Positions 1-38,876 of a DNA stretch of 38,876 nt are shown here, piece by piece (within the stretch, counting starts at the first letter, position 1; the number at the start of each line of letters is the position of its first letter). The stretch comes from Acidobacteriota bacterium (lineage in GTDB: Bacteria; Acidobacteriota; Blastocatellia; Chloracidobacteriales; Chloracidobacteriaceae). The notes under the pieces are model-generated. The model saw only the letters and a program-made list of their open reading frames with translations. It was not told the DNA's origin and did not search any database. The position numbers and the translations under genes are program-made. The stretch lies in the NCBI GenBank assembly GCA_016208495.1, contig JACQXX010000145.1, positions 1 through 38,876 of the forward strand, read 5' to 3'.

Positions 1-79
1 TTTCAGGGATTTCCAGTATCGTTTTTCCAGGCACAGATGACTTTGCTCCTTGGTTGGTAATTTTCTTTTTTCTCAAGTA

Positions 80-1597
80 TCAAAGTTTTTGGTCTGTGCC
101 AAGTCTTCTTTCTCTGTTCCAATCCCTTGTGGACCGATTTAAGAAAGTAATAGAGCGGAGTGTGACCGGTTGGGTGTAGCCAGGATCACCGACGAGTTGA
201 ATGTTCGTTTGTGCCTTTTTGCCTTGTTCAACAACCAGCACTTCAGACTCCATACGCAGTGAGTAGCCGACTGAGGCTGTAGAATTATAGAAAATTGTTC
301 CACGAAGCGGTTGGCCATAAATTTCACAAAATTGCTCAAACTCCGCTGTGAACTGAACAACTTTAGGATAAGAATCAGAATAATCAATCTTGATTTCTAA
401 AATCCGAAAATTCCCTTTTAACTCATTGCACCCGTTTGCATTTCCAGTGATATCCAATTGCGGATAGGAAGGAATTCCATCCCCTGACAACCGGGTGCCT
501 TCCCCAAAATAACCAACTTGTAACGGAATTACCATGCTGGTCGTGCTAAAGTAAATCTCCCAATGCTGATCATCTTCGAGACCCCAGTAATTAAAGTGAA
601 TCTCACTTACCAATCCATTGCGAGTCACTTTCGTGGCATAGACAGTAAACCAGCCTTCATCCAGGAAATAATCCTGCCCGCTTCCAACAAAATCGCCTTC
701 TTCACTTCGTATCGATATCCCAGTCCGCCCCAAGACTTTTAGTGTTCGATAGAGCAACTCAGTTTCAGATCCAGACCTTGCGCGAATAGTGAGTTGAACA
801 GGCTGGTTGGGGGTTGACCCAGAGACACTCACTTTCATCTGAGCCTGCTCGCCTGGGTGAATCACCGGTGGGGTAAAAGTGACCTGAATTCCTTCAACAG
901 GGGGCGAGAGTTCAGCAGACAAGGTGACAGGTTGATTCACTGAATGAAAGGCACCGAGTGAAAGTGGAAAGCTTTTTGTTTTTCCTTGCTGCACACTTAA
1001 GTTGGCAGGTGACACAATGATTGGAAAGGGTAAGGCTGGGACCTGATAGTGAATCGAGCCCCAGATTTCAGGCCCGGCATAGTTACCATTGAGGGAAAAA
1101 GAAGCGACAAATCGGTCAACTTGAAGCTTTCCTTGTGAATTGGAAAAAGCGGCCTCATAAATTGTGAAATCCCCAATGTCTCCCTCTTGTGCTGAGGTAG
1201 AGGAAAACGAAAAACCAGGATGCCCAAGGAGGTCCAGCGTAGCTCGTCGGGTATGCTGATAGGTGCCTACCGCCAAATTTCTTCCCAGTTTGTTGGTTGC
1301 AAAAATAAGTTCAAAACTAAGGCGATTGCCAAATTCATCTCTGCCTTCCAACGTAAAAGTAACCCAATCCGCCTTTCCGTCCTGAGTGTAATCCATCACT
1401 TGCGGAGTAAAAGTCACCTGTTGGTCATTGATCGTCTTCACTTCGGTCCCCGGGTAAACTAAAGTATCTCTGACATAGGAAAAACAACTCGCAGGGGTGG
1501 CAGTAACCGTCAATGGAGATAAACTTAGCCAGAGGAATGCTATTCCGAAGACAATCACAGTTGAAAAGCTAAGATCAGATGGAAAATACCTCACCAT
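80..1597 (-). CDS. Secreted Ig-like repeat protein, paralog 1
   Basis: Predicted exported protein of 505 residues with an N-terminal signal/TM segment (about residues 12-34) ending near TVTATPAS. I recognise no named family. It holds two copies of a module shared with the next two genes. Copy 1 is at about 45-190 (GDFTIYEAAF, DRFVASF); copy 2 is at about 295-445 (SEEGDFVGSG, GNFRILEIKIDYS, TAEFEQFCE, GTIFYNS). An Ig-like stretch at about 192-290 separates them. The last about 25 residues do not look like the expected second Ig-like domain, so a frameshift near the 3' end or truncation is possible; the gene ends close to the window edge. The ATG overlaps the upstream gene's stop by 7 bases and is preceded by AGAGGGG, suggesting translational coupling. 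Role unknown; probably an envelope or extracellular structural protein. Confidence 0.7.
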   Translation of the reverse strand: MVRYFPSDLSFSTVIVFGIAFLWLSLSPLTVTATPASCFSYVRDTLVYPGTEVKTINDQQVTFTPQVMDYTQDGKADWVTFTLEGRDEFGNRLSFELIFATNKLGRNLAVGTYQHTRRATLDLLGHPGFSFSSTSAQEGDIGDFTIYEAAFSNSQGKLQVDRFVASFSLNGNYAGPEIWGSIHYQVPALPFPIIVSPANLSVQQGKTKSFPLSLGAFHSVNQPVTLSAELSPPVEGIQVTFTPPVIHPGEQAQMKVSVSGSTPNQPVQLTIRARSGSETELLYRTLKVLGRTGISIRSEEGDFVGSGQDYFLDEGWFTVYATKVTRNGLVSEIHFNYWGLEDDQHWEIYFSTTSMVIPLQVGYFGEGTRLSGDGIPSYPQLDITGNANGCNELKGNFRILEIKIDYSDSYPKVVQFTAEFEQFCEIYGQPLRGTIFYNSTASVGYSLRMESEVLVVEQGKKAQTNIQLVGDPGYTQPVTLRSITFLNRSTRDWNRERRLGTDQKL

Positions 1598-2838
1598 ACC
1601 TGTAACCCCTCTTGATTTCCTGGTGCAGTTATAACCAGTGGAAATTCGATTTCATCTGTAACGGTGCCGCACGACCCGTAAATCTTCACGGTATAATTAC
1701 CAGGTAAAACTGTTTTATCCGGTTTAATCTCTATTCGATGGCCCCTCCCTGGGAAGGCATCTCCATTGATTGAAATACGGATTTGACTTCCAACTGGAGA
1801 GACATCCCCGTTCAGCTCCACATATTCTGAAAACCCATTGATTGGCTTTACTTTTACTTTTACGGAGACTGACTTACCAGCTTCCACAGATACCATTTGA
1901 GGAATGACCCGTAATTGAAAACTTCCTTTGGGAAGAAAGTTAACCAGGATGGACTCAGAATCAACAAATTGGCGACCACCAACTCCCCCGACAGAAACAA
2001 GGTATATTCCAAATACCGCACGATCTGGAGGTTTGATTTCAAGTTGAGTAGATTCACCAACTGTCAGGATATTTTCTTTGAGTTTAGCTGGGAGGGACGG
2101 AGATCCATAACTGCTGACCTGTAACTGGACTGTTTCACCGGTAAGGTTGATGGGAATGATGCGAATTGGGACTTTTTTCGACTGGTCTTTGTATAACTCG
2201 CATTCGGATGGGGTGGCTTCAAGGTCAAACCCTTGAGGTTCAGCATTGAGAAAGATTGTCCCGATTAACTTGTTGTTTGGTTGTTCACACCCTTGTTCGA
2301 AGGTCGCAGCCAGGCTTGTGACTTTTGGCGGGAAGACCGTGGTATCGTAAGTGACAGCCAGAATTGTGAATTTTCCAAATACCTGATTGCAGGCACGCGA
2401 CCCCATTGAAATATTAATCCCTGGATACCCAAAGTCCCCGGAGACAAGGGATTGGGCATTCTCATAAAACCCAGGAAGTAACGGAACCCCCATTCTTTTT
2501 GAGGAGAATGTAATGTCTACCGATACATCTTTCAGGTGATCAACCTCGAAGACCAGGGAGATTTGATTCACACCTCTCTCACCTGACTCCGAATTTGTTG
2601 AGGCTTCTAATAACTTTCCGCAAGTAAACACGTTTCCACCACCAATGAAGTCACCGGCTTCGCTCAATAAAGTCAATCTGGTAACTGGGGCCGCCGTGGT
2701 CACAAGAGAGGTGAATCCAATTCCAAAGATCGCCAGACACAGGTGAAAAAGAACCCATACCCATTTATCTCGAACACGTGTCTCTTGTGAGTGAACAGCA
2801 CAAATGTCTGGCGGGGAAAATGGCCATCGAAAGCACAT
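1591..2838 (-). CDS. Secreted Ig-like repeat protein, paralog 2
   Basis: Predicted exported protein of 415 residues. The N-terminus carries a hydrophobic segment at about 27-49, so the true start may be an internal codon rather than the first one. The shared module spans about 55-200: SEAGDFIGGG, GKFTILAVTYD, ATFEQGCE, GTIFLNAEP. Two Ig-like or bacterial-surface-type beta domains follow (about 205-300 and 310-400), with the recurring pattern of a V-E-A-G-K-S turn and a late N-Y-T-V strand. It overlaps paralog 1 by 7 bases, and all three paralogs run in the same direction. Function unknown; the architecture suggests a surface or secreted binding or scaffold protein. Confidence 0.7.
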   Translation of the reverse strand: MCFRWPFSPPDICAVHSQETRVRDKWVWVLFHLCLAIFGIGFTSLVTTAAPVTRLTLLSEAGDFIGGGNVFTCGKLLEASTNSESGERGVNQISLVFEVDHLKDVSVDITFSSKRMGVPLLPGFYENAQSLVSGDFGYPGINISMGSRACNQVFGKFTILAVTYDTTVFPPKVTSLAATFEQGCEQPNNKLIGTIFLNAEPQGFDLEATPSECELYKDQSKKVPIRIIPINLTGETVQLQVSSYGSPSLPAKLKENILTVGESTQLEIKPPDRAVFGIYLVSVGGVGGRQFVDSESILVNFLPKGSFQLRVIPQMVSVEAGKSVSVKVKVKPINGFSEYVELNGDVSPVGSQIRISINGDAFPGRGHRIEIKPDKTVLPGNYTVKIYGSCGTVTDEIEFPLVITAPGNQEGLQVW

Positions 2839-2904
2839 ACTTTTTCTCTTTTGCCTCCCTGTCCCTGTATCAAGAACTCAATGAAACCTTTTATTTTCAA
2901 TGGT

Positions 2905-3600
2905 TTATTTTACCATCAAATTGATGGTTGTATTTCGCATCACGCCATTCACATCGATACAGGAAAATTGAATTTGGTATGAACCTGGCTTACTTTTTTT
3001 ATCAGTTGAAATTTCAAATTTTGCGATATTCACGTGGGTGATGAGTGGCGATGGGGTTATTGTTCCTCCCCAAGATTTGGTTTCAGATGGAGTTATAGTG
3101 ATTGGCCCATCATGACTGTACCGACGCTCAATTCGAACATATACCGTAACCTTCGATTTTCCAGTTACTTGCTGTTCAGCCGGGAACGTTGATACTTGAT
3201 AGTCAGGTACCTGTGGAGCAAGAACGGTCAATGATGCGCTGGCAGAAGTCGTCAAATTTGGTGTGGTTCCTGACACAATGATTTCATACACATCTCTTTT
3301 CGTCGCGGAAGTTGAATGCACATTGATTTCAGCTTCTTCACCAGGTAACAGGCGAAGGGTTGCCGGGTCATAGGATAATCCTCCTTCTGCAGGCTTGATA
3401 ACTGGGGTTAGTGTAACAGGGCTATTAAATCCATTGACCGGGTCAACCCGAACTTTGAGTTGAGCAGACTGACCTGATGTGATCAAACCCAAAATAGGAT
3501 TCACTGTCACATAAAACATGGGGTAGGTGGATTGATACAAAACCAACCCGAACAAAGCAGGATCTCCCCCCCCCACAGTGCTGTTCAAAACTGGCGGCAA
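2905..3600 (-). pseudogene. Secreted Ig-like repeat protein, paralog 3, 3' part (other frame)
   Basis: This is the downstream part of the gene whose 5' part is 3443-4060, in a different frame. It contains the end of the shared module (GDPALFGLVLYQST) and two Ig-like domains (SGQSAQLKVRVDPVNGF; then SKVTVYVRIERRYS). It has no signal peptide, and the only upstream initiation codon in frame is a weak TTG, so it is unlikely to be translated alone. Changing the G9 tract (plus-strand C run, 3566-3574) to G8 would join CGGG to DPALFG and recreate one protein of about 385 residues like its neighbours. The break may be real, phase-variable or a sequencing error. Confidence 0.6.
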
Positions 3601-4060
3601 ATTTCACAAGTTGTGGTGGAGATTGTTTGTAATCAACCTCCAACTCAAAAATTGTAAAATTCCCAGAATTAAAACCACACCCTTTTCCAGAACCTAACAC
3701 CGTTCCATTGCCCCCAATCAAAAATGAACTTCCCGGTGGTTGTGGGTCTTCATTTACTGGGATCGAATATACCCCTGGCGTCAAGTTTTTCCCAGGTGTT
3801 TTCATATGAAAGGTAAAACCCCATCCAATAGCGGAATTTCTAGGGTCTGAATAGTGGATTCTTAAATATTCAATGCCTTGATCCTGATCATTATCAATAA
3901 CCTGAGACTCAAAAACACCATCCGAATATTCCTGATATTGGCCTTCCCCAACATAATGACGATTTTCACTTCTCAGCACGATCAAATTCTTAGGTTCTTG
4001 TGCTGAAACAGATTGCATCCCCCAGCAAAATACCAAAAAGAAAATTAGACATCTCATCAT
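3443..4060 (-). pseudogene. Secreted Ig-like repeat protein, paralog 3, 5' part (frameshifted)
   Basis: This is the first gene of the tandem set. A good signal peptide (MMRCLIFFLVFCWGMQSVSA) precedes the shared module: SENRHYVGEG, GNFTIFELEVDYK, AASFEQHC. After the FEQHC motif the frame runs through a G9 homopolymer and then continues as unrelated sequence to a stop at 3443, while the homologous continuation lies in another frame. An in-frame TTG lies at 4081, but I prefer the ATG at 4060: it starts at the signal peptide and has GGGGGA upstream. It may be a phase-variable surface gene or an assembly error; the sequence alone cannot decide. Confidence 0.65.
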
Positions 4061-4081
4061 AAAATCCGACGCGTCCCCCAA

Positions 4082-4549
4082 TTTTTCACATAGCGGAGAA
4101 TTCGCCGTCCTCCTGGTTTGCTTTTTTGAACGGAAGACTCACTTCCGTCGAATTAAAGTGGGTGAAGGCATAAGGATCACCTTTGGTGCAATAGGGGTTC
4201 AGCAACTGGCCTCACCCTGCTTTTGCACGGTAGTTTTGTCAAACTCAACTCTCCACCGGCATATCCAGCGGATACTGACTATTTGATTGCCTGCCTGGTT
4301 CACCCGGTTGTCAAAGAATCTAAACAACGGGCCTGGTCACGAATGCTGCTGATCAAAACCCAAGAAGTAATTTGGTCAGTAAAACGTCCGTGCTGAATTT
4401 GGAGCCGCAACTATGCCACTTTGAAGCCCAATAATCCACCAAAAATACCAATTCTCAAGAATTCCCGTCTCCTTTGGCTCTTCACTTTATAAACTCATCA
4501 AGAATTACTGAAGGAAGCCCTCGGTCCATACCAATGCCCGTCAGTTGAT
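4082..4549. other. Intergenic region, possible transposase relic
   Basis: There is no convincing gene in this 470-base stretch. In one plus-strand frame at about 4300-4395 a short string with KQRAWSRML is faintly reminiscent of the C-terminal part of IS91/Y2-type transposases, and it is followed by stops. The match is weak and rests on memory of the family. I see no terminal repeats or target duplication. Confidence 0.2.
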
Positions 4550-6877
4550 TCACCTGAGAAATGCCAGCAGGAGAGACAGCGCTCCGAGGTAGCCAATCCA
4601 GAGTACCACTGGCACGAGGTACAATTTTTTTCGGGGATGGACCACGCCCAGGCCGTATCCCGCCAACAAAATAAACATCAGCGAAAAAATGTCACACTCC
4701 TGCAACAGGTCCAATGCCCAGGCAGGAAATGAATCTGTCGCCAAAAACGCCAGATTCCTCGCTATGTAGCCTCCTTTCACCAGTTCGGGTAATTCAGGGC
4801 GCTTGAGCGTGACGACAACCCAGGAAAGAGCATACTCAACCACACTCACGGTCAGGTATGAATAGGCCGTGACCGAAATGTACAACGACAGTTGAGAACT
4901 ACCACCCAGGACAATACAGGCCGTAAAGAAAAAGGCGGCAATCAAAAAAACCTTCGCTGGCTGGAAGAGAAATGGAAGGTAGTACTCCAGGTATTCCCGG
5001 GCCACCAGATTGCCTTTGACCTGGAGTTCAAAATCTTTCCTGGCCTGGGGCGTGAGCTGATTGACGGTGGTTCCACTTTGTTCGAGTGCCAGTTCAGCCC
5101 GCGCCCATTCAATCTGATAGCGACTATATGGAACGGCTGACTCAAGCGCCTTTGTCCCCAGAAATGACACGGCGCACAGAACCAGGATTGGCACAAGTGG
5201 TGCGGCTGACAATTTCAGATCCTGAAAAGTTGCTTCCGGACTAAAAAACATCAGCCCCAGACGTTTGAAGTGTCCGTGTTGTTTGACCAGACCGGCGGTA
5301 TCTTTCTGACCTTCAAGAAAATACGCCAGGTGTAAATCGGCAGCCACCCACCACCCAAGGGTAAAAAAGGCAAATGATGCCCAGAACGCAGCCTGGATCC
5401 AGAGTGGGCACACAAAGGAAGCAACTGACAAAACTGAAAAGGTAATGGCAAATGTAATGACTACCGGTTTCAGTCGAGCGGGTTTTTCATCAGTTGGTGG
5501 ATCGGTTCCAAGCACTGCCGCGCTCAGACACACGACTGAGACAAGCGGCAGACCAATCAGGATGGTCAACAACGGAAACACATCCGGCTGAACAAACTTC
5601 CCGCGAACCACCAGCCCAACCACGTACGGAACCCCTGACACCACCATTGCCAGCATCAACCACCCAAACGAACCTTTGAACAAATTGCCCATGATTGATC
5701 GGGGATAGGTGTACCAGCGCCAGACTGAATGCCCTTCGTTTGTAATCATTCGCGGGACGGATGAAACCAGGGCAAACAAACCGATCAAGTACGATAAAAC
5801 ACCCCAGGCGACCGGCGCCTTGATAAACAGATTGCGCAGCTCAGGCAGCAGAAACAACGGCACAAAGGCCAGTGCCGGGAGCAACGCCTGGATCAATTGT
5901 TGTGGACGGCGAATCACAACCTTGATTGGGTATGGCCAGTTTGCAGCCCGTGCTTTTTGAACACCGGCACCGGCATCCGTCCGAAACCGACGCAGCCACT
6001 GATTGCGATTGGCCATCCAGATTGTGAGTGTGGTGACCCCCAACAAACCTGCCAGATTCAGGCACAACCCGATCACCCACGACAGCGAGCCGGAAGCCAT
6101 CAGTTTGACCACCAACCCTGGTGCCAGGTACTGAAAAAATGATGACTTGAGCAGCGTAACCACCGACGTCGCATATTCAGAACCAATCACGACTGGAAGC
6201 AGGCTCAAGGAAAGGCCAAACCCAAGTGCCGCCAGAAAAGCGGATCCAGGCTGACGCCATCCCGGCGGAACCACTTTCCAGTTCACAATGGTCAAAATCG
6301 TCTGGATCATGGCGATGGTCAGCAGCATCAGGCTGGTGCCGCCAATGGCCCAGAACGGGCTGCTCCACCAGTACCCCAAATGACGGGCAACTGCCAAAAA
6401 GAATGGAAGAAAGACAAGCCAGAGCGGAGAAAACAGCGTGGTTTCCACCAGCGTCAGCCAGACGGTGGATGTTGCCGTCACCGGATAGACTTCGGTCAGG
6501 CGTAGATTTTTCTCCAACGTATAGCCTTGAAATCCTTCAAATCCGACACTGAGGAAAACCCCCGCCAGCAACAAAATCGTGGCTGAGCCAGGCAACAGGA
6601 GTGTCACTCCAGCCGGTTCCGGGACCAGGTGCTCGATCAACCCTTGTGAAAGGGTGAAGACCAGCCAGCCAACCGCCCAGGTCATTATCAGGCCAGGAAC
6701 CAGGAAGGGATGAAACCGGCGTTGGTTTTGATCGGTGCGGGGAATGATGGTTTTTGAAAGCCGATTGAGCTGACCCACACACAGGAAATACACCAGAATG
6801 GCCAGATGATTCGGAGATGATTCAGATGGATCGGAAAGAAACGGCTGAACTGATCTTGAAAGTGGTTGAGCAGACAT
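4550..6877 (-). CDS. ABC transporter integral membrane (permease) protein
   Basis: A 775-residue polytopic membrane protein with about 14-16 hydrophobic helices across its length, for example near residues 60-80, 88-108, 145-165, 175-200 and 730-770. It starts two bases after the stop of the ABC ATPase gene, so the two form an ABC-2-like exporter operon. It is longer than usual for an ABC-2 permease and has two halves separated by a soluble part (about 560-620, with the AREYLEYYLP stretch). I see no peptidase motif. Substrate unknown; such self-contained ATPase/permease pairs often export lipids, peptides or drugs. The start ATG at 6877 has weak spacing to a Shine-Dalgarno and is probably translationally coupled to the ATPase. 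Confidence 0.8.
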   Translation of the reverse strand: MSAQPLSRSVQPFLSDPSESSPNHLAILVYFLCVGQLNRLSKTIIPRTDQNQRRFHPFLVPGLIMTWAVGWLVFTLSQGLIEHLVPEPAGVTLLLPGSATILLLAGVFLSVGFEGFQGYTLEKNLRLTEVYPVTATSTVWLTLVETTLFSPLWLVFLPFFLAVARHLGYWWSSPFWAIGGTSLMLLTIAMIQTILTIVNWKVVPPGWRQPGSAFLAALGFGLSLSLLPVVIGSEYATSVVTLLKSSFFQYLAPGLVVKLMASGSLSWVIGLCLNLAGLLGVTTLTIWMANRNQWLRRFRTDAGAGVQKARAANWPYPIKVVIRRPQQLIQALLPALAFVPLFLLPELRNLFIKAPVAWGVLSYLIGLFALVSSVPRMITNEGHSVWRWYTYPRSIMGNLFKGSFGWLMLAMVVSGVPYVVGLVVRGKFVQPDVFPLLTILIGLPLVSVVCLSAAVLGTDPPTDEKPARLKPVVITFAITFSVLSVASFVCPLWIQAAFWASFAFFTLGWWVAADLHLAYFLEGQKDTAGLVKQHGHFKRLGLMFFSPEATFQDLKLSAAPLVPILVLCAVSFLGTKALESAVPYSRYQIEWARAELALEQSGTTVNQLTPQARKDFELQVKGNLVAREYLEYYLPFLFQPAKVFLIAAFFFTACIVLGGSSQLSLYISVTAYSYLTVSVVEYALSWVVVTLKRPELPELVKGGYIARNLAFLATDSFPAWALDLLQECDIFSLMFILLAGYGLGVVHPRKKLYLVPVVLWIGYLGALSLLLAFLR

Positions 6878-6879
6878 GG

Positions 6880-7626
6880 CTATTGCTCCGTCATTTTAAA
6901 GAAAGCATCTTCAAGCGACGCTTCCTGGAGTTGACGCTTTAACTCTTGCGGGTGAGCGACGGTAATCAATCGTCCTTTGTTGAGAATCGCCACGCGGTGG
7001 CAATAGCGCTCAGCCATGTCGAGCAGGTGGGTGCTGAGCAGGATGGTTTTTCCAGCTTCGGCCATGCTGGTCATCCAGACTTTGATTTCTCGGGCGGCAT
7101 AGGGATCAAGACCGTTGGTTGGTTCATCGAGGATATAAATCTTCGGATCGTGGATTTGGGCGTGAGCCAGTGCGAGTTTTCGCCGCATGCCCAATGAATA
7201 ACTGGTTGGATACTGATGGATCACTTCCTCCAGTCCGTGCTGGGCAATCACCGTTCGCAGGCGATCAGCCCGGCTGGCAGGTGACAGACCGTGCATTCGG
7301 CCTGCCATTTCCAGTGTTTCATAGGCGGTCAGGTATTCAGGAAAGTGGGTTGCATCCGGGACGTACCCGACAATTCGTCTCAGGGAAAGAATTTCATTTT
7401 CTTCAACTGAATGGGGGTTAAAGCCTCCGATGGCACAGGTGCCACTCGTAGGCCGGATGAGCCCCATCAACAAGTTGATCGTGGTTGTTTTCCCCGCACC
7501 GTTTGGACCCAGAAACCCGAAGATTTCACCGGGTTGAATATGTAAGTCCAAATCCTCAAGTGCTTTAAATGTACCGTAAGCCTTTGAGAGACTATAAATT
7601 GAAATGGTGTGTTCCATCGTAGGCAT
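6880..7626 (-). CDS. ABC transporter ATP-binding protein
   Basis: A 248-residue cytoplasmic ATPase of the ABC-2 class that powers the membrane protein encoded just downstream. Walker A is GPNGAGKTT at residues 40-48, the signature loop is YSLGMRRK at 143-150 (a degenerate LSGGQ), Walker B with the catalytic glutamate is ILDEPTNGLD at 165-174, and the switch histidine is H200. The Q-loop region reads GYVPDAT, where a glutamine is usual; this variant occurs in the exporter subfamily. Length is normal for a complete single nucleotide-binding domain with a short C-terminal tail. Start at ATG 7626; a second in-frame ATG lies three codons in. The gene is divergent from the conflict locus at 8194. 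Confidence 0.93.
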   Translation of the reverse strand: MPTMEHTISIYSLSKAYGTFKALEDLDLHIQPGEIFGFLGPNGAGKTTTINLLMGLIRPTSGTCAIGGFNPHSVEENEILSLRRIVGYVPDATHFPEYLTAYETLEMAGRMHGLSPASRADRLRTVIAQHGLEEVIHQYPTSYSLGMRRKLALAHAQIHDPKIYILDEPTNGLDPYAAREIKVWMTSMAEAGKTILLSTHLLDMAERYCHRVAILNKGRLITVAHPQELKRQLQEASLEDAFFKMTEQ

Positions 7627-8193
7627 AAGTAAAACCTGTTATTAAGGGAAAAACCGACGAGCCTTCTCTGTGGCCGTGGCAAATCACAATGGCACGAAAC
7701 GTGAAATTTTCCAGGCAGAAAGTGACTGGAGTAGGGCCTGGTGTTTTGGAGCTTGACATCCGGTGCACCCGGCTTCGGCGAACCTGTTCAAAAATCGAAT
7801 GTACCACTGCCCTGGAAAATAGACAATCTCAAGTTTGGAAAACCCTGTTACAGGAAAGTCCGTTGGGCCTGATACAGGTTTTCAGAAGAAGAAACCACGG
7901 AACATACGGAATACACAGAAAAGAAATCCAGATTCTTCGCTTTATAAATAAGGACGTACCCTTAACAACCCGGTTGAGTTTTCCTCTCCTTATGGCACAA
8001 TCCGGAATCAAACCAGTTTGTAGTCAGTCGTCAGTAGTCAGTAGTCCGCTAAGTTTATTTGGTTGAACCACTTGACTGTTTGCTCACGCAAGAATTTCCT
8101 TGCAAAGTGGTATGCATCACGCCTTTGCCCTACACGTTGGGTAGTCCCTGCCTGAATATGCCCAATTTGATTGAACATCAGGAGTCAGTTTTC
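7627..8193. other. Divergent intergenic region
   Basis: A 567-base spacer between the divergent ABC operon and the conflict locus. It contains a CCACGGAA/ACACAG-type short repeat (about 7894-7925) similar to the interior of the MITE-like elements, a run of GTAGTCA-type heptamers (about 8020-8046), and the 65 bp repeat listed separately. Open frames crossing it start inside the repeat and are not credible genes. No clear sigma-70 promoter stands out. Confidence 0.5.
8049..8113 (+). repeat. 65 bp dispersed repeat, copy A (upstream of NB-ARC locus)
   Basis: It begins CTAAGTTTATTTG, contains ACTTGACTGTTT and ends TTGCAAAGTGGTAT. A copy of the same 65 bp length lies inverted at 38681-38745, upstream of the CHAT gene, with 54 of 65 positions identical by my count. 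A partial copy lacking the tail is at about 24936-24978. Copy A and the partial copy are both preceded by a GTAGTCAGTAGTCAGT tract, so the repeat is modular. It may be a shared regulatory element or a small repeat of the mobile type. Confidence 0.75.
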
Positions 8194-8655
8194 ATGTCAC
8201 ATTCTCATGATCAAAAACGATACGACGATCTCCAAAAATTGCTGGCCGAACAATATGAAAAACTGTCTGCCTTCGAACGTGACCACGGCATCACGGCTGA
8301 TACCGCCAGAAAGTTTGAATTGAAAAAAGGAATCGAAGGAATCAAACAAACGATTCAGAGCCTGGAAGCTGAACTCACGCAGCTTCAGGCCAAAATCGGT
8401 GCCCCGGCTTCATCATCAGGCGATAAAAAGACAGCGGCGATTGATTTAGCGCACCTGCTCGAAGTCCTCACCAGAATCACCGAGGTTGACTTCGGCAAAC
8501 TGGTTTTTCTGTTGCGAGTTGGAAAAGAAATTCCGAGTGATGGTGTTCCCCAAACCACACGTGCCATGAAGCTGCTCGAATGGGCTGAATCGCACGACCG
8601 CTTGCCAGAACTGGTTTCGCTGCTTGAAACCAAAATCCTGCATCGCCCTCTGTAG
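8194..8655 (+). CDS. Small coiled-coil protein with effector-associated (death-like) domain
   Basis: A 153-residue protein. Residues 1-65 are strongly helical or coiled-coil (YDDLQKLLAEQYEKL, then FELKKGIEGIKQTIQSLEAE). A flexible ASSSGDKK linker at about 70-77 leads to a small alpha-helical domain (about 82-150) whose pattern, ending in KLLEWAESHDRLPELVSLLE, resembles the effector-associated or death-like adaptor domains found next to bacterial NLR-like ATPases. The family call is from memory. I chose ATG 8194 because AGGAG sits about nine bases before it; the longer frame back to 8059 is only the upstream repeat read as codons. The gene lies 44 bases before the NB-ARC gene and is probably co-transcribed, so it is a likely adaptor or sensor of that system. 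Confidence 0.65.
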   Translation: MSHSHDQKRYDDLQKLLAEQYEKLSAFERDHGITADTARKFELKKGIEGIKQTIQSLEAELTQLQAKIGAPASSSGDKKTAAIDLAHLLEVLTRITEVDFGKLVFLLRVGKEIPSDGVPQTTRAMKLLEWAESHDRLPELVSLLETKILHRPL

Positions 8656-8699
8656 CCTTCCCCGAAAATAAAGGTGCAACCGGGAGAAGGCTCATCAAT

Positions 8700-9893
8700 G
8701 TGCCGCAACAAAACCTATACTTCACCGGACGCGAAGAAATCCTGGAATCGCTCCATAACGTGTTGAAGGACACGGGGAAAACTGTGCTCAGGCAGGTGAT
8801 TGCTGGCCTTGGTGGAGTCGGGAAAACGGCGACGGCGACGGAATACGCGCATCGTTACAGTGCGGAATATTCGTGTGTGTTGTGGACGCTTGCCGATAGT
8901 GAAACGAGTCTTGTTTCAGGGTTTGTCGGGTTTGCCAGACAGCTTGGGTTGCCAGAACGTGAGAAACAGACTGAACTGGTTGAAGATGTAAAGCAGTGGT
9001 TGTCCTCAAACACTGACTGGCTGCTGATACTGGACAACGCCGACAATCCTGAAGTGGTAAAACCATTCCTTCCAAACCCTTGTGGAGGGAGCATCCTGCT
9101 CACGTCGCGGGCACAGACATTTGATGTGCTCTCCATCAAATCCCCGATTGATTTGGGGGTGATGACACCAGATGAAGCCCTGGATTTTCTCAAAGAACGT
9201 ACCCAACGTTCCAACCTGCCAACCACCGAACTCACTGCCGCTCAAGAGCTTGTTCGGGAACTCGGTTATTTTCCTCTGGCGCTGGAACAGGCTGGGGCCT
9301 ATCTCCTGGCGATGAAAACGCCGTTCACGAAATACCTCACACTGTATCGGGAACGTCATCTGGCAAGGCTGGAAAAGAAAAAGCCGGTAACAGGGGGCTA
9401 CAAAGGAACGGTCGCCACAACCTGGACCATGAACTTTGAACAGGTCGAACAAGAATCATCGGCCAGTGCTGACCTGTTGCGGTTCAGTGCGTTTCTGGCC
9501 CCGGATGACATCCCGCTGGAGTTGATTGAAACAGGGGCATCAGCCATTAGCCCGACGGTCGAAGCCGCATTTGCAAATGGTGAAACTGTCCATGAATTGC
9601 TTGAGCGGTTGACCCGGTTTTCACTGGTTCGGGTTGATGCGGAAACACAAACCTACACAATTCATCGGCTGGTGCAGATGGTGATTCAGTCACGGATGGA
9701 TGAACCAACCCAGGCTCAATGGGCAAAAAGTGTTGTTTTGGCAGTGAATCAGGCTTTCCCAAAGGTGGAATTTCAAAACTGGCCGCAATGTGCCCGACTG
9801 CTTCCACAGGCTCTCCAGGCTGCGGTGCTTGGCCAGCAGTATGATTTGAGCTTGCTTGAGCTTGCCCGATTGCTCAACCAAGCTGGCTATTAA
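8700..9893 (+). CDS. NB-ARC STAND NTPase, truncated by an inserted element
   Basis: A 397-residue 5' part of an NLR-like STAND ATPase. The N-terminus shows the usual YFTGREEILE lead-in. The P-loop is GLGGVGKT at residues 36-43, Walker B is LLILDNAD at 108-115, the GSILLTSR sensor is at 130-137, and the GLPLA-like LGYFPLALEQAGAYL is near 188-202. A winged-helix-like region with LLERLTRFSLVRV and HRLVQMV follows. Such proteins are signal-transducing switches in bacterial immunity, with C-terminal TPRs sensing the trigger. Here the frame stops in TAA created by the left end of the element at 9892. Removing element plus one ATT rejoins the frame to the TPRs at 10009. Start is GTG 8700, preceded by GAGAAGG. 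Confidence 0.85.
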   Translation: MPQQNLYFTGREEILESLHNVLKDTGKTVLRQVIAGLGGVGKTATATEYAHRYSAEYSCVLWTLADSETSLVSGFVGFARQLGLPEREKQTELVEDVKQWLSSNTDWLLILDNADNPEVVKPFLPNPCGGSILLTSRAQTFDVLSIKSPIDLGVMTPDEALDFLKERTQRSNLPTTELTAAQELVRELGYFPLALEQAGAYLLAMKTPFTKYLTLYRERHLARLEKKKPVTGGYKGTVATTWTMNFEQVEQESSASADLLRFSAFLAPDDIPLELIETGASAISPTVEAAFANGETVHELLERLTRFSLVRVDAETQTYTIHRLVQMVIQSRMDEPTQAQWAKSVVLAVNQAFPKVEFQNWPQCARLLPQALQAAVLGQQYDLSLLELARLLNQAGY

Positions 9894-10005
9894 GTACCTT
9901 ACCGAAAATTTCCAGACATTTTAACCACGGAAAACACGGAAAACACGGAAAAAAATCAACCACTTACCAAATCCAATATCTCAGAAAACTTATGACAGGG
10001 TACTT
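9892..10005. mobile_element. MITE-like element, copy 1, inserted in NB-ARC-TPR gene
   Basis: A 114 bp non-coding element with inverted ends: AAGTACCTT on the left, AGGGTACTT on the right. It is flanked by ATT on both sides (9889-9891 and 10006-10008), a likely 3 bp target duplication. The interior contains TTAACCACGG and ACACGGAAA tandem units. A related 113 bp copy is at 23417-23529. There is no transposase, so it would need one in trans. Confidence 0.75.
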
Positions 10006-10466
10006 ATTTAAAGGAGCAAGGGCGCTATGCAGAGGCCGAACCGCTGCATGAGGAAGCGTTGGAGATTTGGCGGAAGGCTTTACCCGCCGGGCATCCCGAC
10101 ATCGCCTTGAGCCTCAACAATCTGGCGGGGTTGTATAAATCGCAAGGGCGATATGGGGAGGCCGAACCGCTGTTGCTGGAAGCATTGGAGTTGAGGTGGA
10201 AGGCGTTACCCGCCGGGCATCCCGACATCGCCACCAGTCTCAATAATCTGGCGTTGTTGTATCAGGCACAAGGGCAATCTGGGGAGGCCGAACCGCTATT
10301 TCTGGAAGCCATTTCCATCTGGAAAAAATCACTCGGGAACTCTCACCCCAATACACTGGCAGGGATGGGAAATTATGCCCGGTTGCTCCGTGAAATGGGG
10401 CGTGATTCCGAAGCGGAAACAATCGAGGCTGAAATCCGCGTTCTGCGAGAACAATTAAAATCCTGA
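10006..10466 (+). pseudogene. TPR 3' fragment of the split NB-ARC gene
   Basis: The disconnected C-terminal sensor part. It carries Kinesin-light-chain-type tetratricopeptide repeats of about 42 residues: EQGRYAEAEPLHEEALEIW, SQGRYGEAEPLLLEALEL and AQGQSGEAEPLFLEAISIW, each followed by a P-(A/N)-GHPD/SHPN linker, then a capping helix ending REQLKS. It is in the same frame as the NB-ARC part, and the 117-base insertion (element plus duplication) does not change frame; only the stop codons inside the element separate the halves. I see no in-frame start with a ribosome site after the element (nearest is TTG 10059), so it is probably untranslated. The repeats are near-identical at DNA level, implying recent duplication. 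Confidence 0.75.
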
Positions 10467-10509
10467 AGAGATGGCGGTTGTCCTGGGCTGTCGCCGGTTG
10501 CACCGAAGT

Positions 10510-10529
10510 CCTGGGGTTGTCACCCCAGG
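10510..10529 (+). terminator. Hairpin after TPR fragment
   Basis: A perfect 8 bp stem, CCTGGGGT / ACCCCAGG, with loop TGTC, 44 bases after the TPR stop. No T-run follows, so it is either a weak or factor-dependent terminator or another palindromic repeat of the kind common in this window. Confidence 0.4.
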
Positions 10530-10657
10530 CTAGCATTCTTCCACTGCTTCGCGGCTCAAAACCAAACAACGAGATTTGAAGTGGGTTGAAGGTTTGGAAA
10601 CCAGTAGCGAATTTACCGTACAGAGGATTAAGATTGTTTTTCAATGGAATGCCCGAA

Positions 10658-10686
10658 TTGACACCCTTGTGTCTGTCATCTTAAAA
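10658..10686 (+). promoter_or_regulatory. Possible sigma-70 promoter of coiled-coil gene
   Basis: A perfect TTGACA at 10658-10663, a 17-base spacer and a weak -10 (TTAAAA, 10681-10686) lie 42 bases before the start at 10729. The -10 is poor, so this is tentative. Confidence 0.3.
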
Positions 10687-10728
10687 GCCGCGATAACGAA
10701 TTCACACTGAAAGCCAAGGAGCAGCAAA

Positions 10729-11055
10729 ATGAGTAGTGAAGACCCAACCCGAAATTATCCATCACCAGAAAGTTACGAGACTCGAAACGACCTTAAACAG
10801 ATGCTGTTTGAAGTGTTGCGCGAGGTGTTGGCCCAGGAGGTAATCCCCCGTTTTGACAAAATCGAATCCCGACTTGATAAAATTGAGTCCCGACTTGATA
10901 AAATTGAGTCTCGACTTGATAGAATTGAGTCCCGACTTGAAGCAGTCGAACGTAGCCAAAAAGAACTCTTACGGGATTTCCGCCTTTTCAAAGCACAAAC
11001 AGAAAACAGGTTGTTTGACCTCGAATATCCCCAATCAAGTCAATCAGTTAAATAA
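10729..11055 (+). CDS. Small heptad-repeat coiled-coil protein
   Basis: A 108-residue soluble protein of unknown function. An N-terminal disordered stretch with many polar residues leads to a helix (EVLREVLAQEV) and then four near-perfect tandem copies of D-K-I-E-S-R-L (about residues 43-70), which form a continuous parallel coiled coil continuing to about residue 95. The DNA repeats a 21 bp unit (GATAAAATTGAGTCCCGACTT) at about 10855-10938, so the length can change in whole heptads without breaking the frame. ATG 10729 is preceded by AAGGAGCAGCAAA, a good ribosome site. It is not obviously related to its neighbours; it could be a scaffold or a regulator. Confidence 0.75.
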   Translation: MSSEDPTRNYPSPESYETRNDLKQMLFEVLREVLAQEVIPRFDKIESRLDKIESRLDKIESRLDRIESRLEAVERSQKELLRDFRLFKAQTENRLFDLEYPQSSQSVK

Positions 11056-11079
11056 CAGATTATTTTCAAAGCCTCCAGT

Positions 11080-11123
11080 GCGGCAAAGCCGCTCAAGGTT
11101 GATAGATCCCGCCCAGCAGGGCG
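11080..11123. repeat. Paired short hairpins
   Basis: Two small palindromes 17 bases apart: GCGGC-AAA-GCCGC (11080-11092) and CGCCC-AGCA-GGGCG (11110-11123). A weak outer TCCA/TGGA pairing resembles, imperfectly, the two-hairpin elements at 22451 and 32705. They follow the coiled-coil gene and may act as a terminator. Confidence 0.4.
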
Positions 11124-11171
11124 TTGGAATCACCTCTTACGTGTAGTTTTTTTGGTTTTGCACCGCGAAGC

Positions 11172-11355
11172 GCTGCCGTTCGGATAGCCGGTCGGTTGCG
11201 AGGCTTTGCGAGCTACCACCGGAAAAAGGTTCGTTCGGCCAACCCTCCCCACGTCGCCCGCGCCCCACAGGGGCGCGGGCGACGTGGGAAGAAACAAGGG
11301 GTGACCCTGATGACCGGTGGTAGGCCCAAAGCGGCAAACCACCGGCTACTATCCG
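11172..11355. repeat. Large nested palindromic repeat with 19 bp perfect hairpin
   Basis: The centre is a perfect 19 bp inverted repeat with a 3-base loop (11248-11266 / 11270-11288, CCCACGTCGCC...). Outside it, CTACCACCGG (11213-11222) pairs with CCGGTGGTAG (11314-11323), GCTTTG (11203) with CAAAGC (11327), CCGGT (11188) with ACCGG (11341), and CGGATAG (11181) with CTATCCG (11349). The left part (11172-11236) recurs at 38813-38876 with few changes. No plausible gene is present; frames crossing it are by-products of the GC-rich palindrome. Confidence 0.75.
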
Positions 11356-11488
11356 GCGCCCTCCGGGCGGGGTTGTCAAGTTCAACACCCTTTCCGCAAC
11401 AGGCCTGAAACCCTCTTCCTAAATTGCTTTTTGATCTGGTTCGGTGTATTTCGAAACCGCCTTTTTCCGAACTCACCCAAAAAATATC

Positions 11489-11516
11489 TTGACACGTGCA
11501 TAAAAATGCATAAACT
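11489..11516 (+). promoter_or_regulatory. Predicted argR promoter
   Basis: TTGACA at 11489-11494 is a perfect -35. A 16-base spacer leads to TAAACT (11511-11516, 4 of 6 to TATAAT). The predicted transcription start falls near 11523-11527, at or just before the ArgR ATG, so the mRNA may be leaderless; no Shine-Dalgarno is visible. Confidence 0.55.
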
Positions 11517-11531
11517 CTGCATAAATATGAA
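11497..11531 (+). promoter_or_regulatory. Tandem ARG boxes (ArgR operator)
   Basis: Box 1, TGCAT-AAAA-ATGCA (11497-11510), is a perfect palindrome lying between -35 and -10. Box 2, TGCAT-AAAT-ATGAA (11518-11531), is imperfect and covers the start codon. Their centres are 21 bp apart, the spacing known for paired ARG boxes bound by one ArgR hexamer. This implies arginine-dependent autorepression of argR and probably of argG behind it. Confidence 0.7.
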
Positions 11532-11994
11532 AAAGCCTCAAGACAAGACAGAACGTCAACGCTTGATTTTGACAACTATCACTGAACACCGCATCGCGAC
11601 CCAGACGGAGCTTCGCGATGCCCTGCGCGAACATGGCATTGCCTGCGACCAGGCGACGGTCTCCCGCGATATTCGGGAACTGGGACTGGTCAGAGTCGCT
11701 GATGCAGACGGGAACACCTTTTATGCATCGCTCGAAGCCGCTTCACCAAAACGCTCAGGACGCATCGAGATTCTGCGCCAGTTCCTGCGGAGCGTTCAGT
11801 GGTCTGGAAATCTTCTGGTGATTCATACCGATTCAGCCAATGCGCACCCGGTCGCGGAGGCGCTTGATACGCTTGGATTTACCGAGATCCTGGGCACGGT
11901 CGCCGGAGACAACACCATCATCGCGGTGGTGAAGGAAGGCACCAATGCTCAGGCGCTCGCCGAACGAATTTTGAAAGAGGCAGGGAAACTGTAG
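11527..11994 (+). CDS. argR: Arginine repressor ArgR
   Basis: A transcriptional regulator that binds ARG boxes as an arginine-loaded hexamer. It has 155 residues, normal length. The N-terminal winged helix has TQTELRDALREHG and the recognition helix QATVSRDIRELGLVRV (about 40-55). The C-terminal arginine-binding/oligomerisation domain has GNLLVIHTDSANAHPVAEAL and GTVAGDNTIIAVV, where the D-N replaces the common D-D of the ligand site. I chose ATG 11527; another in-frame ATG at 11506 lies inside the operator, and the frame reaching back to 11317 runs through the palindromic repeat. It heads the arginine cluster and its stop overlaps the argG GTG by one base. Confidence 0.92.
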   Translation: MKKPQDKTERQRLILTTITEHRIATQTELRDALREHGIACDQATVSRDIRELGLVRVADADGNTFYASLEAASPKRSGRIEILRQFLRSVQWSGNLLVIHTDSANAHPVAEALDTLGFTEILGTVAGDNTIIAVVKEGTNAQALAERILKEAGKL

Positions 11995-13184
11995 TGGAAA
12001 AGATTGTACTTGCTTACAGTGGGGGACTTGATACGAGCGTCATTTTGACGTGGCTCAAGGAAACCTACAACGTGCCGGTCGTCGCCTATGTCGGCGATGT
12101 CGGTCAAGATGAAGATTTGGCCGCTGTCGAAGCCAAAGCCTACCGGACCGGTGCGGAATCGGTCGTCGTGCTTGATCTTAAAGACGAGTTCGTCGCCGAA
12201 TATGTCTTTCCAGCCATCCAGGCCAACGCGGTCTATGAAGGCCAGTACCTGATGGGCACCTCGCTGGCTCGCCCGGTGATTGCCAAAGGAATGGTACAGG
12301 CCGCGCTCAACAGCAAAGCAACTGCCGTCGCCCACGGGGCCACCGGCAAAGGCAACGATCAGGTTCGGTTCGAACTGACGGTCAAAGCCCTGGCGCCACA
12401 GTTGCAAATTATTGCACCGTGGCGCGACTGGTCGTTTGTGGGCCGCAAAGATTTGCTGGCTTACGCGGCACAAAAAGGCATTTCCGTGCCGGTGACGGCG
12501 GAAAAGCCCTACTCAATGGACGCCAACCTGATGCACATCAGCTATGAAGGCGGCATCCTCGAAGACCCCTGGGCTGAGCCTCCGGCAGATATGTTCCTCT
12601 GGACCAAATCGCCCGAACAGGCGCCGAACAAGCCTGAAACGGTCGAAATCGAATTTCACAAAGGCATTCCGGTTGCGATCAATGGCGAAGGTTACGGCCC
12701 GGCCAAATTGCTCAAGGTTGCCAACGACATTGCTGCGCTACACGGCGTTGGCCGCGTTGATCTGGTCGAAAACCGCTTCATCGGGATCAAATCACGCGGC
12801 GTGTATGAAACTCCGGGCGCCACGATGCTGATGCAGGCCCATCGGGCCGTTGAATCGCTCACGCTGGATCGCGAAGTCGCACACTTTAAAGATGCCCTCG
12901 TGCCGAAGTTTGCCGAACTGGTCTATAACGGGTTCTGGTTCTCGCCGGAAATGGAGCTGTTACTTTCCACCATTACGAAGACCCAGGAAAGTGTGACAGG
13001 CGTTGTCCGGCTCAAGCTGTACAAAGGAAATGTGACCGTGACGGGTCGCAAATCGCCGTATTCGCTCTATAACCCCGAAGTTGCCAGTTTTGAAAGCAAG
13101 TTTGTCGTGAATCCGAAAGATTCTGGCGGCTTTATCAACATTAATGGATTGCGTTTGACGACGTGGGCTTCGCGCCGACGATAG
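11994..13184 (+). CDS. argG: Argininosuccinate synthase
   Basis: Joins citrulline and aspartate with ATP to form argininosuccinate, the penultimate step of arginine synthesis. It has 396 residues, typical for the family. The N-type ATP pyrophosphatase P-loop is AYSGGLDTSV (7-16). Further family motifs are EGQYLMGTSLARP (about 82-94), HGATGKGNDQVRFE (about 114-127) and SMDANLMHISYEGG (about 174-187). The start is GTG overlapping the argR stop (TAGTG), so the two are coupled. A hairpin follows the stop, so argR-argG may form a unit partly separated from argH onward. Confidence 0.96.
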   Translation: MEKIVLAYSGGLDTSVILTWLKETYNVPVVAYVGDVGQDEDLAAVEAKAYRTGAESVVVLDLKDEFVAEYVFPAIQANAVYEGQYLMGTSLARPVIAKGMVQAALNSKATAVAHGATGKGNDQVRFELTVKALAPQLQIIAPWRDWSFVGRKDLLAYAAQKGISVPVTAEKPYSMDANLMHISYEGGILEDPWAEPPADMFLWTKSPEQAPNKPETVEIEFHKGIPVAINGEGYGPAKLLKVANDIAALHGVGRVDLVENRFIGIKSRGVYETPGATMLMQAHRAVESLTLDREVAHFKDALVPKFAELVYNGFWFSPEMELLLSTITKTQESVTGVVRLKLYKGNVTVTGRKSPYSLYNPEVASFESKFVVNPKDSGGFININGLRLTTWASRRR

Positions 13185-13200
13185 TTTAAGTTTCCCTTCG

Positions 13201-13254
13201 TCCCAGGTCAGTGCTGTGATTGTGTCAGCATTTGGACCTGGGATATTTCTTTCT
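13201..13254 (+). terminator. Hairpin terminator or attenuator after argG
   Basis: TCCCAGGTC (13201-13209) pairs with GACCTGGGA (13235-13243), with an inner TGCTG/CAGCA stem, followed by a T-rich TATTTCTTTCT. It resembles an intrinsic terminator and could reduce read-through into argH. Confidence 0.55.
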
Positions 13255-13274
13255 ATTGAGGGTTCCGTGGTTCA

Positions 13275-13361
13275 GGGAAAACAAAAGGGACACAAAGGAC
13301 ACAAAGGACCTAAATTCAAAACCCTGAACCCTGAACCCTGAACCCTGAACCCTGAACCCTA
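13275..13361 (+). repeat. Tandem-repeat cassette upstream of argH
   Basis: Modules in order: GGACACAAA units, a TAAATTC spacer, then about six copies of the heptamer ACCCTGA (13319-13360), ending six bases before the argH ATG. The same module order occurs before argD and, with ACCCGGA units, at 28316-28417. The argH start has no other ribosome site. Confidence 0.8.
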
Positions 13362-13366
13362 AAATC

Positions 13367-14698
13367 ATGACCGAACAAGTACTCCGCGGGGCATTTGACA
13401 AGCCCATTGACGAATTGATTTTGCAGTTTGTGGCTTCGATTGATTGCGATAAAGCACTGATCGAAGTAGACATCACCGGTTCGCTCGCCCACGTCTGGAT
13501 GCTCGAAAAAACCGGCGTTCTTTCAACAGAACAGGCCGTGAAAATCCGCAACGGGCTGCTCCAGATTCTCGACGAAGGGATTGAACTCAAGCTTGAGCAC
13601 GAAGATGTCCACATGAACATTGAAAAGCGGCTTCAGGAGCTGATTGGCGATGATGCGAAATTGCTCCACACGGCGCGTAGCCGCAACGATCAGGTAGCGT
13701 TGGACTTACGGCTCTTCGTTGCTCAGACGCAAACCGACCTGATGTCAGGCTTGAAAGCACTGTGTCAGGCACTGGTGGACCAGGCACGGAAGCACCAGGG
13801 CGTCATCATGCCAGGGTACACGCACTTGCAACGGGCCCAGCCGGTGTTGCTCACGCACGTGCTGCTGTCATTTGCCGAAGGGCTGACGCGTGATATCGCC
13901 CGGCTGCAACCCAATTTGATTTCGCCGCTTGGGGCTGGGGCACTGGCTGGAACAGCGATTCCGATCAATCCGTCAACGAGTGCGCAACTGCTTGGCGCCA
14001 AAGGACATTTTACTAATTCGATTGATGCGGTTTCAGACCGTGATTTCGCTGTGGAATTTGTCTTTGCCTGCTCATTGACGGCGGTGCATCTGTCGCAACT
14101 GGCTGAAAACCTGATTTTGTGGTGCACCTCGGAATTTGGCTTTATCAAGCTGCCTGATGAACTGACCACCGGGTCAAGCATTATGCCCCAGAAGAAAAAT
14201 CCGGACTGCCTGGAACTGGTTCGGGGCAAGGCGGGGATGTTCATTGGCGAACTGGTCAACCTGCTCACCACACTCAAGGCGCTTCCGTTTGGCTACAACC
14301 GCGATTTGCAGGAAACCAAGCCTCCGGTGGTGCGCACAGCCCAAACGCTCAAGGAAGCAATTGCCGTTTGCACGCTTGCGATTGCAAAAATGGAAGTCTG
14401 TGCCGAAGCGATGTTTCAGGCAGCATCGGATGAAAACCTGCTCGCCACCGACATTGCTGAGTTTCTGGTCAAACAGGGCGTTCCCTTTCGCGAAGCCCAC
14501 AGCCGGGTGGCCGCGCTGGTCAAATACGGGAAACCGTTTTCAACGCTGACAATTGACGAATGGCAGCAGGCCGGGGTGGATCCGGCGGTTGTCGAACTTC
14601 TTAACCCATTGACTTCGGTTACCAACCGAAATTCTCCTGGCGGCACCTCGCCCATCCAGGTTCAGGCTCAACTTTTGGCAAAGGAGAAACTGCTGTGA
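13367..14698 (+). CDS. argH: Argininosuccinate lyase
   Basis: Cleaves argininosuccinate to arginine and fumarate; fumarase/aspartase superfamily. It has 443 residues. Motifs: TARSRNDQVALDLRLF (about 104-119), GYTHLQRAQPVLLTH (about 150-164, with the catalytic TH), and the superfamily signature GSSIMPQKKNPD at 269-280, whose flexible loop carries the catalytic serine. ATG 13367 follows an ACCCTGA heptamer tract with no Shine-Dalgarno. The 3' end overlaps the next gene by four bases (GTGA). Confidence 0.96.
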   Translation: MTEQVLRGAFDKPIDELILQFVASIDCDKALIEVDITGSLAHVWMLEKTGVLSTEQAVKIRNGLLQILDEGIELKLEHEDVHMNIEKRLQELIGDDAKLLHTARSRNDQVALDLRLFVAQTQTDLMSGLKALCQALVDQARKHQGVIMPGYTHLQRAQPVLLTHVLLSFAEGLTRDIARLQPNLISPLGAGALAGTAIPINPSTSAQLLGAKGHFTNSIDAVSDRDFAVEFVFACSLTAVHLSQLAENLILWCTSEFGFIKLPDELTTGSSIMPQKKNPDCLELVRGKAGMFIGELVNLLTTLKALPFGYNRDLQETKPPVVRTAQTLKEAIAVCTLAIAKMEVCAEAMFQAASDENLLATDIAEFLVKQGVPFREAHSRVAALVKYGKPFSTLTIDEWQQAGVDPAVVELLNPLTSVTNRNSPGGTSPIQVQAQLLAKEKLL

Positions 14699-15792
14699 AA
14701 TTTGGTTCAGTCACCTGCAAACTCGGTTTGACCGAGTCTTTACATTTTGAACCGCGCCCCACGGCCCAAACCGGCGATGTGGTGGTGGTGGAAGTGTTAA
14801 GTGAAAATGCGGCTTATCCGCATTTGGAATTGCCCAACGGCACCATGTCGAAATTACACGTGGGAGACCGATTGGTCGGGGTGCTGGGATCACGACAGGC
14901 TTTGCGAGGGTTTGTGGGCCAGGCACCGATGGCGTTGTGCAAAAATATGCGGCTGGCGCTACTCAACATCGGCGGCGTGATTGGACACTACATTGATTCA
15001 ACCACGGCGTTGGGCGATCCGGCTCAGGTTCGCTATCTGGGAACGGTGGTTGACGAGCAAGGGATTGTTTCGCTCAACCGCACGGCGTTACCAGCGTCAA
15101 ACAGCATTCTGAAATGGCGTCCGATTGTGCTGGTGCTCGGCACCTGTATGCACGTGGGGAAAACCGCCACTGCCGCCAAACTGATCGAAATCGCCACCCA
15201 GGCGGGCTTCAAAGTTGGGGCCGCAAAGGTCTCGGGCGTAGGCGCGATCAAAGATTTGAACAAATTCTGGGAAGCCGGAGCGGTTGACGTTAAAAGCTTT
15301 CTGGACTGTGGGTTACCGTCAACGGTTGATGCTGAGGATCTGGCTTCGGTGGTCAAAACCGTCATCAACGCGACCCAGGGCGATATGGTCATCATTGAAT
15401 TTGGCGACGGCATTTTGGGACATTACAAAGTCGAATCGGTCCTCACTGATAAGAAAATCATGAGCCATGTGTCGTCGGTGATTGTCTGTGCCGGAGACTT
15501 GATGGGGGCCTATGGCGCCAAAATGTACCTTGATCAAATGGGTATTTCATTCGCGGCCTTTAGCGGGCTGGCGACCGAAAACGTGTCCGGTTCGGATTAC
15601 CTGGAGGAGAAACTCGGGATTCCAGCCATCAATGGGTTAAAGTACCCGAAACGGTTGTTCGACACGCTCAATCTGACCGCTGGCTATGGCAAGAGCAATC
15701 TGGAGCCATTTGCGGCACCGTTGCGGACAATCCCTAAGTTACTCAATGGACATCACCATTCGGTAGGAATCAAGGAGGCCGTCGTTGGTTAA
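14695..15792 (+). CDS. P-loop NTPase of unknown function in the arginine operon
   Basis: A 365-residue cytoplasmic protein. An N-terminal beta-rich domain (about 1-130) precedes a P-loop domain with GTCMHVGKT at 149-157, a Walker-B-like MVIIEFGDGIL (about 231-241) and conserved-looking AAKVSGVGAIKDLNKFWEAGA (split over about 176-196). The G-x5-GKT loop resembles SIMIBI-type enzymes (BioD/MobB) and DUF1611-like proteins, so an ATP-dependent ligase, synthetase or metallochaperone-like role is possible; I cannot assign one. It sits between argH and argC with overlaps at both ends (4 and 8 bases), which strongly suggests a tie to arginine metabolism. GTG start with AAGGAG at about 14681-14686. 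Confidence 0.7.
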   Translation: MKFGSVTCKLGLTESLHFEPRPTAQTGDVVVVEVLSENAAYPHLELPNGTMSKLHVGDRLVGVLGSRQALRGFVGQAPMALCKNMRLALLNIGGVIGHYIDSTTALGDPAQVRYLGTVVDEQGIVSLNRTALPASNSILKWRPIVLVLGTCMHVGKTATAAKLIEIATQAGFKVGAAKVSGVGAIKDLNKFWEAGAVDVKSFLDCGLPSTVDAEDLASVVKTVINATQGDMVIIEFGDGILGHYKVESVLTDKKIMSHVSSVIVCAGDLMGAYGAKMYLDQMGISFAAFSGLATENVSGSDYLEEKLGIPAINGLKYPKRLFDTLNLTAGYGKSNLEPFAAPLRTIPKLLNGHHHSVGIKEAVVG

Positions 15793-16804
15793 GTGCGCTG
15801 TCATCGGAGGTTCAGGTTATATCGGCGGCGAGTTGATTCGGCTGCTGGCCGGGCATCCGCACGCACAACTGGTGGCGGTGACCGGTCGTGAAACGGTCGG
15901 CAAACGCCTGGGAGATGTGCATCCGCATCTGGCCAGCCTGAACCTGACTATCAACCCGCTGGCTGAAGTCGAAGACGCCGAAGTCGTGTTTCTGGCGCTC
16001 CCCAATGGCGAAGCCATGAAACAATGGTCGGAAGGCATTGCCGAAATTGCCAAAACCCACACCGTAATTGACACTTCGGCAGATTTTCGGCTTCAGGACC
16101 GCGAAACGTTTGAACAATTTTACCGAACCGAGCATCCGTGCTTCGGTTCGGTCAAACAATTTGTCTATGGTCAGCCCGAACTGTTTGCCGAGCAGATTCG
16201 TGAGGCACGACTGGTGGCATCTCCCGGATGTTTTGCAACGGCAGTCATTCTGGCATTGTACCCGCTCGCGGCGGCAGGGTTGATTGACCATGCGGTGGTC
16301 AATGCCGTAACTGGTTCATCTGGATCAGGAATCAAGGTCAAAGAGAAAACGCATCATCCATTTCGGATGGACAGCTTTTATGCCTATGAACCGTTTGTCC
16401 ATCGGCACATTCCCGAAATCAAACAGGCGATTTTCTTTCGAACCGGGCACACCGTGGATTTTGTGTTTCAACCGCATTCGGGGCCGTTTGTACGAGGCAT
16501 CTTTGTGACCGCAGTCGTCACGATGCCAAAAGATTACACCACGGCGGAATTGCAAAATTTGTATCACGAACTCTATGAATCAAAACCGTTTGTGCGATTT
16601 ACCGATCATTCGCCAAATGTGAAATTTGTTCGAGGAACGAACTTTTGCGACCTTTCCATCAAAAGTAACGGCCATCACGTGATTGTCATGGCAGCCATTG
16701 ATAATCTGGTCAAAGGCGGCGCCGGTCAGGCAGTTCAATCATTTAATCTGATGAAAGGCTTTGATGAAACCACGGGATTGATGGCGCTTCCGACAATTCC
16801 TTAA
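15785..16804 (+). CDS. argC: N-acetyl-gamma-glutamyl-phosphate reductase
   Basis: NADPH-dependent reduction of N-acyl-glutamyl phosphate to the semialdehyde, third step of arginine synthesis. It has 339 residues, normal for type-1 ArgC. The dinucleotide-binding motif GGSGYIGGELIRLL is at 8-21, and the catalytic cysteine C149 sits in the SPGCFAT motif at 146-152. HPFRMDSFYAYEPFVHRHIPE (split, near 190-212) and HSGPFVRG are family landmarks. It starts at TTG 15785 inside the previous gene (8-base overlap), supported by a strong AAGGAGG seven bases upstream. Whether the acyl group is acetyl or succinyl cannot be told from ArgC. Confidence 0.95.
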   Translation: MVKCAVIGGSGYIGGELIRLLAGHPHAQLVAVTGRETVGKRLGDVHPHLASLNLTINPLAEVEDAEVVFLALPNGEAMKQWSEGIAEIAKTHTVIDTSADFRLQDRETFEQFYRTEHPCFGSVKQFVYGQPELFAEQIREARLVASPGCFATAVILALYPLAAAGLIDHAVVNAVTGSSGSGIKVKEKTHHPFRMDSFYAYEPFVHRHIPEIKQAIFFRTGHTVDFVFQPHSGPFVRGIFVTAVVTMPKDYTTAELQNLYHELYESKPFVRFTDHSPNVKFVRGTNFCDLSIKSNGHHVIVMAAIDNLVKGGAGQAVQSFNLMKGFDETTGLMALPTIP

Positions 16805-16830
16805 CTGAGGCTCAGAGTTGGAAAAATGCA

Positions 16831-16900
16831 AAAAGGACAGAAAGGACGAAAAAGACATAAATTCGAGCCCTGAACCCTGAACCCTGAACCCTGAACCCTA
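16831..16900 (+). repeat. Tandem-repeat cassette upstream of argD
   Basis: AAGGACA/GAAAGGACG units, ATAAATTCGA, then about five ACCCTGA heptamers end directly before AAATCATG of argD. It has the same composite order as upstream of argH, which implies shared origin. Confidence 0.8.
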
Positions 16901-16904
16901 AATC

Positions 16905-18098
16905 ATGACTTTCGTTCGAACCTACAAAACCTTACCCATCACTATTGCCCGTGGCGAAGGCTGCTTTGTCTGGGATACCGCCGGGACCAAATACCTCGAT
17001 ATGTATGCCGGGCACGCGGTGGCTTCGACCGGACATGCGCACCCGCATGTTGTTTCAGCGATTGCCGGGCAGGCACAAAACCTGATCTTTTATTCGACCA
17101 TGGTTGACGTGGCCATTCGTCACGAAGCGGCGGCCACACTGATTGCCCATGCTCCCGCACCGTTGACGAGTGTGCTGTTTGCCAATTCGGGTGCTGAAGC
17201 CAACGAAAACGCCTTAAAAATGGCGATTCTTCAAACCGGGCGCAAAAAAATTGTTACGTTCGAAGGTGGCTTTCATGGTCGAACACTCCTGGCAATGAAC
17301 GTCACCGCCAATCCGAAATACCATAAGCAACTTCCCTATATCATTCCGGATATTGAAGTTTGCCCGTTTGGTGACGTAGCTGCCATTCGCACGGCGATTG
17401 ATGACACCACGGCAGCGGTCATCCTTGAACCAGTTCAATCAATGGCCGGATGCCGGACGGCTTCACCAGAATTCTTTCAGGAATTGCGCGCTTTGACCTC
17501 CCAGCACGGCGCCTACCTGATCTTTGACGAAGTCCAGACCGGCATTGGTCGCACCGGGAAGATGTTCTTTTCAGGACAGTTTGGCGTGGTACCCGACATT
17601 GTGACGCTGGCAAAAGGCATTGCTTCGGGTCTGCCGCTCTCGGCAGTGCTGGTGTCTCAGGCAGTGGCTGACCGGGTGCAGTACGGCGAATTTGGCGCAA
17701 CCTACGGCGCCGGGCCAATTGCGATGGCCGCCATGAAGGCCACCATTGAAGTGATTGAACAGGAACACCTCCTGGATCGTGTAACCGAAGTCAGCACCAG
17801 TCTTCGCAATGCGTTGGACCAACTCCCCGAAGTCATTGAAATTCTTGGACTTGGATTGCTCATCGGCGTCAGGACTTCACTTCCGGCAGCCGAACTTCAG
17901 TCCCGATTGCTCAAACAAGGAGTGATTGTGGGCACATCCGACGACCCACACGTCATTCGATTGCTGCCACCCTTAACCCTGACCCAGGCTGAGGTTGACG
18001 CTTTTCTTGATGCTTTTTCTCAAGCAACAGGCCATGCACGACCTGCCTCAATTCAGCCACCGCTACGCGGCGAAAACCTTGATTGGGTGACAAGATGA
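16905..18098 (+). CDS. argD: Acetylornithine (acylornithine) aminotransferase
   Basis: PLP-dependent class-III transaminase converting N-acylglutamate semialdehyde to N-acylornithine. It has 397 residues. Landmarks: NSGAEANENALKMA (94-107), GGFHGRT (121-127), the PLP-contacting aspartate in IFDEVQTGIGRTG (206-218), and the Schiff-base lysine K237 in TLAKGIASGLPLSAV. The last residues, W-V-T-R-stop, are encoded by the first units of a GTGACAAG repeat, so the native C-terminus has been replaced or extended. ATG 16905 lacks a Shine-Dalgarno and follows the heptamer cassette. Confidence 0.95.
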   Translation: MTFVRTYKTLPITIARGEGCFVWDTAGTKYLDMYAGHAVASTGHAHPHVVSAIAGQAQNLIFYSTMVDVAIRHEAAATLIAHAPAPLTSVLFANSGAEANENALKMAILQTGRKKIVTFEGGFHGRTLLAMNVTANPKYHKQLPYIIPDIEVCPFGDVAAIRTAIDDTTAAVILEPVQSMAGCRTASPEFFQELRALTSQHGAYLIFDEVQTGIGRTGKMFFSGQFGVVPDIVTLAKGIASGLPLSAVLVSQAVADRVQYGEFGATYGAGPIAMAAMKATIEVIEQEHLLDRVTEVSTSLRNALDQLPEVIEILGLGLLIGVRTSLPAAELQSRLLKQGVIVGTSDDPHVIRLLPPLTLTQAEVDAFLDAFSQATGHARPASIQPPLRGENLDWVTR

Positions 18099-18205
18099 CA
18101 AAATGACAAGGTGACAGAATCACAAGGTAACAGGGATTTTTTTCATCCCTCATCCCTCATCCCTCATCCCTTCGAAGAACCCTGACCCCTGACCCCTGTT
18201 TTTCA
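18088..18205 (+). repeat. Tandem-repeat cassette between argD and argF'
   Basis: It starts inside the argD stop: GTGACAAGATGACAAAATGACAAG-type units, then GGGATTTTTTTCATCC, four CTCATCC heptamers, TTCGAAGAA and ACCCCTG units. A second cassette with the same module order is at 29135-29200. It ends shortly before the argF' ATG at 18216. Confidence 0.75.
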
Positions 18206-18215
18206 AACCCTGACC

Positions 18216-19163
18216 ATGAAGCATTTTATCCACACTGGCGAATATACTCCCGATGAACTCGAATCCCTGATTTGGGGCGCCATTCAAAACAAAGGCAAGC
18301 GTTCAACCGAACTGGCTGGCAAGTCAGTGGCGTTGATTTTTTTCAATAGCTCGCTCCGAACGCGTTCCAGCTTTGAAGTTGCGATTGCGCAACTTGGCGG
18401 GCATTCGGTCACGCTTGAAGTCGGCAACGGCGTGTGGGATCTCGAATTCCTCGAAGGCGCGGTGATGGATGGCAAAAAAGCCGAACACATCAAGGACGCC
18501 GCCCGCGTTCTCTCGCGGTATTTCGATGCGATTTGTGTGCGATCTTTCCCGAAACTCCAGAATCTGGCCGAAGATTTGGAAGACCCGATTGTCGAAGCGT
18601 TTCGCCAGTATTCATCAGTTCCAGTCATCAACCTGGAATCAGCACTCTATCACCCCTGTCAGGCGATGGCAGACGTCATGACGATTAAGGAAAAGTTTGG
18701 TCAAACTTCGGGCGTCAAAGTTGCGCTTTCGTGGGCCTACCACATCAAGGCGTTGCCAACTTCGGTGGCGAATTCATTTGCCGTGGCGACGCATCAGATG
18801 GGGTGTGAATTGACGATTGTGGCCCCGCCCGGATTTCCACTTCCAGAACCGGTCATGGCGCAGCTTCCGGGAGTCAAAATTGTTCATGATCAAAGCGTGC
18901 TCAAAGACCAGCAGGTGGTCTATGCCAAGTCGTGGGGGTCGTTGCTCGACTATGGAACGCCGCCGCCCGAAACCCTGCGCAACTGGATGATCACGCTGGA
19001 AAAGCTTGGAACGGCAAAGTTTATGCACTGTATGCCGCTCCGCCGAAATGTCGAAATTGCCGACGATGTGATGGAATCAACCCAGAATCTTTGCTATGAC
19101 GAAGCCGAAAACCGGCTGCATATCCAGAAAGAGATTTTGCGGGCGCTGATTGGACCTCGCTAA
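18216..19163 (+). CDS. argF': N-acylornithine carbamoyltransferase (ArgF'-type)
   Basis: Transfers carbamoyl from carbamoyl phosphate to an N-acylated ornithine, giving N-acylcitrulline. It has 315 residues. The carbamoyl-phosphate loop is FFNSSLRTRSSFE (42-54). The motif GVWDLEFLEGAVMDG (72-86) and AEHIKDAARVLSRY are typical of the N-acetyl/N-succinyl-ornithine subfamily, not classical OTCase; ALPTSVANSF and MHCMPLRRNVEIADDVM complete the family pattern. In Xanthomonas the equivalent of position 89 is Glu92, which sets acetyl specificity; here it is alanine, a change reported to switch the Xanthomonas enzyme to N-succinylornithine. My alignment is by eye, counting from the shared tryptophan. 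The M20 deacylase downstream would free citrulline. Confidence 0.88.
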   Translation: MKHFIHTGEYTPDELESLIWGAIQNKGKRSTELAGKSVALIFFNSSLRTRSSFEVAIAQLGGHSVTLEVGNGVWDLEFLEGAVMDGKKAEHIKDAARVLSRYFDAICVRSFPKLQNLAEDLEDPIVEAFRQYSSVPVINLESALYHPCQAMADVMTIKEKFGQTSGVKVALSWAYHIKALPTSVANSFAVATHQMGCELTIVAPPGFPLPEPVMAQLPGVKIVHDQSVLKDQQVVYAKSWGSLLDYGTPPPETLRNWMITLEKLGTAKFMHCMPLRRNVEIADDVMESTQNLCYDEAENRLHIQKEILRALIGPR

Positions 19164-19182
19164 ATGCCTTTTCTGCTAAAGG

Positions 19183-19221
19183 TTGACCTGACACAAAATT
19201 GGGCGCACAATGGGTGTACAC
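19183..19221 (+). promoter_or_regulatory. Internal promoter and operator of the tacA-tacT pair
   Basis: TTGACC (19183-19188), a 17-base spacer and CACAAT (19206-19211) form a plausible promoter. An 8 bp palindrome GTGTACAC (19214-19221) sits at the predicted start site, where a DUF1778/GNAT complex could autorepress. This would let the TA pair be expressed independently of the arg operon. Confidence 0.45.
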
Positions 19222-19246
19222 AATTCAGTTCAAGGAGTTTTCGGGT

Positions 19247-19534
19247 ATGCGTGGAAATCAATCTGCCAGCCAGCGGGAAAATCGGTTAAGCATTCGGATT
19301 AAACCCCAGCAAAAAGAACTCATTGTCCGGGCGGCGGCACTCAAAAACACCACCGTCAGTGATTTTGTGGTCGAACAGGCGGTCAGTGCCGCAACCGAAA
19401 TCCTGGCCGATCAAACCCACTTTGTATTACCCCCGGAACAATGGGAAGCCTTTTGTCAAATCCTGGATGCTCCTCCAAAACAGAACCCTAAATTAGCGGC
19501 GTTGTTTTCCCGGCGGAGTGTTTTTGATGAGTGA
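19247..19534 (+). CDS. tacA: DUF1778 antitoxin (TacA-like)
   Basis: A 95-residue antitoxin of a type II system. The N-terminal ribbon-helix-helix has RLSIRIKPQQKELIVRAAA and TTVSDFVVEQA (about 12-48), typical of DUF1778. The C-terminal tail with FVLPPEQWEAFCQILDAPP wraps and inhibits GNAT toxins in this family. ATG 19247 is chosen because AAGGAG lies ahead; the upstream in-frame start at 19199 overlaps the promoter. It overlaps the toxin gene by 8 bases, the usual antitoxin-first order. An insertion of a TA pair into an amino-acid operon is unusual. Confidence 0.9.
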   Translation: MRGNQSASQRENRLSIRIKPQQKELIVRAAALKNTTVSDFVVEQAVSAATEILADQTHFVLPPEQWEAFCQILDAPPKQNPKLAALFSRRSVFDE

Positions 19535-20045
19535 CGAAAGCCTGAAATCACCGGCACTGCTTTCCCGTGACCACAATCGGGAGTTTTTTGATTGTGGCGT
19601 TCCTGCCCTCAACGAATTTTTCAAAAAGTACGCCCTTCAAAACCAGAAAAAGGATGCCGCACGGACCTACGTCGCAGTCAGGGGCAATCGCGTCGTTGGA
19701 TATTACACACTGGCTTACGGCTCTATCGCGCCTTCAGAAGCTGCGAAAAAACTTGCCGCTGGCCTGGGGCGGTATCCAATCCCGGTTATGCTCCTGGCGC
19801 GACTGGCGGTTGATGTGACTGAACGAGGACGCGGGCTTGGTGCGGACCTGCTTCGAGATGCCTTGCTCAGAACCATTCAGGCGGCTGAAATTGCCGGATT
19901 GCGGGCTCTTATTGTTCATGCGAAAGATGATGCGGCCAGGGCTTTTTATGAAAAATTTGGGTTTGAACCTTCACCCAGTAACCCATATCATCTGTTTCTC
20001 CCAATCTCAGAAATCAGGGAAACTATTGGAAGTGAAGAACCGTGA
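19527..20045 (+). CDS. tacT: GNAT toxin (TacT-like)
   Basis: A 172-residue GNAT acetyltransferase. TacT-type toxins acetylate the amino group of aminoacyl-tRNA and block translation. Features: FDCGVPALNEFFKKYA near the N-terminus (a TacT hallmark), TYVAVRGNRVVGYYTLAYGSI, the acetyl-CoA loop around ARLAVDVTERGRGLGADLL (R-G-x-G-L/A pattern), and a C-terminal ARAFYEKFGFEPSP with the catalytic tyrosine. I chose ATG 19527 with GGAG upstream over GTG 19518. It is not likely to be the missing N-acetylglutamate synthase, since the DUF1778 partner and the sequence pattern both point to a toxin. Confidence 0.9.
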   Translation: MSDESLKSPALLSRDHNREFFDCGVPALNEFFKKYALQNQKKDAARTYVAVRGNRVVGYYTLAYGSIAPSEAAKKLAAGLGRYPIPVMLLARLAVDVTERGRGLGADLLRDALLRTIQAAEIAGLRALIVHAKDDAARAFYEKFGFEPSPSNPYHLFLPISEIRETIGSEEP

Positions 20046-20056
20046 CGAGGTGAAAT

Positions 20057-20356
20057 ATGAGTTCTTTGGTCCAACCTCAGCTTGCAATTCCAACCGAAAA
20101 AGAAGCCCTTTCTTTTGTGAACCGGTGGCTTCATCGCAAAATTGGGATGGCTTTGCACTCGACAAAGGCAACTTTTGATCCGGTTTCTTTCTACTGGCAT
20201 TTGCCCGTTGAACTGGCTTATCCAGACCGGGGCACAATTGGTACCATTGGCGATTTGTACCTTCAGGCGATTACAGGTTCATTTGCAGGGATTCCTGACC
20301 CTGAGGAACTGAAAAATCGTGCTGAATCACTTTCCACACTCCAGGGTATTGAATGA
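20057..20356 (+). CDS. Small conserved-looking hypothetical protein
   Basis: A 99-residue soluble protein of no family I recognise. It has an alpha-helical N-terminus (EKEALSFVNRWLHRKIG), then HLPVELAYPDRGTIGTIGDLYLQAITG and a C-terminal helix EELKNRAESLSTL. It lies 11 bases after the GNAT toxin and 6 bases before argB, so it is co-transcribed. GAGGTG precedes ATG 20057. It might belong with the TA pair as a third component or be an independent passenger. Confidence 0.65.
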   Translation: MSSLVQPQLAIPTEKEALSFVNRWLHRKIGMALHSTKATFDPVSFYWHLPVELAYPDRGTIGTIGDLYLQAITGSFAGIPDPEELKNRAESLSTLQGIE

Positions 20357-20362
20357 GGACGC

Positions 20363-21178
20363 ATGCCCATCTCAGTCATTAAATTTGGCGGCGAAGTTCT
20401 GAACCAGCCGGAAACACTGGCCACAATATGTCGCGACGTGGCTACACTCCACGAAAATGGCCACTCTCTGGTCATTGTCCACGGCGGAGGCGCTCAGGTT
20501 GACGAACTGTGCCGGCAACTCGGCATCACTCCGAAAAAAATCAATGGTCGGCGCATCACAGATAAAGCCTCACTCGAAGCCGCCAAAATGATCCTTGCTG
20601 GTACGAACAACACCAATCTGCTCGCGGTTTTGCGCGGAATGAATGTTCCATCTGTCGGGATCAGCGGGATTGACGCCGGATTGATCACCGCCCGGAAACG
20701 GCCTCCGCGAAGCGTCACCGATTTGCAAACCGGCGAAACGAAACTGGTTGATTTTGGCTTTGTCGGAGACCTCGTTTCGGTCAATCCAACCCTGCTCAGA
20801 GTCCTGTTGGCAGCCCGAATGGTTCCGGTTGTCTGCCCGCTGGTTGCCGATGAAGCTGGCCAGGTATTCAACACCAATGCCGACACGGTGGCCACTGAAC
20901 TGGCAATGGCGCTCCAGGCTGACCAGTGGATTGCCGCCACGACTGTGGATGGGGTGCTTGATGCAAACCAGCAGGTGATTCCCGAAATCAATCCAGCAAT
21001 ATTTGAACAACTGGCTGCTGCCAAGGTGATTACCGGAGGAATGTATCCGAAACTCACCAATGCGTTTACGGCTCTAAAAGGTGGCGTCACCTCAGTCCAT
21101 ATTGTGAACGGGCAACGTCCTGGAACGCTAGTGAAGGTTGTGACCGGGCAGCCCGTAGGAACCAGGGTGACAAGGTGA
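20363..21178 (+). CDS. argB: N-acetylglutamate kinase
   Basis: Phosphorylates N-acylglutamate, second step of arginine synthesis; amino-acid-kinase fold. It has 271 residues. KFGGEVL (7-13) binds ATP, VHGGGAQVDELCRQLGI (38-54) and INGRRITD match the glycine-rich and substrate loops, and FNTNADTVATELAMAL plus GGMYPKLTNAFTAL cover the active site and nucleotide site. The common GLSGKDGG segment reads GISGIDAG here, losing the conserved lysine, so activity or acyl specificity may differ. The C-terminal V-T-R-stop comes from a GTGACAAG repeat, as in argD. Start ATG 20363. Confidence 0.93.
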   Translation: MPISVIKFGGEVLNQPETLATICRDVATLHENGHSLVIVHGGGAQVDELCRQLGITPKKINGRRITDKASLEAAKMILAGTNNTNLLAVLRGMNVPSVGISGIDAGLITARKRPPRSVTDLQTGETKLVDFGFVGDLVSVNPTLLRVLLAARMVPVVCPLVADEAGQVFNTNADTVATELAMALQADQWIAATTVDGVLDANQQVIPEINPAIFEQLAAAKVITGGMYPKLTNAFTALKGGVTSVHIVNGQRPGTLVKVVTGQPVGTRVTR

Positions 21179-21297
21179 CAAGGTGACTGATGACAAGGTG
21201 ACAAAGTGACACATCGATTTTTAAATAAAAACCCGGAACCCGGAACCCGGAACCCGGTATTTGAAAATCCGGAACCCGGCATCCGGAACCCGGAAAT
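21164..21297 (+). repeat. Tandem-repeat cassette bridging argB and the M20 gene
   Basis: GTGACAAG units overlap the argB stop and include the GTG start assigned to the next gene. After CGATTTTTAAATAAA come ACCCGGA heptamers in two blocks (about 21227-21256 and 21267-21295), read in frame as N-P-E-P-G-T-R-like residues of the M20 protein. Confidence 0.75.
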
Positions 21298-22465
21298 CGA
21301 AGCCATCTTCCCAAAACTGGTTGAAATTCGCCGCGACCTGCACCGGCATCCAGAGCTTTCCAATCGTGAAGTCCGCACGTCAAAAATTGTCGCGCAATTC
21401 CTGACCCAACTGGGGTTGGAAGTAACCACCGGCGTTGCGCATCACGGGGTGGTCGGCATTCTGCGTGGGAAACAGCCGGGGCCAGTCGTGGCGGTTCGAG
21501 CCGATATGGACGCGCTACCAATTCAAGAAATTCGGGATGTGCCGTACAAATCCTGTGTTCCGGGTGTAATGCACGCCTGCGGACACGATGTTCACACCAC
21601 GATTGGGCTTGGCACGGCGGAAATTCTGGCCAAACACACTGATCAACTGGGCGGGACGGTCAAGTTTCTCTTCCAACCGGCTGAAGAAGGCGCACCCGTT
21701 GGCGAAGATGGCGGCGCCAAGATGATGATTCGCGAAGGTGTTCTGGAAAATCCATCACCTGAGGTGATTTTTGGCCTGCACGTTTATCCGCCGCTGGAAG
21801 CTGGCAAAATCGGCTACGTGGCTGGTCCGGCAATGGCTGGCGCCAGTCGGTTTGAAATCAAAATCAAAGGCAAGAAAGCCCACGGCGCCTATCCGCATAC
21901 CGGCGTGGATGCCGTGCTGGTGGCTTCACATACCGTTGTGGCGCTGCAAAACATTTCTAGCCGGATGGTCAATTCACAAGATCCGGTAGTGATTACAGTT
22001 GGAAGCATCCACGGCGGAAATCGTGGAAATATTCTGGCGGATGAAGTTGTGCTCATTGGAACAGTTCGCGCCTTGAGCGATACCGTGATGGATGAAACCG
22101 AACGTCGAATGCGACAAATCGTGACTGGTCTTACTTCTGGGTTTGGTGCTGAGTACGAGTTGGGCTTTGTGCGTCAAGTACCAGCACTGGTCAATGATCC
22201 GGAATTAACCGAACGCCTGCTCCCGACCTTTGAGCGCATCGTTGGAAAAGCCAATACTATTCAAACACCGCCGCGAATGGGCGCCGAAGACTTTGCATTT
22301 TTTGCCGCCGCCCGACCATCGCTCTTTTTCTCACTTGGCATCGCCAACGCTGAATGCGGAATCACGGCTGGCATTCACACACCAGAATTTGACGTTGATG
22401 AAAACTGTCTGAAAATTGGCGTCGCAGCCATGGCAGGATTGGTTCTGGACTTTGGAGTGCTGTGA
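21206..22465 (+). CDS. M20 family amidohydrolase, probable N-acylcitrulline deacylase
   Basis: A zinc-dependent M20D-type amidohydrolase of 419 residues. The conserved start of the domain is VEIRRDLHRHPELSNREV (about 37-54). Metal-binding motifs are RADMDALPI, HACGHDVH and FQPAEEG; the lid/dimer domain with KAHGAYPHTGVDAV follows, and MGAEDFAFF is near the C-terminus. The first about 30 residues are read from tandem heptamers and are not part of the fold; no ATG lies between, so the true start is uncertain. Placed last in an operon with an acylornithine carbamoyltransferase, it probably removes the acyl group from N-acylcitrulline (ArgE' role); that is inference, since M20D enzymes cleave many N-acyl amino acids. 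Its last codons lie in the structured repeat. Confidence 0.85.
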   Translation: MTHRFLNKNPEPGTRNPVFENPEPGIRNPEIEAIFPKLVEIRRDLHRHPELSNREVRTSKIVAQFLTQLGLEVTTGVAHHGVVGILRGKQPGPVVAVRADMDALPIQEIRDVPYKSCVPGVMHACGHDVHTTIGLGTAEILAKHTDQLGGTVKFLFQPAEEGAPVGEDGGAKMMIREGVLENPSPEVIFGLHVYPPLEAGKIGYVAGPAMAGASRFEIKIKGKKAHGAYPHTGVDAVLVASHTVVALQNISSRMVNSQDPVVITVGSIHGGNRGNILADEVVLIGTVRALSDTVMDETERRMRQIVTGLTSGFGAEYELGFVRQVPALVNDPELTERLLPTFERIVGKANTIQTPPRMGAEDFAFFAAARPSLFFSLGIANAECGITAGIHTPEFDVDENCLKIGVAAMAGLVLDFGVL

Positions 22466-22543
22466 CTTGTCACAGCTTTGGGTTGGGAGCGACTTGTCAC
22501 AGATTGATTTCGTTCCAGCGCCGACAAGTCGGCGCACTCCAAA
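22451..22543. repeat. Two-hairpin inverted element 1
   Basis: The outer 10 bp arms TTTGGAGTGC / GCACTCCAAA are perfect. Directly inside the left arm is TGTGAC-TT-GTCACA (22461-22474), and directly inside the right arm is GCCGAC-AA-GTCGGC (22520-22533). The M20 stop codon lies in the left hairpin. It has the same architecture as 32705-32784 with different sequence. Confidence 0.85.
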
Positions 22544-22550
22544 AAACGAA

Positions 22551-22587
22551 AAAGGAAAGCCAGTTTTTTGAAAACTACCTTTCCTTT
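22551..22587. terminator. Bidirectional terminator between convergent genes
   Basis: AAAGGAAAG (22551-22559) pairs with CTTTCCTTT (22579-22587), with an inner GTTTT/AAAAC pairing and flanking A- and T-runs. It lies between the M20 gene (plus) and the hypothetical gene at 22620 (minus). Confidence 0.6.
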
Positions 22588-22619
22588 GGATGGAACTCGA
22601 ATTTTTATTCACCGAGACA

Positions 22620-23243
22620 TCACTGTTGGTAGGCTGGCTCTGGTTTTTCCGGCTCGTCTTCTGGTGCCCAGGATAAGGCTTGCGGGAGCACGCCAACTGA
22701 AATGTAATCCGGATTGTCCAGGTTGAGTGATTTTCCTAACTCTTTTGGATCGGTTTCAATCGTCTGCTGCCACAACCGGTGACCCAACACAACCAATGAC
22801 GTGCCAACCGGCGCCGTGTATTCATCGGGGGTAATATGTGGGTTCAGGCTAGGCACCGGATGCGACAGTGGGAAGATATCTGATGGATCTGTTTCCTTCC
22901 GATTTCGCCTGGATGATTCTCCTTGTGAAGTCGGCATTTGCTCAACGAGCATATCGGATGGTTTGCGCTCAAATCGCGGAAGGAAATCAGAGAGTTTTGG
23001 TCTTTCCAACCCAGAAAACCGGAATTGCTTCACGCCTGCAAAAGGATGGTTTGAAAATGCTGCCGCAAGTTGAACTGGCTCAGTTCGGGATGGCTCAATC
23101 CACAGGGTCGGCGTAACCCCAACCCAGAGAGCAACGCCTGCGATAATACCCACTAAAATCGTGGTGGCAGTGATCACCGTTACCATTGCGCGAGGCAATG
23201 GAGTCTTGATACCAGAGCGAAGGTTTGGCCGACTGGTCTTCAT
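22620..23243 (-). CDS. Hypothetical single-pass membrane protein
   Basis: A 207-residue protein with a basic N-terminus, one membrane helix (about residues 19-42, VTVITATTILVGIIAGVALWVG) and an extracytoplasmic tail rich in proline and charged residues (about 75-140). A short ordered-looking C-terminal part reads TAPVGTSLVVLGHRLWQQTIETD. No family is recognised. The start is well supported by GGAG in front of ATG 23243. It is convergent with the M20 gene and monocistronic; no regulatory site stands out. Confidence 0.6.
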   Translation of the reverse strand: MKTSRPNLRSGIKTPLPRAMVTVITATTILVGIIAGVALWVGVTPTLWIEPSRTEPVQLAAAFSNHPFAGVKQFRFSGLERPKLSDFLPRFERKPSDMLVEQMPTSQGESSRRNRKETDPSDIFPLSHPVPSLNPHITPDEYTAPVGTSLVVLGHRLWQQTIETDPKELGKSLNLDNPDYISVGVLPQALSWAPEDEPEKPEPAYQQ

Positions 23244-23337
23244 GGCGTGTCTCCGAAAATCAAATATTTCTGAACATTTTGTGCTGGAAACTTAATCCGT
23301 GAAACTACCATGAGCCTTTCAGATGAACAAGCCAAGT

Positions 23338-23366
23338 GAGAAAATAGCGAAGTAGCAAAGTAGCGA
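23338..23366. repeat. Short tandem repeat AGCGAAGTA
   Basis: Nine-base units (GCGAAGTAGCAAAGTAGCGAAGTAG) in the gap before the MITE-like copy. Similar tracts occur at about 30198-30225. Confidence 0.6.
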
Positions 23367-23416
23367 AGTAGTCAGAAAAAGTTTAGGAGTATTTATTTGG
23401 TAGCGCTGGTGTACAT

Positions 23417-23529
23417 AAGTACCTTACCGAAAATTTCCAGACATTTTAACCACGAAACACACGAACTACACGAAAAGAATCAAACACTTATCCAATCCAA
23501 TATCTCAGGAAACTTATGACAAGGTACTT
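23417..23529. mobile_element. MITE-like element, copy 2
   Basis: A 113 bp relative of the element at 9892-10005. The ends AAGTACCTT / AAGGTACTT are perfectly inverted; with further matches inward (TTTCC), the imperfect inverted repeat reaches about 24 bp. The flanks do not show a clear target duplication (left CAT, right AAT). Intergenic, in a repeat-rich 378-base gap between the genes at 23622 and 23243. Confidence 0.7.
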
Positions 23530-23559
23530 AATGGTTAAATACTGAGTACAAGCCGTGAT

Positions 23560-23610
23560 GGATTGACCACTCGCTACTCGCTACTCACCACTCGCTCTTC
23601 CTTCGCCACT
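23560..23610. repeat. ACTCGCT heptamer tract at the redoxin 3' end
   Basis: ACTCGCTACTCGCTACTC heptamers preceded by GATGGATTGAC. Near-identical tracts follow the minus-strand genes ending at 26097 (26045-26096) and, more diverged, at 25114 (25058-25106). Read on the minus strand, each lies just after a stop codon. Confidence 0.6.
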
Positions 23611-23621
23611 TCGCATTCAGC

Positions 23622-24245
23622 TCAGTACTTAACCGAACACCCATATGACTGGGTCGCGGGGACTGAAACTGGTTTGCCGGCCATCGCTTCATCAAGCGCG
23701 GCCTGGACGAAGTTCTTTCCATTCCGGTCATCTATCGCCCCGGCGTAAATCAATTTTCCTTTCGGATCAATCACAAACATATGCGGAGTGGTTTTTGCCC
23801 CAAAAGTGCGACCGATTTTTCCATCTGAATCCAGAATCAACGCCGTTGGTGCCGCGTTGCGTTCCTTGAGCACGGCTTCGCCTTGATCAGGAGTTAAATG
23901 ACCTTGTTTCCCAGGGGCGGAAGAATCAATCGTCAACCAGACCACGCCCATTCCTGTATAGGCACGCTGTAAGTTTTGCATTGAATGATTGGCATAATGC
24001 GGCCTGACAGCCGGGCACTCGGGATTAAACCACTCCAGAACGACAAATTTGCCTTTGTAATCCGACAAACGATGCGTTTTCCCGTGGGTGTCTGACCCGG
24101 AAAAGACCGGTGCCGCGACACCGATTGAGGGTTCAGAACTGGCCACCGTGCTGTGCCCTGCTTTTTCGTGGCTGTGGGCCAGGGTGTGGCAACCAGTGAA
24201 AAACAAGGTTCCAAACAATAAAAATGAGAGTGTAAATTTGGACAT
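23622..24245 (-). CDS. Redoxin-domain lipoprotein
   Basis: A 207-residue exported thioredoxin-fold protein. The signal peptide ends in a lipobox FTGC (C19), so it is a predicted lipoprotein. The AhpC/TSA-like domain (about 40-195) has WFNPECPAVRPHY with a single cysteine instead of CxxC, then GVVWLTIDSSAPGKQGHL, RTFGAKTTPHMFVIDPKG and YAGAIDDR. A second cysteine in the C-terminal QSYGCSVKY is typical of this peroxiredoxin-like subgroup. Likely role: peroxide or thiol reduction in the periplasm. AAAGGAG precedes ATG 24245. The downstream gap contains an ACTCGCT heptamer tract overlapping the region after its stop. Confidence 0.85.
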   Translation of the reverse strand: MSKFTLSFLLFGTLFFTGCHTLAHSHEKAGHSTVASSEPSIGVAAPVFSGSDTHGKTHRLSDYKGKFVVLEWFNPECPAVRPHYANHSMQNLQRAYTGMGVVWLTIDSSAPGKQGHLTPDQGEAVLKERNAAPTALILDSDGKIGRTFGAKTTPHMFVIDPKGKLIYAGAIDDRNGKNFVQAALDEAMAGKPVSVPATQSYGCSVKY

Positions 24246-24281
24246 GGTAGGTCTCCTTTAGGGGTAATTTGTTGTCTTTGG

Positions 24282-24875
24282 TTACTGACTCAGGATGATG
24301 TCGTGACTACATTCGAGAACACCCTGCTGGTTGCGAACTGGTCGTTTCACCTGAAAATTTGCCTTTTCATCACGCATTTCCTTGTAAAAGGCTTCGGTCA
24401 GGTTTGGGTCTCCGTCAAAAAAGATTTCCGAGAATCGTTTTGGTTCGCCCTCGCGATACACCGCAAAGTGAATATGGGCGGGATTGCCGCCGTCAGGATA
24501 AGGGGCGGGTTTGATCGTGTGGAACTCATATTGCCCCTGAGCATTGGTTTGAAGCCGTGCCCGCAAGCGGGGCGGGGCCTGGCCAGTGCCTTTTGGGTTG
24601 TATAATCCCTGGGCATCAGTGTGGTGAACATCAACCAAAATACCGGGCACCGGGGTTTTGCCATCTGGCCGCAAGACCCTGCCTGAAACCCGAAGCCGTT
24701 CCCCTGGCTCATCCTTGCCGGCAATCACGGTTGTCCAGGTGAGTTTTTCCGATTGAGGTTTGGTTTGATCATCAGCGTGACTGGCGCAACTGATCACACA
24801 CACCAATCCAACAAAGACCAGAAAGCGAAGCGTTAGAAACCGTTCACTTAATTTGAGAAAAGAAGGGATTTTCAT
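24282..24875 (-). CDS. Exported intradiol-dioxygenase-like protein 1
   Basis: A 197-residue protein with a signal peptide and possible lipobox (VISC). The domain at about 45-190 follows the intradiol ring-cleavage dioxygenase fold: RVSGRVLRPDGKTPVPG, VDVHHTDAQGLYNP, GQYEFHTIKPAPYPDGG and AHIHFAV. The two tyrosines (in GLYN and PYP) and two histidines of HIH match the four Fe(III) ligands. It is shorter than catabolic catechol or protocatechuate dioxygenases and exported, so its substrate may be an extracellular phenolic; some family members act on unknown targets. It lies next to a redoxin lipoprotein and a second paralog in one direction. Confidence 0.8.
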   Translation of the reverse strand: MKIPSFLKLSERFLTLRFLVFVGLVCVISCASHADDQTKPQSEKLTWTTVIAGKDEPGERLRVSGRVLRPDGKTPVPGILVDVHHTDAQGLYNPKGTGQAPPRLRARLQTNAQGQYEFHTIKPAPYPDGGNPAHIHFAVYREGEPKRFSEIFFDGDPNLTEAFYKEMRDEKANFQVKRPVRNQQGVLECSHDIILSQ

Positions 24876-24935
24876 TTGGTAACCTCGATCATTCTAATAC
24901 CAGTTTGTAGTCAGTAGTCAGTAGTCAGTAGTTCG

Positions 24936-24978
24936 CTAAACTCATTTGATTGAAGGACTTGACTGTTTCCTAATATGC
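24936..24978 (+). repeat. Partial copy of the 65 bp repeat (B)
   Basis: CTAAACTCATTTGATTGAA..ACTTGACTGTTTCCTAATA matches the first about 40 bases of the 65 bp repeat; the TTGCAAAGTGGTAT tail is absent. It is preceded by GTAGTCA heptamers (24907-24932) exactly as copy A is. No gene starts after it in this orientation. Confidence 0.65.
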
Positions 24979-25113
24979 AGGCTGCTCCTTCGGAGCGCAA
25001 ACCCATCACCCGCTTCGCAGGTTTGATTCTGAATTTCCAAACAATCTCTAACTCTGATGGACTGACTCCTTGCTATCTCGCTATCTCGCTATTTCGCTTC
25101 TTCGCTCCCCCAG

Positions 25114-25818
25114 CTATTTCGGCTCCAGAATGATGTCAAAGGTACCACTTTCAAGCGTGGCGCCTCGAATTGACTGTTTTTGAAGGTCAATCATCAACGA
25201 TTCACGCCAGGCAAAGTCACCTGATTGGTGTTTATCTCCTTTGAAAAACAGTTGGGTCACAAGTTCTTTGTAATTCGGATGTTTGATCCAGTAATGAATG
25301 TGACTGGGCCGCCAGCGATTTGGGCCGATTTGATAGGCGCCGGGATGGATGGTTTCGAATTCATAATATCCCGATTCATCCGTCATCAGGCGGGCCCGAT
25401 TGCGGGTCATTCCCTCTTTCGGAGGTCGTCGTTCATCATTGTTTTCAAAGTCATACACCCCGCCGGCATCAGCCTGCCAGACATCGAGCAGGGCCATCGG
25501 CACCGGCTTTCGGGTTTTAAAATCCCAAACCCGGCCTTTGACCACCAGCACCGTGCCTTCAGCCAGCGGAAGCGAAAGCTTGGCTCGATACGGAGCGCCG
25601 GAAATATAAAACGGCCACTGGTCTACAAAATCGGTCACAGCCCAGGCGCCTCCAAGTTTGGTTTTCTCCGAAACTTCCAGATGCTCTTTGTAATGGTCCA
25701 AATCATCCGTTTTTTCGGTCGGAGCCAGGCCAGGCGGCATCAACAGATCCGGAATTCCAACCGCAGCGGCTCCCAATAAACCGAATTGAAAAAAATGCCG
25801 ACGTGAGAATGTGTTCAT
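25114..25818 (-). CDS. Exported intradiol-dioxygenase-like protein 2 (Tat signal)
   Basis: A 234-residue protein with a twin-arginine-type signal (SRRHFFQFGLLGAAAVG). The domain has VVKGRVWDFKTRKPVPMALLDVWQADAGGVYDF, GYYEFETIHPGAYQIG and RPSHIHYWIKHP: two tyrosines and two histidines as Fe(III) ligands. The Tat signal suits export of a folded metalloenzyme. The start is ATG 25818, preceded by a strong AAGGAGG; the in-frame ATG 25833 lies upstream of that site. It shares the neighbourhood with intradiol paralog 1 and may act on the same pathway in the periplasm. Confidence 0.87.
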   Translation of the reverse strand: MNTFSRRHFFQFGLLGAAAVGIPDLLMPPGLAPTEKTDDLDHYKEHLEVSEKTKLGGAWAVTDFVDQWPFYISGAPYRAKLSLPLAEGTVLVVKGRVWDFKTRKPVPMALLDVWQADAGGVYDFENNDERRPPKEGMTRNRARLMTDESGYYEFETIHPGAYQIGPNRWRPSHIHYWIKHPNYKELVTQLFFKGDKHQSGDFAWRESLMIDLQKQSIRGATLESGTFDIILEPK

Positions 25819-26096
25819 GGTGGCCTCCTTCATTTTTTCTGAGCGAAATAACGATGAATTAAGCCTGGTCTTTCAAGGCCAGGAAACGAGACAAAATCGT
25901 GATTTCACGGCGGTTTCAATCTGGGATCTCGTCCTTCCCGGCGACCCTGGCATGGTTTTCAAGTCAACCACCGCTACGTGGCGAAGAAATGTCAACACAA
26001 CCTGGAACCTCGTCATTCGAAAAAGGTGAAGATTGCCTGTAACCCTCGATGGATTGACTACTCGCTACTCGCTACTCACTACTCGCTCTTTGTTCG

Positions 26097-28271
26097 CTAT
26101 GGTTTATAAATCCAGGCACTGGTGGTTCCATCAAGTTGTTTGCTATAGCCACCAGCGATCAAGACTTCACCGGAAGGCAGCAAAGTGGCGGTGGCGTAAT
26201 AGGTTGAGACACCTAAATCTCCTTTAACTTCAGAGAAATACCCGGTATTTGGGTCATAGAGTTCAATTCGGCGGCTGGCACCCGCGACTAAAACTTTTCC
26301 GTTTTTGAGGACCACGACCGCGTCCCGGATTTTGTAGCGGGCCGTGTTCATATTGCCCGTTGGAGAAAACTGGCCAGTTTTTGGGTCAAAGAGTTCGGCG
26401 CTGGTGTACTGACCGTTCCACATCATCGCGTTTGAGCCACCCAAAATCAGAACTTTGCCATTGGGCAATAATTGAGCTGAATGCTTAAACCTGGGAACTG
26501 ACAGTATTCCAACGGGTGAAAAGGTTTGGGATTGCGGGTCAAAGAGTTCAGCGGCGGCAATCGGGTCTTCGCGACGGAGGGTGCCGGTGCCGCCGCCAAC
26601 AATCAGCACTTTGCCATTGGGAAGCAATGTCGCGGTGTGATCAGTGCGCGGTGAACTCATCGAATCCGCCACCAGGCTGAAAGTTCCTGAAATCGGATCG
26701 TAGATTTCAGCACTCGCCAGCTTGTCGGTGGCGGTTTGCCCACCGGTAATCAAGACAGTTCCATTCGGAAGCAGCGTCGCTCGATGGGCCAGCCGGGGGA
26801 AATTCATTGTTCCGGTTGATTCAAACTGTCCAGTGAGTGGGTTAAACAGTTCGGCGGTGGATAAAGCGCCGGAAAAGAAGGTTATGTCTGAGCCACCAGC
26901 CAGGAGAACTTTTCCATTTGGAAGTAACGTGGAGGTGTGATTGACTCGTCGTGAGAGCATGCGACCAACGGTTTTGAAGGTTTTGGTTTGTGGGTCAAAC
27001 AACTCAGCACTCTCCTGGACCGTTCCCATGCGCTCCATTCCGCCAGCAATCAGCACCTGCCCGGTTTTCAGCAACGTCGCCGAGTGGGCATATCGTGGAG
27101 CATGCAGATTTTCAACCTGACTGACCTGACCGCTGGCCGAACCGTCAACCACCAACCCAAGGGCCGCAAAGTCAATTTGCTCGCGCCACTGATCCAGCAT
27201 TTTTTGATCCAGTCGGAGCACGCCTTCCCTGGTAATTGCTGCCGGATGTGGAATCAATTCCGCGAGTCGTGAATAGACACGTTCACGTTCGGCACCAGTC
27301 ACCTGAGTCAGTAAATGCCAGAGCGTGATGCCATCCTGACGTCGGGCTTCGACTAAGATCGTGTTGAGAGCGACTGTCCCGCCTGATTCAAAATCAAACC
27401 GATTGAGCGAAATCCGAAATGCCTGACTGGCATCGGCCAGAAACGGTGTACCAGGCCCTTTGCCGCGTTTAGTGACACAGGTGGCCCCGGCTGGAACGAG
27501 CGACTCGCGTCCATTGAGCATCAAGGCTACCCATCCGGACGTGACCTGCAAGGTGCTGTCGCCGTCTTTGTTGACTTCGAGGGTGTAGGCACATCCCAAA
27601 TCAATCGCCACCGCCGACGGGGTATCCACGAAAAACACCCGTGGTGGAGCATAAATCCGGGCGTGCATCCGGCCTTCATCAAGGGCAAGGCGATGTTCGG
27701 CCTGACCTGCCTGCACCAGCTTGATGCGGGTGTTTGGGTCAATTTCGACGGAACCAATTTCTCCAACAGTGATTTTGGCGCGGGATCTGGCATCAGTTTC
27801 AAGCCATTGTCCAAGGCCAAGCTGAGCGGTTTGGGCAATTTGATGGGCGTCAATCACCGGGCTGCCTTCGAGGTTCACGACCTCCCAAAAAACCGTTGGC
27901 GAAGACTTTGGATGATGCAAAAAGTGCCCCACGCTCCACCAGGCCACGACCAGACAGGTCATTGCCGCTCCAACGGTTGCGATTTTCCACCACCCAAACC
28001 GAATTGGATTTGAATTGGAACGAGTTACAGGCCGCCAGGCTGGGACCAGGTCGTTTGCCGGAAGGGGAATCCCGATTTGGGAAACCATCCGGGAGGCAAA
28101 ATGCAGCGATTCCAGCTCTTCCCGGCAGAGTTCGCAGTGTTTCAAGTGTGTTTCCAGCGCGGTCCGGGCTGGAAGATCCAACTCACCATCCATCAACGGC
28201 GAAAATTGCCGCCGATACCTCTGGTGGAGCACTGAGTGGATGATGTGTTGAAAAAAGTGACGTGCATTCAT
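26097..28271 (-). CDS. Anti-sigma zinc-finger / FecR / kelch-repeat fusion protein
   Basis: A 724-residue transmembrane protein with an unusual domain order. Residues 20-60 form a cytoplasmic ZAS-type anti-sigma zinc finger (H42-x3-C46-x2-C49). A membrane helix follows at about 96-117. Residues about 130-300 resemble a FecR domain (GSVEIDPNTRIKLVQAG, VALMLNGRESLVPAGA). Residues about 395-724 hold about six kelch repeats with HTATLLPNGKVLIVGGG-type strands and AELFDP turns, a beta-propeller outside the membrane. It is encoded after an ECF sigma gene, so it probably restrains that sigma factor and senses an external ligand by the propeller. The start has no Shine-Dalgarno and lies beside heptamer repeats. 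Confidence 0.85.
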   Translation of the reverse strand: MNARHFFQHIIHSVLHQRYRRQFSPLMDGELDLPARTALETHLKHCELCREELESLHFASRMVSQIGIPLPANDLVPAWRPVTRSNSNPIRFGWWKIATVGAAMTCLVVAWWSVGHFLHHPKSSPTVFWEVVNLEGSPVIDAHQIAQTAQLGLGQWLETDARSRAKITVGEIGSVEIDPNTRIKLVQAGQAEHRLALDEGRMHARIYAPPRVFFVDTPSAVAIDLGCAYTLEVNKDGDSTLQVTSGWVALMLNGRESLVPAGATCVTKRGKGPGTPFLADASQAFRISLNRFDFESGGTVALNTILVEARRQDGITLWHLLTQVTGAERERVYSRLAELIPHPAAITREGVLRLDQKMLDQWREQIDFAALGLVVDGSASGQVSQVENLHAPRYAHSATLLKTGQVLIAGGMERMGTVQESAELFDPQTKTFKTVGRMLSRRVNHTSTLLPNGKVLLAGGSDITFFSGALSTAELFNPLTGQFESTGTMNFPRLAHRATLLPNGTVLITGGQTATDKLASAEIYDPISGTFSLVADSMSSPRTDHTATLLPNGKVLIVGGGTGTLRREDPIAAAELFDPQSQTFSPVGILSVPRFKHSAQLLPNGKVLILGGSNAMMWNGQYTSAELFDPKTGQFSPTGNMNTARYKIRDAVVVLKNGKVLVAGASRRIELYDPNTGYFSEVKGDLGVSTYYATATLLPSGEVLIAGGYSKQLDGTTSAWIYKP

Positions 28272-28285
28272 AGCGGTAAAACAGG

Positions 28286-28417
28286 GTTCAGGGTTCAGGG
28301 TTCAGGGTTCCATGAAAAGGACATAAAGGACATAAAGGACATAAATTCGAAAACCCGGAACCCGGAACCCGGAACCCGGAACCCGGAACCCGGAACCCGG
28401 AACCCGGAACCCGGAAT
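28286..28417 (+). repeat. Tandem-repeat cassette between sigma and anti-sigma genes
   Basis: GGGTTCA heptamers (28288-28309), AAGGACATA units (28318-28342), AAATTCGAAA, then about nine ACCCGGA heptamers (28350-28415). The order matches the argH and argD cassettes. It fills the gap between the sigma stop and the anti-sigma start. Confidence 0.8.
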
Positions 28418-29001
28418 CAGATTTTTCCCCGTAGCGGGGCTAATTTCTCAGCCAGTAATTTCCGGCCTCGATTGAGCCGCGAAGCGACTGTTCCTGGCGA
28501 ACATCCCATCCGTTCGGCAATTTCGTCATAGTTCAGACCTTCGATGTCTTTTAAAATGATAATCATCCGAATTTCAGGCTTGAGCGTGAGCAGGGCCCGT
28601 TGAACGTGGGCTTGAAGCTGTTTTTCAATGACTGCTTTTTCAAGATGGATGTGCGTTGAAGGTAACTCCAAGAGTTCAAGTTCAGTATCAACCTGGGTTT
28701 GCGGGTGGGCAGATTCGCGGGCATTCAGACAATGGTTGACCGCCAGGCGGTAGAGCCATGTCGAAAAGCGCGATTGTCCAGCAAACTGGTTGAGCTTTTG
28801 AAACACACGAAAAAAAATCTCCTGCGTCAGGTCTTCAGCCACCGTGGCGCCAGTCATCCCCGCTGCCAATCGGAAGACGCGCTGGTAATAGCGTTCATAG
28901 AGCAAAGAAAAGACTTCGCCCTTACCGGCCAGAACGTTGGTGACCAGTTCTTCGTCAGTTCGCGATTCAGTTTGCGGTTTTGATTGGCTTAAAATGTTCA
29001 C
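28417..29001 (-). CDS. ECF RNA polymerase sigma factor
   Basis: A 194-residue RpoE-like group-4 sigma factor. Region 2 (about 32-100) has LLYERYYQRVFRLAAGM, AEDLTQEIFFRVFQKL and FSTWLYRLAVNHC for core binding and -10 recognition. Region 4 (about 125-190) has LLTLKPEIRMIIILKDIEGLNYDEIAERMG with the helix-turn-helix CSPGTVASRLNRGRKLL for -35 recognition. There is no sigma domain 3, as expected. It precedes the zinc-finger anti-sigma fusion in the same direction, separated by 145 bases of tandem repeats, so the pair is a probable surface-signalling unit. Confidence 0.92.
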   Translation of the reverse strand: MNILSQSKPQTESRTDEELVTNVLAGKGEVFSLLYERYYQRVFRLAAGMTGATVAEDLTQEIFFRVFQKLNQFAGQSRFSTWLYRLAVNHCLNARESAHPQTQVDTELELLELPSTHIHLEKAVIEKQLQAHVQRALLTLKPEIRMIIILKDIEGLNYDEIAERMGCSPGTVASRLNRGRKLLAEKLAPLRGKI

Positions 29002-29094
29002 TCGACCATTTTGACAGGCGCGAGTTCAATCGTCTTCCAAAATCTTTTCATGAAAAAGGGACGACAGGGAAAGAAACAGCGGAAAGAATCAAAC

Positions 29095-29205
29095 TTCGAA
29101 AACCCGGAACCCGAAACCCGAAACCCGAACAAAATGACAAGGTGACAAGGTGACAGGGTGATTTTTTTTATCCCTCATCCCTTAAAGAACTCGGAACCCG
29201 GCCAT
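29095..29205 (+). repeat. Tandem-repeat cassette in the sigma upstream region
   Basis: ACCCGAA heptamers (29101-29130), AAGGTGAC units (29137-29158), GATTTTTTTTATCCCTCATCCCTTAAAGAA and CGGAACCCGG; same module order as 18088-18205. It reaches the stop of the gene at 29206. Confidence 0.7.
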
Positions 29206-29655
29206 TCATCCCTGAATCTGCAAAAACAGTTTCAGATTGTCTTCGATGGCAATCTGGCTGATCACTTGAAGTCCAATTACCAGGACTTCAACCAGTTCGA
29301 GTTCGAGTGTTCGATGAAACGGCGATTCCAGTTCCCACCAGATAACAGCCAGTTCCAGTCGGTGTCCGAGGGAAAGCCCCGCCAGCCGGGCCTGCAAACA
29401 GGCCGGAAGCCGATACACTTCCGCCCCTTCAAACACATCCACCACCACCTGGTCTGATTCAATCAGGGTGAGTGCGTCCAACGGGGTTCGCTGGTCACCA
29501 GAATCCATATCCAGGATCAAAATCAGGCGCGAGAGTGAATCAAGATCAAGGGGATTGAGTTCCAGGCTTTCAGTTTCGGGAAATGCCTCTTGAACATATC
29601 GAAGTGGGTCGCGGATTGGGTCAGGGGCTGCAAAAACAGTAAAGATGGATGCCAT
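29206..29655 (-). CDS. Hypothetical acidic protein
   Basis: A 149-residue protein, acidic and leucine-rich, without signal peptide or membrane helix. Visible features are LDSLSRLILILDMDSGD, ESDQVVVDVFEGAEVYRL and a helical C-terminal half (LELELVEVLVIGLQVISQIAIEDNL). No family is recognised. GGAG precedes ATG 29655. It lies 88 bases downstream of the DUF4406-like gene in the same direction. It could equally be an uncharacterised cytoplasmic regulator or a structural protein. Confidence 0.55.
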   Translation of the reverse strand: MASIFTVFAAPDPIRDPLRYVQEAFPETESLELNPLDLDSLSRLILILDMDSGDQRTPLDALTLIESDQVVVDVFEGAEVYRLPACLQARLAGLSLGHRLELAVIWWELESPFHRTLELELVEVLVIGLQVISQIAIEDNLKLFLQIQG

Positions 29656-29743
29656 CTGTTTTCTCCAGGAAAATTTGCTCTACCAATAAAAGCGAAAAAA
29701 AACCTGAAGACGGTGCACAAAAATGATGGCGGATGGTCCAAAA

Positions 29744-30085
29744 TTACGATTTTTGTCCGGCGGGGGGAAGTTCTTTCAAGGTCCGGTACACCGGACGACC
29801 TAACCCGGCAAGCAGGTCACGTTCGCGGTTGGCACCCGGAGATTCGGCAATCAGCAACATGGCGTCACAGTTTGCAATAACGGCCAGTGAGATGGCCATA
29901 ATGGCTTCATATTCATCGGTTTCCGGGTCGAGTTGTTCGACTACTGGTAAGGCGAGGTTCACGCCAATTACCGGAATATGGCCCCGGCGATAGACTTGAG
30001 CGGCGGCTCGGTTTAAAGCATCAAGGTTGGCCTGACGTTGTTTCGGAGTAGGAGCGGAATAAGGACCAGCAACAGCAATAAGCAT
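29744..30085 (-). CDS. DUF4406-like (deoxyribosyltransferase-fold) protein
   Basis: A 113-residue protein with MLIAVAGPYSAP at the N-terminus, RQANLDALNRAAAQVYRRGHIPVIGVNLALP and CDAMLLIAESPGANRERDLL. The pattern matches the DUF4406 / nucleoside 2-deoxyribosyltransferase-like Rossmann fold, which handles nucleotide sugars or nucleosides. The family is small and often phage-associated, but no phage genes are nearby. The catalytic glutamate cannot be placed by eye with certainty. Start ATG 30085. Confidence 0.7.
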   Translation of the reverse strand: MLIAVAGPYSAPTPKQRQANLDALNRAAAQVYRRGHIPVIGVNLALPVVEQLDPETDEYEAIMAISLAVIANCDAMLLIAESPGANRERDLLAGLGRPVYRTLKELPPAGQKS

Positions 30086-30189
30086 AAAGTAAGGTTTGGA
30101 GAATTGATTCTGATTTGTGAATTCGAAAACACGTGATCTCCAAGATAGCGACTAGCGCGTAGAAAAAACAGACTTTTTTCAAATTTTTT

Positions 30190-30327
30190 TTCTGCATCAG
30201 CGAAGTAGCGAAGTAGTTTAGTAGTTTAGTAGTTTAGTGTTGATTCTCACAATGATTCTATCAACTGTAAACTCTGTGTTTCCAGCACTTCACTACTTCA
30301 CTATTTCACTACTTCACCACTTCACTC
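30190..30327. repeat. Inverted short-tandem-repeat tracts
   Basis: AGCGAAGTAGCGAAGTAGTTTAGTAG-type units (about 30198-30238) face CACTTCACTACTTCACTATTTCACTAC-type units (about 30286-30325) of complementary sequence across a 47-base spacer, so they can form a long imperfect hairpin in the gap between the beta-lactamase-like and DUF4406-like genes. Confidence 0.6.
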
Positions 30328-30333
30328 AGAAAG

Positions 30334-31734
30334 CTACTCATTCTCCAACCGCATATCAGCAATCAATCCAGCTTTGGTGCGGACAATCTGGATGAGCTGG
30401 GTCTGGCTGGCAAAGACGATGCGATGACGGGTGATTCGAAAATCTCCGGTTTGGCGCGATTCGACCAGTGAAAGACCAGTTATCGGGCCAAGGCTTTTGA
30501 ACCTCTTGATGGCGTTTGGGTTTTTAAAGCGGGGTTCAAATACTTTCCAGCAACCTGGAGTAAAAATCGAGCTGTCCACAGTGTCTTCAGCCCAGGATTC
30601 AAGCAACTTTTTGACCGTGGCTGAAAAGGCCGGGTCAGTATCCTTGATGGGTTTGTACTTGAGATTTGGAAGGACGGTGGTGGCCACGAGGCTGGCAATT
30701 TTCATCGGATTGGCTGAATCCTGATTGCAGAGCACAATCACGGCCAGTTTTTCGCCTGGAAAGCGCATAAACTCGGTGCGGAAGCCTCCGAGTGACCCTC
30801 CGTGTCGGACGCGGGCCACGACATTGACGGTGTCGGTTTCCCAGCCAAACCCATATGGATACGGGAAGCCATCATTGAGCACCGCCGGTTGGTGCATCAT
30901 TTCCTGAAGTTTTTTGGATAGGACTTTGCCTTGCTGGAGACTGAGTTCCCAGTTCGTCAAATCAACTATGGTTGAAGCAAACGCCCCGCTGGGTCGGAGT
31001 GTGACAAACTCCATCGCTTTTTTTGAAGTGTTTTCATCCCAACTGTAACTGACCAGGGTACCGTATTTTTCCGGAACGGCATTGGTCGCAAAGGTATCGG
31101 CCATTCCGGCTTTGGCAAAAATGCGTTCCTGGCAAAACTCCGGCCAGGGTTTGCCGCTGACCTGACGGATGATGTCCGCCAGAGCAAAGTAGCCGACGTT
31201 GCAATATTCCCACCGTTCGCCGGGCTGGAACTTCATCGGCACAGGGTAAGTCGCTTTGACAATTTCCAAATCAGATTTTGCAAAGATGGGATGAAACGCG
31301 GGTGATTCCCGGACCAGCCCCGAAGTATGATTCAGCAAATGCTTGAGGGTAATTGGCTTCCAGGTTTCCGGAGCATCCGGAAAGTATCTGGTCATCGAGT
31401 CATTCAGGTTGAGTTTGCCATCTGCCGCGAGCAGGACAATCGCTGAAGCAATAAATTGTTTGCTCACACTCGCGATTTTGAACATGGTTTGGGGCGTGAC
31501 GGCGGTTTTTTTCTCAAGGTCGGAAATGCCGTATCCCTGCATTTTCACGATTTTTCCCTTGTGAACCACGGCAATCGAAAGCCCTGGAATATGATCGGCT
31601 TCCATCTGTTGTTTGACCAGATCGTCAATTTCATCGGCCCGAAGCGGCAAGGTCAACAGGCACAACGTCAAAATCAGCACGGACCACCGTGCAAAATTCA
31701 AATTCAGCGGGGAACGGGAGGAGTTTGGTTTCAT
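30334..31734 (-). CDS. Serine beta-lactamase-like hydrolase (class C / PBP4*-type)
   Basis: A 466-residue exported serine hydrolase of the beta-lactamase/transpeptidase-like family. The signal peptide is at about 14-33. The nucleophile motif S-x-x-K is SVSK at 89-92, the Y-x-N motif is YCN at 177-179, and a HGG motif near GGSLGGFRTEF replaces KTG. A C-terminal domain of about 110 residues follows the catalytic domain. Such proteins act as esterases, D-aminopeptidases or carboxypeptidases; true beta-lactamase activity is not implied. I chose ATG 31734; the frame extends upstream to 31782 and overlaps the 3' end of the preceding gene by four bases. Confidence 0.88.
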   Translation of the reverse strand: MKPNSSRSPLNLNFARWSVLILTLCLLTLPLRADEIDDLVKQQMEADHIPGLSIAVVHKGKIVKMQGYGISDLEKKTAVTPQTMFKIASVSKQFIASAIVLLAADGKLNLNDSMTRYFPDAPETWKPITLKHLLNHTSGLVRESPAFHPIFAKSDLEIVKATYPVPMKFQPGERWEYCNVGYFALADIIRQVSGKPWPEFCQERIFAKAGMADTFATNAVPEKYGTLVSYSWDENTSKKAMEFVTLRPSGAFASTIVDLTNWELSLQQGKVLSKKLQEMMHQPAVLNDGFPYPYGFGWETDTVNVVARVRHGGSLGGFRTEFMRFPGEKLAVIVLCNQDSANPMKIASLVATTVLPNLKYKPIKDTDPAFSATVKKLLESWAEDTVDSSIFTPGCWKVFEPRFKNPNAIKRFKSLGPITGLSLVESRQTGDFRITRHRIVFASQTQLIQIVRTKAGLIADMRLENE

Positions 31735-31778
31735 AATGAGGTACCCAGAACAAAAATGAAGTCGAAGGAAACCGAAGC

Positions 31779-32684
31779 TCATTCCTGAGTCTGGCTTTCA
31801 GTTTCCTTTGGATCAATGGTTGGGAAAGGTGGATACTGCAAGATGGCTTCGCGCAGGATTGAACTATCTTTGCGAAGATGGGCGTGAAACATTGTCCAAC
31901 GGAACGAAATGCTACCCGTCTTTTGTTCTCGAATAAGTCGTTCCCCAATGCGTCGAATCAATTTTTGGATTGCTTCCTGGGTTTGGACATCACAGTCTGG
32001 GTCAATTTGGTCGCTGGTTGTCACGGCTCGTTTCCACCAGATGACAGCCTTGTCCAACTGGTCACGTTGATCCAGCACACGGCCTACGCGCTCGCAAACT
32101 CTCGCCACCAGCAGCGGCTGTTCAGCCAACAAAGCCAGGATTTCTTCGAGGTGTTGAATAAAAACAGGTGACCAATCAATTGTTTCAATGGTTGCAGCAA
32201 CCTCAAGCGCCTCACAAATGACGTCCGCCTTTTTGCATAACAGTGAAAGCTGATGGGGTTCAACCGGAGTATTTTCAATGATTTGCTGGGCATTATACAG
32301 ATCACGGGCATGTGCCAGGTGGTTGGCCAGCGACAACCTGGCATGGATGAACAAAATCGGATCGCTCAACCTGTCCATAACAATTGCACTGAGATGAAAA
32401 TTCCCCATCTCGGCCTGTTGTTCGGCCAGGGCAGCCAGAAACGTGTCATTATCCAGGCAAAATTGATCAAATGCTGACCAGGCAGACAATTCCGGTCGAA
32501 TTTCGGTCGTTGTTTTTGACAGGTTCCCAGATCGTTTTGCCCCGGTGGACGCTCCAAGAAGGGCCTCGTAGGTATCGCCTTTCAGACGATTTGATTTCCC
32601 TCCTCGATAGAGTGAAGCGCCGATGAGCACTCCAAACACCGACAACAACCATGTGATGAGCAAAACCAGCATTGTCCAGGACAT
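31779..32684 (-). CDS. Membrane-anchored helical-repeat protein
   Basis: A 301-residue protein with an N-terminal membrane helix (about 3-27, LVLLITWLLSVFGVLIGASL) and a soluble, almost wholly alpha-helical remainder. Helical pairs such as AALAEQQAEMGNFHLSAIVMDR and KADVICEALEVAATIETIDW suggest degenerate TPR-like repeats, though no canonical motif is present. Function unknown. It is transcribed upstream of the serine hydrolase gene, 45 bases before that gene's chosen start. The two-hairpin element 2 lies just before its start. Confidence 0.65.
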   Translation of the reverse strand: MSWTMLVLLITWLLSVFGVLIGASLYRGGKSNRLKGDTYEALLGASTGAKRSGNLSKTTTEIRPELSAWSAFDQFCLDNDTFLAALAEQQAEMGNFHLSAIVMDRLSDPILFIHARLSLANHLAHARDLYNAQQIIENTPVEPHQLSLLCKKADVICEALEVAATIETIDWSPVFIQHLEEILALLAEQPLLVARVCERVGRVLDQRDQLDKAVIWWKRAVTTSDQIDPDCDVQTQEAIQKLIRRIGERLIREQKTGSISFRWTMFHAHLRKDSSILREAILQYPPFPTIDPKETESQTQE

Positions 32685-32704
32685 ATGGGGAATTATGAAT
32701 GAAT

Positions 32705-32784
32705 GTTCAGAGTAACGCCTTCAGGCGTGAGGCGTGACGAGTGGGATGGAAAAAAATCTCTCGTCTGAAGACGATACTCTGAAC
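32705..32784. repeat. Two-hairpin inverted element 2
   Basis: Perfect 10 bp outer arms GTTCAGAGTA (32705) / TACTCTGAAC (32775-32784). Directly inside are ACGCCT-TC-AGGCGT (32715-32728) and TCGTCT-GA-AGACGA (32761-32774). The layout is identical to element 1 (22451-22543), although no stretch of sequence is shared. Confidence 0.85.
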
Positions 32785-32828
32785 CTTTCCCTGAGTTTTG
32801 TTTTCGTGTGTTTCGTGGTTTCCAATTC

Positions 32829-35800
32829 TTAAACTGAATCATTCATCTGCACGTCAAGCGTCGCGCCGTCTGGTCGCCCGGTCCAGATTTGAAACTGCTG
32901 AACCAGGGCGGTGGTGACTTCCTGGATGGCAGGCCGATCAGCTTGACTTGATTGATGAAGATCGAGTCTGACGATTCCCGTGAGATTGGTTTGGGCGACT
33001 CCTGGCCAGGGACGAACCTGCACCCCAAGGCACCGCTGTTCGAGCATAAGAATCTGGCCGAAAATCCGGCCTTCGAGCCAGCCCGCGACCTTGTCAAAGT
33101 CCGCGGCTAATATGACTTCGATCTGATATTGAAGGTTCAAACCGGTACCTGAAACAGCTCGAACCACTGGTTCAAACAGCCTTGACCACTGATGGCTGGT
33201 GGCGCATTCCCTTCCGCGTCGCAGCTCGTCCTTGATGAGTTGTGCGGTTGAACGCGAAATATTTCGGGCACTGTTTTGATGTGGCGCCACCGAGGTAATC
33301 ACCGGCAAGTGGTCGCGATGCGAACGAACTTTGAACGCCCGGGCACCATCGGTCAATCCGACTGGCTGTGTCCAGTCGTGTTCGTCCAACTGATTGAAAA
33401 AATTGATCATGAGCGTTTCCAGGTCTGGCACGACGTCTGGTTCCAGCTTCAGACAGACCCAGGCGGCCAGTAACGCCCAGGAAAAGCTGCCCGGAAAACC
33501 CCAGGCATTGCCGCCGATCTGTCGCCGCGCCACCCAGGCCCGAACACCACGCAGAAACTCCTGAAACAAGGTCAGGTTCATTTTCCGCGTGACACATTTC
33601 AACAATTCATCGGCTTCAAAACAGCCAACCAGATTTTGCCAGCTTGCCGGATCAAACTCGGTTTGGTGGCAGGCATCAATGGCCATCGTCATGGAAAGAG
33701 AAGCGGGGCGATGCGCCGGCATGACGTCAACGTCAACACCTTCAATTCGAACTTTGAGCAGCGACACCTGAGCATCCGTTACCACCCGCGTCATTTCCGC
33801 CAGCGGTGAGAGCCGGTTGGCCACCGATTCCAGAAATTTTCCGGCGGGTAATTCCAGCGGGATGAGGCACACGGTATCAATATCGCTTGACCGGGTGGCA
33901 ACGCCCATTCGGGAGGAGCCAACCGTTTCCAGCGTCGCCCATTCGCCCACGACTTCGACACACGCCTGATGAACCAGTTCGAGAATTGTCTCCCGATGAA
34001 TGATTTCTTCCGGAGTCAGCAGTGGTTCCAGGTCCAAAACAAGATCACTCAGGGTTGAATCACCCGCAGATTGACCCGCCGATTTTTTTCCAAGCTCAAT
34101 GTCGTGGCGCACTTCAAACGGCGTGTCACCAACCCGGCTGATAAGCGCGATGGATTCCACTTCGAATGAAACTGGATGCCAGTCAGGTAATTCGGACTGT
34201 GCTTTTTGAAACGATTCAAACTGACCGACGCTCAGATGTGGGGTAAACCCGCTGGGACGACTATTTTGCTCAGAACATTGAGGGAATAATCGAAACAGTC
34301 GTTCCTGGAGAGTATGCAAAGCACCTGGCGGGTCAACTTCGGGTTTGAGCCAGACCGTGGCATTTCGGCGATGCTCAAAATAGTCGTACTTCGTCAGCCG
34401 AATTGAAAACGGCTGAATATGTGCCAGTTCCCGCCTGATGAGTTCAGCCGCTTCGGCAAAGAGATGATCAGGTAAAAACCCATAGATCAACGTGATATGG
34501 GGCATCCAGCGATTGATTTTGCGGTCGTGCGTTCGCCGAATGTTCTGAATCGGCGGCCAGAGGTTGAGTGGCGGAATAATCACAATCGCGCTGGTGTAGA
34601 CCGGTGGCGTCAAGTGCAGGGTAGAATCGGGTTCGGGGTTCGGGGTTCGGGGTTCGGGGTTCCGGGTTAATTCGACGCCAAGTCCAAAGTGGTCAGAAAT
34701 GAAGAGCGAGCCAGAGGTGGTAGCAACGGGTTCAACTCCGAGCCTTGAAAGCTGAGCTGGGTGCCAAGTTTTCGACCGAACCCACATCCGGTCATAGCGC
34801 GATGAGTTACCCGAGCGCGAAAGTTGTGCGGCCAGGTCATTGGTCGCCGGGTCATAGGTCAAGCCTGGGTCAGTGGGGTTTAATCGTGGCCAGATGTCGT
34901 CAAAACCTTCACGTTGAAAGAGTTTATCCAGTTCGTCACCAGGCGTGTTGAAATCTCCGATCACAGCGCAATCACCGGGCAACTGATGCACATATTCAAG
35001 GAGTCTTCCAACGTAGAGCCGCCGCCGTGCTGGGGCATCCAGCGTCATACTGCTTGGCAAATGCAGCACGGCGAGGTGAAGTGGCTGACCGTTGAGCGTC
35101 CAGGTGGCAATCAGCACCCGTTTGCGGATTGAAAACCAGTGGTCAACCTGTGAAAACGGATATTTGCTCAGCACCAATACGCCGTGTGGATCAAGATTCG
35201 GAGACAGCATCGGTTCGGAAAGAAACCAGTTTGCAGTCCAATCAGCCGTTTGAATCGCCGTCAAAACAGTCGGGGTGACTTCCTGGAGCGCAATCACATC
35301 CGCCTGACAGGTTTCCAGCACTGAAAGCAGGTGGGTTGTTCGCTCGGGTGTCCTCAAATCTCCATCATCTGGAAGCTCAGCCAAAATATTGAAGGTAATG
35401 ATTTTCAGGCGCTCAGTCAGAATGGATGCCGGATTCTCTGATACCTGGTTCCAGGTTGAACCAGTTCGATGAAACACAGGTCGGGAGATACAGGCAAAGT
35501 TTGGATGGACTGACGGTGTTTCAGAAATCAGCAAACTGGTTGGGGCTGAAATTCGCTCGGGAGGTTCAACCCAGGCGGCGGCGGGGAGTTCGTCCGTTGC
35601 AAAAAGATCCAGATGCGTGTCGCGGTCCCAGACTCGGGTTTCACCGCATCGAATGAACCGCACCCGATGCCAGGGAATATCGCTGGCCACGGCCCATTCA
35701 TCCACGGTTTTTTCACGAAAACCCTCGGGTGCCAGCCGATCCTGGTAGCCAACCCGAAACGCAGCCCGATTGAGCCGCGAATCCCACAGAATCCGGCTAA

Positions 35801-35849
35801 TGATTTCGCGACTGGTACTGAGTCTGGTGCGTGACTCGTCTGAAGCCAT
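32829..35849 (-). CDS. DUF504-EEP nuclease-2H phosphoesterase-poly(A) polymerase fusion
   Basis: A 1006-residue predicted RNA-end-processing enzyme. Domain 1 (6-80): DUF504/UPF0248 (IISRILWDSRLN, IPWHRVRFI, VWDRDTHLDL). Domain 2 (148-395): endonuclease/exonuclease/phosphatase fold with ITFNIL, E190 in LQE, GDFN at 298-301 and SDH at 385-387. Residues 396-408 are a P-E-P linker made from GGGTTCG heptamers. Domain 3 (about 412-590): 2H phosphoesterase with H451-x-T453 and H538-x-S540. Domain 4 (about 610-1000): poly(A)-polymerase-type nucleotidyltransferase with GSSRMG at 644-649, the D656/D658 pair and a third acid near 706-708, then WGFPGSFSWALL and LPVITSVAPHQNSARN, which match the eukaryotic PAP central domain. 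Start ATG 35849 chosen; upstream codons are GAATGAA repeats. Confidence 0.9.
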   Translation of the reverse strand: MASDESRTRLSTSREIISRILWDSRLNRAAFRVGYQDRLAPEGFREKTVDEWAVASDIPWHRVRFIRCGETRVWDRDTHLDLFATDELPAAAWVEPPERISAPTSLLISETPSVHPNFACISRPVFHRTGSTWNQVSENPASILTERLKIITFNILAELPDDGDLRTPERTTHLLSVLETCQADVIALQEVTPTVLTAIQTADWTANWFLSEPMLSPNLDPHGVLVLSKYPFSQVDHWFSIRKRVLIATWTLNGQPLHLAVLHLPSSMTLDAPARRRLYVGRLLEYVHQLPGDCAVIGDFNTPGDELDKLFQREGFDDIWPRLNPTDPGLTYDPATNDLAAQLSRSGNSSRYDRMWVRSKTWHPAQLSRLGVEPVATTSGSLFISDHFGLGVELTRNPEPRTPNPEPDSTLHLTPPVYTSAIVIIPPLNLWPPIQNIRRTHDRKINRWMPHITLIYGFLPDHLFAEAAELIRRELAHIQPFSIRLTKYDYFEHRRNATVWLKPEVDPPGALHTLQERLFRLFPQCSEQNSRPSGFTPHLSVGQFESFQKAQSELPDWHPVSFEVESIALISRVGDTPFEVRHDIELGKKSAGQSAGDSTLSDLVLDLEPLLTPEEIIHRETILELVHQACVEVVGEWATLETVGSSRMGVATRSSDIDTVCLIPLELPAGKFLESVANRLSPLAEMTRVVTDAQVSLLKVRIEGVDVDVMPAHRPASLSMTMAIDACHQTEFDPASWQNLVGCFEADELLKCVTRKMNLTLFQEFLRGVRAWVARRQIGGNAWGFPGSFSWALLAAWVCLKLEPDVVPDLETLMINFFNQLDEHDWTQPVGLTDGARAFKVRSHRDHLPVITSVAPHQNSARNISRSTAQLIKDELRRGRECATSHQWSRLFEPVVRAVSGTGLNLQYQIEVILAADFDKVAGWLEGRIFGQILMLEQRCLGVQVRPWPGVAQTNLTGIVRLDLHQSSQADRPAIQEVTTALVQQFQIWTGRPDGATLDVQMNDSV
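34629..34668 (-). repeat. In-frame heptamer tract in the RNA-repair fusion
   Basis: About five GGGTTCG units (plus strand) inside the gene, encoding the proline/glutamate-rich linker at residues 396-408 between the EEP and 2H domains. The same heptamer family is otherwise found only between genes in this window. Confidence 0.75.
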
Positions 35850-36154
35850 AAAGAATGAAGAATGAAGAATGAAGAATGAAGAATGAAGAATTGAGAATGA
35901 CCTGAATTTTGCCCCAAATAGCACCCTGTTGCGCAAAGATCAGTGCCGACCAGGTCGGGGCACCAATTGCACGCGGGAAGCTCCCGGTCATTCAGTGGAA
36001 TCGAAGTTCACCAAAATCGAGCCTTCGCCGTGACAAAACCGACTTCCACCCTGTCCTTTATGCCCTTTGGTTCGGGCTCAATCAACAACCCGATATCCTG
36101 AACCCTAATTGGTATTATTTGATTTTTTTCGTGTTTTTCGTGGTGAGTGGAGAG
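35850..36154. other. Repeat-containing intergenic region
   Basis: About 300 bases between the RNA-repair gene and the CHAT gene. It holds five or more GAATGAA heptamers at 35851-35900, directly upstream of the RNA-repair gene start, a TTTTTTTCGTGTTTTTCGTGG tract near 36123, and no credible gene. Confidence 0.5.
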
Positions 36155-38104
36155 CTATTTCCCTTCCAGGTTTGTCCACCCACCTGATTGAATGAACGCC
36201 GCCCAGTAAAATGGATGCCGCCGCCTTGGATCCTTGAGCATTTTGAGTTGAGTATGGCGCAACGCTTCGGAACGTCCTTCACCCTTTTTCAAGCGGGTGT
36301 AGTACTCCACCATCAGTTCGCGCGTTCCGGCATCCGACACCGGCCAGAGACTCATCATTTGCGCCTCGCTGCCGGCCAGGACCAGCGCCCGGCGTAGCCC
36401 GTAGACCCCATCACCATTTTTGACATCGCCCAGCCCGGTATCGCAGGCGGAAAGCACGACCAGTTTGGTGCCCCACAGATTCAGTTGGGCGGCTTCCAGA
36501 GCCGTCAGCGTCCCGTCATCTTCCGGGTTGGTGCCGCCGGTGTTGGCGTCCGTAAAAAAGAGGCACGAACGCAGGAGCGGGTTTGACTGACGCAGATTTT
36601 CGGTGTCCATCGGCAGTTGACCTTCTTCCGAAGTCAAGCCCGGTGGTGTGGTGTGGTCCAGCGGTGACTTTTCCGGTGCGTCTTCCAGAAAAGAGCCGTG
36701 GGTGGCAATGTGAACAAAAACGGGTCTGATGACGGCTTTGAGTGTTTCTTCCGTCGCTTCCAGGTTCATTTTCAGTGTCGTATCGGGAAAGATGGCTTTG
36801 AGTTGATTGCCTTCTTGCGTGGTTCCCCGAAGTTGAGAAAGCGGAGCCAACACTTTTCCCATCAGCACCGGCCCCCGACCGTTTCCAAAGGTCGGATTGG
36901 CCATCACGAATGGTGGTTCATGACTGTCGATTTTGACTTGCAGCCGCAATAAATCCCGCCCGCTGGTCAGGTAGGTCAAAAGGTAATTTTCCGTCAAATA
37001 TTTCCCGTTCTTATCTGTCAGAACACCAAACGGAATCAGGTTCAGGTCTCCATCCGGTGAAATCAACAGGTGTTGGGTGGTACCAAGCATCTTCCTGACC
37101 GGTTCAAAGATGAGTTTCCCAAGTTGATGTCCAAGGACTTTGACATTGGTTTGAGTGGATCCTCGTCCAGACGTCAGAGGGGCAAAGCTGCGTTTCCGGG
37201 ACCAGACATCCGCCGAGGTTTTGGTGCTCACCGCGCGACGAAATGCCGCCACTGCTTTGTCAATCGGCTCGGCTTCACCCAGGTCGGCAAATCGGATTTC
37301 CCCACTTTGGTTGAGCAGATACACGACATATCGGGGGGTTCCGGATTTTTTTATTTTGGCATCATAAGGTCGGTATACGGCATATTCCAAAAGGCTTGCC
37401 CTGGGTGGAATACATTGTTGAATGCCGTTCAGGGTAATCGGTGTCACCTGGGTTTTGAATTCGGCGCTCCGGGCGCTGATCTCAGCTTCCAGTTTTTCCT
37501 TGTGGTTTTCCAACTCGCGCAAATTGGCCAGATGCGCTTCCGGCTGCTTTTTTCCAGGACCTCGGAGCGTCAAAACCGAGATTTGGCTTGCCAGAGCAGA
37601 ATACCCATCCAGCAGTTTTTGAATCTCGGGACTTTGCTGATTCCGCAAAATCTCCAGGGTGCTGGTCATGGCGTCCAGCGCCCGCCCTTTACGTCGCAGA
37701 ATCACCGTCAGGGCAGCCTTGAGCGCTTCCGCCGTGTGCGGCGCAGCCTGGACTTGCAAAGAAATGGTTGCATCGGTGTTGCTTTCGGTTTTTTTCAGAT
37801 ACAGCGCTTTTTGGCGTTCGGAACCGGAAACGAGATTGCGAACCAGGTCGCGTTCGGTGGTGTCGTTGCTGCGTGTCAGAAACTGAATGGCCTGAGCCGT
37901 TTCGCCGTTGGCGTGGTACAGCAAAGCCAGGTTGTTGAGGCTTTGGGCCACCTCCGGGTGGTTTGGCCCCAACACCTTCTCCCGAATGGCCAGTGCCCGC
38001 TCATAGAGCGGCTCCGCCCTGGTGGAGTTACAGCACAACCAGGTCGTTGAGACTGAGGGCCACGAGAAGGTGCTCTCCGCCAAAGGCTTTTTCACTCTTT
38101 TCAA
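36155..38104 (-). pseudogene. CHAT-domain protease, 3' part (frameshifted from TPR part)
   Basis: A 649-codon frame holding the main part of a PPC-TPR-CHAT protein. The first about 26 residues are out-of-frame reading; genuine homology begins at TRAEPLYERALAIREKVLGPNHPEVAQSLNNLALLY, a TPR. A helical/coiled region (about 120-220) leads to the CHAT caspase-like domain (about 320-645). The catalytic dyad is the histidine in HIATHG (H469) and the cysteine in LSACDTG (C554). CHAT proteases act in bacterial death and immunity pathways. This part has no start of its own with a ribosome site, so expression needs the frameshift at about 38033 to be bypassed. Confidence 0.8.
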
Positions 38105-38660
38105 GCGCCTGGGTAGCTAATGGCAAACACTCATTGTACTTGCCGGCCTGACGGAGCCTTGCAGCCTTGACCAGCAGGGTATTCACTTCATATTCCGCCT
38201 GGTCCTGCTCGGTGGCTGCCCGTGGCGTTTCCAATTTCACGTCATACTTTCCAGCCAAAGCGGTTTGGTCGGGGGCTTCAACTTCAATTTGATAGGTTCC
38301 AGCTTTTTCTGAGATAAAAGAAAGAAGTTCTGGGCCCTGGATGCCGTTTGGACTGTCCACTTCCTGGATGACTTTTCCATCCGGCCCAATCAGCCGCACG
38401 ACCACATCAATCCCGCGTTGCTCCACGACCAGTTTCACATAGTCGTTGGCTTTGAGCGGCAACGGGTAGGTGTGTTTTTCACCGCCGTTCAGGGCTCGGG
38501 GTTCGGGGGAAATAAATGGCTGGGGGCTAGAAGCTGAAGCTTGGGATTCTTTCTGGGCTTTGGCTGGCTGGCTCTGTTTGGCCTGGGCAAAAAATGGCAT
38601 TGGAAAGATCAAGGCTCCAATCATCGCCACCGCCGTGAAGTGTTTCATCCGCCTCATCAT
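38028..38660 (-). pseudogene. PPC/TPR 5' part of the CHAT gene
   Basis: A 210-residue frame with a signal peptide (HFTAVAMIGALIFPMPFFAQA), a Pro/Ser/Ala linker, a PPC-like beta domain (about 60-150: GEKHTYPLPLKANDYVKLVVEQRGIDVVVRLIGPDGK, split) and the start of a TPR (LRQAGKYNECLPLATQALEKSEKAFGG), then LNDLVVL-stop at 38028. The continuing TPR is in another frame directly after. By comparison with TPR spacing, six to ten residues are missing as well, so a small deletion rather than one base is likely. I chose ATG 38660, which has AGGAG seven bases upstream; the longer frame reads the upstream repeat. Confidence 0.75.
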
Positions 38661-38680
38661 CTTTGTTCTCCTCATTGAAA

Positions 38681-38745
38681 ATACCACTTTGCAATGAATA
38701 TTTTGTATTAGGAAACAGTCAAGTAATTCAATCAAATAAACTTAG
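38681..38745 (-). repeat. 65 bp dispersed repeat, copy C (upstream of CHAT gene)
   Basis: Inverted copy of the repeat at 8049-8113, of identical length and about 83% identity by my count. It ends 20 bases before the CHAT gene start. The ACTTGACTGTTT core and the TTGCAAAGTGGTAT tail are conserved. Confidence 0.75.
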
Positions 38746-38812
38746 GGAGCGTTAAAAATCAACTTCCCGTTTTCATTTGGGGGAGGGGTATTTGGATTGA
38801 GCATCCTGAAAG

Positions 38813-38876
38813 GCTGCCGTTCGGATAGCCGGTGGTTGCGAGGCTTTGTGAGCTACCACCGGGAACAGGTTCGTTC
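38813..38876 (+). repeat. Partial copy of the palindromic repeat (cut by window end)
   Basis: GCTGCCGTTCGGATAGCCGG...CTACCACCGGG and GGTTCGTTC match 11172-11236 with one indel and a few substitutions. The central hairpin would lie beyond the window. Confidence 0.75.

Follow-up and report, generated by a model that had tools for sequence, protein, structure and literature searches.

The window analysed here, a stretch of 38,876 nucleotides from an Acidobacteriota genome of the class Blastocatellia (hereafter the class; contig JACQXX010000145.1), carries on its minus strand a long gene that joins four domains, together with a smaller gene downstream of it. The features are as follows:

32829..35849, minus strand: whole fusion gene, 1006 aa plus stop, ATG start at 35849
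35622..35819, minus strand: MJ1316 (DUF504) domain, residues 11-76 (Pfam PF04457, 7e-15)
34689..35399, minus strand: EEP domain, TDP2-like, residues 151-387 (PF03372, Exo_endo_phos, 6e-18)
34125..34574, minus strand: 2H phosphoesterase domain, residues 426-575 (PF13563, 2_5_RNA_ligase2, 4e-35)
32832..34064, minus strand: complete class I poly(A) polymerase (PAP), residues 596-1006 (PF04928, 2e-19, and structural alignment), made up of an NTase palm (D656, D658, D708), PAP_central (762-893) and a C-terminal region aligning to the end of eukaryotic PAP
31779..32684, minus strand: gene X, 301 aa, downstream of the fusion, a candidate extra part

The coordinates, strand and length of the original prediction, a single 1006-residue protein, proved exact on translation. 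Upstream of the ATG, the open frame continues to a TTG at 35936; because this longer frame crosses a repeated low-complexity stretch, the ATG at 35849 was taken as the sensible start. A Pfam search also bore out the predicted union of DUF504, EEP, 2H and PAP in one chain, with four families above their curated cut-offs (MJ1316, Exo_endo_phos, 2_5_RNA_ligase2 and PAP_central, the last at 2e-19) and PAP_NTPase slightly below its own (residues 640-713; 2e-5; 25.1 vs 27 bits). The AlphaFold2 model of the fusion had a mean pLDDT of 88.

An alignment search of genome contigs gave 80 loci among the matches listed, so that counts derived from it are lower bounds; a single-protein search of the same contigs found no relatives. 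A locus was scored as a fusion if its open frame reached 690 aa (54 of the 80 listed); the remaining 26 (partial, truncated or EEP-only) were set aside before counting. Four loci from a plasmid collection brought the number to 58, and the window and genomes G051 and G339 brought it to 61 full-length fusions, a sample rich in Streptomyces. Among the matches listed, actinomycetes contributed most of the relatives, and others came from the window's class, cyanobacteria, Myxococcota and Bacteroidota; plasmid relatives exist. The MJ1316 domain was found in 3 of 162 class genomes and in 18 of 243 genomes of a cyanobacterial order. A viral or phage origin of the fusion was rejected: a search of 50,697 phage records at E 1e-5 was negative, and one scan of viral contigs confirmed no relative. 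In a tree of 59 of the 61 fusions (the frameshifted L047 and L075 were left out), the window protein fell into a group of 12 with class, Bacteroidota and cyanobacterial sequences (99); we claim no donor, since the branches within this group are long or weak. One annotated relative is named only 'RNA 2',3'-cyclic phosphodiesterase'.

To count motifs and domains, we used 36 aligned members, the window's included, picked for spread from the 61 full-length fusions. MJ1316, EEP and PAP_central were present in all 36 and the 2H domain in 31; the five fusions without it are from Streptomyces, and a separate 2H gene was not found in their loci. The MJ1316 domain scored 55.9 vs a cut-off of 26.3 bits, matched in 36/36 members at E <= 0.001 and was the only match at that threshold in the window's genome. 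Its residues I58, P59, H61, R62, W74, D75 and R76 were invariant in the 36 members, and we propose that it reads 2',3'-cyclic RNA ends. An excerpt of PMC6514570, citing Burroughs and Aravind (2016), describes MJ1316 as a domain that recognises such ends and is fused to RNA repair domains in eukaryotes.

The EEP domain scored 65.9 vs 24.5 bits, and residues N154, E190, H263, D299, N301, D353, D386 and H387 were kept in all 36 members, in line with the prediction that its metal ligands are retained. We take the catalytic set of this family to be N, E, D, N, D and H, here N154, E190, D299, N301, D386 and H387. Residues 144-397 of the model matched the TDP2 fold (Z 28.1, rmsd 2.1, 235 residues), and both profile and structure comparison placed the domain closer to TDP2 than to CCR4; weaker profile matches included deadenylase-type EEP proteins (CCR4-NOT subunits and nocturnin). 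In the structural re-ranking of the model, which hardly probed the MJ1316 and 2H parts, neither had a listed match. For the 2H domain, the prediction that both HxT/S motifs are kept held (H451-I-T453 and H538-L-S540 in the window protein). Across the aligned members, both histidines were kept in 31/31 members having the domain, position 453 was T in 10/31 and N in 21/31 (HxN), and the second motif was HxK in one of the 31.

The C-terminal half resembled a whole eukaryotic enzyme. Its sequence profile matched complete eukaryotic PAP (2e-68), and model residues 596-1006 aligned with residues 33-490 of human PAP gamma (4lt6_B) with Z 37.2 and rmsd 2.8 over 400 residues. The structural alignment covered the C-terminal RRM-like RNA-binding region of class I PAP; Pfam PAP_RNA-bind was not detected in the 1006-aa protein. 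G644, S645 and D656 were present in 36/36 members and D658 and D708 in 35/36. In the alignment to mammalian PAP 1f5a, the three aspartates fell on its active-site aspartates, namely 113 and 115, counted off the alignment, and a third, the partner of D708, which we take to be position 167. The predicted GS-x-D-x-D pattern and PAP central segment were thus confirmed, the half aligning to 1f5a and 4lt6, and neither of the findings that might have overturned the prediction, a missing PAP central domain or motifs away from the active sites, was encountered. The catalytic aspartates and whole fold are common to residues 596-1006 and the canonical eukaryotic enzymes (4lt6, 1f5a, 1fa0), whereas the window's PAP is bacterial, stands behind three RNA-end domains and is 22-24% identical to them over the structural alignments.

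The prediction had also suggested joint action in RNA repair on the basis of this single protein. The neighbourhoods of the relatives, which reach into several phyla, backed the repair role. Among the matches listed, a ligase/kinase sequence lay directly upstream on the same strand in 48/58 fusion loci (44/46 actinomycete and 4/12 other loci), at stop-to-start distances of -14 to 221 bases and overlapping the fusion in 25 of the 48; three of the 48 (L039, L043 and L051) end at a contig edge, with the ligase part missing or incomplete. Two layouts were seen, a fused ligase-kinase gene in 44 actinomycete loci (Pfam was run on two of them) and separate ligase and HD-kinase genes in four cyanobacterial loci. 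Direct linkage was found in none of the three class genomes with a fusion. The single-protein framing overlooked the partner genes of the window's genome, where a methyltransferase, a ligase and an AAA_33 kinase are consecutive on another contig (C107), outside the window. This ligase matched RNA_ligase (PF09414, 2e-35) with motif I EEKVDGAN, and the kinase matched AAA_33 (9e-21) and, far below the curated cut-off, the Pnkp kinase part (5e-8). Compared with profiles for a Hen1-specific match, the class methyltransferase gene matched only other or general methyltransferase models, with all NCBIfam matches below cut-off.

Co-occurrence extended beyond linkage. In the class, 11/162 genomes had the ligase and the same 11 the kinase (strong E), all three fusion genomes among them; in the cyanobacterial order, 15/18 MJ1316 genomes had ligase and kinase and 33/243 genomes overall had the ligase. 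The Fisher tests applied take no account of kinship. The methyltransferase, ligase and HD-kinase set was present in 10 of the 11 class genomes. The cyanobacterial co-occurrence is not merely linkage, because ligase/kinase and MJ1316 were <= 3 kb apart in just 5 of the 15. Three of the 18 cyanobacterial MJ1316 genomes had no ligase, and no convincing ligase/kinase pair was found in three of nine genomes with an unlinked fusion (Myxococcus, Citreicoccus and Streptomyces sp. ISL-100). Conversely, most ligase/kinase genomes had no fusion (8/11 in the class; 18/33 cyanobacterial-order ligase genomes had no MJ1316); therefore, the fusion is not essential to the ligase/kinase core. Neither the window nor the 31 loci examined had tRNA genes, and a neighbouring tRNA array was rejected. 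Gene X had no Pfam match, and its model was all-helical with a hydrophobic N-terminal helix and low confidence (pLDDT 51); a relative was found in one other of the 162 class genomes (G051), directly downstream of the RNA ligase there.

We also compared the HD phosphoesterase site of the partner kinase. Within the class, all three fusion genomes had a damaged site, with different residues affected, whereas all eight ligase/kinase genomes lacking the fusion had an intact one. In the window's genome, the first His of the site is replaced by Gln and HD by RD, leaving the metal site not intact. Outside the class, the site was kept in 10/10 fusion genomes with a separate HD-kinase. In the class genomes, the sequences look as though 3'-end healing had passed from the HD site to the fusion, but damage to the site is not general. 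Across 42 sequences of the fused actinomycete ligase-kinases, no HD pair was conserved. A degenerate HD domain in these proteins was rejected, and because profile comparison gave it a probability < 1%, our claim for them is limited to the lack of a conserved HD pair.

Starting from the domains, the conserved catalytic positions, the PAP and TDP2 folds and the ligase/kinase neighbourhood or co-occurrence, we infer a set of reactions, their order, an RNA target and a joint action of the parts. The fusion is probably a module that heals, trims and refills 3' ends in a bacterial RNA repair system; the other half of the system would consist of an ATP-dependent RNA ligase and a 5'-OH polynucleotide kinase. 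An RNase cut would produce a 5'-OH end and a 2',3'-cyclic phosphate end; the cyclic end would be held by the MJ1316 domain and opened by the 2H domain, and the EEP domain would then generate a 3'-OH by removing the phosphate that is left or the end nucleotide(s). Nucleotide(s) would be put back by the PAP half, after which the 5' end would be phosphorylated by the partner kinase and sealed by the ligase. Against refilling, there is no obvious way for a non-templated PAP to restore the correct base. T4-type RNA repair systems only heal and reseal. RloC-type nucleases cut out the wobble nucleotide, and such damage has been proposed to be beyond the reach of ordinary tRNA repair. Tentatively, and with less confidence than in the module itself, the system may be a heal, refill and seal machine that replaces nucleotides lost from broken RNA and answers nucleases such as RloC, and in some fusion-acquiring lineages the older HD 3'-phosphatase may have decayed because the fusion replaced it.

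Four other readings were weighed. Bacterial poly(A) tails promote decay, and the structure match of the PAP half to a complete class I polymerase, like the CCR4-NOT and nocturnin profile matches, would suit an enzyme that cleans a broken 3' end and adds a tail directing the fragment to exonucleases, in competition with repair; we consider this unlikely, as the ligase/kinase neighbourhood and co-occurrence suit sealing better and the EEP domain resembles TDP2 more closely than CCR4. Usb1 belongs to the 2H enzymes. According to an excerpt of PMC5591277, it processes the U6 RNA end and has cyclic phosphodiesterase activity in yeast, which would fit a housekeeping role in maturing the 3' end of one particular RNA by Usb1-like trimming and re-tailing, with no damage involved; the patchy distribution of MJ1316 given above suits this poorly and makes it quite improbable. 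The likeness of the EEP domain to TDP2, a DNA end cleaner, and the link of Deinococcus HD-Pnk to radiation and mitomycin C resistance (from a title cited in PMC9146567) point towards cleaning of DNA or RNA-DNA breaks with the HD-kinase as DNA end healer, yet MJ1316, 2H and PAP belong among the RNA-end families and the match of the ligase is to RNA_ligase PF09414, leaving this very improbable. A nucleotide-signal defence, with the PAP half as a CBASS-like cyclase whose product the 2H and EEP domains degrade, is suggested by weak matches to cyclase models (NCBIfam 1e-5, PADLOC 5e-5) and is extremely improbable, the cyclase identity being rejected on the fold, a complete eukaryotic PAP to the C-terminus (Z 37), with the NCBIfam score at 24.8 vs a cut-off of 200 bits, no CBASS effector-like gene among 10 neighbours in the window searched with Pfam, and, in PADLOC, one weak methyltransferase match and none for the ligase, the kinase, the ligase-kinase or X.

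The 3'-end module of a repair system, our preferred reading, has counterparts among known systems. The RNA repair systems of Burroughs and Aravind reportedly combine an RNA ligase, a 5'-kinase, cyclic-end phosphoesterases, a nucleotidyltransferase and a methyltransferase, and their account is said to treat MJ1316 fusions with 2H, EEP and nucleotidyltransferases. On that account the parts list is the same, and in the window a single chain carries the cyclic-end reader, the EEP and 2H domains and a full eukaryotic-type PAP. HD-Pnk end-healing enzymes occur in Runella and in Deinococcus, the latter mentioned in PMC9146567. As in HD-Pnk, the C-terminal part of the partner protein is an AAA_33/Pnkp-like kinase and its N-terminal part is HD-like, with a Pfam match for the HD-like part solely in G051, below cut-off. 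Unlike HD-Pnk, the partner in the window's genome has lost two HD-site residues; a ligase and a methyltransferase go with it, and so does the four-domain fusion, which lies on another contig. The class set of methyltransferase, ligase and HD-kinase follows the same logic as the known ligase, kinase and methyltransferase repair system as excerpted, but with other phosphatase and kinase families and a methyltransferase that may not be Hen1, and the excerpt names no EEP, 2H or PAP. Our literature search for the four-domain architecture returned only general accounts; its scope did not include Burroughs and Aravind (2016; NAR 44:8525), which may already catalogue the architecture.

If the proposal is true, bacteria possess an RNA repair system able to remodel and rebuild 3' ends ahead of ligation by means of a complete eukaryotic-type poly(A) polymerase, and whether cells undo nucleotide-excising tRNA attack becomes directly testable. 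The ligase, the kinase, the fusion and sometimes the methyltransferase form a concrete partner set for test-tube reconstitution. A protein whose annotated relative bears just a phosphodiesterase name would thereby gain a fuller meaning.

The fusion, which joins MJ1316 (DUF504), EEP, 2H phosphoesterase and class I poly(A) polymerase (PAP) parts, is encoded by a single 1006-codon open frame starting at an ATG (window 32829-35849, minus strand), and its translation agrees with the original prediction. The four domain families claimed there, including the PAP central domain, were all confirmed by Pfam over cut-off; an additional match fell just below it:

Residues 11-76: MJ1316, over cut-off
Residues 151-387: Exo_endo_phos (EEP), over cut-off
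Residues 426-575: 2_5_RNA_ligase2 (2H), over cut-off
Residues 640-713: PAP_NTPase, just below cut-off
Residues 762-893: PAP_central, over cut-off

The MJ1316 domain of the fusion was the sole MJ1316 match in the window's genome (E <= 0.001), and MJ1316 was found in just two of 14 well-known control genomes, both archaea. A tandem repeat with short ttcattc-type units immediately precedes the fusion start codon (window 35850-35900, minus strand).

When compared by sequence with solved structures, the PAP part matched eukaryotic PAPs (about 1e-25 as a single sequence and 2e-68 with a 29-row profile), the EEP part matched TDP2 and the 2H part matched the protein of entry 2d4g. The nucleotidyltransferase motif reported earlier sits on the active site, with D656, D658 and D708 aligning with the catalytic aspartates of mammalian PAP. 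Structure prediction with AlphaFold2 (29 rows), one of the checks proposed with the original prediction, gave a model with mean pLDDT 88.1 and pTM 0.50; thus, the domains are predicted well and their relative placement is not. The PAP and EEP parts of the model matched the PAP and TDP2 folds: human PAP gamma aligned to residues 596-1006 (Z 37.2, rmsd 2.8, 400 residues) and human TDP2 to residues 144-397 (Z 28.1, rmsd 2.1, 235 residues). Since residues 596-1006 align to a whole eukaryotic PAP, the C-terminal part of the fusion is, in the predicted structure, a portion of a complete PAP that is invisible to Pfam.

To survey bacteria for the same fusion, as had also been proposed, we scanned named genomes and found at least 54 fusion loci (54 among the 80 matches listed); four more came from a plasmid collection. 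In the sample of the window's class, Blastocatellia, MJ1316 was present in 3 of 162 genomes, every time inside an open frame of >1000 aa, and the other two class fusions shared 42% and 39% identity with the window's protein. All 36 aligned members carried MJ1316, EEP and PAP_central, and 31 carried 2H. The five three-domain fusions lacking 2H, all from Streptomyces (L072, L073, L074, L076 and L077), form one clade in the tree; the frameshifted locus L075, also without a 2H match, makes a sixth, and a separate 2H gene was found at none of these six loci. Catalytic positions were conserved across the 36 members, except for D333 (in 32), D658 (in 35) and D708 (in 35). The aligned sequences argue that EEP and PAP would be active in nearly all members, and 2H wherever it is present. 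Two further genomes from the phylum have stand-alone relatives of the 2H domain, 42% identical to it, in open frames of 236 aa (locus L005) and 189 aa (locus L006). In a single Calothrix strain there are two fusion copies (L014 and L049), one chromosomal and the other on a plasmid that was typed as conjugative; the chromosomal frame stops at 894 aa, and the match continues beyond the stop codon.

The genes beside the fusion point to RNA ligase and kinase partners. In actinomycetes, a fused protein of RNA ligase (PF09414) and AAA_33 kinase is encoded directly upstream (assigned by Pfam for two genes and by similarity to those two for the remaining ones), and in four cyanobacteria the ligase and an HD-kinase are separate upstream genes. 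Among the matches listed and the plasmid loci, ligase/kinase sequence lay directly upstream on the same strand in 48 of 58 loci, a count that includes L039, L043 and L051, which are cut by a contig end and whose ligase part is missing or incomplete. Among these listed matches, the stop-to-start distance was -14 to 221 bases, with overlap in 25 of the 48, and direct linkage was seen in 44 of 46 actinomycete loci versus 4 of 12 others. The ten unlinked loci among the matches listed (L014, L029, L032, L033, L034, L035, L036, L040, L049 and L070) represent nine genomes, as L014 and L049 share one strain. In four of the nine, a strong pair of ligase and HD-kinase was present elsewhere in the genome; two had a strong HD-kinase and an actinomycete-type ligase, and no convincing pair was found in three (two Myxococcaceae and one Streptomyces). 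In the window's genome, a methyltransferase, the RNA ligase and the HD-kinase (an HD-like part plus AAA_33) are consecutive on contig C107, close to its end, and the fusion is on contig C145; ligase and fusion are likewise on different contigs in G339 and G051, the two other class genomes with the fusion. The three class ligases retain the motif I lysine, and a P-loop is readable in the three kinases, with Asp replacing the usual Ser/Thr. Methyltransferase, ligase and HD-kinase are consecutive at loci L108:5461-8394 and L109:5025-7644, and 10 of 11 class genomes, all but G051, have a relative of the methyltransferase at a ligase or kinase locus.

Furthermore, the partners co-occurred with the fusion in trans (kinship is ignored in all p values). 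In the class sample, a strong ligase (E below 1e-90) was found in 11 of 162 genomes; these 11 were also the ones with an HD-kinase (E below 1e-80), and they include all three fusion genomes (Fisher p 2.4e-4; 0.0035 when the window's genome is left out). In a cyanobacterial order of 243 genomes, MJ1316 was present in 18 (in 14 within an open frame >=968 aa) and the ligase (E up to 1e-20) in 33; both were present in 15 (p 2e-12, or 9e-11 minus two previously known genomes). MJ1316 and ligase were within 3 kb in just 5 of these 15, so the association is more than linkage. Many ligase genomes lacked MJ1316 (8 of 11 in the class and 18 of 33 in the cyanobacterial order), making the fusion an add-on to a core of ligase and kinase.

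Alignment of the HD-kinases showed damaged HD sites in the three class genomes with the fusion: in the window's genome Gln replaces the first His and RD replaces HD, in G339 EN stands in place of HD, and in G051 the later His is changed to Gln. The losses are unlike in each genome, as expected of independent decay. In contrast, the fusion-less class genomes kept all HD-site residues (8/8), a split with a probability of 1 in 165 (calculated by hand, kinship ignored). However, all ten genomes outside the class with the fusion and a separate HD-kinase (six cyanobacterial, Nannocystis, Catellatospora, Microscilla and a Cytophagales bacterium) kept the site, which speaks against a general decay rule. 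No conserved HD pair was found in 42 fused actinomycete ligase-kinases, and profile comparison of their middle part did not show an HD domain.

Gene X follows the fusion:

Window 31779-32684, minus strand: gene X, 301 aa, next gene downstream of the fusion, no Pfam match

A relative of X was found in just one other of the 162 class genomes, G051 (2e-11, 27% across the aligned part), where it follows the RNA ligase after 18 bases. X thus adjoins one component here and a different one there, and is a candidate further part of the system. Its single-sequence model was all helix and poor (pLDDT 51). Elsewhere in the window, a TPR-CHAT frame (36155-38104) and an upstream PPC-TPR frame (38028-38735), both on the minus strand, overlap out of frame, as if a frameshift had split a single TPR-CHAT gene.

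The component parts and the general repair logic are already known, and the exact four-domain architecture may already be depicted by Burroughs and Aravind (2016). A search of literature listings and passages found no recognisable description of that architecture; three fusions were compared with NCBIfam, and no family reached its cut-off, and PADLOC gave a weak cyclase match to the window's protein and nothing else. The present analysis adds to this the neighbouring genes, the partners' co-occurrence in trans, a complete PAP fold, decay of the HD site and gene X.

MJ1316 is described as a recogniser of 2',3'-cyclic ends, with eukaryotic fusions to repair domains (PMC6514570). For phage repair, the role proposed for 2H enzymes is to remove cyclic ends, and kinases and phosphoesterases ready ends for ATP-grasp ligases (PMC7824862). 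The fusion would probably prepare and extend the RNA 3' end, and the partners would prepare the 5' end and then seal. The interesting question is what a polymerase is needed for in such a repair set. RloC excises the wobble nucleotide, a loss that, according to the RloC authors, could defy phage tRNA repair (PMC2610378). We infer that a repair set owning a nucleotide-adding enzyme could refill RloC-type gaps; refilling by a non-templated PAP would need some means of selecting the base and of limiting its addition.
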